From positions 1-64,000 of the forward strand of contig NZ_BKAH01000008.1 of the NCBI RefSeq assembly GCF_007992455.1: a DNA stretch of 64,000 bases. Reading direction: 5' to 3'. The translations under genes and the position numbers were made by a program. This document shows positions 1-64,000 of the stretch, piece by piece; within the stretch, counting starts at the first letter, position 1; the number at the start of each line of letters is the position of its first letter. Under the pieces are notes generated by a model. The model did no database searches. It worked only from the letters and a program-made list of their open reading frames with translations, and was not told the DNA's origin. The stretch comes from Microbacterium saccharophilum (GTDB taxonomy: Bacteria > Actinomycetota > Actinomycetes > Actinomycetales > Microbacteriaceae).

Positions 1-30
1 GATCGCGGGGAAACGCCCGGAGCGCGGTGG

Positions 31-60
31 CGCGAGCTGGCGCGAGCTGGCGCGAGCTGG
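31..60. repeat. Three tandem copies of a 10-mer
   Basis: CGCGAGCTGG is repeated three times without interruption just downstream of the pilB-like stop codon. No reading frame of interest covers it. It may be simple slippage. Confidence 0.6.
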
Positions 61-88
61 CGCGCGCGAGGGTGTCCGCGCGAGCGGC

Positions 89-1759
89 TCAGATCGAGAC
101 GCGCAGCACTTCCTCGATGGTGGTGATGCCTTCGAGGACCTTGCTGAACCCGTCCTCGCGAAGGGGGATCATGCCCTCCTCGAGCGCCGCCTGCCGCAGC
201 TCCGTGCCGGTCGCATGGGCGACGATCAGCTGCTCGAGCCGCTCGCTCACCTCCATCACCTCGTGCAGCGCGACGCGCCCGCGGTAGCCGGTGCCGGAGC
301 AGTCCGAGCATCCGACGGCGCGGTACAGCACGGGCGGATCGAGCGGGTTGTGCGGGAACTTCACCGACGACAGCACGTCGCGCGACTCGGTGTACGCCTC
401 CCGGCACCGCACGCACAACCGCCGAGCCAGGCGCTGCGCGACCACGGCCGACAGCGCCGTCCCGACGAGGAACGGCTCGCAGCCGATCTCCGTCAGACGC
501 GTCAGTGCGCTGGGGGCGTCGTTCGTGTGCAGCGTCGACAGCACGAGGTGACCGGTCAGCGCCGCCTCGATGGAGATCGTCGCCGTCTCCTGATCGCGGA
601 TCTCGCCGACGAGCACGACGTCCGGGTCGGAGCGCAGAATCGAGCGCAGCGCCGCCTGGAAGGTCATTCCGGCGCGCGGGTTCACCTGCACCTGGTTGAT
701 GCCGGCCATCCGGTACTCGACGGGGTCCTCGACGGTGATGACGTTGATCCGCGGGTTCGCGACCGTGTTGAGCGCCGTGTAGAGCGTGGTCGACTTGCCC
801 GACCCGGTCGGGCCGGTCACGAGCACCATGCCGTGCGGACGTGTGATGGCGCCGCGGAACCGCTGCTCGTTGCGCATGGAGAAGCGCAGGTCGCCCATCG
901 TCAGCGACTGCGCCGAGCTGTCCAGGATGCGCATGACGATCTTCTCGCCCCACACCGTCGGCAGCGTCGCAAGACGCAGATCGATCTGGCGGCCGTCATG
1001 GTGCACCGAGAGGCGACCGTCCTGCGGCTTGCGACGCTCGGCGATGTCGACGGCGGCCATGATCTTCAGTCGCGACAGCACGCCGTCCTGGATGGCGCGG
1101 TCGGCCCGCTGCATCTCGTGCAGCACGCCGTCGATGCGGTACCGCACCGTGAGCTGCCGCTCGCCGGGCTCGATGTGGATGTCGCTCGCCCGGTCGTTGA
1201 TGGCCTGCGCGATGAGCAGGTTCACGAACCGCACGACGGGGGCGTCGTCGACACCCTCCTCGATCGACTCCGTCGCCGCGGCGCCCGAGTCGGCGGCGGC
1301 GATCTCGCCGATCTGCTCCGACAGGTCGATGAGTTCCTCGTCCGACCGCAGGAACCTGCCGAACATCGCCTCCAGCGCATCGGCGGCCACGACGACGGGG
1401 CGGATGTTCAGCTCGGTCGCCGTCGCGACGTCGTCGATCGCGATGAGGTCGGTGGGGTCCAGCATCCCGATCGTGAGACTGCGGCGGCCTCGCTCGACAG
1501 GGATGAGGTGGTAGCGGCGGCACAGGGATGCCGGCACAGTCGCGATCGTCTCGGCGCTGAGACCGGCAGAACCGAGGTCGACGAACGCATACCCGGTCTG
1601 CTCGGCGATGCCTTCCGCGATCTGCGTCTCGGTCACGAGGCGCGCCGCGACCAGCTGCTGGCGCAGCTCGGGGCCGTCGCCGAACTGCGCGACGGCATCC
1701 CACATGTCCTCGGCGCGAATGATCCCAGAGCGCACGAGGGTCTCGGCGAGTCCCTTCAC
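89..1759 (-). CDS. pilB: Type IV pilus / type II secretion assembly ATPase (PilB/GspE family)
   Basis: Hexameric cytoplasmic ATPase expected to power pilus or pseudopilus extension. About 556 aa from a GTG at 1759, preceded by a GA-rich ribosome site (AGGGGAAGGGG); a longer upstream reading is unlikely because it lacks family similarity. The N-terminal region (about residues 1-130) looks like the GspE N-domain. Walker A GPTGSGKST is near residues 316-324, the Walker B-type VVLVGEIRD near 381-389, and a zinc tetracysteine CVRC...CSDC follows near the C-terminus. These features separate it from PilT retraction ATPases, which lack the long N-domain. Other pilus genes presumably lie left of the window, downstream in its own direction, so the system type (competence pilus or other) cannot be judged here. 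Confidence 0.88.
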   Translation of the reverse strand: MKGLAETLVRSGIIRAEDMWDAVAQFGDGPELRQQLVAARLVTETQIAEGIAEQTGYAFVDLGSAGLSAETIATVPASLCRRYHLIPVERGRRSLTIGMLDPTDLIAIDDVATATELNIRPVVVAADALEAMFGRFLRSDEELIDLSEQIGEIAAADSGAAATESIEEGVDDAPVVRFVNLLIAQAINDRASDIHIEPGERQLTVRYRIDGVLHEMQRADRAIQDGVLSRLKIMAAVDIAERRKPQDGRLSVHHDGRQIDLRLATLPTVWGEKIVMRILDSSAQSLTMGDLRFSMRNEQRFRGAITRPHGMVLVTGPTGSGKSTTLYTALNTVANPRINVITVEDPVEYRMAGINQVQVNPRAGMTFQAALRSILRSDPDVVLVGEIRDQETATISIEAALTGHLVLSTLHTNDAPSALTRLTEIGCEPFLVGTALSAVVAQRLARRLCVRCREAYTESRDVLSSVKFPHNPLDPPVLYRAVGCSDCSGTGYRGRVALHEVMEVSERLEQLIVAHATGTELRQAALEEGMIPLREDGFSKVLEGITTIEEVLRVSI

Positions 1760-1781
1760 CGTTTCCCCTTCCCCTGGGGTT

Positions 1782-1787
1782 ATCCTA
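1782..1787 (-). promoter_or_regulatory. Probable -10 element of the pilB-like gene
   Basis: TAGGAT read on the minus strand, 22 bases before the GTG start and just upstream of the ribosome site. Inferred from position and the TANNNT consensus only. Confidence 0.4.
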
Positions 1788-1904
1788 TGCGGCTGGTGGC
1801 ACGGATGTGAACACTGAGATTCGTGTGACTTCCGTGACGGATGAGAAAGACGCGCGACCCCGCCCGCCCCTGTCAACCCCCGCCGCTCGATCCGCGCGCC
1901 TCGA

Positions 1905-1910
1905 TAGCCT
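1905..1910 (+). promoter_or_regulatory. -10 element, near-leaderless start of the YihY gene
   Basis: TAGCCT ends 6 bases before the ATG at 1917, so transcription should begin at or next to the start codon. No Shine-Dalgarno sequence is present. Confidence 0.5.
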
Positions 1911-1916
1911 GGCGCG

Positions 1917-2927
1917 ATGAACCTGCAGCGGATCACGGCCTGGGTCCTCTCCAAGAAGATCGTCCGCGCCTACCTGCGCTACAGCGAGCACCGCGGCCCC
2001 ATGCTCGCCGACAGCGTCACCTACCGCACCCTCTTCAGCGTCTTCGCTGGAGTGCTCCTCGGCTTCTCGATCGCCGGACTCTGGCTCGCCGGCAACCCGG
2101 ACGCCATGGACGCGATCGTCGAGGCGGTCGACAACGTCATCCCCGGCCTCGTCGGCGAGAACGGGCTCATCGACCCCGCCGAGGTGAGCGCCCCGCTCAG
2201 CCTGTCCTTCGCCGGGGTCCTCTCGGCCATCGGCCTCATCGGCGCCGCGATCGGCGCCATCGGGTCGCTGCGCACCGCGATGCGCATCATCGCCGACAAG
2301 CTCACGGAGGACACCCTCTTCATCTGGGTCCTGCTGCGGAACCTCGTCCTCGCCATCGGCATCGGCGCCGCCCTCGGCGCCTCGGCCGGCGTCACGTTCG
2401 TCGGCGCCGCCGGCCTCGGGCTCATCGGCGATCTCCTCGGGCTCTCCGAGGACAATCCGCTCATCGTCTTCGGCGGGCGGGCGTTCACGATCGCCGTCAC
2501 CTTCCTGCTGGATGCCGTCGCCATCGCCGTACTCTTCCGCTTCCTCTCCGGCGTCAAGGCCCGCGCCCGCACGGTCATCGCCGGCTCCCTGCTCGGCGCC
2601 GTCGGGCTCACCGTCCTCCAGCAGCTCTCCGGCCTCTTCGTCGGCGGCGCCGGCTCGAACCCGCTGCTCGCGTCGTTCGCATCGCTCATCGCGCTGCTGC
2701 TGTGGTTCAACCTCTCGGCGCAGGTGATCCTCATCGCGACGTCCTACATCGTCACGGGCGTCGAAGAGGATGCCGACCGCGTCCGCGCCCGCTACGGCGC
2801 GAAGACATTCCTGCAGCGGCGCGTCCGCAAGGCCGAGGATGCCGTGCAGCTCGCGACCGACGAACTGCGCGCGGCGCGCACCGCCGAGGCGGAGGAACGC
2901 CGCAAGGCCGAGGCCACGTCGAAGTGA
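1917..2927 (+). CDS. YihY/BrkB-family inner membrane protein
   Basis: 336 aa polytopic membrane protein. Around six hydrophobic segments are visible (for example near residues 40-60, 96-120, 140-165, 185-210, 220-245 and 255-280), with the conserved early pattern in which a polar helix (LADSVTYRTLFS) precedes the first segment. The C-terminal 50 residues are highly charged (KAEDAVQ...EERRKAEATSK) and cytosolic. The family was once annotated as ribonuclease BN or virulence factor BrkB, but its biochemical role is unsettled. It stands alone between the divergent pilB-like gene and glgP. Confidence 0.85.
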   Translation: MNLQRITAWVLSKKIVRAYLRYSEHRGPMLADSVTYRTLFSVFAGVLLGFSIAGLWLAGNPDAMDAIVEAVDNVIPGLVGENGLIDPAEVSAPLSLSFAGVLSAIGLIGAAIGAIGSLRTAMRIIADKLTEDTLFIWVLLRNLVLAIGIGAALGASAGVTFVGAAGLGLIGDLLGLSEDNPLIVFGGRAFTIAVTFLLDAVAIAVLFRFLSGVKARARTVIAGSLLGAVGLTVLQQLSGLFVGGAGSNPLLASFASLIALLLWFNLSAQVILIATSYIVTGVEEDADRVRARYGAKTFLQRRVRKAEDAVQLATDELRAARTAEAEERRKAEATSK

Positions 2928-2941
2928 CATCACAGTGATGT
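2927..2941. promoter_or_regulatory. 15-base palindrome before glgP
   Basis: ACATCAC-A-GTGATGT is a perfect dyad with 7-base arms around one base, starting at the last base of the YihY stop codon. A shorter dyad GATGT-AA-ACATC overlaps its right edge. This looks like a repressor site rather than a terminator, since the arms are AT-containing and nothing T-rich follows. Confidence 0.4.
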
Positions 2942-2960
2942 AAACATCTCGGATATTCAC

Positions 2961-2985
2961 GCTGGGAACGGTCACAGTTCCCAGC
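2961..2985. promoter_or_regulatory. 9-base inverted repeat in the glgP promoter region
   Basis: GCTGGGAAC, a 7-base loop, then GTTCCCAGC: perfect arms at 2961-2969 and 2977-2985. It covers the position expected for the -35 of the candidate -10 TACCGT (2995-3000). It could be an operator controlling glycogen breakdown or a small hairpin. Confidence 0.45.
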
Positions 2986-3006
2986 CGCAGTGTGTACCGT
3001 CGTACC

Positions 3007-5514
3007 GTGCCTGAGAACCCTAACTCGCCCGCCACCCACCCCCTCGGAGCGACGCACCCGCTCGCCCTCGCTCCGGTCACCGGACCTGCCAGCTCCGTCG
3101 ACGGCTTCGTACGGCAGTTCCTCCGGAACCTCAACTACGAACGCGGCGTGCCGCTGTCCGCCTCGAGCGTCAACGACCGCTACTTCGCGCTCGCGATGAC
3201 GGTGCGCGACTACCTCATGGCGCGGTGGCTGGAAGACCTCCGTCGTCAGCGCGAGACGAAGCCGAAGGGCGTCTGCTACCTCTCCGCCGAGTACCTCCTC
3301 GGGCGCCAGCTCGACAACAACCTCCTGGCCTCCGGTCTCGGCGAGATCGCCACCGAGGCGATGGCGCAGTGCGGCATCGACATCGACGAGATGCGCGCGC
3401 AGGAAGTCGAGCCGGGTCTCGGCAACGGTGGTCTCGGCCGCCTCGCCGCCTGCTTCATCGACTCGCTCGCCACCATGAGCGTCCCGAACGTCGGCTACGG
3501 CATCCGCTACGAGTACGGCATCTTCCGGCAGACCTTCGTCGACGGCCAGCAGGTCGAGCAGCCCGACGCGTGGCTCACCCTCGGCTCGCCGTGGGAGTTC
3601 CCGCACCCCGAGGGTGCCCGCAAGGTGGCCTTCGGCGGCCACACCGAGACGTACGACGACGGCGGCGTCACCCGCTCGCGCTGGGTGCCGGGCTGGCACG
3701 TCCAGGCCGTCCCCTACAACTACATGGTCCCCGGCTACCTCAACGGCCGCGTCAACACGCTGCGCCTGTGGAGCGCCGTCGCCACCGACGCGTTCGACCT
3801 GCGCATCTTCAACTCCGGCGACTACGAAGAGGCCGTCCGCGCGCAGACGTTCGCGGAGAACATCTCCAAGGTGCTCTACCCGGAGGACTCCACACCCCAG
3901 GGCAAGGAGCTGCGCCTCCAGCAGCAGTACTTCTTCGTCGCGGCATCCATCAGCGACTTCCTCGCCACGACGCTCGGCGACGACGACATCGCGACGCTGC
4001 CCGACCGGGTCATCTTCCAGCTCAACGACACGCACCCCGTCATCGCCGTCCCCGAGCTCATGCGCGTGCTGGTCGACGAGCGCCACCTCGAGTGGGATGC
4101 CGCGTGGGAGATCACGAAGCAGTGCTTCGCGTACACCTGCCACACGCTGCTGCCCGAGGCCCTCGAAGTCTGGTCGGTCGACCTCCTCGGCCGCCTCCTG
4201 CCGCGCCACCTCGAGATCATCTACCGCATCAACGACGACTTCCTCGACGAGGTGCGCGAGCGTTTCGGCGACGACGAGATGCGCATCCGCAACATGTCGA
4301 TCATCTCCGAGTTCCCGGAGCGCTCCGTGCGGATGGCGTACCTCGCGACGGTCGCCGGCTCCAAGGTGAACGGCGTCGCCGAGCTGCACTCCCAGCTGCT
4401 GCGCGACAAGGTCCTGCCCGACTTCAACGAGTTCTTCCCGGGCAAGTTCACCAACGTCACCAACGGCATCACCCCGCGCCGCTTCGTGCGCCTCGCGAAC
4501 CCCGGCCTGTCCGAGCTCATCACCGAGGCCATCGGCACCGGCTGGCTCACCGACCTCGAGCGCCTCCGCGAGCTCGAGTCCTACGCCGAGAACCCCGACT
4601 TCCGCGCCGCGTTCGGCGAGGTGAAGGCCGCGAACAAGCGCCGCCTCAACGAGGTGCTCTTCGAGCGGGACGGCTTCGAGGTCAGCGACGGGCACATGCT
4701 CGACGTCATGGTCAAGCGCCTGCACGAGTACAAGCGCCAGATGCTCAAGGTGCTGCACATCGTCACGCAGTACGAGAGCATCACGTCGGGCCGCGTCGAA
4801 GCAGCCGACATCCAGCCCCGCACCTTCATCTTCGGCGCGAAGGCGGCGCCCGGCTACGCGATGGCCAAGCGCATCATCCACCTCGTCAATGCGGTGGGCT
4901 CGGTCGTCAACGCCGATCCGCGCGTCGAAGGGCGCCTGAAGGTGCTCTTCCCGCCGAACTACAACGTCACGCTCGCCGAGCGCGTCATCCCCGCCGCCGA
5001 CCTGTCCGAGCAGATCTCGCTCGCCGGCAAGGAGGCCTCCGGCACCGGCAACATGAAGTTCGCCCTCAACGGCGCGCTCACGATCGGCACGGACGACGGC
5101 GCCAACGTCGAGATCCGCGAGCTCGTCGGGGACGACAACTTCTTCCTGTTCGGGATGAGCGAGCCGCAGGTCGAGGACCTGTGGGCGGCGGGCTACAAGC
5201 CGGCCGACTTCTACCAGGCCGACGACAACCTCCGCCGCGCCATGGACCTCATCGCCTCGGGCGCGTTCTCCGACGGCGACAAGTCGGTCTTCGAGCCGAT
5301 CGTGTCGAACCTGCTCTACGACGACCGCTTCATGGTGCTCGCCGACTACTCGTCGTACATCGCCGCGCAGGCGCGGGTGGATGCCGCCTACGCCGACACC
5401 GACGCGTGGACCCGGTCCGCGATCCTCAACGTCGCGCGCTGCGGGTTCTTCTCGTCCGACCGCTCGATGCGCGACTACATCGACCGCATCTGGCACACGC
5501 CCCCGATGCTCTGA
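3007..5514 (+). CDS. glgP: Glycogen (alpha-glucan) phosphorylase
   Basis: Pyridoxal-phosphate enzyme that removes glucose-1-phosphate from the ends of glycogen or maltodextrin. About 835 aa, the usual length. Hallmarks: CYLSAEYLLGR near residue 90, EPGLGNGGLGRLAACF near 135-150, and the PLP-lysine region KEASGTGNMKFALNG near 675-690. It belongs to the glycogen/maltodextrin phosphorylase branch that keeps the N-terminal region, not the short GlgP-type form. I chose the GTG at 3007 because TACCGT ends 6 bases before it, which matches the near-leaderless promoters elsewhere in the window; a GTG at 2992 is the alternative. Dyads just upstream suggest regulation. It is monocistronic and convergent with the glutamine amidotransferase. 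Confidence 0.95.
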   Translation: MPENPNSPATHPLGATHPLALAPVTGPASSVDGFVRQFLRNLNYERGVPLSASSVNDRYFALAMTVRDYLMARWLEDLRRQRETKPKGVCYLSAEYLLGRQLDNNLLASGLGEIATEAMAQCGIDIDEMRAQEVEPGLGNGGLGRLAACFIDSLATMSVPNVGYGIRYEYGIFRQTFVDGQQVEQPDAWLTLGSPWEFPHPEGARKVAFGGHTETYDDGGVTRSRWVPGWHVQAVPYNYMVPGYLNGRVNTLRLWSAVATDAFDLRIFNSGDYEEAVRAQTFAENISKVLYPEDSTPQGKELRLQQQYFFVAASISDFLATTLGDDDIATLPDRVIFQLNDTHPVIAVPELMRVLVDERHLEWDAAWEITKQCFAYTCHTLLPEALEVWSVDLLGRLLPRHLEIIYRINDDFLDEVRERFGDDEMRIRNMSIISEFPERSVRMAYLATVAGSKVNGVAELHSQLLRDKVLPDFNEFFPGKFTNVTNGITPRRFVRLANPGLSELITEAIGTGWLTDLERLRELESYAENPDFRAAFGEVKAANKRRLNEVLFERDGFEVSDGHMLDVMVKRLHEYKRQMLKVLHIVTQYESITSGRVEAADIQPRTFIFGAKAAPGYAMAKRIIHLVNAVGSVVNADPRVEGRLKVLFPPNYNVTLAERVIPAADLSEQISLAGKEASGTGNMKFALNGALTIGTDDGANVEIRELVGDDNFFLFGMSEPQVEDLWAAGYKPADFYQADDNLRRAMDLIASGAFSDGDKSVFEPIVSNLLYDDRFMVLADYSSYIAAQARVDAAYADTDAWTRSAILNVARCGFFSSDRSMRDYIDRIWHTPPML

Positions 5515-5516
5515 TC

Positions 5517-5541
5517 GCGCGCCGCTGCGGCGGCGGCGCGC
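5517..5541. terminator. Probable bidirectional terminator between glgP and the amidotransferase
   Basis: GCGCGCCGC, 7-base loop, GCGGCGCGC: a perfect all-GC 9-base stem placed 3 bases after the glgP stop and facing the end of the convergent gene. There is no T tract, as is common in high-GC actinobacteria. Confidence 0.55.
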
Positions 5542-5557
5542 CGAGCGGGCAGCGCGC

Positions 5558-6289
5558 TCAGCGGGCGTAGCGCTGGGCGAACGTGCAGAGGATCTCGCCG
5601 GTGTGCGTCACCGGCATCCTCCGCACGGCCGCGAGCGTGTCCTCCAGCTCGTGGTCGGCGAAGTACCCGTGATCGGCGTACGCGTGGATGCGGGTCGTGA
5701 TGCCGTCGACGTCGAGCTCGGGGTGGAACTGCGTCGCGTAGACGTTCTGACCCACCCGGAACATCTGCACGGGGCAGCCGGGGGAGGTCGCGAGGAGCGT
5801 CGCCGACGGCGGGAGGACGCGGATCGCCTCCTTGTGGCCGACGAACGCCGTGAACGTGTCGGGCAGCGCCGCCAGCAGCGGGTCGCCGCGCCCCGCATCG
5901 GTGCGGGTCACCTCGATGACCGAGATGGGCTCCCGGTAGGTGCGGTCGATGACCGCCCCCTGGTGCGCCCCGACGGTGCCGACGCCGTAGCAGGCGCCCA
6001 GGAACGGGAAGTCGCGGGCGACGACCTCATCCAGGAGCGCGGCGAACTCCGCCTCCACCCGCCGCTGCACGGCGGACTTGCTCGCCGCCGGATCGGACGC
6101 GTTGAACGGCCCGCCGCCGACGAAGATGCCGGAGAGCGCATCCAGGTCTACCTCGGGCAGCGGCCCCGCCTCCATCCGCACCCGGACGAGGTCGCGCTCG
6201 TCGAGACCGGTGTAGCGCAGGAAGAGCCCGTACTCCTCGTCCGCCGGGACGTCCTCGGACCGCGTTGCGAGGAGGAGGAAGGGCTTCAC
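5558..6289 (-). CDS. Class I glutamine amidotransferase-like protein
   Basis: 243 aa stand-alone GATase domain. The catalytic triad is recognisable: nucleophile Cys in FLGACYGVG near residue 100, the His/Glu pair in QFHPEL near residue 188, and the oxyanion-loop FVGGGPF near residues 57-63. It resembles the GMP-synthase-like subgroup with no synthetase partner, whose substrates are mostly unknown. GTG start at 6289, ten bases after the LysR stop codon, so the two are probably co-transcribed. The physiological link to the LysR regulator or to valine degradation is not evident from sequence. Confidence 0.8.
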   Translation of the reverse strand: MKPFLLLATRSEDVPADEEYGLFLRYTGLDERDLVRVRMEAGPLPEVDLDALSGIFVGGGPFNASDPAASKSAVQRRVEAEFAALLDEVVARDFPFLGACYGVGTVGAHQGAVIDRTYREPISVIEVTRTDAGRGDPLLAALPDTFTAFVGHKEAIRVLPPSATLLATSPGCPVQMFRVGQNVYATQFHPELDVDGITTRIHAYADHGYFADHELEDTLAAVRRMPVTHTGEILCTFAQRYAR

Positions 6290-6299
6290 CCGCAGAAGT

Positions 6300-7235
6300 C
6301 TAGGCGGGCGCGGCGGCCTCCTCCGCCGCGGCGACCGGGGCCGCGTCGCCCTGCACGGCGCGGATGTGCGCCGTGATCGCCGCGAGCGTCTCCGCGACGG
6401 CGGGATTGCGCGGACCCTCGTCCCGCGCGACCGCCCAGTACGCCAGCGGATGCGAGAACGTCTCGGTCAGCACCGGGACGAGCCGCGCATCGGCGTCGCC
6501 CAGGAAGTCGGGGAGGATGCCGATGCCCGCCCCGGCCGCCGTCGCCGCGACGTGCGCGAACACGCTCGTCGACCGGATCGACGGGGGAGAGGCCGGCAGT
6601 TCCTGGATCGCGCGGTCGAGCTCGTCGACCTGCAGCGACGACTCGACGTAGTAGACGAGGGGATGCTCGGCGAGATCGGCGACGGATGCCGGCTCCCCGT
6701 GCGCGGTCAGGTACTCCGGCGTTGCGTACAGCCGCAGGTCGTAGGAGCACAGCGGCGTCGCGTACGCCCGCAGCACCTGCGGGCGGCCGACGACGATCTC
6801 GAGGTCGACGCCCGACCGGTTCTGCTGCGCGCGTCGCGTCGCGGCGAGCAGTTCGACGGCGAGCCGTGGATGCCGTTCGCGCAGCGCCGTCATGGCCGGG
6901 ACGAGGAAGACCGAGGTGAAGGCCTCCGGCGCCGCGATCCGCACCATCCCGTGCACGGCGTCGCCGTCCTCGTCGGCGACGAGCTCGCGGAGCGACCCCT
7001 CGATGCGCTGCGCGATCGCGACCGCGCGGCGGCCGAGATCGGTGACCTCCCACCCGCCCGTCGTCCGCACGAGCACGCGGCCCCCCATCGCGTGCTCGAG
7101 CGCGGCGATGCGCCGCGACACCGTCGAGTGGTTGACGCCGAGCACCTCGGCGGCCGCGGTGTACCGCCCGAGGCGCGCGACGGCGAGGAACGTCATGAGG
7201 GCATCGAGCGGCGGCTCGGGGGCAGCGGCGGGCAT
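6300..7235 (-). CDS. LysR-family transcriptional regulator
   Basis: 311 aa. N-terminal winged helix-turn-helix (about residues 12-70, with YTAAAEVLGVNHSTVSRRI as recognition region) and a C-terminal substrate-binding-like effector domain (about 95-295). The ATG at 7235 was chosen because it gives the standard LysR spacing to the HTH; the longer reading from 7283 adds no recognisable sequence. It is divergent from mmsB-mmsA across a 147-base gap that contains a good sigma-A promoter and a candidate operator, so it likely controls 3-hydroxyisobutyrate and valine degradation. This is inferred from context only. Confidence 0.85.
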   Translation of the reverse strand: MPAAAPEPPLDALMTFLAVARLGRYTAAAEVLGVNHSTVSRRIAALEHAMGGRVLVRTTGGWEVTDLGRRAVAIAQRIEGSLRELVADEDGDAVHGMVRIAAPEAFTSVFLVPAMTALRERHPRLAVELLAATRRAQQNRSGVDLEIVVGRPQVLRAYATPLCSYDLRLYATPEYLTAHGEPASVADLAEHPLVYYVESSLQVDELDRAIQELPASPPSIRSTSVFAHVAATAAGAGIGILPDFLGDADARLVPVLTETFSHPLAYWAVARDEGPRNPAVAETLAAITAHIRAVQGDAAPVAAAEEAAAPA

Positions 7236-7267
7236 GGGCCGAGTGTGCACCCGCGCACAGCCGGAGT

Positions 7268-7277
7268 GCAAGATTGC
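7268..7277. promoter_or_regulatory. Candidate LysR operator
   Basis: GCAAGATTGC, a dyad with the T-N-A character of LysR boxes, centred about 55 bases before the predicted mmsB transcription start. The position fits the recognition site of LysR activators. Not proven. Confidence 0.3.
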
Positions 7278-7291
7278 CACCACCGTGTGCG

Positions 7292-7320
7292 TTGATCCGC
7301 ATCGCGGGCCTGCTTAGCCT
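7292..7320 (+). promoter_or_regulatory. Sigma-A type promoter of mmsBA
   Basis: TTGATC (7292-7297), a 17-base spacer, and TAGCCT (7315-7320). Transcription should start near 7327, giving a leader of about 55 bases before the mmsB ATG. Confidence 0.6.
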
Positions 7321-7382
7321 GGGGGTGCGGCGCGGTCGAGGACGACCCGCCGGTGACCTTCGACGCTGCAGGGAGCACACAC

Positions 7383-8348
7383 ATGTCCACGATCGCCTGG
7401 ATCGGACTCGGCCACATGGGAGCGCCCATGACCGCCCACCTCGTCGCCGCCGGACACACCGTCCGCGGGGTCGACGTCAATCCCGCCGCCGCCGAGGCCG
7501 CCGCCGCCCGCGGCGTGCAGGTCGTCGGCTCGATCCGTGAGGCGCTCGACGGCGCCGACGCCTGCTTCACGTCGCTCCCCAAGCCCGAGCACGTGCGCCT
7601 CGTGTACGGCGGGGAGGACGGAGTCTTCGCGCACGCGACGCCCGGGACGCTGCTCCTGGACACCTCCACCGTCGACGTCGACACGTCGCACTGGTGCCAC
7701 GACGAAGCCGCCGCGCGCGGGCTGTCCTTCGTCGACGCCCCGATCTCCGGCGGCACGGCGGGCGCGGAGGCGCACACCCTCACCTTCATGCTCGGCGGCC
7801 GTCCGGACGACGTCGCGCGCGCCGCCGACCTCGTCGCCCCCATGGCCGGCAACGTCATCCGCTGCGGTGAGGCCGGCGCCGGCATCGCCGCGAAGCTCGT
7901 CAACAACATGATGCTGTTCATCTCCGTCATGGCGATGTCGGAGGGCTCGCAGCTCGCCGAGCAGCTGGGCCTGGACGCCAAGGTCTTCTGGGATGTCGCG
8001 AGCGTGTCCTCCGGCTCGTCCTGGGCCATGCGCACGTGGTACCCGGTACCCGGCGTCGTCGAGAAGGCGGCCGCCAACAACAACTTCGAGCCGACGTTCT
8101 CCGTCGACCTCGCCCGCAAGGACTGCGGCCTCGCGGTGCAGGCGGGGGAGGCCACCGGCGTGCACCTGCCCGCCGCCGAGCTCGCGCTCGCCCAGCTCGA
8201 CGAGCTCATCGCGGAGGGCCTCGGCGGCAAGGACTGCACTCTCGTCGCCAAGCTCGCCTCGCCCGACGGCACGCTGCGCGGCTACGACCCGTCCCGCGAC
8301 GCGGCGCCCGCCGCATCCGCCCCCACATCCGTCCCCGCATCCGCCTGA
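7383..8348 (+). CDS. mmsB: 3-hydroxyisobutyrate dehydrogenase
   Basis: NAD-dependent oxidation of 3-hydroxyisobutyrate to methylmalonate semialdehyde in valine catabolism. 321 aa. Rossmann motif GLGHMG at residues 8-13, family signature DAPISGG at 118-124, and catalytic Lys171 in GAGIAAKLVNNMM. The ATG at 7383 follows GGGAG; the upstream in-frame ATG at 7353 lacks a ribosome site. The C-terminal tail is Pro/Ala/Ser-rich (PAASAPTSVPASA). mmsA follows after 15 bases with its own strong ribosome site. Members of this family also act on related beta-hydroxyacids, but the mmsA neighbour supports this assignment. Confidence 0.92.
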   Translation: MSTIAWIGLGHMGAPMTAHLVAAGHTVRGVDVNPAAAEAAAARGVQVVGSIREALDGADACFTSLPKPEHVRLVYGGEDGVFAHATPGTLLLDTSTVDVDTSHWCHDEAAARGLSFVDAPISGGTAGAEAHTLTFMLGGRPDDVARAADLVAPMAGNVIRCGEAGAGIAAKLVNNMMLFISVMAMSEGSQLAEQLGLDAKVFWDVASVSSGSSWAMRTWYPVPGVVEKAAANNNFEPTFSVDLARKDCGLAVQAGEATGVHLPAAELALAQLDELIAEGLGGKDCTLVAKLASPDGTLRGYDPSRDAAPAASAPTSVPASA

Positions 8349-8363
8349 GCCCTGGAGGATTCC

Positions 8364-9872
8364 ATGAGCACCACGATCGACACCACCGCACTCACCGCCA
8401 TCCCGCACGTCGTCGGCGGCCGCCGCGTCACGGCCGACGACCGGGTCGGCCCGGTCTTCAACCCCGCCACCGGCCGTCAGACCGGCGAGGTCGCGCTCGC
8501 GTCGGCCGACTTCGTGCACGAGGCGGCCCGCACCGCGCAGGCCGCGCAGCGCGGCTGGCGCGACACCGGCCTCGGCAAGCGGCAGCAGGTCATGTTCCGG
8601 CTCCGCGAGATCATCTCCACCCGCGCGGAGGAGCTCGCCCGCATCATCACCGCCGAGCACGGCAAGACCGTCGACGACGCGCTCGGCGAGGTGGCCCGAG
8701 GCCTGGAGAACGTCGAGTTCTGCACGAGCCTCATGCACCATCTGAAGGGCGACTACTCCGAGCAGGTGGCCTCCGGCGTCGACGTGCACCAGGTGCGGCA
8801 GCCCGTCGGCGTCGTCGCGTGCATCACGCCGTTCAACTTCCCCGCCATGGTGCCGCTGTGGATGGTGACGACGGCGATCGCCGCCGGCAACGCCGTCATC
8901 CTGAAGCCCTCCGAGCGCGACCCCTCGGCTGCGGTCTGGCTCGCCGAGGCGTTCGCCGAGGCGGGGCTGCCCGACGGCATCCTCAACATCGTGCACGGCG
9001 ACAAGGTGGCCGTCGACGCGATCCTCGACGACCCGATCATCCGCGCCGTCTCGTTCGTCGGGTCGACGCCCATCGCGAAGTACATCTACGCGCGCGCCGC
9101 CGAGAACGGCAAGCGCGTGCAGGCCCTGGGCGGTGCGAAGAACCACATGATCGTGATGCCCGACGCCGACCTCGACGCCGCGGCCGACGCCGCCGTGTCG
9201 GCCGGCTACGGGTCGGCGGGGGAGCGCTGCATGGCCGTGTCCGTCGTCGTGGCGGTCGGCGACGTCGCCGACGCGTTCATCGCGAAGGTGTCCGAGCGCG
9301 TCGGGAAGCTCAAGGTGGGCGACGGCGCCGACCCCGCGAGCGAGATGGGACCCCTCATCACGCGCGACGCACTCGAGCGGGTCACCGGCTTCGTCGCCGG
9401 CGCCGAGGGCGAGGGCGCGCGCGTCGTCGTCGACGGCCGGGACCTCCCCGTGGACGGCGACGGGTTCTTCATCGGGCCGTCGCTCGTCGACGGCGTGCAG
9501 CCCGGCATGCGCGTCTACGACGAGGAGATCTTCGGTCCCGTCCTCTCCGTCGTCCGCGTCGCGAGCTACGACGAGGCCGTCGACCTCATCAACGGCAACC
9601 GGTACGCCAACGGCACCGCCGTGTTCACCCGCGACGGCAAGACCGCCCGGCAGTTCGAGTACGACATCGAGGTCGGCATGGTGGGTATCAACGTGCCGAT
9701 CCCGGTGCCGATCGGGGCGTTCTCCTTCGGCGGCTGGAAGGACTCGCTGTTCGGCGACACGCACATGTACGGGCCGGAGGCGTTCAACTTCTACACCCGC
9801 CGGAAGGTCGTCACGACACGCTGGCCGGAGCCCAGCGAGAGCCAGATCAGTCTCGGGTTCCCCACGCACTAG
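8364..9872 (+). CDS. mmsA: Methylmalonate-semialdehyde dehydrogenase (CoA-acylating)
   Basis: Converts methylmalonate semialdehyde to propionyl-CoA, CO2 and NADH. 502 aa, the standard length. Aldehyde dehydrogenase fold with ITPFNFP at residues 154-160, the catalytic Cys in GSAGERCM (Cys289), and the late signature EEIFGPVLS. Start ATG preceded by GGAGG. It forms an operon with mmsB. No other gene of valine degradation is present nearby, so the earlier steps must be encoded elsewhere. Confidence 0.94.
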   Translation: MSTTIDTTALTAIPHVVGGRRVTADDRVGPVFNPATGRQTGEVALASADFVHEAARTAQAAQRGWRDTGLGKRQQVMFRLREIISTRAEELARIITAEHGKTVDDALGEVARGLENVEFCTSLMHHLKGDYSEQVASGVDVHQVRQPVGVVACITPFNFPAMVPLWMVTTAIAAGNAVILKPSERDPSAAVWLAEAFAEAGLPDGILNIVHGDKVAVDAILDDPIIRAVSFVGSTPIAKYIYARAAENGKRVQALGGAKNHMIVMPDADLDAAADAAVSAGYGSAGERCMAVSVVVAVGDVADAFIAKVSERVGKLKVGDGADPASEMGPLITRDALERVTGFVAGAEGEGARVVVDGRDLPVDGDGFFIGPSLVDGVQPGMRVYDEEIFGPVLSVVRVASYDEAVDLINGNRYANGTAVFTRDGKTARQFEYDIEVGMVGINVPIPVPIGAFSFGGWKDSLFGDTHMYGPEAFNFYTRRKVVTTRWPEPSESQISLGFPTH

Positions 9873-9892
9873 GCTGGCCGCAGGAGGTCACG

Positions 9893-10135
9893 ATGGCTAT
9901 CGCACGACTGCAGGGAGGCCCGCTCGACGGGCAGGTCATTCCGATCGACGACGAGACGCAGGATCGCCTGATCCTGCCGTACAGCGAGACCCAGGTCGTC
10001 TACAGGCGCGACGGGGCGCCGGAGAACACCGGCGAGCACGACGGGCCCACACAGGCCACGTTCCGCTTCCTCGAGGCGCAGGACGACATCGACCCCGAGC
10101 GCGACGAGGCCGACCGGGACGACCGGGGGCTGTGA
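9893..10135 (+). CDS. Small acidic protein of unknown function
   Basis: 80 aa, starting with ATG behind a strong GGAGG ribosome site. It opens with a short region LQGGPLDGQVIPID of the kind seen in small actinobacterial proteins of unknown role, contains the strand-like QVVYRR segment, and ends in a strongly acidic tail (DDIDPERDEADRDDRGL). No signal peptide or membrane segment. Its stop overlaps the GTG start of the CYTH gene (GTGA), so translation of the two is coupled. Confidence 0.75.
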   Translation: MAIARLQGGPLDGQVIPIDDETQDRLILPYSETQVVYRRDGAPENTGEHDGPTQATFRFLEAQDDIDPERDEADRDDRGL

Positions 10136-10800
10136 CCGGCGCGACCGAGCCGACGCGCTCGCTCGAGATCGAGCGCAAGTACGACGTCGACGCCGGCACG
10201 CCGCTGCCGGACTGGCTCGCCCTGCCGGGCATCGCCCGCGTCGGCGACGCCGAGCCACGCGCGCTCGACGCGCGCTACCTCGACACCGCCGACGGCGCGC
10301 TCGCCCGTGCGGCGACAGCGCTCCGCCGCCGCACGGGCGGTCCCGACGCCGGCTGGCACATCAAGCAGTCCACGCCGGAAGGCAAGCACGAGACCCACTG
10401 GCCGCTCGGCGACACCGGTGACGCTGCCGACAGCGCGGACGAGCCGGTCGTCCCGGCCGAGATCGTCGCGGCTCTGGCCGGCATCGCCGCGCCGCCGTTC
10501 CTCGCGCTCGCCCGCATCCGCAACGCCCGCACCGCGTACGCGCTGCGGGACGCGGACGGGGGCCTCGTCGCGGAGTTCGTCGACGATCGCGTCGAGGCGA
10601 CCGACGTCCGCCGCGGTGTCATGGCCTCGTGGCGCGAATGGGAGCTCGAGCTCGGGCCCGCCGCGCCGGCCGACCCTGCCGGTCGCGCCGCGCTGTTCGC
10701 CGCCGCCGACGAGCTCGTCGCGCAGGCGGGCGGCCGTGTCGCGGCATCCGATTCGAAGCTCGCGCGGATCCTCGGCGGCACGGTGCCGACCGCCCCGTAA
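10132..10800 (+). CDS. CYTH domain protein (triphosphate tunnel metalloenzyme)
   Basis: 222 aa. The N-terminal signature ExExK (EIERKYDV, about residues 9-16) and alternating charged strands mark the CYTH/TTM fold, which binds triphosphates with divalent metal. Members include tripolyphosphatases, thiamine triphosphatase and class IV adenylate cyclase, so the substrate cannot be assigned from sequence. There is no fused CHAD domain. GTG start overlapping the previous stop. A strong hairpin follows. Confidence 0.85.
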   Translation: MTGATEPTRSLEIERKYDVDAGTPLPDWLALPGIARVGDAEPRALDARYLDTADGALARAATALRRRTGGPDAGWHIKQSTPEGKHETHWPLGDTGDAADSADEPVVPAEIVAALAGIAAPPFLALARIRNARTAYALRDADGGLVAEFVDDRVEATDVRRGVMASWREWELELGPAAPADPAGRAALFAAADELVAQAGGRVAASDSKLARILGGTVPTAP

Positions 10801-10816
10801 CCCGGGCCCGGAAAGC

Positions 10817-10854
10817 ACTGACGCCGCCCCCGGCTTCGATGGGGCGGCGTCAGT
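10817..10854. terminator. Strong bidirectional terminator after the CYTH gene and lpd
   Basis: Perfect 14-base arms (ACTGACGCCGCCCC at 10817-10830 and its complement at 10841-10854) around a 10-base loop, lying between two convergent genes. No T tract. Confidence 0.75.
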
Positions 10855-10893
10855 CGTGGGAGCCAGGTTACCCTGAGCGCCCGGAGTGCATGC

Positions 10894-12294
<1,401 letters not shown>

Positions 12295-12300
12295 GCCTCC

Positions 12301-12306
12301 AGCCTA
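12301..12306 (-). promoter_or_regulatory. -10 element of lpd, near-leaderless
   Basis: TAGGCT on the minus strand, 6 bases before the lpd ATG. The intervening bases also form a GGAGG-like ribosome site, so it is unclear which mode of initiation is used. Confidence 0.45.
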
Positions 12307-12873
12307 GTCCTCGCGGGAGGGTCGTCTCCGTGCCAGCAGGACGGCGGCGAGGATGCCGGCACCGACGACGATCACGCCACCGCCGATGAGGAGAGGCGTC
12401 GCATCGAACGTCGATCCGTCGCCGCGGGGGGCGTTCGCTGCCTCGCACGTCGCATCCGCGCCGTCGTCGCCGACCAGGAAGGCGAACTCGCCGGAGATCG
12501 GGTGGCTGTCGCTGGAGACCGTCCGCCACAGCACCGTCACGGCGCCCGTCGCCTCGCCGGACAGCGCCTGCGTCACGCGGGTGCCGTCCACGACGGGCGC
12601 GCCGTCGGCGAGAGGCGTGCAGGAGGAGTCCAGCACGGAGACCTCGGTGGCCCCGGCGTCGGTCAGCAGCACGCCGGAGAACGTCAGCGTCAGCGACGCG
12701 GGCAGCGTCTCCACCGTGGTTCCCGCCGCCGGGTCGGTGCCGATGAGCTCATCGTGCGCGAACGCGGGCGAGGCCGTCACCGCCAGCAGGACTCCGAGCA
12801 CGAGACCGGCCAGCGCCGTGGCGCGGCGGCGGGGACGAGGAGCGGGGGAGGTCACCCCAACGAGCCTAGCCAT
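12304..12873 (-). CDS. CopC/YcnJ-type copper-binding surface protein
   Basis: 189 aa. Signal peptide (hydrophobic LAGLVLGVLLAVTASPAFA, about residues 20-38) is followed by mature AHDELIGTDPAAGTTVE, the typical start of CopC domains, whose N-terminal His is a copper ligand. A second His occurs in SSDSHPISGEFAF, as in the family. A Cys pair flanks the domain, and a C-terminal membrane helix ends in ARRRPSRED, so the protein is anchored outside the cell. No fused CopD domain. The ATG at 12873 follows GGAAGG; GTG starts a few residues later are possible. It is divergent from the Met/Cys-rich protein gene. Confidence 0.82.
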   Translation of the reverse strand: MARLVGVTSPAPRPRRRATALAGLVLGVLLAVTASPAFAHDELIGTDPAAGTTVETLPASLTLTFSGVLLTDAGATEVSVLDSSCTPLADGAPVVDGTRVTQALSGEATGAVTVLWRTVSSDSHPISGEFAFLVGDDGADATCEAANAPRGDGSTFDATPLLIGGGVIVVGAGILAAVLLARRRPSRED

Positions 12874-12953
12874 GCCTTCCGGAGGGGCGGCCGCCCGCCT
12901 AGCATGGCGGCAGGCGGGCACGCCGGCCCGCGGCTGACGAGAGCGGGTACGAG

Positions 12954-13367
12954 ATGGACGCGATGATGAGGGACGCCATGTCGAAGGACATGATGTCGAT
13001 GGAGGGCATGCCGGAGATCGACATGGCCGTCATGCAGGCGTGTATGGACGCGTGTGCGGCGTGTGAGCAGGCGTGCGTCGTCTGCTCCGTCCAGATGATG
13101 GACGGGCAGATGATGGACTGCGCGCCGGCGTGCATGAACTGCGCCGACATGTGCAACACGATGATGCGCGCCATGATGCGGATGCAGGGGATGACGCCGG
13201 CATCCCTGATGTCGATGCTCGACGCGTGCATCGCGATGTGTCAGACGTGCATGGACATGTGCATGCCGCACGCCGACATGAGCGCCGTGTGCAAGATGTG
13301 CGCGGACTCCTGCCGGGCCTGCATGGACGCGTGCATGGCGATGAAGAACGCGATGTCGATGGCGTGA
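12954..13367 (+). CDS. Met/Cys-rich four-helix copper-storage-like protein (Csp/DUF326 type)
   Basis: 137 aa containing about 36 Met and 18 Cys, close to 40 percent of residues. The Cys fall in helical spacings (CxxxCxxCxxxC repeated in several blocks, such as CMDACAACEQACVVC and CRACMDAC), which is the layout of the copper storage proteins Csp1/Csp3, whose Cys line the core of a four-helix bundle and bind many Cu(I) ions. No signal peptide is visible, so it resembles the cytosolic Csp3 type. The excess of Met is unusual. ATG at 12954, with no clear ribosome site; TAGCAT at 12900-12905 may be its -10. Divergent from the CopC-like gene, supporting a copper role. The copper function is inferred. 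Confidence 0.75.
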   Translation: MDAMMRDAMSKDMMSMEGMPEIDMAVMQACMDACAACEQACVVCSVQMMDGQMMDCAPACMNCADMCNTMMRAMMRMQGMTPASLMSMLDACIAMCQTCMDMCMPHADMSAVCKMCADSCRACMDACMAMKNAMSMA

Positions 13368-13385
13368 GCCCCGACCGGTCCGCCG

Positions 13386-13733
13386 TCAGCCGAGGCGGAG
13401 CGCGTTGAACTGCCGCGTGCCGACACTCAGCACGTGGTAGCGGGGATGGAACGCGACGGGCGCGCCCGGCTGCACGGCATCCGCCGCGCCCGCCCCGTTC
13501 CAGAGCTCGATCCGCTCGCCGTCCAGCGTGTGGACGATGACCGTGCCGTCGTCGTGCCGCTCGCCCACGAGGGCGTCGACCCACTCGGCCGGCGTCGCGG
13601 AGACGAGCCGGGCCTGGATGAGGTGGACCGCATGACCCGGTGCGAACGTCGAGCAGGCTCCGCCGCGAGCGCACATGCACGCCGCGACCTGACGCACCGG
13701 GGTGGTCGTGAGGCGGCTGGGCTGCGGGGACAC
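13386..13733 (-). CDS. Unknown protein with an N-terminal Cys cluster
   Basis: 115 aa, GTG start at 13733 preceded by AAGGAG at good spacing. Residues 15-40 hold a CMCARGGAC cluster and several His (FAPGHAVH). The rest looks like small beta strands (GTVIVHTLDGERIELWN; PVAFHPRYHVLSVG). I do not recognise a family. It is convergent with the Met/Cys-rich gene, 18 bases away, which hints at a metal-related role without proving it. Confidence 0.6.
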   Translation of the reverse strand: MSPQPSRLTTTPVRQVAACMCARGGACSTFAPGHAVHLIQARLVSATPAEWVDALVGERHDDGTVIVHTLDGERIELWNGAGAADAVQPGAPVAFHPRYHVLSVGTRQFNALRLG

Positions 13734-13832
13734 GGGATGCTCCTTGTGACTGAGCCGGTCGTTTCCGGCTGAGGCGGTCTCGGTAGGGAGAGGCTACGTT
13801 CCGGCCTCGAGCAGGTCACGCCCGCCGACACA

Positions 13833-13849
13833 CGCGGAAACATTCCGCG
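13833..13849. promoter_or_regulatory. Dyad between the Cys-cluster gene and garA
   Basis: CGCGGAA-ACA-TTCCGCG, perfect 7-base arms. Its place between divergent genes suggests an operator. Confidence 0.35.
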
Positions 13850-13869
13850 CACAGCCCGAACCCCCGATT

Positions 13870-13890
13870 CGGCCTCTTCCTCGGAGGCCG
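13870..13890. promoter_or_regulatory. Second dyad upstream of garA
   Basis: CGGCCTC, 7-base loop, GAGGCCG, ending 8 bases before the candidate garA -10 TAGGGT (13899-13904). It may be an operator or a hairpin. Confidence 0.35.
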
Positions 13891-13923
13891 TGATCCGTTA
13901 GGGTGTCAAAGGAGGAGGACACC

Positions 13924-14418
13924 GTGGAGGACAACGCTCGACCCGACGACGACATCCGGCGCGGCGCCGATGGTCGGGGACGTTCCGGATCGTCGGACAC
14001 GACCCAGACATTCGGTCACGACGCCGACCTGTCGTTCATCCCGTTCGGGAGCGACTTGAGTGCTGTCGAGGTCGAAGCCATCGGTGCGCTGCCGTCCCGT
14101 TCCGCCCTGCTGCTGGTCCGCTCCGGCCCGACGGCGGGAGCCCGCTACCTGCTCGACACGGACGTGACCACGGTCGGTCGACACCCGGAGGCCGACATCT
14201 TCTTCGACGATGTCACCGTCTCGCGTCGGCACGCCGAGATCACCCGCACCGGCAACACCTTCGAACTCGTCGACCAGCGCTCCCTCAACGGCACCTACGT
14301 CAACGGGGAGCGGGTCGACCGTGCGGCACTGTCCGACGGGGCCGAGCTGCGCATCGGGAAGTTCCGGCTGAACTTCTTCGTGTCGCCTCTCGACCGCGGC
14401 GCGGTGACCGGAGAGTGA
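13924..14418 (+). CDS. garA: FHA-domain regulator, GarA/OdhI type
   Basis: Small phosphoprotein which, in mycobacteria and corynebacteria, binds and inhibits 2-oxoglutarate dehydrogenase until phosphorylated by Ser/Thr kinases. About 164 aa from GTG 13924, chosen because AAAGGAGGAGG lies directly upstream. The N-terminal tail carries TTQTF at residues 26-30, corresponding to the phosphorylated TT motif of GarA/OdhI. The FHA domain (about 70-150) has GRHPEADIFFDD, SRRHAEI and LNGTYVNG, the phosphothreonine-binding loops. It is the first gene of a garA-ftsR-merR group also found in mycobacteria. ftsR overlaps its stop codon. Confidence 0.88.
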   Translation: MEDNARPDDDIRRGADGRGRSGSSDTTQTFGHDADLSFIPFGSDLSAVEVEAIGALPSRSALLLVRSGPTAGARYLLDTDVTTVGRHPEADIFFDDVTVSRRHAEITRTGNTFELVDQRSLNGTYVNGERVDRAALSDGAELRIGKFRLNFFVSPLDRGAVTGE

Positions 14419-15101
14419 CCCCGGCCGCAGCACCCCGCGGGCGTCCGTCGTCTGCGGGGCACCTCAGCATCGGCCAGGTGCTCGCGCGACTGACGCCCGA
14501 GTTCCCGAATCTCACCAGCAGCAAGCTGCGCTTCCTCGAGGTCCAGGGGATCGTCACGCCGATGCGGACCGAGTCCGGCTACCGCAAGTTCTCGCCCGCC
14601 GATGTGAACCGGCTCCGCGTGGCACTGACGCTGCAGCGCGACCACTACCTGCCGCTCGCGCGCATCCGGGAGTACCTCGAGGAGCACGGCCCCGACGCGG
14701 CCGCCGCACCCGGTGTCCCGGCATCCATCGTGCAGACGGCCCGCCGTTACCACCGCGACGAGCTGCTCAACGCCGCCGGCGCGAAGGCCGGCCTCCTCAA
14801 CGACGCGATCAGCGCAGGCCTCATCACGGCGGCGGAGACGTTCGACGAGCGTGCGCTCGCGCTGCTGCGCACCCTCGTGGCGCTCGACGCCCACGGCATC
14901 CAGCCCCGCCACGTGCGGGGTCTCCGCCAGGCGGCGGAACGCGAGGTCTCGCTCGTCGAGAGCGCGCTCGCGCCGCTGCTGCGCCGGACCGACGCCGCCT
15001 CGCGCGGGCGCGCCGGGGAACTCGCTCCCGAGCTGCTGCGACGGCTCGACGAGGTCCGCGCGAGCTTCGTGCACGCGGCCCTCGAGCGGCTGCTGCCCTG
15101 A
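14415..15101 (+). CDS. ftsR: MerR-family regulator FtsR
   Basis: 228 aa. The N-terminal winged HTH of MerR type (HLSIGQVLARLTPEF...SKLRFLEVQGIV...GYRKFSPADVNRLR, residues 15-75) carries the extended shape of Rv1828 and C. glutamicum FtsR, which activates ftsZ. A C-terminal helical region follows with no metal or drug-binding Cys. The GTG overlaps the garA stop (GTGA), so the two are translationally coupled. A matching dyad-rich leader precedes ftsZ at 46.1 kb in this same window. The assignment rests on gene order plus domain pattern. Confidence 0.82.
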   Translation: MTPAAAPRGRPSSAGHLSIGQVLARLTPEFPNLTSSKLRFLEVQGIVTPMRTESGYRKFSPADVNRLRVALTLQRDHYLPLARIREYLEEHGPDAAAAPGVPASIVQTARRYHRDELLNAAGAKAGLLNDAISAGLITAAETFDERALALLRTLVALDAHGIQPRHVRGLRQAAEREVSLVESALAPLLRRTDAASRGRAGELAPELLRRLDEVRASFVHAALERLLP

Positions 15102-15198
15102 CCGCGCGCGACACGCCGAACGCTCAGAGCGGATGTCGTTGCCGCACCGGCATCCCTCATCTAGCGTTAGAGAACGCCATGACACGCAGGAGGCTCAC

Positions 15199-15744
15199 AT
15201 GAACGCGCATGACGCGCCAGGCGGACAGCCGTTCGCCACCGACCTCCTGTTCACCGACGGCCTGCCGGCCATGGACGACGAGGTGGGCTACCGCGGCGCG
15301 GTCGCCGCCCGCGCGGCCGGCATCACGTACCGTCAGCTGGACTACTGGGCCCGCACCGAGCTCGTCGAGCCCACCGTCCGCGGTGCCAGCGGCTCCGGGT
15401 CGCAGCGGCTGTACGGCTTCCGCGACATCCTCGTGCTCAAGCTCGTCAAGCGGCTCCTCGACACCGGCATCTCGCTGCAGCAGATCCGCACCGCCGTCGA
15501 GCAGCTGCGCGCCGCCGGCATCCGCGACCTCGCCGGCACGACGCTCATGAGCGACGGCGCCTCGGTATACCTGTGCACGTCGAACGACGAGGTCATCGAC
15601 CTCGTCAGCCGCGGCCAGGGCGTCTTCGGCATCGCCGTCGGCAAGGTGCTGCACGAGGTCGAGTCGACGCTGCTGGACTTCGACCCGCAGGCGCCGGACC
15701 CCGTCGACGAACTCGCCGCGCGCCGCTCCGTCAAGACCGCCTGA
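15199..15744 (+). CDS. Second MerR-family regulator (Rv1830-like)
   Basis: 181 aa starting with ATG behind AGGAGG. MerR HTH about residues 30-100: YRGAVAARAAGITYRQLDYWARTELVEP, then QRLYGFRDILVLKLVKRLLDTGISLQQIR. The C-terminal part (DLAGTTLMSDGASVYLCTSNDEVIDLVSRGQGVFGIAVGKV) matches the mycobacterial Rv1830 type. In mycobacteria a DUF151 protein lies between the two MerR genes; here the 97-base gap holds none. Target genes are unknown. Confidence 0.82.
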   Translation: MNAHDAPGGQPFATDLLFTDGLPAMDDEVGYRGAVAARAAGITYRQLDYWARTELVEPTVRGASGSGSQRLYGFRDILVLKLVKRLLDTGISLQQIRTAVEQLRAAGIRDLAGTTLMSDGASVYLCTSNDEVIDLVSRGQGVFGIAVGKVLHEVESTLLDFDPQAPDPVDELAARRSVKTA

Positions 15745-15866
15745 CCCCGCGCCGCCTTCGCCCGGCTCGCCCGGGCGACGCGTCCGCCTGCGGGCCGCGG
15801 GTCTTCGCCCGCGCCGACATCCCTTCGCCCGGTCCGGCACGATCGCCCGCGCTGATTCGTTCGCCC

Positions 15867-15881
15867 GCGCCGATGTGCGGG
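15867..15881. repeat. Core repeat copy 1
   Basis: GCGCCGATGTGCGGG. It heads the first 214-base unit and is followed by the dyad ATCCGCG-ATTTGA-CGCGGAT (15896-15915). Confidence 0.6.
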
Positions 15882-15939
15882 TGTGCGCCGGTCTGATCCG
15901 CGATTTGACGCGGATGAGATTCAGCCCCGATGCTCGACC

Positions 15940-15975
15940 GCGCCGATGTGCGGGTTGAAGAGCTAGGGACCCGCA
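15940..15975. repeat. Core repeat copy 2 with hairpin
   Basis: Core at 15940-15954. TGCGGGT at 15949-15955 can pair with ACCCGCA at 15969-15975. Confidence 0.6.
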
Positions 15976-16080
15976 GTTTGCCCCGGATCAACGCGCCCGA
16001 TCTTCGGCCAGGCTGACACCTCCGCCCGCGGCGACACGCTCGCCCGGGCCGCACCTCCCCCCGCGGCGACACGCTCGCCC

Positions 16081-16115
16081 GCGCCGATGTGCGGGTGTGC
16101 GGCGGTCCGACCCGC
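16081..16115. repeat. Core repeat copy 3 with hairpin
   Basis: Core at 16081-16095. GCGGGT followed 13 bases later by ACCCGC. It starts the second 214-base unit. Confidence 0.6.
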
Positions 16116-16153
16116 GATTCGGCGCGGATGAGATTCGGCCCCGGTGCTCGCTC

Positions 16154-16188
16154 GCGCCGATGTGCGGGTGGAGGAGCGGGGGACCCGC
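16154..16188. repeat. Core repeat copy 4 with hairpin
   Basis: Core at 16154-16168. GCGGGT at 16164-16169 pairs with ACCCGC at 16183-16188. Confidence 0.6.
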
Positions 16189-16259
16189 CGTTTGGCGCGG
16201 ATCAACGCCCCCGATCTTCAGCACGGCTGACACCTCCGCCCGCGGCGACACGCTCGCCC

Positions 16260-16294
16260 GCGCCGATGTGCGGGTGGAGGAGCGTGGCACCCGC
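16260..16294. repeat. Core repeat copy 5 with hairpin
   Basis: Core at 16260-16274. GCGGGT at 16270-16275 pairs with ACCCGC at 16289-16294. This copy begins a truncated third unit near the end of the ParA gene. Confidence 0.6.
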
Positions 16295-16378
16295 CCTTTG
16301 CTGCGGATCCACGCGCGGGCGCGGATGCCGGGCGGCGAGGCACTGGATGCCGGGCGCCGAGGCGCCGACGGCCCGGGG

Positions 16379-17185
16379 TCAGCCCGCGGCGCCGACGGCG
16401 GGGATCCGGCCGGTGCGGACGACCCGATCCAGCAGCGAGTCGAAGTCGGCCGCGAGCTCCTGGGCGGAGTCGCCGGGCCAGATGTGCAGCGGCTTCGCGG
16501 CGCCCTGCGCCTGCTGCAGCGACGTGCGCTCCGGCAGCTGCGGCGACAGCACGAGCGGGCCGAACATGTCGCGCAGCTCCTTGATGCGGAACTGGTGCTC
16601 GATCGACTGCGGGCGCACGCGGTTCACGACGATGCCGAGGGGCTGCAGGCGCGGCGAGAGACCGCGGCGGATCTCCTCGATCGCGCGCAGCGCGCGGTCG
16701 GCGGCGGCCACGGAGAACAGGCCCGGCTCGGTGACGACGATGACGCGGTCGGAGGCCGCCCACGCCGTGCGCGTGAGGGCGTTCAGCGACGGGGCGCAGT
16801 CGATCAGGACGAGGTCGTAGTCGGGCTCGATCGTCGCGAGCGCCTCCTCGAGCTTCCACACGTCGCGGACGCTCGGATGCGGTCCGTCGAAGTTGATCGC
16901 GGACGGGCTGCCGATCATGACGTCGATCGTGCCGGGGTGCACCTTCGCCCAGCCGCTGGAGGTGATCGCCTGACGGACGACCTTCTCCTTCGGGTTGGCC
17001 AGGACGTCGGCGACGTTCAGGCGACCGGCGACCTGGATGTCCATGCCCGTCGAGACATCCGACTGCGGGTCGAGATCGACCACGAGGGTCCGCACGCCCC
17101 GGGCGAACGCGGCAGAGGCGAGGCCCAACGTCACGGTCGTCTTGCCGACGCCGCCCTTCAGGGAGCTGACCGAGAGTACGTGCAC
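16379..17185 (-). CDS. ParA-family ATPase without a ParB partner
   Basis: 268 aa. Deviant Walker A KGGVGKTT at residues 10-17 with the signature Lys, DLDPQSDVS (Walker A') near 40, and LIDCAPSLN (Walker B) near 126. This is the pattern of ParA/Soj-type partition ATPases. No ParB gene or centromere-like array of parS sites lies beside it, so it is an orphan that may position something other than the chromosome. GTG start at 17185, with TAACGT 8 bases upstream on the minus strand as a possible near-leaderless promoter. It is divergent from pyc, and its 3' end faces the hairpin repeat region. Confidence 0.82.
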   Translation of the reverse strand: MHVLSVSSLKGGVGKTTVTLGLASAAFARGVRTLVVDLDPQSDVSTGMDIQVAGRLNVADVLANPKEKVVRQAITSSGWAKVHPGTIDVMIGSPSAINFDGPHPSVRDVWKLEEALATIEPDYDLVLIDCAPSLNALTRTAWAASDRVIVVTEPGLFSVAAADRALRAIEEIRRGLSPRLQPLGIVVNRVRPQSIEHQFRIKELRDMFGPLVLSPQLPERTSLQQAQGAAKPLHIWPGDSAQELAADFDSLLDRVVRTGRIPAVGAAG

Positions 17186-17207
17186 GAGGCTCTACGTTAC
17201 CTTCCCC

Positions 17208-17213
17208 TAGGCT
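17208..17213 (+). promoter_or_regulatory. Probable -10 element of pyc
   Basis: TAGGCT, placing the start of transcription near 17220 and a leader of about 55 bases before the ATG. The leader opens with the small hairpin CTGAG-AGGGTA-CTCAG. Confidence 0.45.
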
Positions 17214-17276
17214 GAGAGGGTACTCAGCCCGCTCGTGGCGGCCGCGCAGTGGCGCCCTAGGTCCATAGAGGTGCAG

Positions 17277-20200
17277 ATGTTCCGCAAGATCCTGGTCGCA
17301 AACCGCGGTGAGATCGCTATCCGCGCATTCCGCGCAGCGTTCGAACTGGGGGCGCGCACCGTCGCCGTGTTCCCGTACGAGGACCGCTTCTCGTTGCACC
17401 GGCTGAAGGCCGACGAGGCATACGAGATCGGCGAGAAGGGCCACCCGGTCCGCGCCTACCTCGACGTCGCCGAGATCATCCGCGTCGCGAAGGAGAGCGG
17501 GGCGGATGCCATCTACCCCGGCTACGGCTTCCTCTCCGAGAACCCGGAGCTCGCCGCGCAGGCGGCTGCGAACGGCATCGCGTTCATCGGCCCGCCCGCC
17601 CGCGCCCTCGAGATGGCCGGCAACAAGGTCACCGCGAAGGAGCACGCCGTCGCCGCCGGCGTCCCCGTGCTCCGCTCCACGCCGGCCTCCGACGACGTCG
17701 ACCTCCTCCTCGGGCAGGCCGACGACATCGGCTTCCCGATCTTCGTCAAGGCGGTCGCCGGCGGCGGCGGACGCGGCATGCGCCGCGTCGAGTCCAAGGA
17801 TCAGCTGGCGCCCGCCCTCGCCGAGGCGATGCGCGAGGCCGACAGCGCCTTCGGCGACGCGCGCGTGTTCCTCGAGCAGGCCGTCCAGCGGCCCCGCCAC
17901 GTCGAGGTGCAGATCCTCGCCGACAAGACCGGGCACACCGTGCACCTCTTCGAGCGGGACTGCTCCGTGCAGCGCCGCCACCAGAAGGTCGTCGAGATCG
18001 CCCCCGCGCCGAACCTCGACGACGGCGTCCGCACCGCCCTGCACGCCTACGCCGTCGCGTTCGCGGAGTCGATCGGCTACGAGAACGCCGGCACGGTCGA
18101 GTTCCTCCTCGAGACCGCCGGTCCCCGCACCGGCGAGGTCGTCTTCATCGAGATGAACCCGCGCATCCAGGTCGAGCACACCGTGACCGAGGAGGTCACC
18201 GACGTCGACCTCGTCCAGTCGCAGATGCGCATCGCCGCCGGGCAGACCCTCGAGGAGCTGGGCCTGCGCCAGGAGGACATCCGGCTGCGTGGTGCCGCGC
18301 TCCAGTGCCGCATCACGACCGAGGACCCGACGCAGGGCTTCCGCCCCGATACGGGCAAGATCACCACCTACCGCTCGCCCGGCGGGGCCGGCATCCGCCT
18401 GGACGGCGGCACGACCGCCGCCGGCTCGCAGGTGAGCCCCCACTTCGACTCGATGCTCGCGAAGCTCACCTGCCGCGGACGCGACTTCGCCTCCGCCGTG
18501 CAGCGCTCGCGGCGTGCTCTGGCGGAGTTCCGCATCCGCGGCGTCTCGACGAACATCCCCTTCCTGCAGCGCGTGCTCGATGACCCGGCGTTCATCGCCG
18601 GCGACCTCTCCACCTCGTTCATCGACGAGCGACCGGAGCTGGTCAAGGGCAAGGAGTCCAAGGACCGCGGCTCGAAGCTCGTCGCCTGGCTCGCCGACAC
18701 GACCGTCAACCGCCCGAACGGCGACAACCCGCTCACCGTCGACCCCGCCTCGAAGCTCCCGAACGTCGACCTCACCACCGAGCCGGCACCCGGATCGCGG
18801 CAGCGGCTCCTCGAGCTCGGCCCCGCCGGCTTCGCGAAGGCGCTGCGCGAGCAGACCGCGCTCGCGGTCACCGAGACGACGTTCCGCGACGCCCACCAGT
18901 CGCTGCTCGCGACGCGTGTGCGCACGAAGGACCTCGTCACGGTCGCGCCCTACGTCGCCCGCCTGACCCCGCAGCTGCTGTCCGTCGAGGCGTGGGGCGG
19001 GGCGACGTACGACGTCGCGCTGCGCTTCCTCGGCGAGGACCCGTGGGAGCGCCTGGACGCGCTGCGCGCGGCGCTGCCGAACGTCGCGATCCAGATGCTG
19101 CTGCGCGGCCGCAACACCGTGGGCTACACGCCGTACCCCACCGCCGTCACCGACGCCTTCGTGAGCGAGGCCGCCGCGAGCGGCGTCGACATCTTCCGGA
19201 TCTTCGACGCCCTCAACGACGTGTCGCAGATGCGTCCGGCGATCGAATCGGTCCTGCAGACCGGCACCGCCGTCGCCGAGGTCGCCGTCTGCTACACCGG
19301 TGACCTGCTGTCTCCGAGCGAGGACCTCTACACGCTGGACTACTACCTGCGCCTCGCGGAGCAGATCGTGGATGCCGGTGCGCACATCCTCGCGATCAAG
19401 GACATGGCCGGGCTCCTCCGCCCTGCCGCTGCCGCACGTCTCGTCACGGCCCTGCGGGAGCGCTTCGACCTGCCGGTGCACGTCCACACGCACGACACCG
19501 CCGGCGGGCAGCTCGCGACGCTGCTGGCCGCGAGCGCCGCGGGTGCGGATGCCGTCGACGCGGCCGCCGCCCCCATGGCCGGGACCACGAGCCAGCCCTC
19601 CCTCTCCGCCCTCGTCGCAGCCCTCGCGCACACGGAGCGCGAGACCGGACTCGACCTCGGCGCCGTGGCGGACCTCGAGCCGTACTGGGAGGCCGTGCGC
19701 CACATGTACCGCCCGTTCGAGTCGGGGCTCCCGGGCCCCACGGGCCGCGTCTACCACCACGAGATCCCCGGCGGCCAGCTCTCGAACCTCCGCCAGCAGG
19801 CGATCGCGCTGGGGCTCGCGGACGACTTCGAGCTCATCGAGGACATGTACGCCGGGGCGAACGCCATCCTCGGCCGCGTGCCGAAGGTGACCCCGTCGTC
19901 GAAGGTCGTGGGCGACCTCGCGCTGCACCTCGCCGCCGTCAAAGCCGACCCCGCCGACTTCGAGGCAAACCCCGAGAAGTACGACGTGCCGGACTCGGTG
20001 GTCGGCTTCATGGCCGGTGAGCTCGGCGACCTGCCGGGCGGGTGGCCGGAGCCGTTCCGCACGAAGGTGCTGCGGGGGCGCGAGGTGCGCGTCGGCGTCA
20101 CCGAGATCTCCGACGAGGACACCGCGGCTCTCGCGGCCGACTCCGCGACGCGCCGCCACACCCTCAACACGCTGCTCTTCCCGGCGCCGACCCGGGCGTT

Positions 20201-20684
20201 CCGCGAGGTGCGCGACACGTACGGCGACCTCAGCGTGCTCGACACCGCCGACTACCTGTACGGTCTCGTGCCGGGCACCGAGCACGTCGTGGAGATCGAG
20301 CGCGGCGTGCAGCTGTACTTCGGGCTGGAAGCCATCGGCGAGGCCGATGACAAGGGCATGCGCACCGTCATGACCACCATGAACGGGCAGCTGCGGCCGG
20401 TCTTCGTGCGCGACCGCGGCATCACGGTCGAGGCGCGGCAGGCGGAGCGGGCCGACACATCGCGTCCGGGCCAGGTCGCGGCCCCCTTCTCCGGCGTCGT
20501 GACGCTGAAGGCCGGGGTCGGCGACACGGTCACGGCCGGTCAGCCGGTCGCGTCCATCGAGGCCATGAAGATGGAAGCGGCCATCACCGCATCCGTCGAC
20601 GGCGTCGTCGAACGGCTCGCGATCCCCGCCACGGCGCAGGTGGAGGCGGGTGACCTTTTGCTGGTCGTCCGCCCCGCCGAGTAG
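17277..20684 (+). CDS. pyc: Pyruvate carboxylase
   Basis: Biotin enzyme making oxaloacetate from pyruvate and bicarbonate with ATP; anaplerotic. About 1135 aa single-chain form. Biotin carboxylase domain about residues 1-460 (GGGGRGMR glycine loop, EMNPRIQVEHTVTEE), carboxyltransferase about 530-830 (TFRDAHQSLLATR near 536, metal-binding HVHTHDTAGG), and biotinyl domain at the end (EAMKMEA near 1097, biotin on the Lys). The ATG at 17277 gives the usual beginning MFRKILVANRGEIAIR; the upstream ATG at 17235 adds unrelated residues. Flanked by two ParA-like ATPase genes. Confidence 0.97.
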   Translation: MFRKILVANRGEIAIRAFRAAFELGARTVAVFPYEDRFSLHRLKADEAYEIGEKGHPVRAYLDVAEIIRVAKESGADAIYPGYGFLSENPELAAQAAANGIAFIGPPARALEMAGNKVTAKEHAVAAGVPVLRSTPASDDVDLLLGQADDIGFPIFVKAVAGGGGRGMRRVESKDQLAPALAEAMREADSAFGDARVFLEQAVQRPRHVEVQILADKTGHTVHLFERDCSVQRRHQKVVEIAPAPNLDDGVRTALHAYAVAFAESIGYENAGTVEFLLETAGPRTGEVVFIEMNPRIQVEHTVTEEVTDVDLVQSQMRIAAGQTLEELGLRQEDIRLRGAALQCRITTEDPTQGFRPDTGKITTYRSPGGAGIRLDGGTTAAGSQVSPHFDSMLAKLTCRGRDFASAVQRSRRALAEFRIRGVSTNIPFLQRVLDDPAFIAGDLSTSFIDERPELVKGKESKDRGSKLVAWLADTTVNRPNGDNPLTVDPASKLPNVDLTTEPAPGSRQRLLELGPAGFAKALREQTALAVTETTFRDAHQSLLATRVRTKDLVTVAPYVARLTPQLLSVEAWGGATYDVALRFLGEDPWERLDALRAALPNVAIQMLLRGRNTVGYTPYPTAVTDAFVSEAAASGVDIFRIFDALNDVSQMRPAIESVLQTGTAVAEVAVCYTGDLLSPSEDLYTLDYYLRLAEQIVDAGAHILAIKDMAGLLRPAAAARLVTALRERFDLPVHVHTHDTAGGQLATLLAASAAGADAVDAAAAPMAGTTSQPSLSALVAALAHTERETGLDLGAVADLEPYWEAVRHMYRPFESGLPGPTGRVYHHEIPGGQLSNLRQQAIALGLADDFELIEDMYAGANAILGRVPKVTPSSKVVGDLALHLAAVKADPADFEANPEKYDVPDSVVGFMAGELGDLPGGWPEPFRTKVLRGREVRVGVTEISDEDTAALAADSATRRHTLNTLLFPAPTRAFREVRDTYGDLSVLDTADYLYGLVPGTEHVVEIERGVQLYFGLEAIGEADDKGMRTVMTTMNGQLRPVFVRDRGITVEARQAERADTSRPGQVAAPFSGVVTLKAGVGDTVTAGQPVASIEAMKMEAAITASVDGVVERLAIPATAQVEAGDLLLVVRPAE

Positions 20685-20732
20685 TCTGGAACGTCGGGCG
20701 GACCGCCCGACAGCGACGTGGAGTGAGCACCA

Positions 20733-22184
20733 GTGACCCCTGACCGCAACAACCCGACGCCCGACGATCCCGAGAACGGCGTCCTCGACAGCACCGACAG
20801 CATCGACACGACGGGCATCGGCATCATCGACGGCGCCACGGCGCAGGTCGAGGTCGCGCTGCCGGCGTACGCCGCGGACGATGACGACGTCGACGACGAC
20901 GTGGTCGACGACGGCCGCACGGAGCTCCTCGAGCAGGACGACGCCCCGACCGACGAGGTCATCGACACGGCGGCATCCGAGCCCGCGACGATCCACACCG
21001 ACGACGTCACGGTCATCCCCGCCGAGGACGCGGCTCCTCCCGCGCCGGCGGCGGACGACGCCGACATCGAGGACGCCGTGATCGTCCCGTCCGTCACCGG
21101 GCCCCAGCCCGCCACGCGGCGCGCGGCGCACCACCTCGACGACGTCGACGCGAAGCACGCCGTCGAGCGCCTGCGCCACCCGCGCCCCGCCGACGTCTCG
21201 CTCCAGTCCCGCCGGCTCGACGACTTCGAGGCGAGCCGCGAGACCCCCGACCTGCTCACCGCCGACCGCCTGCTCGACCCCGCGCACGTCGTGCGCCCCG
21301 AGCCGGAGGGCGTCTGGCAGCACCTGCTCTACGTCGTCTCCGGTCACCGCCTCAACCTCGGGGACAGCAAGCGCGCCCGCGCCCGCAAGGAGATGGATCG
21401 CCGCATCGCGGCGCCCCTCACCGGCGGCGCGAAGTTCGTGCCGGTGCTGTCCCGCAAGGGCGGCGTCGGCAAGACGACCGTCACGACACTCCTCGGGATG
21501 GCGCTGGCCGACGCCAGGGAAGACCGGGTCATCGCGGTGGATGCCAACCCCGACCGCGGCACGCTCGCCGAGCGCGTCGGCAGCACGAGCGGCAAGACCG
21601 TCCGTGACCTCGTCCGCATGCGCGGCGAGGTCGTGGGCTTCAATGACCTCTCCGCGGTCGTCGCGCGGGATGAGACGCGTCTGGATGTGCTCGCCTCCGA
21701 CGCCGACCCGCGCGTGTCCGAGGCGTTCAACGACCGCGACTACCACGACGTCGCCGCCGTGGCCGCGCACTACTACTCCGTCGTGCTGACCGACACCGGC
21801 ACCGGCATCGTCCACTCCGTCATGGAGGCGACCCTCGAGCTGGCCGATCAGCTCGTCGTCGTCGCCGGCATGAGCGTCGACGAGGCGCGTCTCGCGTCCG
21901 AGACGCTGACCTGGCTGGAGACGAACGGCTTCGCCGAGCAGGTGCGCGGCGCCGTCGTCGTGCTGAACACCTCGCGCCCCGGTACGCCGCTCGTGCGCGC
22001 AGCCGAGCTCGAGGCGCACTTCCGCAGCCGTGTGCGCACCGTCGTGCGCGTCCCGTACGACCCGCACATCGCCGCCGGCAGTGCCATCAGCTTCCGCGAG
22101 CTCCGCCCCGAGACGCGCCTGGCCGCCCGCGAGGTCGCCGCCGCCGTCGTGGAGGGCCTGCGCGCCCTGTCCGCCGCCGCCTGA
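20733..22184 (+). CDS. MinD/ParA-like ATPase with long acidic N-terminus
   Basis: 483 aa. Residues 1-130 are low-complexity and acidic (for example [13 protein letters not shown]), predicted disordered. The P-loop [16 protein letters not shown] lies near residue 240, followed by [17 protein letters not shown] (Walker A') and [12 protein letters not shown] (a Walker B-like segment). The pattern DANPDRGTL is that of MinD-like proteins such as EspI of type VII secretion loci. No secretion genes are nearby. GTG start with GGAG upstream, 48 bases after pyc. Its stop overlaps the def start (TGATG), so the two are co-translated. Function unknown. Confidence 0.78.
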
Positions 22185-22672
22185 TGGCCGTCCGTCCCAT
22201 CCGCCTGTTCGGCGACCCCGTCCTCCGCACGCCCAGCGCGCCCGTGGACGTCGTCGACGACGGCATCCGCGCCCTCGTCCGCGATCTGCTCGATTCGGTC
22301 GAGCCCGCCGGCCGCGCGGGTGTCGCCGCGCCGCAGATCGGCGTCGGCCTCCGCGCGTTCAGCTACAACATCGACGGCGACATCGGGTACGTGCTGAACC
22401 CGGTGCTCGAGGTATCCGGCGACCCCGAGCCCGTCGGCGAGGGCTGCCTGTCGGTGCCCGGCTTGTGGCACGACGCGATCCGTCACCCGCACGCGAAGGT
22501 CACGGGCATCGACCTCGACGGCAACGAGATCGTGCTGGAGGGCGACGGGCTGCTCGCCCAGGCCCTGCAGCACGAGTGCGACCACCTCGACGGGAAGCTC
22601 TACCTCGACCGGCTCCCGGCGGAGACCCGCCGGCAGGCGATGCGCGAGATCCGCGAATCCAGCTGGTTCTGA
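22184..22672 (+). CDS. def: Peptide deformylase
   Basis: Removes the N-formyl group from nascent proteins. 162 aa. All three metal motifs are present: GVAAPQIGV near residue 46, EGCLSVPG (Cys ligand) and QHECDHLDG (two His ligands and catalytic Glu). ATG overlaps the stop of the ATPase gene. Followed by a strong hairpin. It is not in the common def-fmt arrangement. Confidence 0.94.
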
Positions 22673-22674
22673 CA

Positions 22675-22714
22675 GCGGAGAGGGGCCCGGGCGGATGCCC
22701 GGGCTCCTCTCCGC
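22675..22714. terminator. Bidirectional terminator between def and fadD
   Basis: 18-base arms (22675-22692 and 22697-22714) with one G-T wobble around the tetraloop GGAT, between convergent genes. Very stable GC-rich stem, no T tract. Confidence 0.8.
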
Positions 22715-22727
22715 GTCATCCGCCCGG

Positions 22728-24560
22728 TCAGCCGAGCGACACGTTCGTCGTGTTGACCGGCACCGCGTAGAGCTCCTCGACCTGGTCGGCGAAGTCGCTC
22801 ATGATGACGTTCCGCTTGATGCTCATCTTCGGCGTCAGGTGGCCACTGGCCTCCGTCCACTCCGAGTCGAGGATCGCGAACTTGCGGATCGACTCGGCCC
22901 GCGAGACGTTCTTGTTCGCGATGTCGATGGCACGCTGGACCTCCGCGCGCACCTTCGGATCCTTCGCGGCGTCCGCGAGCGACATGTCGGCGGGCAGGTC
23001 GTTGTTCGCGAGCCACGTCGGCAGCATCTCGGAGTCGAGCGTGATCAGCGCGCCGATGAACGGCTTCTGGTCGCCCACGACGACGACCTGGCCGACGATC
23101 GGGTTGGCGCGGATCGGGTCCTCGAGGGCGGCCGGGGCGACGTTCTTGCCGCCGGCGGTGACGAGGATCTCCTTCTTGCGGCCCGTGATGGTGAGGAAGC
23201 CCTCCTCGTCGAACGCGCCGACGTCACCGGTCTTGAACCAGCCGTCGTCGAACGCCTCGGCGGTCGCCTCCGGGTTCCGCCAGTACTCCTTGAAGACGTT
23301 GATCCCGCGCACCTCGATCTCGCCGTCGTCGGCGAGGCGGACGCCGACACCGGGGAGCACGGGGCCCACGGTGCCGATCTTCGACTTCGTCGCGAGGTTC
23401 ACCGTCGCCGGGGCGGTCGTCTCGGTGAGACCGTAGCCCTCGAGGATCGTGACGCCGAGGCTGTGGAAGAAGTGCCCGAGGCGCGGGCCCAGGGGAGCGG
23501 AGCCGGAGACGGCGTACTGGACGTTCCCGCCCATGGCGGTGCGGAGCTTGCCGTAGACGAGCTTGTCGAAGAGGCGGAACTTGATCGTCGTCAGCAGCGG
23601 GACCTTCTTGCCCTCCTGCTTGAGGCGGGAGTGCTCGACGGCGGTGTGCGCGGCGGCGCGGAAGATCTTGCCCTTGCCGCCGGCCTCCGCCTTCTGCTCT
23701 GCCGAGTTGTACACCTTCTCGAACACGCGCGGCACGGCGAGGAGGAACGTCGGCTTGAAGGAGCCGAGCGCGGGCAGCAGCTGCTTCGTGTCGGGCTGGT
23801 GGCCCGTCTTCACGCCGGCGTGGATGTCGAGGATCGAGATGAACCGTGCGAACACGTGCGCCGTCGTGATGAACAGCAGCGTGGACGCGCCCGGCTTGGC
23901 GACGACCTCGTGCAGCGCCTTCGCGGAGTTGCGGCTCAGTTCGACGAAGTTGCTGTGCGTGAGCACGCAGCCCTTCGGGCGGCCCGTCGAGCCGGACGTG
24001 TAGATGAGGGTCGCGATGTCGCTGCCCACGGCGAGGCCGCGGCGGCGCTGGATCTCCTCGTCGGCGACGTCGGCGCCCGTGGTGCGAAGCGTGTCGAGGT
24101 GGCCCTCGTCCATGACCCAGACGTCGCGGATGAGCGGCACCTCGGCGCGGATCTCGGCGATGCGGGCGGCGTGCTCCGCCGACTCGGCGATGACGGCGAT
24201 GGCGCCGGAGTCGGAGAGGATCCAGCTCACCTGCGCCGCGGAGCTGGTCTCGTAGATCGGTACCATCACGGCACCGGCATAGAACAGCGCGAAGTCGACG
24301 AGGGTCCAGTGGTAGGTCGTGCGGGCGATGAACCCGACCTTGTCGCCGGGCTGGATGCCGGAGGCTGCGAGCCCCTTCGCGAGCGCGATGACCTCGCGCT
24401 CGAACTCGGCGGCGGTGATGTCGCGCCAGCCGTCGCCCTCCGGAACGGCGAAGAGCGCGAGCGAGGGCGTCGCCTTCACACGCTCGGCGAGAAGATCGGC
24501 GACGTTCGCCTGCGGGTCCGCGGGGACGATGGCAGGGACTTCGAACTGGACGGCGCTCAT
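22728..24560 (-). CDS. fadD: Long-chain fatty acid-CoA ligase (AMP-forming)
   Basis: Activates fatty acids to acyl-CoA through an acyl-adenylate. 610 aa, of the FadD15/long-chain ACS subgroup. AMP-binding P-loop YTSGSTGRPKG about residue 195, GYGLTETT about 385, DGWFKTGD about 450 and GRKKEILVTAGGKNVAP about 475 with the adenylation-site Lys in the C-terminal subdomain. The ATG at 24560 follows AAGGAG; a longer frame upstream is not supported. Monocistronic and divergent from the glucokinase gene. Confidence 0.93.
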   Translation of the reverse strand: MSAVQFEVPAIVPADPQANVADLLAERVKATPSLALFAVPEGDGWRDITAAEFEREVIALAKGLAASGIQPGDKVGFIARTTYHWTLVDFALFYAGAVMVPIYETSSAAQVSWILSDSGAIAVIAESAEHAARIAEIRAEVPLIRDVWVMDEGHLDTLRTTGADVADEEIQRRRGLAVGSDIATLIYTSGSTGRPKGCVLTHSNFVELSRNSAKALHEVVAKPGASTLLFITTAHVFARFISILDIHAGVKTGHQPDTKQLLPALGSFKPTFLLAVPRVFEKVYNSAEQKAEAGGKGKIFRAAAHTAVEHSRLKQEGKKVPLLTTIKFRLFDKLVYGKLRTAMGGNVQYAVSGSAPLGPRLGHFFHSLGVTILEGYGLTETTAPATVNLATKSKIGTVGPVLPGVGVRLADDGEIEVRGINVFKEYWRNPEATAEAFDDGWFKTGDVGAFDEEGFLTITGRKKEILVTAGGKNVAPAALEDPIRANPIVGQVVVVGDQKPFIGALITLDSEMLPTWLANNDLPADMSLADAAKDPKVRAEVQRAIDIANKNVSRAESIRKFAILDSEWTEASGHLTPKMSIKRNVIMSDFADQVEELYAVPVNTTNVSLG

Positions 24561-24726
24561 GGGCGGCAACTCCTTCGGTACCGGGTGGCGTCGGATGTGA
24601 CGGGTTGGCACGAGTCTAGTCGCCCGCAGGCGCCTGCTAGTGAGACTCGGGTTCATCAATTGTGAAACCGGGATTCACCCGTTTCCAGCACGGCCGCCGC
24701 GCCTGCGGCGGCGACCGCCTGCGCAC

Positions 24727-24732
24727 TAGAAT
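24727..24732 (+). promoter_or_regulatory. Probable -10 element of the ROK kinase gene
   Basis: TAGAAT, about 42 bases before the GTG start; a GGAAGGG ribosome site lies between. Confidence 0.4.
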
Positions 24733-24773
24733 TCACGGATGCCCCGCGGCGCACGCGGGCGGAAGGGATACGT

Positions 24774-25709
24774 GTGCTGAACGTCGGCATCGACATCGGC
24801 GGGACCAAGATCGCCGGTGGCGTCGTGGCAGAGGACGGGACGATCGTCGAGCAGCTGCGCGTCCCCACCCCGGTGGATCCCGCAGCACTCGCCGACGCGG
24901 TCGCAGCCATGGTGCGCGAACTGGCATCCCGGCACGACGTGCACGCCGTCGGCGTCGCCGCGGCGGGCTTCATCGACGCGACACGCTCCGTCATCATCCA
25001 CGCGCCGAACATCGACTGGACCAACGAGCCGCTGCGCGCGGAGCTCGAGACCCGCATCGGCCGTCCCGTGACCCTCGAGAACGACGCGAACGCCGCCGGG
25101 TGGGGCGAGTACCGGTTCGGCGCCGGTCGGGGCTCCCGCAACATGGCGATGCTCACGATGGGCACGGGTGTGGGCGGCGCCGTCATCATCGACGGTGCGC
25201 TCCTCATCGGCGGCAACGGGATCGGCGGGGAGCTCGGCCACATCCGCTTCGTCCGCGGCGGCCGTCCCTGCGGGTGCGGGCAGAACGGATGCCTCGAGCA
25301 GTATGCCTCCGGGCGGGCGCTGCAGCGGGAGGCGAACGACATCGCGGACGCCGGCGGGATCGGCGCGCCCCTCGCCGCGATGCGCGACCCGGACGGGCAC
25401 CTGCACGGCGCCGCCATCGCGCAGCTCGTCCTGGCGGACGACCCCGGCGCGCTCGAGGCGCTCCGCCGCGTGGCGACCGCCCTGGGCGAGGCGTGCGGCG
25501 GCTTCCAGGCGGTGCTCGACCCCGACCTCTTCGTCATCGGCGGGGGAGTGGCGAGCCTCGGCGACCGGCTGCTGGACCCCGTGCAGCTCGCCTACTCGAC
25601 GGCGCTCCCGGGCTACGGCGACCGGCCCGTGGCATCCTTCGCGATCGCGACCCTCGGCAACGACGCGGGTCTCATCGGCGTGGCCGACCTCGCGAGGATC
25701 CGGGGCTGA
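24774..25709 (+). CDS. glk: ROK-family glucokinase
   Basis: Phosphorylates glucose; probably the main glucokinase. 311 aa. N-terminal phosphate loop VGIDIGGTKIAGG, sugar-binding ENDANAA, the ROK signature GGELGHIRF and the zinc cluster CGCGQNGCLEQYASG. No N-terminal DNA-binding domain, which separates it from ROK repressors. GTG start behind GGAAGGG. The plsC gene follows after 3 bases, so they form an operon. Confidence 0.9.
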   Translation: MLNVGIDIGGTKIAGGVVAEDGTIVEQLRVPTPVDPAALADAVAAMVRELASRHDVHAVGVAAAGFIDATRSVIIHAPNIDWTNEPLRAELETRIGRPVTLENDANAAGWGEYRFGAGRGSRNMAMLTMGTGVGGAVIIDGALLIGGNGIGGELGHIRFVRGGRPCGCGQNGCLEQYASGRALQREANDIADAGGIGAPLAAMRDPDGHLHGAAIAQLVLADDPGALEALRRVATALGEACGGFQAVLDPDLFVIGGGVASLGDRLLDPVQLAYSTALPGYGDRPVASFAIATLGNDAGLIGVADLARIRG

Positions 25710-25712
25710 CCG

Positions 25713-26396
25713 ATGTTCTACTGGTTCATGAAATACGTGGTCATCGGACCGATCGTGAAGGCGATCTTCCGGCCATGGATCGTGGGCCGCAACAACATCC
25801 CCTCCTCCGGTGCCGCCATCCTCGCGAGCAACCACCTGTCGGTGAGTGACTCGATTTTCCTGCCGCTCATGATCGACCGGCCCATGTCGTTCCTCGCGAA
25901 GAGCGACTACTTCACGGGGAAGGGCATCAAGGGCTGGTCGACCCGCATGTTCATGAAGGCGACCGGCCAGATCCCGATCGACCGCGGCGGCGGGAAGGCG
26001 TCGGAGGCGTCGCTGAACACTGGCCTGCAGGTGCTGGGCCGCGGCGACCTGCTCGGCATCTACCCGGAGGGCACCCGCAGCCCCGACGGCAAGCTCTACC
26101 GCGGCCGCACGGGCCTCGCGCGGATGGCGCTGGAGGCGCACGTCCCGGTCGTGCCCGTCGTCATGGTCGACACCGGCGCGATCATGCCCATCGGCCGCAC
26201 GATCCCGCGCATCGGCCGCGTCGGCATCGTCATCGGCGAGCCGCTGGACTTCTCCCGCTTCCGCGGGATGGAGGGCGACCGGTACGTCCTGCGCTCCGTC
26301 ACCGACGAGATCATGGTCGCCCTGCAGCGCCTCGGCGAGCAGGAGTACGAGGACGTCTACGCGTCGACCGTCAAGGGCCGCCGCCCGCCCGCGTAG
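25713..26396 (+). CDS. plsC: 1-acyl-sn-glycerol-3-phosphate acyltransferase
   Basis: Membrane-associated acyltransferase of phospholipid synthesis. 227 aa. Acceptor motif NHLSVSD (the HX4D catalytic box) near residue 46 and YPEGTRSPDG near 117 are intact. A hydrophobic N-terminal helix anchors it. Directly downstream of glk and 41 bases upstream of aroG. Mycobacteria also have a plsC-like gene near aroG, supporting conserved order. Acyl acceptor specificity is inferred from the family only. Confidence 0.9.
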   Translation: MFYWFMKYVVIGPIVKAIFRPWIVGRNNIPSSGAAILASNHLSVSDSIFLPLMIDRPMSFLAKSDYFTGKGIKGWSTRMFMKATGQIPIDRGGGKASEASLNTGLQVLGRGDLLGIYPEGTRSPDGKLYRGRTGLARMALEAHVPVVPVVMVDTGAIMPIGRTIPRIGRVGIVIGEPLDFSRFRGMEGDRYVLRSVTDEIMVALQRLGEQEYEDVYASTVKGRRPPA

Positions 26397-26425
26397 CAAA
26401 GGCGAGAGGGGTGTTTCCGCGCCGG

Positions 26426-26431
26426 TAGACT
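26426..26431 (+). promoter_or_regulatory. -10 element of aroG, near-leaderless
   Basis: TAGACT ends 6 bases before the aroG ATG. Confidence 0.5.
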
Positions 26432-26437
26432 GACCGA

Positions 26438-27775
26438 ATGCCCTCCCCGCAGCACGATCTCGACCACTGGCGCACGCTCCCGATCAAGCAGCAGCCGCTG
26501 TGGGGCGACCTGGATGCCGTGGCCGCCGTGTCGAACGAGATCTCGACGCTCCCGCCGCTCGTCTTCGCCGGCGAGGTCGACCTCCTCCGCGAGCGCCTGG
26601 CGCGCGCGGCCAGCGGCCAGGCGTTCCTCCTGCAGGGCGGCGACTGCGCCGAGACGTTCGCCGGCGCGACCGCCGAGCAGATCCGCAACCGCATCAAGAC
26701 GGTGCTGCAGATGGCCGTGGTCCTCACCTACGGGGCCTCGATGCCCATCGTGAAGATGGGGCGCATGGCCGGGCAGTTCGCCAAGCCCCGCTCCAGCGAC
26801 ACCGAGACCCGCGGCGAGGTGACGCTGCCGGCCTACCGGGGCGACATCGTCAACGGCTACGACTTCACCGAGGCCTCGCGCGCCGCCGATCCGCAGCGTC
26901 TGCTGAAGGGGTATCACACGGCCGCCTCGACGCTGAACCTCATCCGCGCGTTCACGCAGGGGGGCTTCGCCGACCTCCGCGAGGTGCACAGCTGGAACCG
27001 CGGTTTCGCGGAGAACCCGGCCAACGAGCGCTACGAGGGCCTCGCCGGCGAGATCGACCGCGCCATCAAGTTCATGGAGGCCGCGGGCGCCAACTTCGAC
27101 GAGCTGCGCCGCGTCGAGTTCTACACGGGGCACGAGGGGCTCCTGATGGACTACGAGCGGCCCATGACGCGCATCGACTCGCGCACCGGCACGCCGTACA
27201 ACACGTCCGCGCACTTCCTGTGGATCGGGGAGCGCACGCGCGACCTCGACGGCGCGCACGTCGACTACTTCTCGAAGATCCGCAACCCCATCGGCGTCAA
27301 GCTCGGCCCCACGACGTCGCCGGAGACGGCACTGGCGCTCATCGACAAGCTCGACCCGGAGCGCGAGCCCGGCCGCCTGACCTTCATCACGCGCATGGGT
27401 GCCGGCAAGATCCGCGATGCGCTGCCCCCGCTCCTGGAGGCCGTGAGGGACGCCGGGGCGACGCCGCTGTGGGTCACCGACCCCATGCACGGCAACGGCA
27501 TCACGACGCCGACCGGCTACAAGACGCGGCGCTTCGACGACGTCGTGGACGAGGTGCGCGGCTTCTTCGAGGCGCACCGCGCCGTCGGCACGTTCGCCGG
27601 CGGCATCCACGTCGAGCTCACCGGCGACGACGTGACGGAGTGCCTGGGCGGCTCGGAGATGATCGACGAGGCCACCCTCGCGACCCGCTACGAGAGCCTG
27701 TGCGACCCGCGCCTGAATCACATGCAGAGCCTCGAGCTCGCGTTCCTCGTCGCCGAGGAGCTCGAGAAGCGCTGA
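26438..27775 (+). CDS. aroG: Class II 3-deoxy-7-phosphoheptulonate synthase
   Basis: First step of the shikimate pathway: erythrose-4-phosphate plus phosphoenolpyruvate to DAHP. 445 aa of the plant-type class II family common in actinobacteria. Metal-binding Cys in LQGGDCAETF about residue 69, substrate residues in KMGRMAGQFAKPR and WVTDPMHGN, and GGIHVELTGDDVTEC near the end. It begins with its own near-leaderless promoter and is convergent with the PASTA kinase gene. Confidence 0.96.
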   Translation: MPSPQHDLDHWRTLPIKQQPLWGDLDAVAAVSNEISTLPPLVFAGEVDLLRERLARAASGQAFLLQGGDCAETFAGATAEQIRNRIKTVLQMAVVLTYGASMPIVKMGRMAGQFAKPRSSDTETRGEVTLPAYRGDIVNGYDFTEASRAADPQRLLKGYHTAASTLNLIRAFTQGGFADLREVHSWNRGFAENPANERYEGLAGEIDRAIKFMEAAGANFDELRRVEFYTGHEGLLMDYERPMTRIDSRTGTPYNTSAHFLWIGERTRDLDGAHVDYFSKIRNPIGVKLGPTTSPETALALIDKLDPEREPGRLTFITRMGAGKIRDALPPLLEAVRDAGATPLWVTDPMHGNGITTPTGYKTRRFDDVVDEVRGFFEAHRAVGTFAGGIHVELTGDDVTECLGGSEMIDEATLATRYESLCDPRLNHMQSLELAFLVAEELEKR

Positions 27776-27790
27776 CCCGCTGCTCCTGGT

Positions 27791-27810
27791 CCCCGCGCGT
27801 TCGCGCGGGG
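27791..27810. terminator. Hairpin between aroG and the PASTA kinase gene
   Basis: CCCCGCGC-GTTC-GCGCGGGG: 8-base perfect stem and four-base loop, placed exactly between two convergent stop codons. Confidence 0.6.
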
Positions 27811-29742
27811 TCAGCCGGTGGCGGTGATCTGGATCGTGACCGTCGTCCCGGCCCGGCGGAACGCGCCACCCTCGGGGTCCTGCGCGGTGACCTTCGTGAG
27901 ACCGTCCGGCCACACGTTCCAGAGCGGGGAGTAGTTGACCTCGAAGCCGGCGTCCCGCAGGCGCTGCGCGGCGTTGTCGCGCGTCTGGCCGACGACGCCG
28001 GGGATCTCGAACAGCTGCGGGCCCTTCGAGACCACGAGGGGGATCGTGTCGCCGGGGCGGAAGTTCCCGCCGTCCGCGCGGGCGCCCATGCTGATGACGC
28101 GGCCCTGCTCGACCTTGTCGCTGAACGCCTCGGTCACCTCGGGGGTGAGCTCGACGGCCGTGAGCTTCTCCCGCGCCGCGTCGACGCTGTTGCCGACGAC
28201 GTCCGGGACAGGGCCGAGCGACACGTACAGGTCGGCGCCGGAGCCCTCCAGCGCGGTGCAGCCGTCCTTGCAGTCGACACCCGCGCCGCCGTCGCGCGGC
28301 GTGAGGGTCGCGTCGATGACGGTGCCTTCGGCGGCATCCGTGAACCGGGAGTGGGTCGCCGTGACGGTCATCCGGATGTCGGCGAGGGCCTGCGTGGCCT
28401 GCTCCAGCGTCATCCCGGACAGCGTCGGCACCTGCTGCGAGGCGGGACCGGCGGAGACCACGACCGTGACCTCCGCCTCCTTCTCCACGCGCGCGCCCTC
28501 GCCGGGCTCGGAGCGGATCACGAGGCCCGCATCGACCTCGAGGCTCGTGTCGCTGCCCTCGACGGCCCGCAGCCCGAACTCCGCGAGCTCGGCCTGGGCC
28601 TCCGCGAACGTGCCGCCCCGGACGTCGGGCACCGCGATGAGCGAGCCCGGCCCCGACCCGAACCACCAGCCGACCCCGCCGGCGGCACCGGCCAGGATCA
28701 GCACGAGGACGAGGATCCAGACGCCCTTCGCCGCGTTGCGACGCGTGCGGCGGCGCAGCCGCGTCGCGTTGTCCTCGTCGGTCGTGACGGTCGGCGCCGT
28801 GAACGTGCCGGGCATCACCTTCGTGAGCTCGCCGGAGTCCAGTCCGTCGGCGTCGGCGAGCACGGCGGGGGAGGTGCGCACGACCTGCGGGTAGACGCCG
28901 AGGTCCTTCTCGATCTCGCGGAGCCGGTCGAGCATGGCCCGCGCGTCGACGGGGCGGTCGTCGGGCTCCCGCTCGGTGGCCCACATGACGAGCTCGTCGA
29001 ACTGCTCCGGCACGCCCGGGTTCTTCGCGCTCGGCCGGGGCACAGAGTCGGTGGCGTGCTGGTAGGCGATCTGCATCGGCTGCTCGCCCTTGTAGGGCTG
29101 CTCGCCCACGAGCATCTCGTAGAGCATGATGCCGAGCGCGTAGATGTCGCTGCGGGCGTCGGCCGTGCCGCGTGTGACGAGCTCGGGCGCGAGGTACGCG
29201 ATCGTGCCGAGGAGCATCTGACCCGTCGCGGTGTTCGCGCTCGTCGCCCGGGCCAGGCCGAAGTCGCCGATCTTGATGCGGCCGTCCTCGGCCAGCAGCA
29301 CGTTCTCCGGCTTCACGTCTCGGTGCACGATCCCGGCGCGGTGCGCGGCGGCGAGGCCGGAGAGGACGGCATCCATGATGGTGATGGTCTGCGGGATCGT
29401 GAGGCGTCGCTGCTCGCGCAGCAGCTCGCGCATCGTGATGCCGGGCAGATACTCCATGACGAGGTACGCCATCTCGCCGTCCTGGCCCTGATCGAACACG
29501 TTCACGACGTGCGGATCGGCCAGGCGCGCGGCGGAGCGCGCCTCCTGGATGAACCGGCTCTGGAACACCGTGTCGTCGGACAGGTGACTGTGCATGACCT
29601 TGAGGGCGACCCGTCGCTCGAGGCGCAGATCGGTCGCGACGTAGACCGTCGCCATGCCTCCGCGGGCGATGCGAGCACGCACGCGGTATCGGCCGTCGAC
29701 CAGACGGCCGATCAGCGGATCCGTCTGCTGGCTCGTGCTCAC
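27811..29742 (-). CDS. pknL: Membrane Ser/Thr protein kinase with four PASTA domains (PknL/PknB type)
   Basis: 643 aa. Kinase domain about residues 15-275: glycine loop IARGGMATVY, catalytic Lys48 in VALKVM, HRDVKPENV and DFGLARA. One membrane helix about 335-357, then four PASTA repeats outside (starting VPDVRGGT, VPTLSGMT, VPDVVGNS and IPGVVGQT), which bind muropeptides or lipid II. The second repeat carries an insertion with CKDGC, a likely disulfide. Gene order next to aroG, an Rv2175c-like gene and polyprenyl synthase matches mycobacterial pknL. GTG start. FHA proteins such as the GarA encoded here are possible substrates. Confidence 0.9.
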   Translation of the reverse strand: MSTSQQTDPLIGRLVDGRYRVRARIARGGMATVYVATDLRLERRVALKVMHSHLSDDTVFQSRFIQEARSAARLADPHVVNVFDQGQDGEMAYLVMEYLPGITMRELLREQRRLTIPQTITIMDAVLSGLAAAHRAGIVHRDVKPENVLLAEDGRIKIGDFGLARATSANTATGQMLLGTIAYLAPELVTRGTADARSDIYALGIMLYEMLVGEQPYKGEQPMQIAYQHATDSVPRPSAKNPGVPEQFDELVMWATEREPDDRPVDARAMLDRLREIEKDLGVYPQVVRTSPAVLADADGLDSGELTKVMPGTFTAPTVTTDEDNATRLRRRTRRNAAKGVWILVLVLILAGAAGGVGWWFGSGPGSLIAVPDVRGGTFAEAQAELAEFGLRAVEGSDTSLEVDAGLVIRSEPGEGARVEKEAEVTVVVSAGPASQQVPTLSGMTLEQATQALADIRMTVTATHSRFTDAAEGTVIDATLTPRDGGAGVDCKDGCTALEGSGADLYVSLGPVPDVVGNSVDAAREKLTAVELTPEVTEAFSDKVEQGRVISMGARADGGNFRPGDTIPLVVSKGPQLFEIPGVVGQTRDNAAQRLRDAGFEVNYSPLWNVWPDGLTKVTAQDPEGGAFRRAGTTVTIQITATG

Positions 29743-29821
29743 GCGAAGAGTCTACGGAGCGGATGCCCCGACGCCGGGCAGCGGCTCACCCCCGAACCGC
29801 GCGGGGTCGCGGGCGATCGCG

Positions 29822-30994
29822 CTATCCGAGCGCGGAGAGCCAGGCGTACGCCTGCTGCTCCCACTGCCCGTACCGGTCGGGGTAGGCCGAGACCTGTACC
29901 GCCTGCGCGGCGTGGGAGAAGTCCATGTCGTGCCAGCCGGGGATGTCGAGCAGCCCCCGGGAGAGCGCCCCGTTGGGGTCGCCCGGGCCGCCGTAGAACA
30001 CGGCGGTGGCGCGCACGGGGTCCAGGACCTGCCCGGCGGTGCCCCAGCCCTGGCTGGGACGCTGCTGGAAGAGGCCGAGGGAGTCGCGGTCGCCCCAATC
30101 CAGGTTCCGCATCCACGATTCGACCATCGCCGTCGCGAGCGCGATCGCGATGCCCCGGTCGGGGACGCCGCGCTGGCGTCCGACCTGCACGATGAGCGTC
30201 GCGTTGGCGATCTGCTCGGCGGTCAGGCCGGCGAGGGCCCCGGGGTCGGGGAGCCGCAGCGTCTGGCCCGGGTAGATGATCGACGACGCGGACAGCCCGT
30301 TCGCGGCGAGCAGCGCGGAGACCGAGGTGCCGTGCTGCTGCGCGATGGCCCAGAGCGTGTCGCCCGGGGCGATCGTGTGCGATGCGGAGGCGGGTGGGGA
30401 TGCGGGTGCCGCGGGCGGCGCCGGTGCCGCGGGCGGCGCCGGTGTCGTGCTCGCCGCCGGTTCCGCGGAGAGGGCGATCGCGAGCTGCTGTCCGGGCTGG
30501 ATCACCGACGAGGCGCCGAGTCCGTTGAGGGCGCTCAGCGTGCTCACCGACATGCCGTAGGTGCGCGCGATGGCCCAGAGCGTGTCGCCGGCGCGGACCG
30601 TGTGGGTCGCCGCCGGTGCCGCGGCCGCCGGCGGAGGTGCGGTGCTCGCGGCCGAGGGGGAGAGGCGCAGGATCTGCCCGGGCCGGATGACGGACGTCCA
30701 GGTCAGGCCGTTCCACGCGAGGACGTCCGCCGTGCGGAGGCCGTATCGCGCCGCGACGGCACTCACGGTGTCACCGGCGGCGACGGTGTGCGCGGTGGCG
30801 GCCGGGGCGGCGGCGGCCTGCGGCAGGCTTGTGGAGGGGCGAAGGGCGGATGCCGGAGCGGCGCCGAGACCGGCTCCGCGCGGCGTACCGACATCGGCGG
30901 CCTGCGCGGGTGCGGCCGTGAGCGACAGGGCGAGCGCACCGACGACGGCCAGCGGCAGCGTCGTCGTCGGCAGGTTGTCAGGTCGTCGTCTCAC
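29822..30994 (-). CDS. Secreted LysM protein with lysozyme-like C-terminus
   Basis: About 390 aa from GTG 30994, chosen for its AGGGAGAAG ribosome site; the longer frame from 31033 lacks one. Signal peptide TTTLPLAVVGALALSLTAAPAQA, then three LysM peptidoglycan-binding repeats (HTVAAGDTVSAV..., HTVRAGDTLWAI..., HTIAPGDTLWAI...) joined by Pro/Ala linkers, and a C-terminal domain (ATAMVESWMRNLDWGDRDSLGLFQQRPSQGWG) resembling lysozyme-like or transglycosylase folds with a plausible catalytic Glu. Whether it cuts peptidoglycan is uncertain. It sits upstream of the PASTA kinase on the same strand, consistent with a shared wall function. Confidence 0.82.
   Translation of the reverse strand: MRRRPDNLPTTTLPLAVVGALALSLTAAPAQAADVGTPRGAGLGAAPASALRPSTSLPQAAAAPAATAHTVAAGDTVSAVAARYGLRTADVLAWNGLTWTSVIRPGQILRLSPSAASTAPPPAAAAPAATHTVRAGDTLWAIARTYGMSVSTLSALNGLGASSVIQPGQQLAIALSAEPAASTTPAPPAAPAPPAAPASPPASASHTIAPGDTLWAIAQQHGTSVSALLAANGLSASSIIYPGQTLRLPDPGALAGLTAEQIANATLIVQVGRQRGVPDRGIAIALATAMVESWMRNLDWGDRDSLGLFQQRPSQGWGTAGQVLDPVRATAVFYGGPGDPNGALSRGLLDIPGWHDMDFSHAAQAVQVSAYPDRYGQWEQQAYAWLSALG
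30405..30440. repeat. Two tandem 18-base repeats in the LysM linker
   Basis: Two perfect copies of GGTGCCGCGGGCGGCGCC encoding the Pro/Ala linker between LysM repeats two and three. Likely length-variable. Confidence 0.6.
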
Positions 30995-31147
30995 GAGCTT
31001 CTCCCTCTGGTTCGACCTCCGCCACCGTGTCACGGAAGTGAATTCGAGTCAACCAGTGATAAAGGAGTGGCCAGTGTGATGGAAGTCGTCGAAGCAGCGT
31101 TCCGACCGAGGGCGCGCGGGAGTGGCGGTGAGTGGAATAGTGGACGT

Positions 31148-31498
31148 GTGACCGGAGAATCCACGCCGACCATCCCGACCGACTGGCTGACCCTGCCCGA
31201 CCTCGTCGCGCTGACCGGGGAGCCCCTCGGGCGTATCCGGCGGCTGCTCGACGACAAGCACCTCGTCGCCTCGCGCCGTGACGGCACGGTCAAGGTGCCC
31301 GCCGCCTTCCTCATGGACGGGCACCCGCTGCCGGCGCTGCGCGGCACCATCATCGTGCTCGAGGACGGCGGATTCACCGACGACGAGGTGATCGACTGGC
31401 TGCTCGAACCCGAGGAGTCCATCGGCGTGGCCCCGATCGCGGCGCTCAGGGCCGGTCGCAAGAGCGAGGTCCGCCGCGTCGCGCAGGCGCTCGCCTGA
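31148..31498 (+). CDS. Rv2175c-like DNA-binding protein
   Basis: 116 aa. Winged-HTH region WLTLPDLVALTGEPLGRIRRLLDDKHLVASRRDG, followed by the family C-terminus PAAFLMDGHPLPALRGTIIVLEDGGFTDDEVIDWLL. In mycobacteria Rv2175c binds DNA weakly and is a PknL substrate. The short N-terminus before the HTH here contains several Thr (MTGESTPTIPTDW) that could be phosphorylated. GTG 31148 selected as the start; the far longer open frame upstream is antisense to the LysM gene. Located between LysM and polyprenyl synthase genes. Confidence 0.85.
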   Translation: MTGESTPTIPTDWLTLPDLVALTGEPLGRIRRLLDDKHLVASRRDGTVKVPAAFLMDGHPLPALRGTIIVLEDGGFTDDEVIDWLLEPEESIGVAPIAALRAGRKSEVRRVAQALA

Positions 31499-31538
31499 GC
31501 GCCGCCCGTCACTGAGGCTGCCTCTGCCTCGGCGGCGC
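31499..31538. terminator. Probable bidirectional terminator
   Basis: GCGCCGCC at 31499-31506 pairs with GGCGGCGC at 31531-31538, with an inner GAGGC/GCCTC stem and a bulge. It lies between the convergent Rv2175c-like and polyprenyl synthase genes. Confidence 0.5.
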
Positions 31539-31542
31539 GTCG

Positions 31543-32640
31543 TCAGGCTGCGCGTGCCGTCGCCGCGAGGGCGAGGTCGCGCAGTGCCCCGACCGCCGTG
31601 GTGCCGAGGGGAGCGCCGCGGAGCGCGCGGTCGGCCTCCAGCGCGTACTCCGTGATGAGCTCCTCCACGCGGGCGAGGGCCCCGGTATCGACGATCGTGG
31701 ACTGCAGGGCGGCGATCTGCTCATCGTCGAGTGCGGGGTCGCCGACGAGCTCGTCCAGCACGCGCCGCGCTCCCGGCGTCATCGCCTCGCGCGCGTACGC
31801 GATGAGGAGGGTGCGCTTGCCCTCGCGGAGGTCATCGCCGGAGGGCTTCCCGGTCACGGCGGCGTCACCGAACACGCCGAGGACGTCGTCCCGCAGCTGG
31901 AACGCCAGGCCGATGGGGTGGCCGAACCGCTCCAGCGCGTCGCTCTGCGCGGTGTCGGCCCCGGCGAGGGCGGCGCCCAGCAGCAGCGGATGCTGCACGC
32001 TGTAGCGCGCCGACTTCAGCGACGCCACCCGCAGGGCCCGCGCGACGTGCTCGCTGTCCGGGGCCGTGCGGTAGGCGGCCTCCTCGGCCACGTCGAGGAA
32101 CTGCCCGACGGTGACGTCGCGGCGCATGACGGCGTAGACCCGGCGGGCCGGCGCCGCGTGCGCGGCATCCGCGGTCGCGAGTCCCTCCTCCAGGAGGTCG
32201 TCGCTCCACGCCACGAGCAGGTCGCCCAGCAGGATGGCCGCCGACCGGCCGAATCCGGCGGGATCGCCGTCCCACGATGCGTCACGGTGCGCGGACTCCC
32301 AGCGCCGGTGCGCCGCCGGCCGCCCGCGCCGGGTGTCGGAGTTGTCGACGACGTCGTCGTGCACGAGCGCGGCGGCGTGGAAGACCTCGAGCGCCGCCGC
32401 GGCGGCGACGACGTCGGGCGTCGGGGCGGCCGCACGGGCCCCCTGGAACTCCCGGACGGCCTGCCATCCGGTGAGGCAGAAACGAGCCCGGAGGCGCTTG
32501 CCGCCGTCCATCGCATCGGCACCGGACCGCACGAAGGCCTGCGCCTCGGCGCCCAGATCGGCGGCGGCGGAGAGCTGGTCGGCCGTGAACCTTTCCAGTC
32601 GCTGGGAAACAGCCTCGATCAGCGCATCAGGGAGGTTCAC
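31543..32640 (-). CDS. Trans-polyprenyl diphosphate synthase (IdsA type)
   Basis: Head-to-tail condensation of isopentenyl diphosphate onto allylic diphosphates, supplying precursors for menaquinone or carotenoids. 365 aa. First Asp-rich motif VHDDVVDNSDTRRG about residues 94-107 and the second FQLRDDVLGVFGD about 228-240 are intact. Chain length is not decidable without structural modelling of the residues before the first motif. GTG start 6 bases after a TAGGCT -10 element. Divergent from the DUF3040 gene. Confidence 0.9.
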   Translation of the reverse strand: MNLPDALIEAVSQRLERFTADQLSAAADLGAEAQAFVRSGADAMDGGKRLRARFCLTGWQAVREFQGARAAAPTPDVVAAAAALEVFHAAALVHDDVVDNSDTRRGRPAAHRRWESAHRDASWDGDPAGFGRSAAILLGDLLVAWSDDLLEEGLATADAAHAAPARRVYAVMRRDVTVGQFLDVAEEAAYRTAPDSEHVARALRVASLKSARYSVQHPLLLGAALAGADTAQSDALERFGHPIGLAFQLRDDVLGVFGDAAVTGKPSGDDLREGKRTLLIAYAREAMTPGARRVLDELVGDPALDDEQIAALQSTIVDTGALARVEELITEYALEADRALRGAPLGTTAVGALRDLALAATARAA

Positions 32641-32646
32641 GGGCCT

Positions 32647-32652
32647 AGCCTA
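32647..32652 (-). promoter_or_regulatory. -10 element of the polyprenyl synthase gene, near-leaderless
   Basis: TAGGCT on the minus strand, 6 bases before the GTG start. Confidence 0.5.
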
Positions 32653-32669
32653 GTTCTCGCGGGGACGCG

Positions 32670-32675
32670 TAGAAT
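32670..32675 (+). promoter_or_regulatory. -10 element of the DUF3040 gene
   Basis: TAGAAT, 31 bases before the ATG. It occupies the place where the -35 of the opposing polyprenyl synthase promoter would be, so the two promoters overlap. Confidence 0.45.
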
Positions 32676-32706
32676 CGTCCCAACGACACTCCACAGAGGG
32701 GGAAGC

Positions 32707-33084
32707 ATGCCACTGTCAGAGCAGGAGCAGCGGCTGCTGGATGAGATGGAACGTCATCTCATGCGCAACGACGCCGATGTCGTGAGCGCGCCCCGTGAGG
32801 GGCAGTCCCTCAGCTACCGCAACATCGTCTACGGCTCCGTCCTGGTCCTCGTGGGCCTGGCCGCCCTCGTGGTGGGGGTCTCCACCAGCCTCATCGTGGT
32901 CGGCGTCATCGCCTTCCTCGTGATGGTGGGCGGCGTCGTGCTCGCCGTGACGCCATCGCGGGGTGGTGCGTCCGCGCGGCCCTCCGAGACCGCGCAGAAG
33001 AAGACCGGCCCGGCGACGCAGCCCGCCTCCTCCTTCATGGACCGCATCAACGAACGCTGGGACCGCCGTCACGACGGGGGCTGA
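32707..33084 (+). CDS. DUF3040 membrane protein
   Basis: 125 aa. It begins with the family signature MPLSEQEQRLLDEMERHL, followed by two hydrophobic helices separated by a short turn (residues about 40-85) and a polar tail. DUF3040 genes are found in many actinobacteria, often just upstream of mraZ as here; the role is unknown, possibly linked to the wall or division. ATG behind AGAGGGGGAAG. A perfect terminator follows, so it is not part of the mraZ operon. Confidence 0.85.
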   Translation: MPLSEQEQRLLDEMERHLMRNDADVVSAPREGQSLSYRNIVYGSVLVLVGLAALVVGVSTSLIVVGVIAFLVMVGGVVLAVTPSRGGASARPSETAQKKTGPATQPASSFMDRINERWDRRHDGG

Positions 33085-33107
33085 CCCGCCAGCAGCGCAC
33101 ACACCAC

Positions 33108-33139
33108 AGAGCACCGACCTCCGGGTCGGTGCTCTTTTT
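33108..33139 (+). terminator. Rho-independent terminator after the DUF3040 gene
   Basis: AGAGCACCGACC-TCCG-GGTCGGTGCTCT, a perfect 12-base stem followed by a run of five T (33135-33139). It is the clearest intrinsic terminator in the window and insulates the division cluster. Confidence 0.92.
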
Positions 33140-33176
33140 CGTGCCCGGTGGGGAATGGGCTCAGATTTCGATAGTG

Positions 33177-33202
33177 AAGTGGAGTAAAGTGGAGTAAAGT
33201 GG
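33177..33202 (+). promoter_or_regulatory. MraZ operator: three 10-base-spaced boxes
   Basis: AAGTGG occurs at 33177, 33187 and 33197, one helical turn apart, two of them as AAAGTGG. This matches the spacing of known MraZ boxes (three or four repeats at 10-base period; AAAGTG in mycoplasmas). It lies 42 bases before mraZ, so MraZ probably controls its own operon. Confidence 0.75.
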
Positions 33203-33243
33203 CGGGTATCTGAGGCGGCCGGGCGCAGAAGGGGGTGGAGCCG

Positions 33244-33675
33244 ATGTTGTTGGGCACCTACACCCCCAAGCTCGACGACAAGGGCCGCGTCATCCTCCCG
33301 GCGAAGTTCCGCACCGATCTCGGCGACGGCGTCGTCGTCACGCGCGGTCAGGAGCGCTGCCTCTACGTGTTCAGCACGAAGGAGTTCGAGCGGGTCTACG
33401 AGCGCATCCGCGAGGCCCCGCTGACGAACAAGCAGTCCCGCGACTTCCAGCGCATGTTCCTCTCCGGCGCGAGCGACGAGAAGCCCGACAGCCAGAGCCG
33501 CATCACCCTTCCGCCGCACCTGCGCGCCTACGCCAACCTCGGCCGCGAACTCGTCGTCACCGGCGTCGGCGCCCACGCGGAGATCTGGGACGCGGAGGCG
33601 TGGAGCGCCTACGCGGACTCGAACGAAGACAGCTACTCGGACATGGAGCAGGAGGTGATCCCGGGACTCTTCTGA
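33244..33675 (+). CDS. mraZ: Transcriptional regulator MraZ
   Basis: 143 aa, the usual length, beginning [23 protein letters not shown]. Two SpoVT/AbrB-like halves are visible, each with the DxKGR/DSQSRI pattern (residues about 14-18 and 85-90). It forms ring-shaped oligomers that bind the tandem boxes upstream. The ATG at 33244 is preferred over the GTG at 33235 because it gives the family start and a GGGGGTGGAG ribosome site. First gene of the division and wall cluster. Confidence 0.94.
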
Positions 33676-33773
33676 GCCCCGGTCGTGACTCCCAGCCGCA
33701 CGCCCTGACGCACTTCCCCGGTGTCAGGTCGGAGCGGATGGGGATCAGGACCTGGGATCGGACCCCTCGCATC

Positions 33774-34730
33774 ATGAACCTCCGCGACATCCACACCCCC
33801 GTCCTCCTCGACCGCTGCGTCGAGCTGCTCGCCCCCGCCCTGGCCCACGAGGGCGCCGTCCTCGTCGATGCCACCGAAGGCATGGGCGGCCACTCCGAGG
33901 CGCTCCTCGAGCGCTTCCCCGGCGTCCACCTGATCGGGCTCGACCGCGACACCGACGCCCTCCGCATCGCGGGGCAGCGGCTCGCGCGCTTCGGCGACCG
34001 GGTCACGCTCGTGCACACCGTCTACGACGGCATCGCGGATGCGGTCGCCTCCACCGGCCGCACGCACGTCGACGGCATCCTCTTCGACCTCGGCGTCTCC
34101 TCGCTGCAGCTGGACGAGTCCGAGCGCGGGTTCGCGTACGCGCAGGACGCCCCGCTCGACATGCGCATGGACCAGAGCGCCGGGACGACCGCCGCCGACA
34201 TCCTCGCGACCTACGGCGAGGGCGACCTGCGCCGCATCTTCGAGCGGTACGGCGAGGAGAAGCTCGCCGGCCGGTACGCCCGCGCCATCCTCGAGGCGCG
34301 CCGGACGGCGCCCATCGAGCGGTCCGGCCAGCTCGTCGACATCCTCATCTCCGCGACACCCGCCGCCGTGCAGCGCGAGCGCGGGCACCCCGCCAAGCGC
34401 GTCTTCCAGGCGCTGCGCATCGAGGTCAACGCGGAGCTCGCGGCCCTCGAGAACGCCCTGCCCGCGGCCCTGGACCTCCTGCCCGTCGGCGGGCGGATCG
34501 TCGTCATGTCCTACCAGTCCCTCGAGGACCGGATCGTCAAGCGCGCCCTCGCCGAGGCCACCGCCTCGACCGCGCCGGCGCGGCTCCCGGTCGAGCTCCC
34601 CGAGCACGCGCCGCGCTTCCGTCTGCTCGTCAAGGGCGCCGAGCTCGCCTCGGACGAGGAGAAGGCACGGAACCCGCGCGCCACCCCCGTCCGGCTCCGC
34701 GCCGCCGAACGTGTGCGGGAGGCGGCATGA
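33774..34730 (+). CDS. rsmH: 16S rRNA (cytosine-1402-N4)-methyltransferase
   Basis: Also called MraW. 318 aa. It begins [19 protein letters not shown], with the SAM-binding [15 protein letters not shown] (here TEGMGG where many have TLGxGG), [12 protein letters not shown], and the late motif [17 protein letters not shown] 33774 is chosen to match the family N-terminus although it lacks a clear ribosome site; ATG 33738 is the alternative. The ftsL gene overlaps its stop (ATGA). Confidence 0.93.
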
Positions 34731-35299
34731 GCGCCGAAGCCCTCCGGGTCGCAGCCCCGGCTCCGCAGCACACCCCCGGCCGGACGCTGCGCGCCCTCGA
34801 CGCGCCGCTGCCCGCCCGCCGCCCCCGTCTGCTGTACGGCATCGTCGCCGTCGGGGGCGCCCTCGCGATCGCCGCGGCGCAGATGGGCCTGTCGATCCTC
34901 ACGACGCAGGGCACCTACGAGATGTCCTCGCTGACGAAGCAGCAGCGCGCCCTGGCATGGGAGACGCAGATGCTGCAGGACGACGTCGCCGGTCTCAGCT
35001 CGCCGCAGTACCTCGCGGCCAACGCGTCGGCGCTCGGGATGGTCGTGGGCCAGACGCCCAACTACCTCCGGCTCAGTGACGGCGCCATCGTCGGCACCGG
35101 CGGCGCGGCATCCTCGTCGTCGTCCGTGAACGCGCTCACGCGCGCCGCCGTCACCAACGCGCTCATCAGCGGCGTCCCGCTCGTGACCGACCCCGACGCG
35201 AGCCTCGAGTCCGGCGCGACGGTCGATCAGACGCTGCTCCTCAATACCCCGACACCCCCCGCGATCGCCGACGGTCTGCCGACGCCCGCCACACACTGA
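34727..35299 (+). CDS. ftsL: FtsL-like division protein
   Basis: 190 aa bitopic membrane protein. Basic cytosolic N-terminus (about 35 residues), one membrane helix ([24 protein letters not shown], about 36-59), a short coiled-coil-like stretch ([23 protein letters not shown]) and a long Ser/Thr/Ala-rich extracellular tail. Size and position between rsmH and ftsI fit FtsL of actinobacteria, a family with little sequence conservation. Expected to hold FtsW/FtsI with the FtsQ complex at the septum. Translationally coupled to rsmH. Confidence 0.75.
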
Positions 35300-35304
35300 A
35301 TGAC

Positions 35305-37119
35305 ATGACGACACGAGCCACCCGCAGCCCGCGCCGCCGCACCGTCGTCGCCCTCGCCGTCGTCCTGGGCATCCTCGCGGCCTTCGTCATCCGCCTCGTC
35401 GACATCCAGGTCGTCAACGCCAACGACCACATCGCCGACTCCCGCGAGTACGCGACGGGGGCCTCCGTGACGCTGCACGGCGCGCGCGGCGCCATCGTCG
35501 ACACCAACGGCAGCGTCCTCGCCACGAGCACCATCCTCTACGACGTCGGCATCGACCCGCTGCTGGCCATCGAGGGCATCGACGAGAAGGATGCCGACGG
35601 CGACATCGTGTACGGCGACGACGAGAAGGCCGTCAAGGTCACCTGGCCGGAACTCGCCGCCCAGATCGCGCAGGTGACGGGGCAGTCCGCCGCCGACGTC
35701 GAGGCGATCGTCGTGAACGCGCTGGCCGAGCAGCCCGGCGACCGGTTCGAGTACATCAAGCGGTACGTCTCCACGGAGGAGTACCGCGCCCTCGCCGACC
35801 TCGGCATCCCGTACCTCAGCTTCGACCAACATCCCTCGCGCACCTACCCGGACGGCGCCGTCGCCGGCAACCTCCTCGGCTTCGTCGGCTCCGACGGCAC
35901 GCCGCTCGAGGGCGTCGAGGCGCTGCAGGACTCCTGCCTGGCCGCCACCGACGGTTCGCGCAGCTACCAGCGCGGCGCCGACGGCGTCATCATCCCCGGC
36001 ACGGAATCGGTGACCCCCGCCGAAGACGGCGGCACCCTGCAGCTGACGATCGACCGCGACCTGCAGTGGTACATGCAGCAGCTGATCGCGGAGGAGACCG
36101 AACGGCTCCAGGCTGGCTGGGGCGGGATCATGGTCGTCGAGGTCGCGACCGGGAAGATCCGCGCCGCCGCCGAGACCGCGACCGTCGACCCCAACGACCC
36201 CGCTGCCTCCGACCCGGAGGATCGCGCGACCCGGCTGCTGCGCTACTCGTACGAGCCCGGCTCGACCTTCAAGCCCGTGACGGCCGCGACGGCGATCGAG
36301 CAGGCGGGCCTGACGCCGTGGTCGACGGTGCTCACCCCCGACCGGATGGAGTTCCCCAACGGCGCCGTCATCAACGACTCCGAGCACCACGCGACGCAGA
36401 ACATGACCCTCACCGGCGGCCTCGTGAACTCCTCGAACGTCGCGATGTCGCAGTTCGGCACGACGGTCGACCCGCAGACACGTCAGGAGTACCTCGAGAG
36501 GTTCGGCGTCGGCAGCCCCTCGGGCCTCAACTGGTCCGGCGAGCCGGACGTCGGATTCTCGGCGGATGCCGCGGACTGGGACAACCAGACGTACTACACG
36601 ACGACGTTCGGGCAGGCCTTCACCGTCACGGTGCCCCAGGTCGCGAGCGTCTACCAGACCTTCGCGAACGGCGGCGTGCGCGAGCCCCTCTCACTCGTGG
36701 AGAGCTGCACGCGCACCGACGGCACGGTGATCGAGCCCGACCTCCCCGAGCCCGAGCGGGTCATCGAGGAGTCCACGGCCGACCAGGTGAGCCTCATGCT
36801 GGAGAACGTGTTCGCGCAGGGCACCCTGGCGGAGGACATCGAGATCCCGGGCTACCGGATGGCCGGCAAGACCGGCACGGCGCAGGTCTCCGACGGCCAG
36901 GGCGGATACAAGGACAACCTGTACTTCACGTCCCTCATCGGTTACGCCCCCGCGGACGATCCGGAGTACGTTGTCATCGGCGTCTTCGACGAACCTGAGA
37001 AGGTGCGCATGTCGTCGGCCAACCGCTCCGTCTTCAAGAAGGCCATGACGCAGGTGCTGACGCACTACCGCATCATGCCGTCGGATTCGAAGACCCCCCT
37101 TCTTCCCATCACGGGATGA
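35305..37119 (+). CDS. ftsI: Septal peptidoglycan transpeptidase (penicillin-binding protein)
   Basis: Class B PBP, 604 aa. Cytosolic basic start, membrane helix about residues 13-32, dimerisation domain beginning ARGAIVDTNGSVLA, then the transpeptidase domain with STFK (catalytic Ser about 320), SSN about 375 and KTGT about 522. It crosslinks septal peptidoglycan together with FtsW. It starts 5 bases after ftsL. The next gene is murF; the usual murE is missing. No PASTA domains are attached. Confidence 0.95.
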   Translation: MTTRATRSPRRRTVVALAVVLGILAAFVIRLVDIQVVNANDHIADSREYATGASVTLHGARGAIVDTNGSVLATSTILYDVGIDPLLAIEGIDEKDADGDIVYGDDEKAVKVTWPELAAQIAQVTGQSAADVEAIVVNALAEQPGDRFEYIKRYVSTEEYRALADLGIPYLSFDQHPSRTYPDGAVAGNLLGFVGSDGTPLEGVEALQDSCLAATDGSRSYQRGADGVIIPGTESVTPAEDGGTLQLTIDRDLQWYMQQLIAEETERLQAGWGGIMVVEVATGKIRAAAETATVDPNDPAASDPEDRATRLLRYSYEPGSTFKPVTAATAIEQAGLTPWSTVLTPDRMEFPNGAVINDSEHHATQNMTLTGGLVNSSNVAMSQFGTTVDPQTRQEYLERFGVGSPSGLNWSGEPDVGFSADAADWDNQTYYTTTFGQAFTVTVPQVASVYQTFANGGVREPLSLVESCTRTDGTVIEPDLPEPERVIEESTADQVSLMLENVFAQGTLAEDIEIPGYRMAGKTGTAQVSDGQGGYKDNLYFTSLIGYAPADDPEYVVIGVFDEPEKVRMSSANRSVFKKAMTQVLTHYRIMPSDSKTPLLPITG

Positions 37120-37192
37120 CCCTTCACGGGGTAGAGACAGACGCGACAAGCACAGCGGCCCCCGGGCGCGCCGTGCACGAGGTGTTCACAGC

Positions 37193-38605
37193 ATGATCCG
37201 CATGACCTTGACAGAGATGGCGCGCGCCGTCGCGGGGGAGCTCCGGCTCGCCGGCGCGCACACGCCCGACACGGTGGTCTCCGGGACCGTCGACACCGAC
37301 TCCCGCAACATCGGGCCGGGCGACGTCTTCGTCGCCAAACCCGGCGAGGTCACCGACGGGCACCTGTTCGTCCCCGCCGCCGCCGACGCCGGCGCGGCCC
37401 TCGCCCTCGTCGAGCATCCCGTCGACGCGGACATCACGCAGATCGTCGTCCCCGACGTCGTCGCCGCGATCGCCGCGCTCGCGCGGGAGGTCGTCGCCCG
37501 CGTGCGCGCCGGCGGCCGGCTGCGGATCGTCGGCATCACGGGGTCCAACGGCAAGACCACGACGAAGAACCTCCTCGCGCGCATCCTGCAGGACGAGGGC
37601 GAGACCGTCGCCCCGCGGGCGTCGTACAACAACGAGGTGGGCGCGCCGCTGACGATGCTCCGCGTCACGGAGGACACCCGCTACCTCGTGAGCGAGTTCG
37701 GGGCGGCCGGCCCCGGCCAGATCGCTCGGCTCGCGGGGCTCGTCACCCCCGACGTCGGCGTCGTCCTCATGGTCGGGCTCGCGCACGCCGGCGGCTTCGG
37801 CGGTGTCGAGGCGACGCTCAAGGCCAAGACCGAGCTCGTCGAGGCCGTCCGCCCCGGCGGTGTCGCCGTCCTCAACGCCGACGACCCGCGCGTCGTCACG
37901 ATGGGCGCCGTCGCGGCCGCCCGTGACGTGTCGGTGCGCTGGTTCGGCCGCGGTGCCGCCGCGGAGATCCGGGCGGAGGATGTGGAGGTCTCGGGATCCG
38001 GCACGACCTGCACGATCGTGCGCGGCGACGAGCGGATGCCGCTGCGCCTGCGCGTGCTCGGGGAGCATCACATCATGAACGCCCTCGCGGCGATCACCGC
38101 CGCCGACGCCCTCGGCGTCCCGCTCGCCGACGCCATCGCGCGGCTCGAGACCGTGGAGATCGCCGAGCGCTGGCGCATGCAGCCCCTCGGCTCGGACCGC
38201 ATCCGCATCATCAACGACGCGTACAACGCCAGCCCCGACTCGATGGCGGCGGCCCTGCGCACCCTCGCGCAGATCACGGAGCCCGGCCAGCGCAAGGTCG
38301 CCGTCCTCGGCGCGATGAGCGAGCTCGGCGAGTACGCCGGGGAGGAGCACGACCGCGTCGGCCTCCTCGCGGTGCGGCTGCGGATCGAGCGCATCGTCGT
38401 GGTCGGCACGGACGCCCGGCGCCTGTTCATCTCCGCCATCGGCGAAGGCTCGTGGGACGGCGAGGCGGTCTTCTTCGAGACCGCGGACGAGGCGTACGAC
38501 TACCTGATGGGCGAACTGCGCGACGGCGACCGCGTGCTGGTGAAGTCCTCGAACTCGGCGGGTCTCCGGCATCTCGGCGATCGTCTGGGAGAATCGTTCT
38601 CGTGA
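37193..38605 (+). CDS. murF: UDP-MurNAc-tripeptide:D-Ala-D-Ala ligase
   Basis: Adds D-Ala-D-Ala to complete the cytoplasmic muropeptide. 470 aa. ATP loop GITGSNGKTTTKN about residues 115-127, the MurF hallmark NDAYNASPDSM, and LGAMSELGEYAGEEHDRVG. These residues identify MurF rather than MurE, which would have a diaminoacid-binding motif near its end. ATG 37193. The mraY GTG overlaps its stop codon. Confidence 0.95.
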   Translation: MIRMTLTEMARAVAGELRLAGAHTPDTVVSGTVDTDSRNIGPGDVFVAKPGEVTDGHLFVPAAADAGAALALVEHPVDADITQIVVPDVVAAIAALAREVVARVRAGGRLRIVGITGSNGKTTTKNLLARILQDEGETVAPRASYNNEVGAPLTMLRVTEDTRYLVSEFGAAGPGQIARLAGLVTPDVGVVLMVGLAHAGGFGGVEATLKAKTELVEAVRPGGVAVLNADDPRVVTMGAVAAARDVSVRWFGRGAAAEIRAEDVEVSGSGTTCTIVRGDERMPLRLRVLGEHHIMNALAAITAADALGVPLADAIARLETVEIAERWRMQPLGSDRIRIINDAYNASPDSMAAALRTLAQITEPGQRKVAVLGAMSELGEYAGEEHDRVGLLAVRLRIERIVVVGTDARRLFISAIGEGSWDGEAVFFETADEAYDYLMGELRDGDRVLVKSSNSAGLRHLGDRLGESFS

Positions 38606-39711
38606 GATCCCTGCTGGCAGCCGCGACGATCTCCCTCGCCTTCACCCTCTTCCTGACGCCGCTGTTCATCCGGCTCTTCGAGAGGATCGGCTGGGGGCAG
38701 GTGATCCGCACCCCCGACGACGCCACCAACCCGAGCCATCACGCCAAGCGCGGGACGCCCACGATGGGCGGCCTCATCTTCATCGCGGGCTCCATCGTCG
38801 GCTACACGGTCGGCACGCTCACCGGCGGGGCCCCGCCGACGATCTCCGGCCTCCTCGTCATCTGGATGATGGTGGGCCTGGGCGCCGTGGGATTCATCGA
38901 CGACTTCATGAAGGTGCGCCAGCAGCGCAGCCTCGGGCTGTCGGGCTGGCGGAAGATCGTCGGCCAGGTCATCGTCGCGCTCCCGTTCGCGATCGTCGCG
39001 CTGAACTTCCCCAACGACGTGGGGGAGACCCCCGCATCGCCGTACATCTCGTTCTTCCGCGACATCCCGATGCTCTCCTTCATGGCGCTCGGCGCCGTCA
39101 TCGGCTGGCTGCTGTACCTCGCGTGGGTGTCGTTCCTGTCGGTCGCGTGGTCGAACGCCACGAACCTCACCGACGGCCTCGACGGTCTCGCGACCGGGGC
39201 GGGGATCTTCACGGTCTCCGCATACAGCCTCATCACCTTCTGGCAGTTCCAGCAGCGCTGCACGAGTGATTCGCTCGTCGCCGCCTACCAGTCGGCCTGC
39301 TACGACACCCGCGATCCCATGGACCTCACGATCGTCGCGGCGTCGTTCGTCGGCGCGCTGGTCGGGTTCCTGTGGTGGAACGCCCCGAAGGCGAAGATCT
39401 TCATGGGCGATGTCGGCTCGATGGCGATCGGCGGCGTCATCGTCGCGATGTCCGTCCTGTCGCGCACCGAGGTGCTCTCGGTCATCGTCGCGGGCATCTT
39501 CATCATCGGCCCCGGCTCGGTCATCCTGCAGCGGTACTACTTCAAGGCCACCGGGGGCAAGCGGCTCTTCCTCATGAGCCCCTTCCACCACCACCTCGAG
39601 ATGCGCGGCTGGCCGGAGATCACGATCGTCGTCCGGATGTGGATCATCGCGGGCATGCTCGCCGTCAGCGGCGTCGGCCTCTTCTACGTCGCCTGGCTCG
39701 CGGCCCTATGA
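38602..39711 (+). CDS. mraY: Phospho-MurNAc-pentapeptide transferase
   Basis: Integral membrane enzyme making lipid I on undecaprenyl phosphate. 369 aa, about ten hydrophobic segments. Catalytic signatures: KRGTPTMGGL, GFIDDFMKV (Asp pair), NATNLTDGLDGLA, FMGDVGSMAIGG and MSPFHHHLE. GTG start overlapping the murF stop (GTGA), and its stop overlaps the murD ATG, so the three are translationally coupled. Confidence 0.97.
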   Translation: MRSLLAAATISLAFTLFLTPLFIRLFERIGWGQVIRTPDDATNPSHHAKRGTPTMGGLIFIAGSIVGYTVGTLTGGAPPTISGLLVIWMMVGLGAVGFIDDFMKVRQQRSLGLSGWRKIVGQVIVALPFAIVALNFPNDVGETPASPYISFFRDIPMLSFMALGAVIGWLLYLAWVSFLSVAWSNATNLTDGLDGLATGAGIFTVSAYSLITFWQFQQRCTSDSLVAAYQSACYDTRDPMDLTIVAASFVGALVGFLWWNAPKAKIFMGDVGSMAIGGVIVAMSVLSRTEVLSVIVAGIFIIGPGSVILQRYYFKATGGKRLFLMSPFHHHLEMRGWPEITIVVRMWIIAGMLAVSGVGLFYVAWLAAL

Positions 39712-41255
39712 GCGCCCGGCTCGACACCCTCACCAGCTGGCACGCGGACTGGTCGGGTCTGCGCGTCGTCGTCCTCGGGCTCTCGGTGACCGGGTTCTCC
39801 GTCGCCGACACGCTCGCCGAGCTCGGCGCCGACGTGCTCGTGGCCACCGAGACGGCCGACGAAGAGTACGCCCGCCTCCTCCCGGTCATCGGCGCGCGGC
39901 TGTGGACCGGCACCCTCGACACCGTCCCGGACGCCGTCGCAGACCACGCGCCGGAGGTCGTCATCGCCTCGCCCGGCTTCCCGCCGCACCATCCCGTCAT
40001 CGCCTGGGCGCGCGCGGAGGGCATCGCCCTCTGGGGCGACGTCGAGCTCGCCTGGCGCGTGCGCGACAAGGTCGTGCGCCCGGACGGCCGCCCCGCCGAC
40101 TGGCTCACAATCACCGGCACGAACGGCAAGACCACGACGACGCAGCTCACCGCTGCGATGCTCGTCGCGGGGGGCCTGCGCGCCGCCCCGTGCGGCAACA
40201 TCGGCGTGCCGGTGCTCGACGCCGTGCGCGACCCCGGTGGCTTCGACGTCCTCGTCGTGGAGCTCTCCAGCCACCAGCTCTGGTACCTGAGCCTGCAGAC
40301 CGGCCCCGAGCCCCTCTCGCCGCACGCGAGCGTCTGCCTGAACCTCGCCGACGACCACCTCGAGTGGCACGGCTCGGCGCGCGGATACCGCGACGCGAAG
40401 GCGTTCGTCTACCAGAACACCCGCGTCGCGTGCGTCTACAACAAGGCGGATGCCGCGACCCGCGAGATGGTCGAGGACGCCGACGTCGTGGAGGGATGCC
40501 GCGCCATCGGCTTCGACCTCGGCGTTCCCGGTCCCAGCGATGTGGGCCTCGTCGACGGCATCCTCGTCGACCGCGCCTTCCTCGACGACCGGCGCACGAG
40601 CGCCCTGGAACTCACGACGGTGGATGACCTCGCCGCCCGCGGCCTCGGCGCTCCGCACGTCGTCGCGAACATCCTCGCCGCGAGCGCGCTGGCCCGGTCC
40701 CTCGATGTCGCCCCCGCCGCCATCCGCGACGCGCTGACGACCTTCCGCCTCGACCCGCACCGCATCGAGCTCGTCGCGGTCGCCGCCGGCGTCACCTGGA
40801 TCGACGACTCGAAAGCCACGAACCCGCACGCCGCCGCGTCGTCGCTCGCGGCGTTCCCCGGCGCGGTGTGGGTCGTCGGCGGCCTCCTCAAGGGCGTCGA
40901 CATCGCCGAGCTCGTCGCGGGACCCGGCACCGCCGTCAAAGCCGCCATCGTCATCGGCGTCGAACGTGCCGCGATCACGGCGGCGTTCGAGCGACACGCG
41001 CCCGCGGTCCCGGTGTTCGAGGTCGACGCCGCCGAGACTGAAGACGTCATGACAGAGGTCGTCGAACTGGCGGCGGGCATCGCGCGTGACGGAGACGTGG
41101 TCCTCCTCGCTCCCGCCGCGGCATCCTTCGACCAGTTCGCGTCCTACGCGGACCGCGGGAAGCGGTTCGCGGACGCGGTGCAGGAACGGATCGGAAGGGG
41201 AGCCGGTGGCGACGACCACGACGGGGCGAACCCGACCGAGCACCCCGCCGGCTGA
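39708..41255 (+). CDS. murD: UDP-MurNAc-L-alanine:D-glutamate ligase
   Basis: 515 aa. N-terminal UDP-binding GLSVTGFSVADTLAELG, ATP loop TGTNGKTTTTQ about residues 138-148, ELSSHQLWY, NLADDHLEWHG and DDSKATNPHAA, all MurD signatures. Acts on UDP-MurNAc-amino acid in the cytosol; in Microbacteriaceae the first residue may be Gly or Ser rather than Ala, not decidable here. The C-terminal tail is longer than usual. It overlaps ftsW by 50 bases. Confidence 0.95.
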   Translation: MSARLDTLTSWHADWSGLRVVVLGLSVTGFSVADTLAELGADVLVATETADEEYARLLPVIGARLWTGTLDTVPDAVADHAPEVVIASPGFPPHHPVIAWARAEGIALWGDVELAWRVRDKVVRPDGRPADWLTITGTNGKTTTTQLTAAMLVAGGLRAAPCGNIGVPVLDAVRDPGGFDVLVVELSSHQLWYLSLQTGPEPLSPHASVCLNLADDHLEWHGSARGYRDAKAFVYQNTRVACVYNKADAATREMVEDADVVEGCRAIGFDLGVPGPSDVGLVDGILVDRAFLDDRRTSALELTTVDDLAARGLGAPHVVANILAASALARSLDVAPAAIRDALTTFRLDPHRIELVAVAAGVTWIDDSKATNPHAAASSLAAFPGAVWVVGGLLKGVDIAELVAGPGTAVKAAIVIGVERAAITAAFERHAPAVPVFEVDAAETEDVMTEVVELAAGIARDGDVVLLAPAAASFDQFASYADRGKRFADAVQERIGRGAGGDDHDGANPTEHPAG

Positions 41256-42468
41256 CGGCGGCCCGAGCGGCCCGAGCGGTTTCTCGGCGCGGGTCTCCCT
41301 GGGCCGGGCGTTCGCGCCGGTCCCGAGCGAGTTCCTGCTGATCGCCTCGACCGCCCTGCTGCTGACCGGCTTCGGCCTCGTGATGGTGCTCTCGGCGACG
41401 ATGGCGACCTCGACGGCCGGTGGGCAGAGCCCGTTCGAAGTCGTCCTGAAGCAGGCGGTGTTCGCCGTCATCGGCATCCCGCTGATGTTCGTCGTGAGCC
41501 GTTTCCCGCTGCAGTTCTGGAAGCGCATCGCGTGGCCCGCGCTCATCGGCGCGCTCCTGTTCCAGCTGCTCGTCTTCGTGCCGGGGCTCGGCATCACCAA
41601 CGACGGCAACACCAACTGGATCGCGATCGGCGGGTTCCAGGCGCAGCCGTCGGAGTTCCTCAAGCTCACGCTGGCGCTGTGGCTCGGCTACGTCCTGTAC
41701 CGCAAGCAGACCCTGCTCGGCCTCTGGCGGCACGTGTTCATCCCCGTCGTGCCCGTCGGGATCATCGTCATCGGCACCGTCATGGCCGGTCACGACCTCG
41801 GCACCGCCATGATCCTCATGCTGATCCTCCTCGGCTGCCTGTTCTTCTCCGGCGTGAAGCTGCGGATCTTCCTGCTGCCGCTCGTGGGCGTCCTCATCGC
41901 CGCGGCGGCGTTCGCCGTCACGAGCCCGAACCGCATGAAGCGCATCATGAGCTTCCTCGACGTCGACAGCCTCGCCTGCTACGACACGTCGTGCTACCAG
42001 CCGCTGCACGGCGTGTGGGGGCTCGCCAACGGCGGTGTCTTCGGGCTCGGCCTCGGCAACTCCCGCGAGAAGTACGAATGGCTGCCGGCCGCCGCGAACG
42101 ACTACATCTTCGCCATCGTCGGCGAGGAGCTCGGCCTCATCGGCTGCATCGTCGTGCTCGCCCTGTACACGCTGTTCGCGGTCGGCGCCTTCCACGTCAT
42201 CCGCAAGACCCACGACCCGTTCGTCCGCATCGCCGCGGGCGGCATCACGGTGTGGGTCGTCGGGCAGGCCCTCATCAACATCGCCGTCGTGCTGCGGCTC
42301 TCGCCCGTGCTCGGCGTGCCCTTGCCGTTCATGTCGCAGGGCGGCACGTCGCTGCTGTCGGTCCTGCTCGCGTGCGGCGTCCTGCTGTCGTTCGCGCGCA
42401 CGCTGCCCCCGCCCGTCGACCGGATGCCGGTGCCCGCCCGGCCCGTGCGGACGACGCGCGCCCGGTAA
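41206..42468 (+). CDS. ftsW: Septal peptidoglycan glycosyltransferase (SEDS family)
   Basis: About 420 aa from GTG 41206, which follows GGAAGGGG; it begins inside the murD end (50 bases overlap). Around ten membrane helices. SEDS signatures: GGFQAQPSEFLKL, NSREKYEWLPAAANDYIFAIVGEELG and the C-terminal PLPFMSQGGTSL. Polymerises lipid II at the septum with FtsI. Position between murD and murG supports FtsW over RodA. Confidence 0.93.
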   Translation: MATTTTGRTRPSTPPADGGPSGPSGFSARVSLGRAFAPVPSEFLLIASTALLLTGFGLVMVLSATMATSTAGGQSPFEVVLKQAVFAVIGIPLMFVVSRFPLQFWKRIAWPALIGALLFQLLVFVPGLGITNDGNTNWIAIGGFQAQPSEFLKLTLALWLGYVLYRKQTLLGLWRHVFIPVVPVGIIVIGTVMAGHDLGTAMILMLILLGCLFFSGVKLRIFLLPLVGVLIAAAAFAVTSPNRMKRIMSFLDVDSLACYDTSCYQPLHGVWGLANGGVFGLGLGNSREKYEWLPAAANDYIFAIVGEELGLIGCIVVLALYTLFAVGAFHVIRKTHDPFVRIAAGGITVWVVGQALINIAVVLRLSPVLGVPLPFMSQGGTSLLSVLLACGVLLSFARTLPPPVDRMPVPARPVRTTRAR

Positions 42469-42478
42469 CCTCGACCGG

Positions 42479-43552
42479 GTGACGACGTATCTGCTCGCCG
42501 GCGGCGGGACCGCCGGCCATGTCAATCCCCTCCTCGCCGTCGCCGACGCGCTGTGCGCCCGCGACCCGGAGTCGACGGTGCTGGTGCTCGGCACGAAGGA
42601 GGGCCTGGAGGCCCGGCTCGTGCCCGAGCGCGGCTACGAGCTGCTGGTCGTCGACAAGGTCCCCTTCCCGCGCCGCCCCGACGGCGCCGCGCTCAGATTC
42701 CCGGTGGCCTTCCAGCGCGCCATCGCGCAGGTCCGTGCGCACATCCGCGACCGCGGCGTCGATATCCTCGTCGGCTTCGGCGGCTATGCGTCGGCGCCCG
42801 GCTACGTCGCGGCGCGCCGGGAGCGCATCCCGTTCGTCGTGCACGAGGCCAACGCACGGCCGGGACTCGCGAACATCCTCGGCGCCCGCTCCGCCGCCGG
42901 GGTCGGAGTCGCCTTCGGCGGGACGCCGCTGCGGGGAGCCCGCACGGTCGGGATGCCGCTGCGCCGCGAGATCGTCGACCTCGACCGTGCCGCGCTCCGC
43001 GGCGAGGCGGCGGCGCTGTTCGGACTGGATGCCGACAAGCCCGTGCTGCTCGTCTTCGGCGGGTCGCTCGGCGCCCGCCGCCTCAACGAGACCCTCGCCG
43101 CGTCGTGGCAGGACATCACGGCCGCCGGCTGGCAGGTGCTGCACGCCGCGGGGGAGCGCAACGACGCCACGGACTCCGGCGACCCGGCGTACCGCGTCGT
43201 GCCGTACATCGACCGGATGGACCTCGCGTTCGCCCTCGCCGACGTCATCGTCTCCCGCGCCGGCTCCGCGACCGTGAGCGAGATCAGCGCCCTCGGCATC
43301 CCCGCCGTCTACGTCCCCTACGCCGTCGGCAACGGCGAGCAGGCGCTCAACGCCGCCTCCGCGGTCGCGGCGGGCGCTGCCCGCCTCGTCACGGATGCCG
43401 ACTTCGCGCCGGCGTACGTCCGCGACGACCTCGTGCCGCTCCTCCGGGACTCCGCCGCGCTGGAGCGCATGCGGGATGCCGCCGGGGCCGTCGGCACCCG
43501 GACGGGCACGGAGAACGTCGTCGCGCTGATCGACGAGGCGCTCGCGCGCTGA
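42479..43552 (+). CDS. murG: UDP-GlcNAc:lipid I N-acetylglucosaminyltransferase
   Basis: Makes lipid II at the inner face of the membrane. 357 aa. Glycine loop LLAGGGTAGHVNPLLA at the N-terminus (GGTAGH), a second in VFGGSLGARRLNE, and the UDP-GlcNAc site SRAGSATVSEISALGIPAVYVPY. GTG start 10 bases after ftsW. About 70 bases separate it from murC, which has its own promoter-like element. Confidence 0.95.
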   Translation: MTTYLLAGGGTAGHVNPLLAVADALCARDPESTVLVLGTKEGLEARLVPERGYELLVVDKVPFPRRPDGAALRFPVAFQRAIAQVRAHIRDRGVDILVGFGGYASAPGYVAARRERIPFVVHEANARPGLANILGARSAAGVGVAFGGTPLRGARTVGMPLRREIVDLDRAALRGEAAALFGLDADKPVLLVFGGSLGARRLNETLAASWQDITAAGWQVLHAAGERNDATDSGDPAYRVVPYIDRMDLAFALADVIVSRAGSATVSEISALGIPAVYVPYAVGNGEQALNAASAVAAGAARLVTDADFAPAYVRDDLVPLLRDSAALERMRDAAGAVGTRTGTENVVALIDEALAR

Positions 43553-43607
43553 CGACCCGGCATTCCTCGGCCAGCGCGCCGCAGGCTCCGGCTCGGCGGG
43601 TCCGACC

Positions 43608-43613
43608 TAGACT
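43608..43613 (+). promoter_or_regulatory. -10 element of murC
   Basis: TAGACT, 9 bases before the murC ATG; suggests an internal promoter giving an almost leaderless murC message. Confidence 0.45.
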
Positions 43614-43622
43614 TGTCGGGTC

Positions 43623-45023
43623 ATGATTCGACCCGACCTGAGCCTTTCCATCCCCGAGGACATCACCGCCGCCCACTTCATCGGCATCGGCGGTTCCGGC
43701 ATGTCCGGTCTCGCCGGGATGTTCCTCGACCGCGGCATCCGCGTGTCCGGCTCGGACCGCGCCGACAGCCCCACGCTGCGCGCCCTCGCGGCGCGCGGCG
43801 CGACCGTCCACGTCGGCCACGACGCGGCGAACCTGCCGGCGGACGCCGACACCGTCGTGCACACCGGCGCCATCTGGCCGGAGAACCCCGAGTTCCTCCT
43901 CGCGAAGGAGCGCGGCCTGCACGTCATCCACCGCTCGCAGGCGCTGTACTGGCTCATCGGCGGACGCCGGCTCGTGAGCGTCGCCGGCGCGCACGGCAAG
44001 ACCACCTCCACCGGCATGATCGTGACGGCGCTCCGCAGCCTCGGCACGGCGCCCACCTTCGTCAGCGGCGGCGTCATCGCCGATCTCGGGGTCTCCAGCG
44101 GCACCGGCGGCGATGAGCTGTTCGTCATCGAGGCCGACGAGTCCGACGGCACGTTCCTCCTCTACGACACCTCGGTCGCACTCATCACGAACGTCGACCC
44201 CGACCACCTCGACCACTGGGGCACGCGCGAGGCGTTCTACGACGGGTTCGTCCGGTTCGCGAACGAGGCGCGGGAGGCCGTCGTCATCTCCGCGGACGAC
44301 GCCGGCGCCCGGCAAGTCGCCGCAGGCCTCACCCACCCGAACGTCCTGACCTTCGGCGAGGCCGAGGGGGCGGACGTCCGCCTCACCGACATCCGCACCG
44401 ACGGACCCGTCACCTTCACGCTGAGCCACGGCGGCGAGAGCGTCGCCGGGCACCTCACGGTTCCCGGCGCGCACAACGCGATCAACGCCGCGGGCGCCGT
44501 CGCCGTGCTCCTGACGCTCGGCTACGCCCTCGAGCCCGCCCTCCGCGCCGTCGAGACCTTCGGCGGAACCGTGCGCCGGTTCGAGCTGCACGGCACCGAG
44601 CGGGGCGTCAGCGTCTACGACGACTACGCCCACCACCCCACCGAGGTCGCCGCCGCGCTGGCCGCAGCCCGCACCGTCGTGGGCGGCGGCCGCATCATCG
44701 CGCTGCACCAGCCGCACACCTACTCGCGCACGCAGGAGATGTACCGCGAGTTCGCCGACGTCCTCGAATCGCTCGCCGACCACACCGTCGTGCTGGACGT
44801 CTACGGCGCGCGCGAGGACCCGGTCCCCGGGGTCACGGGCGAGCTCGTGAGCGGCGCGTTCCACGACCCCGACAAGGTGCATTTCGTCGCGGACTGGCAG
44901 CAGGCGGCGGACTACACCGCCTCCGTCGCACGCGACGGCGACTACGTCATCACGCTGGGCTGCGGCAACGTCAACCTCATCATCCCGCAGGTCCTGCAGG
45001 CCCTCTCCGGGGCACGGGGGTAG
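43623..45023 (+). CDS. murC: UDP-MurNAc:L-alanine ligase
   Basis: 466 aa. UDP site [13 protein letters not shown] near the start, ATP loop GAHGKTTS about residues 122-129, [32 protein letters not shown]: all MurC signatures. Adds the first amino acid of the stem peptide. ftsQ follows after 2 bases. Confidence 0.96.
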
Positions 45024-45025
45024 TC

Positions 45026-45970
45026 GTGCGCCGGCCGAGCCCGCTCCCGCCACCGCCGCCGGCGGCCGAGCCGCGCGGACGGGTCGACCTCGACGAGACC
45101 GCGCCGATCGAACCGCTCTGGTTCGAGGAGGCGGCCACGCGTCGCCCCGACGAGATCGCCCCCGTCGTGCCCCTGACGGCGGATGCCGGCACCGGCGGCG
45201 ATGACCGGATCGGCGTCCGCGACGTCTGGGCCGCCGCCCGTGCCCGCCGCCGCACGCTCCGCGCGGAGGTGCGGCGCTTCACCGTGCGCCAGCGCCGCCG
45301 CCGCATGGTGTGGCTCACCGTCGGCGTCGCGCTCGCGGCGCTGATCCTCGGCACCCTCGGCGCCGCCTACAGCCCGCTGTTCGCGGTGCAGAAGGTCAGC
45401 GTCGTCGGCGCCTCGACCCTCGACGCCGCCGCCGTCGAGACGGCGCTGGCGGATCAGATCGGCACGCCGCTGCCCCTCGTCGACTCCAGCGAGGTCAAGG
45501 CCGCCCTCGTCGCGTTCCCGCTCGTCGAGTCCTACGCGATCGAGGCGCGGCCGCCGCACGAGCTCATCATCCGGATCGTCGAGCGGACGCCGATCGGCTC
45601 GGTCCCCTCCGCCGCGGGGTGGACCCTCGTCGATGCCGCGGGCGTCGCGCTGTCGACGACCCCCGAGCCGCCCGCCGACCACCCGACGCTCGAGATCGCC
45701 GGGGGAGTGGGGTCCAAGGCCTTCACCGCCGCCGGCACCGTGTTCCGTGCCCTGCCCGACGACATCCGCGCGCAGGTCACCGGCATCTCCGCCACGACCG
45801 CGAACGACGTCACCCTCACCCTCGGCGGCACCGGCACGACCGTCGTGTGGGGAAACGCCGACGACTCCGCGCGCAAGGCGATCGTGCTCGCGCAGACGAT
45901 GATCTCCCTCCCGCCGAGCGCGGTCGGCACGTACGACGTGTCCTCCCCGGCCGCCGTCGTCGTCCGCTGA
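45026..45970 (+). CDS. ftsQ: Division protein FtsQ/DivIB
   Basis: 314 aa bitopic protein. A long Pro-rich and acidic cytosolic N-terminus (about 90 residues) ends in a very basic stretch (RRFTVRQRRRRM), followed by one membrane helix about 95-115, the POTRA domain (FAVQKVSVVGASTLDAAAVETAL...) and the FtsQ region (LIIRIVERTPIGSVPSAAGWTLVDAAGV). GTG start. It is the last gene before the ftsZ leader. Confidence 0.88.
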   Translation: MRRPSPLPPPPPAAEPRGRVDLDETAPIEPLWFEEAATRRPDEIAPVVPLTADAGTGGDDRIGVRDVWAAARARRRTLRAEVRRFTVRQRRRRMVWLTVGVALAALILGTLGAAYSPLFAVQKVSVVGASTLDAAAVETALADQIGTPLPLVDSSEVKAALVAFPLVESYAIEARPPHELIIRIVERTPIGSVPSAAGWTLVDAAGVALSTTPEPPADHPTLEIAGGVGSKAFTAAGTVFRALPDDIRAQVTGISATTANDVTLTLGGTGTTVVWGNADDSARKAIVLAQTMISLPPSAVGTYDVSSPAAVVVR

Positions 45971-46072
45971 TCACGCCGCTCCGACGGCGACGCATCGAAT
46001 GTGCGCGCCGATGTCGCGACACGCCCAGTGCCTGGCGCGCCGCGGCATCCCGCCCGCTTACTTTCAATCAAG

Positions 46073-46093
46073 GAATTGCATACTCGGCAATTC
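46073..46093. promoter_or_regulatory. Dyad 1 in the ftsZ leader
   Basis: GAATTGC, 7-base loop, GCAATTC. Perfect 7-base arms in an AT-rich patch that is unusual for this genome. Confidence 0.5.
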
Positions 46094-46095
46094 TT

Positions 46096-46123
46096 TAAAC
46101 CTCTACTTGAGGTTCAAGGTTTA
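46096..46123. promoter_or_regulatory. Dyad 2 in the ftsZ leader, candidate FtsR site
   Basis: TAAACCT (46096-46102) and AGGTTTA (46117-46123) enclose the smaller dyads AACCTC-TACTT-GAGGTT and CTTGA-GGT-TCAAG. The CTTGAGG/TCAAG elements resemble MerR-family operators. ftsR is encoded in this window, and C. glutamicum FtsR activates ftsZ. Binding is inferred. Confidence 0.5.
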
Positions 46124-46155
46124 GACATTGTGGTTCGGATGAGACGGAGGCCGGC

Positions 46156-47304
46156 ATGAGCCAGAACCAGAACTACCTCGCGGTGATCAAGGTCGTGGGT
46201 GTGGGTGGCGGCGGCGTGAACGCCGTCAATCGGATGATCGAGCTCGGGCTGCGAGGTGTGGAGTTCATCGCGGTCAACACCGACGCGCAGGCGCTGCTGA
46301 TGAGCGACGCCGACGTGAAGCTCGACGTCGGACGCGAGCTGACGCGCGGCCTCGGCGCCGGCGCCGACCCCGAGGTGGGTCGCCGCGCGGCGGAGGACCA
46401 CGCGGAGGAGATCGAGGAGGCGCTCGCGGGCGCGGACATGGTCTTCGTCACCGCCGGTGAGGGCGGCGGCACCGGCACGGGCGGCGCGCCCGTCGTGGCC
46501 CGGATCGCCAAGTCCATCGGCGCCCTGACCATCGGTGTCGTCACGAAGCCGTTCTCGTTCGAGGGCCGCCGCCGTCAGCAGCAGGCCGAGCTCGGCGTGT
46601 CGAAGCTCAAGGAAGAGGTCGACACCCTCATCGTGGTGCCGAACGACCGCCTCCTGGAGATCAGCGACCGCGGCATCTCGATGATCGAGGCGTTCGCCAC
46701 GGCCGACCAGGTGCTCCTCGCCGGTGTCCAGGGCATCACCGACCTGATCACGACGCCGGGTCTCATCAACCTCGACTTCGCCGACGTCAAGTCGGTCATG
46801 CAGGGCGCGGGCTCCGCGCTCATGGGCATCGGCTCCGCGCGGGGCGCGGACCGGGCGATCAAGGCGGCCGAGCTGGCCGTCGAATCGCCGCTCCTGGAGG
46901 CCTCCATCGAGGGTGCGCACGGTGTGCTGCTGTCGATCCAGGGTGGCTCGAACCTCGGCATCTTCGAGATCAACGACGCCGCCCAGCTGGTGAAGGAGGC
47001 CGCGCACCCCGAGGCCAACATCATCTTCGGCACGGTCATCGATGACACCCTCGGCGACGAGGTGCGCGTCACGGTCATCGCCGCCGGCTTCGACAGCGGC
47101 GAGCCGACTCTCAAGGTCGAGCCCATCGCCGTGAGCCGTCCGGCCTCCACGCCGGTCCTGCCCGCCGTGCCCGCCGAAGAGGCCGCGCGCGACCTCGAGG
47201 TCGCCGACGTCAAGGAATCGGTGTCCGTCTCGGCGCCCGTGACGACGGGCTACGAGTCCGCCTTCGGGGACGACGACCTGGACATCCCGGACTTCCTGAA
47301 GTAA
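46156..47304 (+). CDS. ftsZ: Cell division GTPase FtsZ
   Basis: Tubulin-like protein forming the Z-ring. 382 aa. GTP-binding [14 protein letters not shown] at the N-terminus, the tubulin signature [10 protein letters not shown] about residues 102-112, and the T7 loop [11 protein letters not shown]. After a linker, the C-terminal peptide [11 protein letters not shown] is the conserved site for SepF and other partners. ATG behind GGAGG. Preceded by a 185-base AT-rich leader with dyads. Confidence 0.98.
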
Positions 47305-47311
47305 CGAGCCC

Positions 47312-47995
47312 GTGGACCTCGCGGAGCGTCTCGCCGACGTCGACGCCCGCATCGCCAGCGCGATGCGGGCGTCGCGGCGCGCTCCGGAGACGGTGACGCG
47401 CATCGTCGTGACGAAGTTCCACCCGCCAACCCTCATCGAGAGCCTCTACGCACTGGGTGTCCGCGACCTGGGGGAGAACCGGCAGCAGGAGCTCACCGCC
47501 AAGCACGAGGCGCTGGCGGGCCTGCCCGGCCTCCGCTGGCATTTCATCGGCCAGGGGCAGACGAACAAGGCGCGCGCGATCCGCGCGGCCGCGGATGCCG
47601 TCCATTCGGTCGACCGCGCCAAGCTCGCCGACGCGCTGCATGCGGCCGCGCCCGACGCGGCACCCCTCGACGTGCTGCTGCAGGTCAACCTCACGGGCGA
47701 CCCGGGCCGCGGGGGCACGCAGCCGGCCGACCTGCCCGCCCTGGCCGGACACGTCGCCGAAGCCTGCCCCTCGCTGCGCGTGCGGGGCGTCATGGCCGTC
47801 GCGCCGCTCGGTGAGGATCCCGCGCCGGCATTCGCCCGCCTGGCCGACGCCGCCGCCGTCGTCCGCGCCGTGGTCCCCGACGCCGACTGGATCTCCGCCG
47901 GCATGACCGGCGACTTCGAGGCGGCCATCGCTGCCGGTGCGACACACCTGCGGATCGGCTCCGCAATCACGGGTCCGAGGCCCGTCCACGGTTAA
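47312..47995 (+). CDS. YggS/YlmE-family pyridoxal-phosphate homeostasis protein
   Basis: 227 aa single-domain TIM-barrel protein. PLP-lysine in IVVTKFHP about residues 31-38, GENRQQE, WHFIGQGQTNKAR (a usual IG-LQ-NK motif, here GQGQTNK), and the phosphate site MTGDFEAAIAAGATHLRIGSAITG. Balances vitamin B6 and amino acid pools. GTG start, 7 bases after ftsZ; conserved ftsZ neighbour in Gram-positive bacteria. Confidence 0.9.
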   Translation: MDLAERLADVDARIASAMRASRRAPETVTRIVVTKFHPPTLIESLYALGVRDLGENRQQELTAKHEALAGLPGLRWHFIGQGQTNKARAIRAAADAVHSVDRAKLADALHAAAPDAAPLDVLLQVNLTGDPGRGGTQPADLPALAGHVAEACPSLRVRGVMAVAPLGEDPAPAFARLADAAAVVRAVVPDADWISAGMTGDFEAAIAAGATHLRIGSAITGPRPVHG

Positions 47996-48025
47996 CCTCA
48001 AGACAGACAGCAAACGGAGGATGCG

Positions 48026-48481
48026 ATGTCGAACCCGCTCAAGAAGACCATGGTGTACCTGGGCCTCGCCGACGAGGAGGAAGCCTACGACGAGCCCGTC
48101 GCCGAGACGCCGAACCGTCGCGAACGCTCCGTCGAGAAGGCAGCCCCTGTGACCCCGATCCACCGCCCCACGGTCGTCCGCCAGCCGACGGCCGGCACGG
48201 TCAGCGAGATCCTCACGGTGCACCCCAAGCAGTACCGGGATGCGCAGATCATCGCGGAGAACTTCCGCGACGGCATCCCCGTGATCATCAACCTCTCGCA
48301 GATGAGCGACGCCGACGCGCGCCGGCTCATCGACTTCGCGAGCGGACTGTCGCTGGGCCTCTACGGCCGTATCGAGCGCGTGACCAGCAAGGTCTTCCTG
48401 CTTTCGCCCGAGAACGTCGCCGTCTCCGGCGACGGGGCCGTCGCGCAGGCCGACCCCGAGGCTGCGCCCTTCTCGAACTAA
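48026..48481 (+). CDS. sepF: Cell division protein SepF
   Basis: Membrane anchor of the Z-ring in actinobacteria, which lack FtsA. 151 aa. N-terminal amphipathic helix [17 protein letters not shown], acidic/Pro linker, then the SepF core ([50 protein letters not shown]). Binds the FtsZ C-terminal peptide. ATG after GGAGG. yggT follows after 3 bases. Confidence 0.95.
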
Positions 48482-48484
48482 GTC

Positions 48485-48787
48485 GTGGAGCTCGTCCGGC
48501 TGATCGCCCAGATCGCCAACGTCCTGCTGCTCGTCTACATCCTTCTGCTGCTCGCGCGGCTGATCATGGAGTACATCCCGCTGTTCAACCGCGAGTGGCG
48601 CCCCCGCGGGTTCGGGCTCGTGCTGGCGGAGATCGTGTACACGGTCACCGACCCGCCGATCAAGCTCTTCCGCCGCCTCATCCCTCCGCTGCGTCTCGGC
48701 GTCATCGCCATCGATCTCGGGTTCCCGCTGACGATGCTGCTGTGCTTCATCCTGCTCTCCGTCGTCCGCACGATCGCCCAGATGTGA
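48485..48787 (+). CDS. YggT-family membrane protein
   Basis: 100 aa with two hydrophobic segments (about residues 10-28 and 75-98) and the family motif YTVTDPPIKLFRRLIPPLRLGVIAIDLGF. Conserved between sepF and divIVA in Gram-positive bacteria; function uncertain, possibly in membrane shape or osmotic response. GTG start. No signal peptide. Confidence 0.88.
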   Translation: MELVRLIAQIANVLLLVYILLLLARLIMEYIPLFNREWRPRGFGLVLAEIVYTVTDPPIKLFRRLIPPLRLGVIAIDLGFPLTMLLCFILLSVVRTIAQM

Positions 48788-48861
48788 CGTTCTCGCGACC
48801 GTGTGGCGCGCGGTCTATGCTGGGGGAGTACGGCTCGCGGCACGCGGGCCACCCCTGAATC

Positions 48862-48877
48862 GGCCCGAGTTCGGGCC
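48862..48877. promoter_or_regulatory. Hairpin in the divIVA leader
   Basis: GGCCCGA-GT-TCGGGCC, 7-base arms, 18 bases before the divIVA ATG. It may be part of an attenuating leader or a terminator of yggT read-through. Confidence 0.35.
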
Positions 48878-48895
48878 CCGATAAGAGGAAACACC

Positions 48896-49522
48896 ATGGC
48901 TTTGACCCCCGAAGACGTCGTGACCAAGCAGTTTCAGCACGTCCGGTTCAAGGAAGGGTTCGACCCGGATGAGGTCGACGACTTCCTCGACGAGATCGTC
49001 GTCGAATGGCGCAAGACGATCGCCGAGAACGAGGAGCTGAAGGCCAAGCTCGCCGCGTACGAGTCCGGCTCCACGCCGGCTCCCGCCGCCGAGGCTCCGC
49101 AGGAGCAGGCCGAGGAGACGCCCGTCGTCGAGGAGGAGGCGCCGGCCCCCGTCGCCGCCGTCGAGACCCCCGCGCCGGCTCCGGCCGCCTCCGCCGCTCC
49201 CGCCGCCGCATCGGCCGGCATCATCGAGCTGGCCCAGCGCCTGCACGACGAGCACGTCGCCGAGGGTCTCGCGCAGAAGGAGAAGCTCATCTCCGAGGCT
49301 GAGGGCAAGGCGGCGTCGATCGTCGCCGAGGCCGAGGCCCGCGCCCGCGACGAGGTCGCCCGACTCGAGGGCGAGCGCGCCAAGCTCGAGGGTCGCATCA
49401 CCGAGCTCCGCCAGTTCGAGCGCGACTACCGCACCCAGCTGCGCAACCTGATCGAGGAGAAGCTCCGCGAGCTCGATGTCGCGGGCACGGGTTCGGGCGC
49501 CACGCCGATCTCCGCCTCCTAG
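48896..49522 (+). CDS. divIVA: Polar growth scaffold DivIVA/Wag31
   Basis: 208 aa coiled-coil protein. N-terminal membrane-binding domain ALTPEDVVTKQFQHVRFKEGFDPDEVDDFLDEIV (residues 2-35), an Ala/Pro/Glu-rich linker about 60-105, then a second coiled coil (LAQRLHDEHVAEGLAQKEKL...RNLIEEKLREL). Marks cell poles and recruits wall synthesis in actinobacteria. ATG after AAGAGGA, 108 bases after yggT with a hairpin between, so it may have its own promoter. Confidence 0.94.
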   Translation: MALTPEDVVTKQFQHVRFKEGFDPDEVDDFLDEIVVEWRKTIAENEELKAKLAAYESGSTPAPAAEAPQEQAEETPVVEEEAPAPVAAVETPAPAPAASAAPAAASAGIIELAQRLHDEHVAEGLAQKEKLISEAEGKAASIVAEAEARARDEVARLEGERAKLEGRITELRQFERDYRTQLRNLIEEKLRELDVAGTGSGATPISAS

Positions 49523-49531
49523 GCCTCGCCT

Positions 49532-50092
49532 TTGACAGGCAAGGCCCCCCTGCGTGCTGCGGCGGCCGGCACCATCATCGCGTTCCTCGCGGTGCTGGTG
49601 CTGGCCGCCGATCAGTTCAGCAAGCATCTCGCGCTCGAGAACCTGCCCTACCAGGAGCGGGTCCCCGTGGTCGGCGACTTTCTGCAGTTCTACCTGACCC
49701 GCAACCCCGGCGCCGCGTTCTCGCTCGGCGAGGGCGTGACCTGGGTCTTCACGATCATCCTCGCCGCGGCAGCCGTCACGATCGTCGTCCTGGCCGTCCG
49801 GCAGGTCCGGTCGCGCTGGTGGGCCGTCGTCCTGGGGCTCTTGCTCGGCGGCATCCTCGGCAACCTCACGGACCGGCTCCTGCGCGAGCCGGGCTTCCCG
49901 ACCGGGCACGTGGTCGACTTCATCCACACGCCCTGGATGATGCCCGCGATCTACAACGTCGCCGACATCTTCATCGTCTCGATGATGATCACGGTCGCCC
50001 TCCTCGTCCTGCTGGGGCTGCACCTCGACGGCACCCGGGAGCGCCGCAGCGCGGCGCACGGCGAGGATGCCGTCACGTCCGCGGACGCCTGA
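49532..50092 (+). CDS. lspA: Lipoprotein signal peptidase
   Basis: Cleaves prolipoproteins. 186 aa with four membrane helices. Catalytic Asp residues are in [20 protein letters not shown] and [13 protein letters not shown] and the [10 protein letters not shown] region are also typical. TTG start at 49532, ten bases after divIVA. A polar C-terminal tail of about 25 residues extends beyond the usual length. Confidence 0.94.
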
Positions 50093-50093
50093 C

Positions 50094-51020
50094 ATGGATT
50101 CGCGCAGCCTCCCCGTCCCGGACGGCCTCGACGGCGTCCGCGTGGACGCCGCCCTCGCCAAGCTCCTCGGGTTTTCCCGCACCTTCGCGGCCGAGGTCGC
50201 CGAGGCCGGCGGCGTGACGCTGGACGGGCGCTCGCTCGGCAAGTCCGACAAGCTCGCAGCCGGCGGCTGGCTCGTGGTGACCTGGCAGGCTCGGCGCGAG
50301 CCGGAGATCGTGCCGATCGCCGTCCCCGACCTCGGGATCGTGTACGACGACGACGACATCGTCGTCGTCGACAAGCCGGCCGGGGTCGCCGCGCACCCCT
50401 CCGTCGGCTGGGAGGGTCCCACCGTGCTCGGTGCGCTCGCGGCCGCCGGATTCCGGATCGCCACGACCGGCGCCGCCGAGCGCCAGGGCGTCGTGCACCG
50501 ACTCGACGTCGGCACGAGCGGGCTCATGGTCGTCGCGAAGAGCGAGCGGGCGTACACGGCACTCAAGCGCGCGTTCAAGGAGCGCGAGGTGGACAAGATC
50601 TACCACGCCGTCGTGCAGGGGCACCCCGACCCGCTGGCCGGCACCATCGACGCGCCGATCGGCCGGCATCCCACGCACTCGTGGAAGTTCGCGGTCACGC
50701 CCACGGGCAAGGACTCCGTCACGCATTACGAGACGATCGAGGCGTTTCCCGGAGCCTCGCTCCTGGAGATCCACCTCGAGACCGGGCGCACGCATCAGAT
50801 CCGCGTGCACATGGCCGCGCACCGTCATCCGTGCGCGGGCGACCCGCTGTACGGCGCGGACCCCACCCTGTCGGCGCGCCTGGGTCTCACCCGCCAGTGG
50901 CTGCACGCCCATGAGCTGTCCTTCGCGCACCCCACGACGACGGACTGGGTGACCTTCACGTCGGACTACCCGGCCGACCTCGCCCACGCCCTCGACGTCC
51001 TCCGCGGCGACCAGGACTGA
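50094..51020 (+). CDS. Pseudouridine synthase, RluA/RluD family
   Basis: 308 aa. N-terminal S4 domain ([40 protein letters not shown]), then the catalytic domain with [16 protein letters not shown] (catalytic Asp) and [13 protein letters not shown]. Position directly after lspA is the common Gram-positive order, where the product modifies 23S rRNA; the exact site cannot be told from sequence. ATG 50094 one base after the lspA stop. Confidence 0.92.
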
Positions 51021-51134
51021 GCGCCGGTCTCCGCGACGACGGCGGCCTCTGGCATCCTGTCGGCATGACGATCGGCATACGGCCGGCTCCGTGCTGAACG
51101 GGTACCCGCGCGTGCTCATGCGAAAGGACCTCCG

Positions 51135-51584
51135 ATGACCGCGACCTCTGTGCTCGGCCGGCGTTTCGCCCGCGCGAACCTCCTCTGGCTCGATCTCCTG
51201 AGCGCCCTCACCGCCGCGCAGCTCGCGGCGCGCCTGCCGGGACTGCCGTCGAATCCGATCGGCGAGCAGCTCTGGTGCGTCCTCGGGGCGCGGGAGAGTT
51301 ACCCGCGCGCGGCCCGGGCGGGCAGCTGGCAGGGCTTCACGAGTCCCGTCACCCACGAGCAGACCACGGATGCCGTGGTGCTCCGCGCCGCACTGGAGTC
51401 CACCGCGGCCGACGTCGCGGAGTGGCTCGACACCGTCGACTCCGACGATGACTGGCAATACGCGCTCGCGCTCCTGGAGCACGAGACGCAGCACCACGGC
51501 CAGCTCATCCGCTACCTGTACGGGCTCGAGATCCCTCGTCCGGCATCGTGGCAGCAGCAGTACGCGCTCGACGAGCAGTTCTAG
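51135..51584 (+). CDS. DinB-like four-helix protein
   Basis: 149 aa. The segment LLEHETQHHGQLIRYLYGLEI near the C-terminus matches the metal-binding His-x3-His pattern of the DinB/YfiT superfamily. Remaining helices and the NPIGEQLWCVLGARESY region fit the fold, with a likely third ligand there. Function unknown; related proteins are thiol transferases or thiol-dependent detoxifiers. ATG behind AAAGGAC. Confidence 0.65.
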   Translation: MTATSVLGRRFARANLLWLDLLSALTAAQLAARLPGLPSNPIGEQLWCVLGARESYPRAARAGSWQGFTSPVTHEQTTDAVVLRAALESTAADVAEWLDTVDSDDDWQYALALLEHETQHHGQLIRYLYGLEIPRPASWQQQYALDEQF

Positions 51585-51614
51585 CCCACGCCATCCCTCA
51601 GCGCGGGTTCAGGC

Positions 51615-51637
51615 GATCCGCCGGAGTCAGGCGGATC
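51615..51637. terminator. Bidirectional hairpin between the DinB-like and Nudix genes
   Basis: GATCCGCC-GGAGTCA-GGCGGATC, perfect 8-base arms. A further AGGCGATC (51611-51618) can pair with GATCGCCT at 51664-51671. The rest of the 147-base gap is a GC-rich low-complexity run. Confidence 0.5.
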
Positions 51638-51731
51638 CCGCGGCGATGTGCCTGAGCCGGGCTGATCGCCTGATCGCGGCAGACGGGGGCGGCGACGGGC
51701 GCGGCGACGGGCGCGGCGCGGCGCGCGGCGT

Positions 51732-52205
51732 TCAGCGGCCGCCGCGGAAGGTCGCCGGGTCGTCCTCCGCGATCGCCAGCGCCACGAGACGCACCTGCTC
51801 GGGTGCGAGCTCGCCGAGCTCGCCGAGACCGAACCAGCCGACCTCGGTGAGCTCGCCGTCGGCCGGGTGCGGGTCGCCGGAGACCCACGTGCACCGGAAC
51901 ACGAGGTCGAGGTAGTCGGCCTGGTCGCCGTTGGCGTACGTGATGCGCGGCACCTGGTGCACGAGCGCGAGCCGCTCGACGCGCACGACGACCCCCGCCT
52001 CCTCGAGGCACTCGCGGGCAGCGGCGTCGGCAGGCTCCTCGCCGGGATCGACGATCCCGGACACGCACCGCCACTCGCCGTTGTCGGCGCGCTTGCCGAG
52101 CAGCACCTTCTCGTCGCGGAAGACGACGGCGGTCGTGCCGACCAGGGGGAGCGGGGCGGTGCCGATCTTCTCGCGCAGCGCCAGGACGAATTCGGGAGTG
52201 GCCAT
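51732..52205 (-). CDS. Nudix hydrolase
   Basis: 157 aa. Complete Nudix box GIVDPGEEPADAAARECLEEAGV (G-x5-E-x7-REUxEExGU pattern; positions about 60-82), preceded by KVLLGKRADNGEWRC. Likely hydrolyses a nucleoside diphosphate derivative; the substrate is not decidable. ATG 52205, 6 bases from TAGCCT, hence near-leaderless. Divergent from dnaE. Confidence 0.9.
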   Translation of the reverse strand: MATPEFVLALREKIGTAPLPLVGTTAVVFRDEKVLLGKRADNGEWRCVSGIVDPGEEPADAAARECLEEAGVVVRVERLALVHQVPRITYANGDQADYLDLVFRCTWVSGDPHPADGELTEVGWFGLGELGELAPEQVRLVALAIAEDDPATFRGGR

Positions 52206-52211
52206 TCGTCC

Positions 52212-52217
52212 AGGCTA
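52212..52217 (-). promoter_or_regulatory. -10 element of the Nudix gene
   Basis: TAGCCT on the minus strand, 6 bases before the ATG. Confidence 0.5.
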
Positions 52218-52221
52218 GAGG

Positions 52222-52239
52222 CTTGACCTTCAACTCAAG
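52222..52239. promoter_or_regulatory. Dyad between the Nudix gene and dnaE
   Basis: CTTGA-N8-TCAAG, sitting in the spacer of the Nudix promoter, the usual place for MerR-type operators. It resembles elements before ftsZ. Low certainty. Confidence 0.35.
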
Positions 52240-52297
52240 GGTGAAGCGACCTGCCGCCGGCACGGCCTGCCCGGACCGGGGATGTCGGGAGTCTTCG

Positions 52298-52303
52298 TAG
52301 ACT
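52298..52303 (+). promoter_or_regulatory. -10 element of dnaE, near-leaderless
   Basis: TAGACT ends 6 bases before the GTG start; no ribosome site is present. Confidence 0.5.
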
Positions 52304-52309
52304 CGACGG

Positions 52310-55300
52310 GTGGCATCCGACTCCTTCGTACACCTGCACGTGCACAGCGAGTACTCGATGCTCGACGGGGCTGCGCGCATCGGTCCGATGGTGCAGGAGG
52401 CGGCCCGGCAGGGCATGCCCGCCATCGCCGTGACCGACCACGGCAACACCTTCGCGGCGTTCGAGTTCTACAAGACGGCGAAGGATGCCGGCATCAAGCC
52501 GATCATCGGCATCGAGGCCTACGTCACCCCCGGCACGCACCGCAGCGACAAGTCGCGCGTGCGATGGGGGAGCCCGGACCAGAACAGCGACGACGTGTCG
52601 GGGTCAGGCGCCTACACCCACATGACGCTCCTGTCGGAGACGACGGAGGGGATGCACAACCTCTTCCGGCTCTCCAGCAAGGCGTCGATCGAGGGGTACT
52701 ATTTCAAGCCCCGCATGGACCGCGAGCTGCTGCAGCAGTACTCCAAGGGACTCATCGCGACGACCGGCTGCCCCTCCGGCGAGGTCCAGACCCGCCTGCG
52801 CCTCGGCCAGTACGACGCCGCGCGTGCCGCGGCGGCGGAGTTCCAGGACATCTTCGGCAAGGAGAACTACTTCGCCGAGATCATGGACCACGGGCTGTCC
52901 ATCGAGCGCCGGGTCATGACCGACCTGCACCGCATCGCGAAGGACCTCTCGATCCCGCTCGTCGCGACCAACGACCTGCATTACACGCACCAGCACGACT
53001 CGACGAGCCACGCCGCCCTCCTGTGCGTGCAGTCCGGTTCGACGCTCGACGACCCCAACCGGTTCAAGTTCGACGGGGACGGCTACTACGTCAAGACACC
53101 GGCCGAGATGCGCCAGATCTTCCGCGACCACGAGATCGCATGCGACAACACGCTCCTCATCGCGGAGCGCTGCGACGTCGAGTTCAACACGTCGGCCAAC
53201 TACATGCCGCGCTACCCCGTCCCCGACGGCGAGACCGAGGAGAGCTGGTTCGTCAAGGAGGTCGAGAAGGGGCTGCGGTACCGCTACCCGCACGGCATCC
53301 CTGACGAGGTGCGCCGGCAGGCGGAGTACGAGACCGGCGTCATCGTCCAGATGGGCTTCCCGGGGTACTTCCTCGTCGTCGCCGACTTCATCAACTGGGC
53401 GAAGGATCACGGCATCCGCGTCGGTCCTGGCCGCGGTTCCGGCGCCGGCTCCATGGCCGCGTACGCCATGCGGATCACCGATCTCGACCCGCTGCGCCAC
53501 GGCCTCATCTTCGAGCGCTTCCTCAACCCCGACCGCGTCTCGATGCCCGACTTCGACGTCGACTTCGACGACCGCCGCCGCGGCGAGGTCATCCAGTACG
53601 TCACCGAGAAGTACGGCGACGAGCGTGTCGCACAGATCGTGACCTACGGCACCATCAAGGCCAAGCAGGCGCTGAAGGATGCCGGCCGCGTGCTCGGCTT
53701 CCCGTTCAGCATGGGCGAGAAGCTCACGAAGGCGATGCCCCCGGCCGTCATGGGCAAGGACATGCCGCTGGAGGGCATGTTCGACCCGAAGCACCCGCGC
53801 TACAAGGAGGCCAGCGAGTTCCGCGCTGTCATCGAGACCGACCCGGAGGCGAAGACCGTCTTCGACACCGCGGTGGGCCTGGAGAACCTGAAGCGCCAGT
53901 GGGGCGTGCACGCGGCCGGCGTCATCATGTCCTCGGAGCCGCTGATCGACATCATCCCGATCATGAAGCGGGAGCAGGACGGCCAGATCGTCACGCAGTT
54001 CGACTACCCGTCGTGCGAGTCCCTCGGTCTCATCAAGATGGACTTCCTGGGGCTGCGGAACCTCACGATCATCGACGACGCGCTGGACAACATCGCTGCC
54101 AACCGCGGCGAGAAGCTGGTCCTGGAGGATCTGACCCTCGACGACCAGGCGGCGTACGACCTGCTGGCCCGCGGCGACACGCTCGGCGTCTTCCAGCTCG
54201 ACGGCGGGCCCATGCGCTCGCTCCTGCGCCTGCTGAAGCCGGACAACTTCGAGGACATCTCCGCCGTCATCGCCCTGTACCGTCCGGGCCCGATGGGTGC
54301 GAACTCGCACATCAACTACGCGATGCGCAAGAACGGCCAGCAGGAGATCACCCCGATCCACCCCGAGTTCGAGGAGTCGCTCAGCGAGATCCTGAGCACC
54401 AGCTACGGCCTCATCATCTACCAGGAGCAGGTGATGGCCATCGCGCAGAAGGTGGCCGGGTTCAGCCTCGGCCAGGCCGACATCCTGCGCCGCGCGATGG
54501 GCAAGAAGAAGAAGTCCGAGCTGGACAAGCAGTTCGAGGGCTTCCAGGCCGGCATGCGCGCCAACGGGTACTCCGACGGCGCGGTGGAGAAGCTGTGGGA
54601 GATCCTCCTGCCCTTCTCCGACTACGCGTTCAACAAGGCGCACTCCGCCGCGTACGGTCTCGTGTCGTACTGGACCGCGTACCTGAAGGCGCACTACCCC
54701 GCGGAGTACATGGCCGCGCTCCTCACGAGCGTCGGCGACGCGAAGGACAAGCTCGCCGTGTACCTCAACGAGTGCCGGCGCATGGGCATCCGCGTCCTCC
54801 CGCCCGACGTGGGGGAGTCGATCCGGTACTTCGCGGCCGTCGGCGAGGACATCCGCTTCGGGCTCGGCGCGATCCGCAACGTCGGCGCGAACGTCGTCGA
54901 CGGGATCGTGCAGGCGCGCCAGGACGATTCGTTCGTGAGCTTCCACGACTTCCTCACGAAGGTGCCGATCCACGTCGCGAACAAGCGCACCGTCGAGTCG
55001 CTCATCAAGGCGGGAGCCTTCGATTCGCTGGGGTCCACCCGCCGCGCGCTCATGGAGATCCACGAGGACGCCACCGAGGCGGCCGTGGACACGAAGCGCA
55101 AGGCCGCCACCGGCGCCATCGGGTTCGACTTCGACAGCCTCTACGACGAGGCCGAGGAGATCATGCCGGCCAAAGTGCCGGACCGCCCGGAGTGGACCAA
55201 GAAGGACAAGCTCGCCTTCGAGCGGGAGATGCTCGGCCTATACGTCTCCGATCATCCGCTCGCGGGTCTCGAGATCCCCCTCGCCAAGCACGCCAGCACC

Positions 55301-55828
55301 TCGATCCACGATCTGCTGGCCTCCGACGACGTGCAGGACGGCGATCAGGTCACCGTCGCCGGGCTCGTCACGAGCGTGCAGCATCGGGTCGCGAAGCAGA
55401 GCGGCAACCCGTACGGCATGATCACGATCGAGGACTTCGACGGCGAGGTCACCGTCATGTTCATGGGCAAGACGTACGCCGAGTTCCAGTCGCTGCTGGT
55501 ATCGGATGCCATCCTCGTCGTCCGGGGACGGGTGTCGCGCCGCGACGACGGGCTGAACCTCCATGGGCAGACGGCGTTCGTCCCCGACCTCGGCGCCGTC
55601 GACGCGTCCGGTCCGCTCGTCCTGCTCATGCCGGAGCATCGCGCCACGGAGACGATGATCGAGCAGCTCGCCGAGGTGCTCGGACGCCACCGGGGCTCCA
55701 CCGAGGTCGCGCTCAAGCTGCACAAGGGCGGCACGGCGAAGGTGTTCGAGGTGCCCCTGCCGGTCTCGGTGAGCGTCGACCTGTACGGCGAGCTGAAGGG
55801 CCTTCTCGGGCCGCAGTGCCTGGGGTGA
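52310..55828 (+). CDS. dnaE: DNA polymerase III alpha subunit
   Basis: Replicative polymerase of the DnaE1 type. 1172 aa. N-terminal PHP domain (FVHLHVHSEYSMLDGAARI, residues 5-23; VTDHGN), catalytic Asp triad region GPGRGSGAGSMAAYA and PDFDVDFDDRRRGEVI about residues 405-420, beta-binding and OB-fold region near the end (VTVAGLVTSVQHRV). The PHP His and Asp ligands appear intact, consistent with a proofreading PHP domain, as known for actinobacterial DnaE1. Near-leaderless GTG start. Confidence 0.96.
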   Translation: MASDSFVHLHVHSEYSMLDGAARIGPMVQEAARQGMPAIAVTDHGNTFAAFEFYKTAKDAGIKPIIGIEAYVTPGTHRSDKSRVRWGSPDQNSDDVSGSGAYTHMTLLSETTEGMHNLFRLSSKASIEGYYFKPRMDRELLQQYSKGLIATTGCPSGEVQTRLRLGQYDAARAAAAEFQDIFGKENYFAEIMDHGLSIERRVMTDLHRIAKDLSIPLVATNDLHYTHQHDSTSHAALLCVQSGSTLDDPNRFKFDGDGYYVKTPAEMRQIFRDHEIACDNTLLIAERCDVEFNTSANYMPRYPVPDGETEESWFVKEVEKGLRYRYPHGIPDEVRRQAEYETGVIVQMGFPGYFLVVADFINWAKDHGIRVGPGRGSGAGSMAAYAMRITDLDPLRHGLIFERFLNPDRVSMPDFDVDFDDRRRGEVIQYVTEKYGDERVAQIVTYGTIKAKQALKDAGRVLGFPFSMGEKLTKAMPPAVMGKDMPLEGMFDPKHPRYKEASEFRAVIETDPEAKTVFDTAVGLENLKRQWGVHAAGVIMSSEPLIDIIPIMKREQDGQIVTQFDYPSCESLGLIKMDFLGLRNLTIIDDALDNIAANRGEKLVLEDLTLDDQAAYDLLARGDTLGVFQLDGGPMRSLLRLLKPDNFEDISAVIALYRPGPMGANSHINYAMRKNGQQEITPIHPEFEESLSEILSTSYGLIIYQEQVMAIAQKVAGFSLGQADILRRAMGKKKKSELDKQFEGFQAGMRANGYSDGAVEKLWEILLPFSDYAFNKAHSAAYGLVSYWTAYLKAHYPAEYMAALLTSVGDAKDKLAVYLNECRRMGIRVLPPDVGESIRYFAAVGEDIRFGLGAIRNVGANVVDGIVQARQDDSFVSFHDFLTKVPIHVANKRTVESLIKAGAFDSLGSTRRALMEIHEDATEAAVDTKRKAATGAIGFDFDSLYDEAEEIMPAKVPDRPEWTKKDKLAFEREMLGLYVSDHPLAGLEIPLAKHASTSIHDLLASDDVQDGDQVTVAGLVTSVQHRVAKQSGNPYGMITIEDFDGEVTVMFMGKTYAEFQSLLVSDAILVVRGRVSRRDDGLNLHGQTAFVPDLGAVDASGPLVLLMPEHRATETMIEQLAEVLGRHRGSTEVALKLHKGGTAKVFEVPLPVSVSVDLYGELKGLLGPQCLG

Positions 55829-55834
55829 GGCGGG

Positions 55835-55840
55835 TAGGAT
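55835..55840 (+). promoter_or_regulatory. -10 element upstream of the unknown membrane protein
   Basis: TAGGAT, about 36 bases before the GTG, with a GGAAGG ribosome site between. Confidence 0.35.
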
Positions 55841-55876
55841 CGCAGACGCCCGTTGAACGGCCCCGGAAGGATCATC

Positions 55877-56902
55877 GTGAACGACGAGAAGCCCACCCCC
55901 GACAGCATCCACGAGACGGCGGCGACCCCGTCCTTCGGAGGGCGCTCCGCGGACGACACCGCGTCGGATGCCGGGACGGTCGCGCCCGCGGCCGACAGCC
56001 CCGCTGACGACCACCCCACCGGCCCCTACGGCGTCGGGCCCTTCTCCCTCCGCGAGGTCGCGCTCGGCGGCGTGTGGCTGCTCGCCTTCATCGTCTCCTT
56101 CTTCCCGATCTACGGTCCCATCGGGTCGGGGGTGACCGTGTGGGGCGCCGGCATCGACTGGGTCCTCACGATCGGCGTGCCCTCGGTCGCCGTCTTCCTC
56201 CTCGCACTGCGCCGCCTCTCGCCGGACGGCATCCGCCGCGTCGGCTCGCTGGGAATCGATCAGTTCGCCTCCGTCGCGTTCTCGGTCTCCGCGGTCGTCT
56301 GGCTCAGCATCCTGTGGAGCGCGTTCGTCTCGCTGGCCGGCTCGCGCGTCTTCGTCGCGACCTGGGTCGTGTGGGTGGAGTTCTTCCTCATGCTCGCGGG
56401 CGTCGTCCTGACGGTGTTCGCCCCGATCCTCCCGACCCTCGGCGACGACTTCCGCGGCCGCACCGAGATCGTCGCGCACCGCGTCGCCCGTCCGACGCGC
56501 TCCGTGGTCCCGCGCCCCGCCCGGCCCGCACGCCCGGAGCGGCCCGAACCGCGAGGATCTGAGGATGCGGCTGTGCCCGCGTTCGTCGCGCCGGCGCAGG
56601 ACGCTCCCGTCGATCAGCCCGCGGACGCATCATGGCCGGACGCGAACGAGCCGGCGGACCCCACCGCGGTGCTCTTCCAGGAGCCGCAGCCCGACGACGC
56701 GCAGCCCGCCGCGCACCAGGCGTTCTGGGCGCTCTCCCCGGTCGAGCGCGACGTCGTCGACGAGCTCGGGATGCCGCTGTTCACGGTGGGCCCCACCGCC
56801 TGGGCGCTCGTCATCGAGGACCGCGGCGACACCTTCGTGGTCCGCCACGAGGACGGTCGCGTCGGCTACCTGCACGACACGTCGGGCGTGACGCGCGGCT
56901 GA
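55877..56902 (+). CDS. Unknown four-helix membrane protein
   Basis: About 341 aa from GTG 55877 (GGAAGG upstream). An acidic disordered N-terminus of about 55 residues, four membrane helices (about 62-82, 95-115, 130-152 and 160-185), a Pro/Arg linker (RPARPARPERPEPRG), and a C-terminal soluble part that ends in a small strand-rich domain (GPTAWALVIEDRGDTFVVRHEDGRVGYL). I do not recognise a family. It lies between dnaE and hisD on the same strand. Nothing in the sequence points to a substrate. Confidence 0.75.
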   Translation: MNDEKPTPDSIHETAATPSFGGRSADDTASDAGTVAPAADSPADDHPTGPYGVGPFSLREVALGGVWLLAFIVSFFPIYGPIGSGVTVWGAGIDWVLTIGVPSVAVFLLALRRLSPDGIRRVGSLGIDQFASVAFSVSAVVWLSILWSAFVSLAGSRVFVATWVVWVEFFLMLAGVVLTVFAPILPTLGDDFRGRTEIVAHRVARPTRSVVPRPARPARPERPEPRGSEDAAVPAFVAPAQDAPVDQPADASWPDANEPADPTAVLFQEPQPDDAQPAAHQAFWALSPVERDVVDELGMPLFTVGPTAWALVIEDRGDTFVVRHEDGRVGYLHDTSGVTRG

Positions 56903-56922
56903 GCGTCCCGGTCGCGCACCGG

Positions 56923-56928
56923 TAGTCT
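56923..56928 (+). promoter_or_regulatory. -10 element of hisD, near-leaderless
   Basis: TAGTCT, 6 bases before the ATG. Confidence 0.5.
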
Positions 56929-56934
56929 GGAGTG

Positions 56935-58236
56935 ATGCTCCGCACGATCGATCTGCGCGGCCGCGCCCTCACTCCGGCCGAGCTGCTGGCCGCCGTGCCG
57001 CGCGCCACCGCCGCGCGTGACGAGGCCCTCACGACCGCCGCCCGCATCGTGCATGACGTCGCGGCGCGGGGCGAGGAATCGCTGCGCGAGCAGGCGGAGC
57101 AGTTCGACGGGGTCGCCGGCCACGACATCCGCGTCCCGGACGCGCACCTGGACGAGGCGCTCGCGGGGCTCGATCCCGACGTCCGCCGTGCCCTCGAGGA
57201 GGCGATCCGTCGCGTGCGGCTCGCGTCGGCCGCCCAGGTGCCGCCGCCGGTCGTCACCGACCTCGGCCCCGGCGCGCGCGTCGAGCAGCACTGGGTGCCC
57301 GTCCGCCGGGTCGGCGTCTACGTCCCCGGCGGCAAGGCGGTCTACCCGTCGAGCGTCGTCATGAACGTCGTCCCCGCGCAGGTCGCCGGGGTGACGCAGG
57401 TGGCGCTCGCCTCGCCGCCGCAGCGCGAGCACGGGGGACGCGTGCACCCCGTCATCCTCGCCGCCGCGCGTCTCCTCGGCATCGCCGAGGTCTACGCGAT
57501 GGGCGGCGCGGGCGCGATCGGCGCCTACGCCTACGGTGTGCCGTCGCTGGGCCTGGCGCCGGTCGACGTCATCTCCGGGCCGGGCAACAACTTCGTCGCC
57601 CTCGCCAAGCGCGTCGTGGCCGGCATGGTCGGCACCGACTCCGAAGCCGGCGCCACCGAGATCCTCATCGTCGCCGACGACTCGGCCGATCCCGCGCTCG
57701 TCTCCGCCGACCTCATCAGCCAGGCGGAGCATGACGAGCAGGCCGCCGCCGTCCTCGTCACGACTTCCGCGCGGCTGGCCGAGGCGGTCCAGGCCGATGT
57801 CGCGGTGCGCGCGCCGGCCACCCTGCACGCCGCCCGGATCGCGCAGGCGCTCAGCGGCCCGCAGTCCGCGATCGTCCTCGTCGACGATCTCGCCGTCGCC
57901 ACGGCATTCAGCAACGCCTACGCGCCCGAGCACCTCGAGCTCCACCTCGCCGAGCCGCGCGTCGCCGACTTCGTCAACGCGGGCGCGATCTTCGTCGGCG
58001 ACCACTCGCCGGTGAGCCTCGGCGACTACCTCGCCGGGAGCAACCACGTGCTGCCCACCGGCGGGCAGGCCCGCTACGCCGCCGGACTGTCGGCATCCAC
58101 GTTCCTCCGCCCGCAGCAGGTGATCGCGTACGATCGTGCGGCGCTGGCGGCGGTGCGCGAGGACATCGTCGCGCTCGCCACCGCCGAGGTGCTGCCCGCG
58201 CACGGCGAGGCCGTCACCGCACGGTTCGACGCGTAG
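56935..58236 (+). CDS. hisD: Histidinol dehydrogenase
   Basis: Last two steps of histidine synthesis, histidinol to histidine with two NAD. 433 aa. Signatures: VPVRRVGVYVPGG, the family pattern with GPGNNFVALAKR, DSEAGATEILIVAD, zinc site in LISQAEHDEQAA, and VGDHSPVSLGDYLAGSNHVLPTGG. The ATG at 56935 is used rather than the GTG just before it. The rest of the his operon is not nearby; nrdR follows at 12 bases with its own -10 element. Confidence 0.95.
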   Translation: MLRTIDLRGRALTPAELLAAVPRATAARDEALTTAARIVHDVAARGEESLREQAEQFDGVAGHDIRVPDAHLDEALAGLDPDVRRALEEAIRRVRLASAAQVPPPVVTDLGPGARVEQHWVPVRRVGVYVPGGKAVYPSSVVMNVVPAQVAGVTQVALASPPQREHGGRVHPVILAAARLLGIAEVYAMGGAGAIGAYAYGVPSLGLAPVDVISGPGNNFVALAKRVVAGMVGTDSEAGATEILIVADDSADPALVSADLISQAEHDEQAAAVLVTTSARLAEAVQADVAVRAPATLHAARIAQALSGPQSAIVLVDDLAVATAFSNAYAPEHLELHLAEPRVADFVNAGAIFVGDHSPVSLGDYLAGSNHVLPTGGQARYAAGLSASTFLRPQQVIAYDRAALAAVREDIVALATAEVLPAHGEAVTARFDA

Positions 58237-58239
58237 GCT
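58234..58239 (+). promoter_or_regulatory. -10 element of nrdR
   Basis: TAGGCT overlaps the end of hisD, 9 bases before the nrdR ATG. Confidence 0.45.
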
Positions 58240-58248
58240 GGAGCCGCC

Positions 58249-58722
58249 ATGCACTGCCCCTTCTGCCGTCACTCCGATTCGCGCGTCATCGACTCCCGGA
58301 CCAGCGACGACGGCCTCAGCATCCGTCGCCGTCGGCAGTGCCCGGAGTGCGGCGGACGATTCTCGACGATCGAGACCGCGAGCCTGAACGTCATCAAGCG
58401 CTCCGGCGTCATCGAGCCGTTCAGCCGGGAGAAGGTCATGTCCGGGGTCCGCAAGGCCTGTCAGGGTCGCCCCGTGACGGAGGCGGACCTCGCGGTCCTC
58501 GCGCAGGCGGTCGAAGAGGCCGTGCGGCAGACCGGCTCGTCGCAGATCGACACGAACGAGATCGGCCTCGCGATCCTCGGCCCCCTCCGCGACCTCGACG
58601 AGGTCGCCTACCTGCGCTTCGCGAGCGTCTACCAGGCGTTCGACTCGCTGGAGGATTTCGAGGCCTCGATCTCGCAGCTGCGCGCCGATCACGTCGCGCG
58701 CGCCGTCGACGGCGATTCATAA
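58249..58722 (+). CDS. nrdR: Transcriptional repressor NrdR
   Basis: Repressor of ribonucleotide reductase genes, responding to ATP/dATP. 157 aa. N-terminal zinc ribbon with CPFC and CPEC (residues 3-6 and about 31-34), followed by the ATP-cone domain ([24 protein letters not shown]...). ATG start. NrdR boxes were not found in this window, and no nrd gene is here. Confidence 0.95.
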
Positions 58723-58759
58723 ACCCGGGACGCGGGCAGGACGGCACGCCCCGTGACCG

Positions 58760-58765
58760 TAGGCT
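58760..58765 (+). promoter_or_regulatory. -10 element of pyrD
   Basis: TAGGCT, 7 bases before the ATG. Confidence 0.5.
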
Positions 58766-58772
58766 GGACGCG

Positions 58773-59795
58773 ATGTATCCCTTCGTCTTCCGCCACGTGT
58801 TCACCCGCATGGACCCCGAGACGGCGCACCACGCCGCGATGCTCGTGATCCGCGCCCTGGGGGTCTGGCCGCTCCGGCCGCTCGTGCGCGCCATGACCCG
58901 CCCCGACACGCGGCTGCGCACCGAGGCGCTCGGCCTCGTCTTCGACTCGCCGTTCGGGATCGCGGCCGGATTCGACAAGGACGCGACCGCCACGGCCGGG
59001 ATCTACGCGCTCGGCTTCGGGCACGTCGAGGTCGGCACCGTCACGGCCATCCCGCAGGACGGCAACCCCCGTCCGCGGCTGTTCCGGTTCGTCGCCGACC
59101 GGGCACTGGTCAACCGGATGGGCTTCAACAACGCGGGGGCGGCGGCCGCCGCAGCACGCCTGCGGACGGCGCGTCGCCGCGCGGGCACTCTCGTCCTCGG
59201 CGCGAACATCGGCAAGAGCCGCGTCGTCGACGTCGCGGCGGCGACCGAGGACTACGTCGCGAGCACGCGGGAGGTCGCGGCCGTCGCGGACTACCTCGTC
59301 GTCAACGTCTCCTCGCCCAACACCCCCGGTCTCCGTGGACTGCAGGCCGTGGAGACCCTCCGGCCTCTGCTGACCGCCGTGCGGGATGCCGCGGGCACGA
59401 CGCCGCTCCTGGTGAAGATCGCGCCCGACCTCGCCGACGACGAGGTGGACGCGATCGCGCGCCTCGCCGTCGACCTGGGACTGGCCGGCCTCGTTGCGAC
59501 GAACACGACGATCTCCCGTGCCGGACTGACCACGCCGGCCGAGACGGTGGATGCCGCCGGCGCGGGCGGGCTGTCCGGCGCGCCGCTGCGCGCCCGCGCC
59601 CTCGAGGTGCTCCGGATCGTCCGGGCCGCCGTGCCGGCGGAGTTCTGCATCATCGCGGCCGGCGGAGTCGAGACCGCCGACGACGTCCGCGAGCGTCTCG
59701 CCGCGGGCGCCACGATCGTGCAGGGCTACACCGGGTTCATCTACCGCGGCCCGTTCTGGGCGCGGCAGATCAACCGCGAGCTCGCGAAGCGCTGA
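58773..59795 (+). CDS. pyrD: Dihydroorotate dehydrogenase (quinone), class 2
   Basis: FMN enzyme of pyrimidine synthesis using membrane quinone. 340 aa. The N-terminal extension MYPFVFRHVFTRMDPETAHHAAM is the membrane-binding helix of class 2. FMN sites GIAAGFDKDATA, GTVTAIPQDGNPRPRLFR, NRMGFNN; catalytic Ser in NVSSPNTPGLRGLQ; phosphate site AAGGVETADD. Near-leaderless ATG. Convergent with the DUF3043 gene with only 19 bases between. Confidence 0.95.
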   Translation: MYPFVFRHVFTRMDPETAHHAAMLVIRALGVWPLRPLVRAMTRPDTRLRTEALGLVFDSPFGIAAGFDKDATATAGIYALGFGHVEVGTVTAIPQDGNPRPRLFRFVADRALVNRMGFNNAGAAAAAARLRTARRRAGTLVLGANIGKSRVVDVAAATEDYVASTREVAAVADYLVVNVSSPNTPGLRGLQAVETLRPLLTAVRDAAGTTPLLVKIAPDLADDEVDAIARLAVDLGLAGLVATNTTISRAGLTTPAETVDAAGAGGLSGAPLRARALEVLRIVRAAVPAEFCIIAAGGVETADDVRERLAAGATIVQGYTGFIYRGPFWARQINRELAKR

Positions 59796-59814
59796 CGCCG
59801 GACCGGCGCGGGCC

Positions 59815-60384
59815 TCAGGCGGGGTGCTGACCGCGCTTGACCTGCGGCTTCGGCAGCCGCATGAAGCGCATCTGCACGCTGCGCATCGCCGAGTACCAGC
59901 CGAGGCCCTTCTCCACGCGGTCCGCGCCGAACTTCGCCTTCGCGAGCTTCTTCACGCGGATGCTGGTGATGATCATGTCGCCGACGGCGAAGAGGATGAA
60001 CACCCAGAGGGCCACGAACGCGTAGTAGGTGACGGCTGCGTTGGGCACGAGGCTCAGCAGGATCACGACGACCATGAGCGGCATGAGCAGCTCGCCGAGG
60101 TGCCAGCCGGAGTCGACGAAGTCACGGGCGAAGCGGCGCTGCGGGCCGCGGTCGCGCAGCGGCAGATACTTCTCGTCACCGTTCGCCATGCCGATCCGCG
60201 CCTTCTCGCGCTTGGCCGCGAGCTCCGCCTTGGCGCGTGCCTTGGCTTCCTTCGTGTCGGCGACGAGCGGGCGCTTGCGGGCTGCCTCACGCTCGGCGCG
60301 CGTCGGCGTGGGCCGGTTCTTGCCGGGGCCGGAGGTCGCGTCCGACTCGGCGTCGGATGCGGGGACGGAAGGTGTCTTGGCCAC
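59815..60384 (-). CDS. DUF3043 membrane protein
   Basis: 189 aa. Basic, Lys/Ala-rich cytosolic N-terminus (about 70 residues), conserved core RGPQRRFARDFVDSGWHLGELLMPLMVVVILLS, two membrane helices (about 105-125 and 130-150), and a basic end KAKFGADRVEKGLGWYSAMRSVQMRFMRLPKP. Actinobacteria-specific; role unknown. GTG start at 60384 chosen because it gives the conserved N-terminus VAKTPSV. Divergent from the dipeptidase gene. Confidence 0.85.
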   Translation of the reverse strand: MAKTPSVPASDAESDATSGPGKNRPTPTRAEREAARKRPLVADTKEAKARAKAELAAKREKARIGMANGDEKYLPLRDRGPQRRFARDFVDSGWHLGELLMPLMVVVILLSLVPNAAVTYYAFVALWVFILFAVGDMIITSIRVKKLAKAKFGADRVEKGLGWYSAMRSVQMRFMRLPKPQVKRGQHPA

Positions 60385-60419
60385 GGGTGGGGTCCTCGGT
60401 TCGCGGGAAACGTGCCCTC

Positions 60420-60425
60420 TAAGAT
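60420..60425 (+). promoter_or_regulatory. -10 element of the dipeptidase gene
   Basis: TAAGAT, 7 bases before the ATG. On the minus strand the overlapping TAATCT could serve the DUF3043 gene. Confidence 0.5.
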
Positions 60426-60432
60426 TACCCGC

Positions 60433-61827
60433 ATGACTTCCGACCTGTCCCGCCGTGACGCCGTCCGCGACGCCGCGCTCTCCGCCGTGCCCGCCGCCCT
60501 CGCAGATCTGGGCACGCTCGTGCGCATCCCGTCGATCGCGTTCCCCGGGTTCGACCGGGCCGAGGTGCAGCGCAGCGCGGAGGCCGTGAAGGGGCTGCTC
60601 GACGGACTCGGCATCTTCGACGCCGTCCAGATCAAGACGGCGACGATCCCCGCGACCGGGAACCCCGGCATGCCGGCGGTCCTCGCCACGCGCGCCGCGC
60701 GGGGCGGCAAGCCCACGATCCTCCTGTACGCCCACCACGACGTGCAGCCCGTCGGCGACGAGGCGCTGTGGGAGACGCCGCCGTTCGAGCCGACCGTCCG
60801 CGACGGCCGCCTCTACGGGCGCGGCTCGGCCGACGACAAGGCGGGCGTGATGGCGCACGTCGGCGCCCTCCGCGCCCTCGTCGAGGCCCTCGGCGCCGAC
60901 TTCGACCTCGGCGTGAACCTCTTCATCGAGGGGGAGGAGGAGGCCGGCTCCGCGTCCTTCGCGCAGTTCCTCCGCGACAATGCCGAGGCGCTCCGCGCCG
61001 ATGTGATCGTCGTGGCCGATTCCGGCAACTGGGATGCCGTCACTCCGGCCCTCACCGTCTCGCTGCGCGGCAACGCGCGATTCACGCTGACCGTGCGGAC
61101 GCTGGACCACGCCTCCCACTCCGGAATGTTCGGGGGAGCGGTCCCGGACGCCATGATGGCGACCGTCAAGCTCCTGGCGACCCTGTGGGACGACGACGGC
61201 GCCGTCGCGGTGGAGGGGCTCACCGAGCGCGACGCGGAGACCCCCGACTACACCGAGGAGACGCTGCGCAGCGAGGCGGGCCTGCCCGAGGGCGTGAGTC
61301 CTGTCGGGCGCGGCACCATCCTGAGCCGCATCTGGAACAAGCCGTCCATCACGGTGACCGGCATCGACGCCCCTTCGGTCCGCAACGCCTCGAACACCCT
61401 CAGCCCCGAGATCTCCGTCGTCATCAGCGCGCGGATCGCGCCGGGACAGAGCGCGAAGGACGCCTACGCCGCCCTGGAGGCCCATCTGCGGGCACATGCG
61501 CCGTTCGGGGCCGCGCTGGAGTTCACCGACGTCGACCTCGGCGACGCCTTCCTCGTCGACACGAGCGGCGCCGCCGTCGCGCAGGCGCGGGACGCGCTGG
61601 CGGAGGGCTACGGCGTCGATCCCGTCGACATCGGGGTTGGCGGCTCCATCCCGTTCATCGCCGACCTCGTCCGCGAGTTCCCCGCCGCGCAGATCCTCGT
61701 GACGGGTGTCGAAGACCCGCACGCCCGGGCGCACAGCCCGAACGAGTCGCTGCACCTGGACACGTTCCGCCGTGCGCTCGTGTCCGAGGCCCTGCTGCTG
61801 GAGAGCCTCGACGCGTCGACGCTCTGA
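60433..61827 (+). CDS. M20-family dipeptidase
   Basis: 464 aa zinc exopeptidase of the M20 family (dipeptidase/carnosinase subgroup). Metal ligands: His in YAHHDVQPVG, Asp in GRGSADDKAG, Glu in IEGEEEAGS, Asp in VVADSGN, and His near the C-terminus in VEDPHARAHSPNE. A dimerisation domain lies about 215-355. Cleaves small peptides in the cytosol, no signal peptide. Near-leaderless ATG. Confidence 0.9.
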   Translation: MTSDLSRRDAVRDAALSAVPAALADLGTLVRIPSIAFPGFDRAEVQRSAEAVKGLLDGLGIFDAVQIKTATIPATGNPGMPAVLATRAARGGKPTILLYAHHDVQPVGDEALWETPPFEPTVRDGRLYGRGSADDKAGVMAHVGALRALVEALGADFDLGVNLFIEGEEEAGSASFAQFLRDNAEALRADVIVVADSGNWDAVTPALTVSLRGNARFTLTVRTLDHASHSGMFGGAVPDAMMATVKLLATLWDDDGAVAVEGLTERDAETPDYTEETLRSEAGLPEGVSPVGRGTILSRIWNKPSITVTGIDAPSVRNASNTLSPEISVVISARIAPGQSAKDAYAALEAHLRAHAPFGAALEFTDVDLGDAFLVDTSGAAVAQARDALAEGYGVDPVDIGVGGSIPFIADLVREFPAAQILVTGVEDPHARAHSPNESLHLDTFRRALVSEALLLESLDASTL

Positions 61828-61871
61828 CGCGCGCCGTCGCCCAGCGCGGGCCCGGGCGCGTGCGGGCGGCG

Positions 61872-61877
61872 TAGAAT
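61872..61877 (+). promoter_or_regulatory. -10 element of the erpA-type gene
   Basis: TAGAAT, about 45 bases before the ATG; a GGGAGC ribosome site precedes the start. Confidence 0.45.
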
Positions 61878-61922
61878 CATGGCATCCAGCCGTCTGACAA
61901 CGGCCCGAAACCTGGGAGCGCC

Positions 61923-62288
61923 ATGACCGACATCGCCACGACCCCCGTCGAGACCACGCCGGCACACGGTGTCGGCCTCACCGCCGCCGCCGCCGCGAAG
62001 GTGAAGAGCCTGCTCGAGCAGGAGAACCGCGACGACCTGCGACTGCGCGTCGCCGTGCAGCCGGGTGGATGCTCGGGCCTGATCTACCAGCTCTACTTCG
62101 ATGAGCGGTACCTCGACGGCGACGCCACGGTCGACTTCGACGGCGTCGAGGTCATCGTCGACGACATGTCCGTCCCGTACCTCGACGGCGCGTCGATCGA
62201 CTTCAAGGACACGATCTCGGAGCAGGGTTTCACGATCGACAACCCCAACGCGGCGGGCAGCTGCGCCTGCGGCGACAGCTTCCACTGA
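61923..62288 (+). CDS. erpA: A-type iron-sulfur cluster insertion protein
   Basis: 121 aa. Three cluster ligands are visible: Cys in QPGGCSGLIYQLYF (about residue 50) and CACGDSF at the end. Delivers Fe-S clusters to target enzymes such as the respiratory chain. It is far from any suf operon here but directly upstream of cytochrome oxidase genes. ATG after GGGAGC. Confidence 0.92.
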   Translation: MTDIATTPVETTPAHGVGLTAAAAAKVKSLLEQENRDDLRLRVAVQPGGCSGLIYQLYFDERYLDGDATVDFDGVEVIVDDMSVPYLDGASIDFKDTISEQGFTIDNPNAAGSCACGDSFH

Positions 62289-62362
62289 TCGCGCCGGAAA
62301 AACCGCGTCGGGCGACCCCCGACATCCTGGACGGTTGGCCTGGATCGGGTGAGAGGTTGCCC

Positions 62363-62368
62363 TAGACT
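62363..62368 (+). promoter_or_regulatory. -10 element of ctaC
   Basis: TAGACT, about 37 bases before the GTG; AAAGGTG forms the ribosome site. Confidence 0.45.
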
Positions 62369-62405
62369 GGCATCGATCGACCTTCATGACCCCGAAAGGT
62401 GAACC

Positions 62406-63296
62406 GTGCGCGCCAAACGCCGACTCCGCTGGGCCGTCATCCCGATGGGGGTTGCCTCCGCCATCGCGCTTGCAGGCTGCACCCCGTCCGAGCTGAACGG
62501 CTACCTCCCCGGCTTCCAGGAGGACGGCTCTCAGGCCACCAACCACACGGCCATGGTGTCGGGGCTGTGGGTGAACTCGTGGATCGTGCTGCTCGCCGTC
62601 GGCGTGATCACGTGGGCGCTCATGGGGTTCGCGGCCATCGCCTATCGCCGCCGGAAGGGCCAGTCGGGCCTTCCCGTGCAGATGCGGTACAACATGCCGA
62701 TCGAGATCTTCTACACGGTCGTCCCGCTCATCCTCGTGCTCGGCTTCTTCGCCTTCACCGCGCGCGACCAGGCGGTCCTCGAGACCCAGTACGACGACCC
62801 GGATGTCTGCATCACGGCGATCGGCAAGCAGTGGGCCTGGGACTTCCAGTACACGGAGAGCGACTGCGAAGAGGCCGACGACGCGGTCTGGACGATGGGT
62901 GTCCAGGCGCAGACCGACGCGCAGGGCAACGTCACGACCGATCTGCCGACCCTGGTCCTTCCGGTCGACAAGGAAGTCAAGATCAAGCTCCAGTCGCGCG
63001 ACGTCATCCACTCCTTCTGGATCATCGACTTCCTCTACAAGAAGGACATGTACATCGGGCGGGACAACTACTGGTCCTTCACGCCCACGCGCGAGGGTGA
63101 GTACGCGGGCAAGTGCGCCGAGCTGTGCGGCCAGTACCACTCGATGATGCTGTTCAACGTCAACGTCGTCTCCGACGCCGAATACCAGGACTACCTGGAG
63201 TCGCTGCGCGACGCCGGCCAGACCGGTGACATCAACGACGCCTACGACCGGCTGCAGAACCTGCCCGGCACCGGCGCATCCGAGGGAGAGAACTGA
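62406..63296 (+). CDS. ctaC: Cytochrome c oxidase subunit II
   Basis: 296 aa. Lipoprotein signal [11 protein letters not shown] (lipobox LAGC, Cys about residue 25), two membrane helices (about 58-80 and 98-120), then the CuA domain with the binding sequence [12 protein letters not shown] and the upstream KQWAWDFQY and DVIHSFWI. An actinobacterial loop ([10 protein letters not shown]...) interrupts the cupredoxin fold. GTG start. Its stop overlaps the ctaD ATG (TGATG). Part of the aa3 oxidase of aerobic respiration. Confidence 0.95.
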
Positions 63297-64000
63297 TGGC
63301 TACCACGGTTCCGCTGCAAGCCGACACCCAGAGCCGCCCGACGACCCTGCCCCCGCGGCAGGCCGCACTGCTCAGCGCGTCCCGCGTTGACCAGAAGGGC
63401 AACCTGATCGTCAAGTGGATCACCTCCACCGACCACAAGACGATCGGGTACATGTACCTCATCGCGTCGGTGCTGTTCTTCCTCCTCGGCGGCGTGATGG
63501 CGCTCATCATCCGGGCGGAGCTCTTCGAGCCGGGCATGCAGATCGTCCCGACGAAGGAGCAGTACAACCAGCTCTTCACGATGCACGGCACGATCATGCT
63601 GCTGATGTTCGCGACGCCGCTGTTCGCGGGCTTCGCGAACGCCATCCTGCCGCTGCAGATCGGCGCCCCCGACGTCGCGTTCCCGCGCCTGAACGCCTTC
63701 GCCTTCTGGCTGTTCCTGTTCGGCTCGCTCATCGCGGTCGCCGGCTTCCTCACCCCGCAGGGTGCGGCCTCGTTCGGCTGGTTCGCGTATCAGCCGCTCG
63801 CGAATGCGACGTTCTCACCAGGCGCGGGTGGAAACCTCTGGATGCTGGGTCTCGGCATGAGCGGTTTCGGCACGATCCTCGGCGCCGTGAACTTCATCAC
63901 GACGATCATCACGATGCGCGCGCCCGGCATGACGATGTGGCGCCTGCCGATCTTCTCCTGGAACACGCTCATCACGAGCATCCTCATCCTCATGGCGTTC
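63296..64000 (+). CDS. ctaD: Cytochrome c oxidase subunit I, 5' part
   Basis: Heme-copper oxidase catalytic subunit; the first 235 codons are present and the frame is open at the right edge. Visible: basic N-terminus, [15 protein letters not shown], first helix, and the heme-a His in [14 protein letters not shown] (about residue 100), followed by [40 protein letters not shown]. Coupled to ctaC by overlapping stop and start. Confidence 0.95.

Follow-up and report, generated by a model that had tools for sequence, protein, structure and literature searches.

The locus described here lies in a window of 64,000 nucleotides from Microbacterium saccharophilum (positions 1 to 64,000 of contig NZ_BKAH01000008.1). 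It contains a gene for a methionine-rich protein related to the copper storage proteins (Csp), here called csp, which is flanked by a copC-like gene on one side and, on the other, by a convergent gene for a small protein that we refer to as the partner (Table 1).

Table 1. Genes, predicted structural elements and putative control sites of the locus. Nucleotide positions are those of the window.
Feature	Position	Strand	Details
CopC gene	12304-12921		Divergent from csp; PF04234, 64.8 bits
csp leader	12900-12931	+	TAGCAT (12900-12905, -10-like), then inverted repeat GCGGG-N8-CCCGC (12914-12931)
Met-rich Csp3-type gene (csp)	12954-13367	+	137 aa, 36 Met, 18 Cys
N-terminal helix of csp product	residues 3-14		Short, Met-rich; low confidence in the model
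Helices of csp product (predicted)	residues 24-50, 57-75, 82-106, 111-136		Four-helix bundle
Convergent partner gene	13386-13733	-	115 aa, GTG start
N-terminus of partner			Low confidence; Cys19, Cys21, Cys27, Gly33-His34
Partner model (predicted)	residues 35-45, 52-114		Helix (35-45), small beta barrel (52-114)
Probable partner promoter	13791-13820	-	CGTGAC (13820-13815), 18 nt, TAGCCT (13796-13791)
Direct-repeat element upstream of partner	13826-13842	-	TGTTTCC-GCG-TGTGTCG; family form TGTTKCG-N3-TGTGACG

The initial annotation of this DNA had estimated the Met and Cys content of the csp product at about 36 and 18 residues, and a recount gave exactly these numbers. The mean of the seven other genes of the window is 1.7% Met and 0.5% Cys; if rates of 2% (Met) and 0.6% (Cys) are assumed, the csp counts have binomial probabilities of 1e-29 and 7e-19, respectively. 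Because GC content at third positions is 0.96, and because dN/dS among relatives ranges from 0.02 to 0.23 (13 measurable pairs of 14 tried), as expected under purifying selection, csp can be considered a real, selected gene. The source genome (2.99 Mb, 31 contigs) contains a single csp match, and the closest named relatives of its product are found in Microbacterium (93% identity, L031). Microbacterium-like csp loci were also present on contigs labelled Stenotrophomonas maltophilia P13 (L038, 85% identity) and Planococcus sp. (L052, 75% identity), two assemblies that are probably contaminated or misnamed. Read directly by eye, the protein shows neither a twin Arg nor a hydrophobic leader, and the lack of a visible export signal suggests that it may be cytosolic.

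Comparison with proteins of known structure relates the csp product to the Csp3 type. The S. lividans Csp matched it with an E value of 3e-12 as a single sequence and of 7e-28 as a profile. A structure model (pLDDT 86.7), for which the input per protein was the window protein together with 56 of the 75 listed relatives, predicts the four-helix bundle of Csp topology that the initial annotation had proposed to look for, and its best PDB match by Foldseek was again the S. lividans Csp (6ek9; TM 0.78/0.88, the 0.88 referring to the target; rmsd 1.4). Regarding the profile comparison suggested at the same time, the expected families were matched, but both scores stay under the curated cut-offs, so that the protein is formally a member of neither DUF326 (PF03860; 19.9 bits, cut-off 20.4, E 7e-4) nor Csp1 (TIGR04401; 29.6 bits, cut-off 100, E 7e-7). 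A complete lack of Csp or DUF326 profile matches, or a model devoid of a four-helix core, had been named as grounds for giving up the assignment, and neither was observed. The Csp-like spacing of Cys noticed at first sight was also borne out: Cys residues occupy one face of each of the four predicted helices (face vector length 0.88-0.93 per helix), with 17 of the 18 inside the modelled helices and Cys56 just ahead of helix 2. Of the 18 canonical Cys columns, 17 are common to the window protein and ordinary Csp3s. Sequence, profile and model together argue for a protein of Csp3 type.

The Met excess, which had been flagged as untypical of Csps, is the property of a discrete class. Among 197 Csp domains, from Microbacteriaceae and a few related loci, 157 have 20-45 Met, 40 have 0-6 and none falls between; in a scan at the order level, the 80 further Csp places that were read all had 0-7 Met. 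The 157 Met-rich domains represent 151 distinct sequences; a few loci are the same place twice, and start codons of relatives were chosen by script. Three second Csp copies (in G391, G049 and, as a fragment, in G584) fell outside the order-scan reading. In a tree built from 88 of 190 rows, a single branch (SH-aLRT 80) sets apart all 50 Met-rich rows, although their composition was flagged and the Met bias itself may draw them together. Support rises to 99 if one long-branched ordinary row (L275 from G223) is admitted to the Met-rich side. This Csp is short, with 1 Met and 16 Cys, and its grouping with the Met-rich class could reflect either an early offshoot or a long-branch artefact. In the genomes of L126 and L127, the Met-rich Csp with its partner has an ordinary Csp3 at a distance of roughly 2 and 7 kb, which offers a comparison within one cell.

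Apart from Met content, the classes differ at the bundle mouth and in their Cys ladders. According to PMC10155185, classical Csp3s have three His at the mouth, in an alpha3-loop-alpha4 motif. Our ordinary class (n=38) has His at the three positions in 37, 37 and 38 of 38 proteins, whereas Microbacterium-type Met-rich Csps (n=82) keep His106 in 81 and have Ser at position 110 in 80 and Val at position 112 in 81. The Met-rich Csp is not filed as a classical Csp3 because these second and third motif His are lost. At column 60, every one of the 151 distinct Met-rich proteins has Cys, and 36 of 38 ordinary ones have Asn or Asp; by spacing rather than by superposition, this column is equated with Asn58 of MtCsp3, a Cu(I) ligand according to PMC5171941. 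Column 48, a Cys in ordinary Csps, is Met in 72 of the 82 Microbacterium-type proteins. Further Met residues take the place of Leu, Ile or Val (columns 27, 31, 61, 66, 74, 115 and 130) and of charged or polar residues (columns 24, 75, 86, 104 and 124). The Cys core is almost intact in the 82 Microbacterium-type proteins. In the 69 others, core Cys are often replaced by Ala, Thr, Gly or Met (columns 37, 41, 63, 67, 92, 96 and 123), with columns 44, 56, 60, 99, 103, 116 and 120 kept in at least 57 of them. Overall, the number of Cys ranges from 18 down to 9, the lowest value outside Microbacterium, while Met stays at 20-45; this erosion makes a plain Cu(I)-thiolate store a poor fit.

Downstream, the initial annotation had pointed to a convergent protein with a Cys cluster, which has Cys at positions 19, 21 and 27 and belongs to a family that has no name in Pfam or NCBIfam. 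At E values up to 1, the window partner matched nothing in either database, and among 29 members of the family no Pfam family was matched by more than one at E 0.1. Its structure model (pLDDT 82) combines a single helix with a small barrel, preceded by a tail of low confidence, and the fold resembles only common OB/MOP-like arrangements (Z up to 6.8, Foldseek E 7e-3). Two PDB profile matches were set aside, Tako8/Ika8, for which no stretch passes alone, and FAP210, with an E value of 0.15. Partner genes are under purifying selection (dN/dS 0.04-0.39). The Microbacterium partners that were aligned all share Cys19, Cys21, Cys27, Gly33-His34, Trp51, Asp53, Gly90, Pro92 and His96; across 28 further partners, mostly from other genera, the invariant residues are Cys27, Gly33, His34, Trp51, Asp53, Gly90, Pro92, His96 and Gly105, and more distant partners lack parts of the set. 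The C..GH motif was found in 125 of 150 loci and was missing in 25, one of which (L110) is cut by a contig end, so the Cys cluster is not essential to pairing. By number of Cys in the Csp, the motif is present in 95 of 96 loci at 16-18 Cys (the miss being L110), 15 of 18 at 14-15 and 15 of 36 at 9-13, a raw correlation of rho 0.70. Co-loss of Cys in store and partner was nevertheless rejected, as this correlation fails a test on independent pairs (three supported pairs). A wider actinobacterial family of stand-alone, partner-like proteins also exists in varied contexts (L181-L190, L192, L194, L196 and L198-L200), with the motif C..PGH..H.IQ ... W.DA.V ... WHH ... PG.PV..HE.HVL; seven stand-alone relatives scanned (six of this family and L201) had no Pfam match above cut-off.

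The association between the two genes is nearly strict. Of 157 loci with a Met-rich gene, 156 have a partner next to it, convergent without exception and in 154 cases within 1.7 kb; the one locus that lacks it is L081. In contrast, when flanks of 2-3 kb were read to either side of 40 ordinary Csp loci, none had a partner of its own. Where both Csp classes are present (L126 and L127), the partner adjoins the Met-rich one. Scanning the family gave the same picture: Csps were found in 113 of 299 genomes and partners in 83 of 298, and by hand count 82 genomes have both, 31 have a Csp without partner and one (G236) has a partner homologue but lacks a Csp. For each of the 31, one Csp or more was read, and all were ordinary; part of the Csps in the 82 partner-positive genomes were read for Met number. 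Two of these 82 (G212 and G268) have a second, unpaired partner homologue, which in G268 (L201, contig 51) lies without a Csp between a ClpB-like end and an M3 peptidase. At the order level, partner homologues were detected in 48 and Csps in 101 of 396 genomes. All 31 genomes with a Met-rich Csp, G601 among them, carry the convergent partner. In the remaining 70 genomes with a Csp, every copy that was read is ordinary, and 67 of these genomes lack any partner homologue, the exceptions (G379, G427 and G584) having one elsewhere in the genome. The 17 genomes that contain a partner homologue outside the pair-bearing groups belong to other families, and the sequence read around the homologue, in most cases 4 kb per side, shows no Csp; those with the poorest scores (E 1e-5 to 8e-4) are possibly not genuine relatives.

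The pair is also found in changing surroundings. When we compared 30 loci from 30 genera, drawn from the collected Met-rich loci with one per genus, only 15 of 435 locus pairs had any flanking homologue in common within 3 kb. Three genomes of family f9 carry the pair, and their Csps are nested inside the Met-rich clade. A DNA pattern for the MMRxM(x)R motif, run phylum-wide, matched 17 of 396 genomes; of its 18 hits only four code for a Csp, and these all come from the family of the window. Since the pattern missed two of six sampled genomes known to carry a Csp (G142 and G164), it indicates rarity elsewhere but does not prove it. Plasmid searches returned no partner match and, as Csp matches, three distant Azospirillum sequences only, a PHROGs search had no match and an Rfam search gave nothing credible.

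Partner genes appear to have a promoter of their own. Their upstream regions show the direct repeat TGTTKCG-N3-TGTGACG followed by a -35/-10-like pair. In the window, the pair at 13791-13820 was read by eye from the alignment, a consensus scan having found none. A matrix for the element was trained on 24 loci, of which 23 exceed a bar set above all 362 background stretches of the window. The bar was exceeded by 75 of 81 held-out Microbacterium partners and by 38 of 47 others, two of which are repeats (L126 of a training locus, L131 of a Microbacterium one); the nine misses were L141, L143-L145, L191, L193, L195, L197 and L299. The element is absent from all three f9 loci and from several loci with the short partner form. 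Of the 17 partner homologues that lack a csp (14 from other families, three from Microbacteriaceae), one passed. The stand-alone homologue L201 carries the element at 16.8 bits. No shared operator for both genes was found: 0 of 110 csp upstream regions have the element on the coding strand (three on either strand: L016, L019 and L030). The csp leader in Microbacterium instead features a TAGCAT-like -10 and the inverted repeat GGCGGG-n-CCCGC, seen in 40 of 85 cases vs 0.8 expected from shuffles. No terminator between csp and partner was found by scan, and hairpins there are not exceptional. We rejected a genome-wide regulon as well: six one-mismatch hits in the source genome, vs three for the reversed control, are too few to name a regulator. 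The 10-bp direct repeat would presumably suit OmpR-type regulators such as MtrA, PhoP or GlnR, which are unproven candidates. Two genomes of genus g3 (L311 and L318) have a second exact copy of the motif, in L311 beside a GntR/aminotransferase-like regulator, next to nitrilase-like and hydantoinase-like genes (names from translations).

Taken together, we consider that positions 12954-13733 probably constitute a portable two-gene unit, formed by a Met-rich cytosolic metal store and a partner that acts on it. This reading is built on the observed class, descent, pairing, changing flanks and partner promoter element, along with the predicted fold; metal binding, storage, cytosolic location and the role of the partner are what we infer. 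The first product, which descends from Csp3 and has its predicted four-helix bundle remodelled by methionine, would be a cytosolic metal store. In Microbacterium, it retains 17 of the 18 canonical Cys columns and has gained one new Cys at the site that is Asn or Asp in ordinary members, with aliphatic and surface residues turned into Met and two of the three mouth His lost. Such a protein would bind Cu(I), or another ion of similar softness, by thiolates that are assisted by thioethers, and the altered mouth should change the speed of metal entry and exit. The second product, apparently made from its own promoter, combines a predicted small barrel with an N-terminal Cys-Cys-Cys/Gly-His segment. 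Its target would be the store, for which it most probably serves as an adaptor in loading, unloading or guarding, and store and partner would be under separate control. The source genome encodes four CopA-type ATPases over cut-off, four CsoR-type repressors and two stand-alone HMA open frames of about CopZ size; with these genes elsewhere in the genome, the two-gene unit is an addition, and a new copper chaperone is not obviously needed. A more specific version, in which the partner is a new dedicated metallochaperone or gate whose Cys/His tail passes Cu(I) or Ag(I) to and from the mouth of the Met-lined bundle, thereby forming a regulated, quick-release reservoir that moves between genomes as a unit with separate promoters, is tentative and rather doubtful.

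It is unlikely that we are dealing with an ordinary Csp3 under neutral bias, storing Cu(I) as the S. lividans Csp does, with Met as passive filler and the partner as a chance neighbour. Fold and canonical Cys columns agree with such a protein. However, drift of this kind would have to accommodate the jump in Met number from one class to the other, the presence of Met where charged or polar residues used to be, and ordinary Csp3s with 0-6 Met in the same family and even in the same genomes (L126 and L127), besides a pairing that persists despite changing flanks.

The metal or its destination could be different, with the store serving Ag, Hg or Cd, or supplying Cu to one enzyme, the partner delivering to that target instead of loading the store. 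We hold this to be quite unlikely: the Met-softened ligand set and the CopA-, CsoR- and CopZ-type genes located elsewhere would suit it, but no common flanking gene suggests either a target or a metal.

A role as oxidant sink has a precedent in MrpX, a periplasmic Met-rich peptide in which Met is oxidised reversibly and repaired by Met sulfoxide reductase. By analogy, Met of the csp product would take up hypochlorite or peroxide and be repaired in the same way, the Csp fold being a mere scaffold. By the helical-wheel angle, 14 of 23 helical Met point more than 60 degrees away from the Cys face, Met replaces buried aliphatic as well as exposed polar residues, and it remains high in many genera that have lost core Cys, all of which would be compatible with a sink. 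Against this, several Cys columns and His106 are nearly invariant, and a scan of six proteins of the window, encoded by the three genes and by three of their neighbours, found no Msr. We consider the sink improbable.

Finally, the initial annotation had recognised the divergent neighbour as a CopC-like anchored protein, and rightly so: its PF04234 score exceeds the cut-off of 23.3, and a hydrophobic stretch followed by a basic tail can be read directly at its C-terminus, although it stays below the NF033814 equivalog cut-off (48.5 vs 95). Translation probably begins at the ATG at 12873 rather than at the GTG at 12921, a signal-peptide-like start following the former. Across 18 genomes of the genus group of the window, the csp-partner cassette sits between copC and garA in nine; the arrangement lpd-copC-garA stands without it in seven, six of which have the cassette elsewhere and one (G492) not at all, and no copC was found beside lpd in the other two. 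Within 110 loci, many of them close Microbacterium relatives, copC occurred near csp in flanks of 1.5-5 kb (contig permitting) only where lpd or garA was present too. The CopC neighbour is incidental because lpd-copC-garA stands without the cassette, and on the basis of synteny we rejected it as a functional companion; the partner, not CopC, is the conserved companion. The proposal that CopC captures copper at the surface and passes it to an adjacent cytosolic store, the three genes forming one system, agrees with the adjacent, divergent arrangement of copC and csp in the window and with copC lying beside csp in half of these genomes but is largely contradicted by this synteny and very improbable.

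The filling and emptying of cytosolic Csp3 is an open question in the copper field, and a class with a genetic partner offers a direct test. The 151 distinct bundles, with Cys falling from 18 to 9 and Met at 20-45, also provide a natural series for the sharing of thiolates and thioethers in metal stores. More generally, the pair may point to an additional, dedicated component of metal storage in bacteria. In the open-access PMC literature, we found no paper whose title or opening lines of the abstract deal with a Met-rich Csp class or a csp-partner pair.

Among known systems, CopZ chaperones resemble the partner in a possible role only, as the partner is a predicted small OB/MOP-like barrel; PMC7558416 reports that CopZ loads Csp in S. 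lividans and describes the loading of Csp3 stores as not completely known. Csp1 proteins (TIGR04401) share with the csp product a weak profile match and Met at the bundle mouth, the latter described for MtCsp1 in PMC5171941. Unlike these Tat-exported proteins, the csp product has no visible Tat signal, scores below the cut-off of 100 and shows a weaker fold match than to Csp3. The RkCsp3 subgroup of Methylocystis Rockwell (115 aa, 16 Cys) is likewise without the alpha3-loop-alpha4 His motif and has some Met ligands; however, it ranked lower by Foldseek (E 0.15), and the accessible part of the source describes neither general Met-richness nor a partner gene (PMC10155185). The closest system is Csp3 itself (the S. 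lividans Csp/Ccsp, PDB 6ek9 and kin, MtCsp3 and BsCsp3), with which the csp product has the bundle, the inner Cys ladders and the first motif His in common. The ordinary Csp3 members compared have 0-7 Met, whereas the Met-rich class has 20-45 and a nearly strict partner gene; in Microbacterium, moreover, Ser and Val replace the second and third His, Cys replaces the Asn/Asp ligand, and one Cys has become Met. The Met-rich protein departs from classical Csp3s in its His motif and differs in its Met content and in having a partner, while its fold derives from Csp3 and its mode of action would be that of a Csp3.
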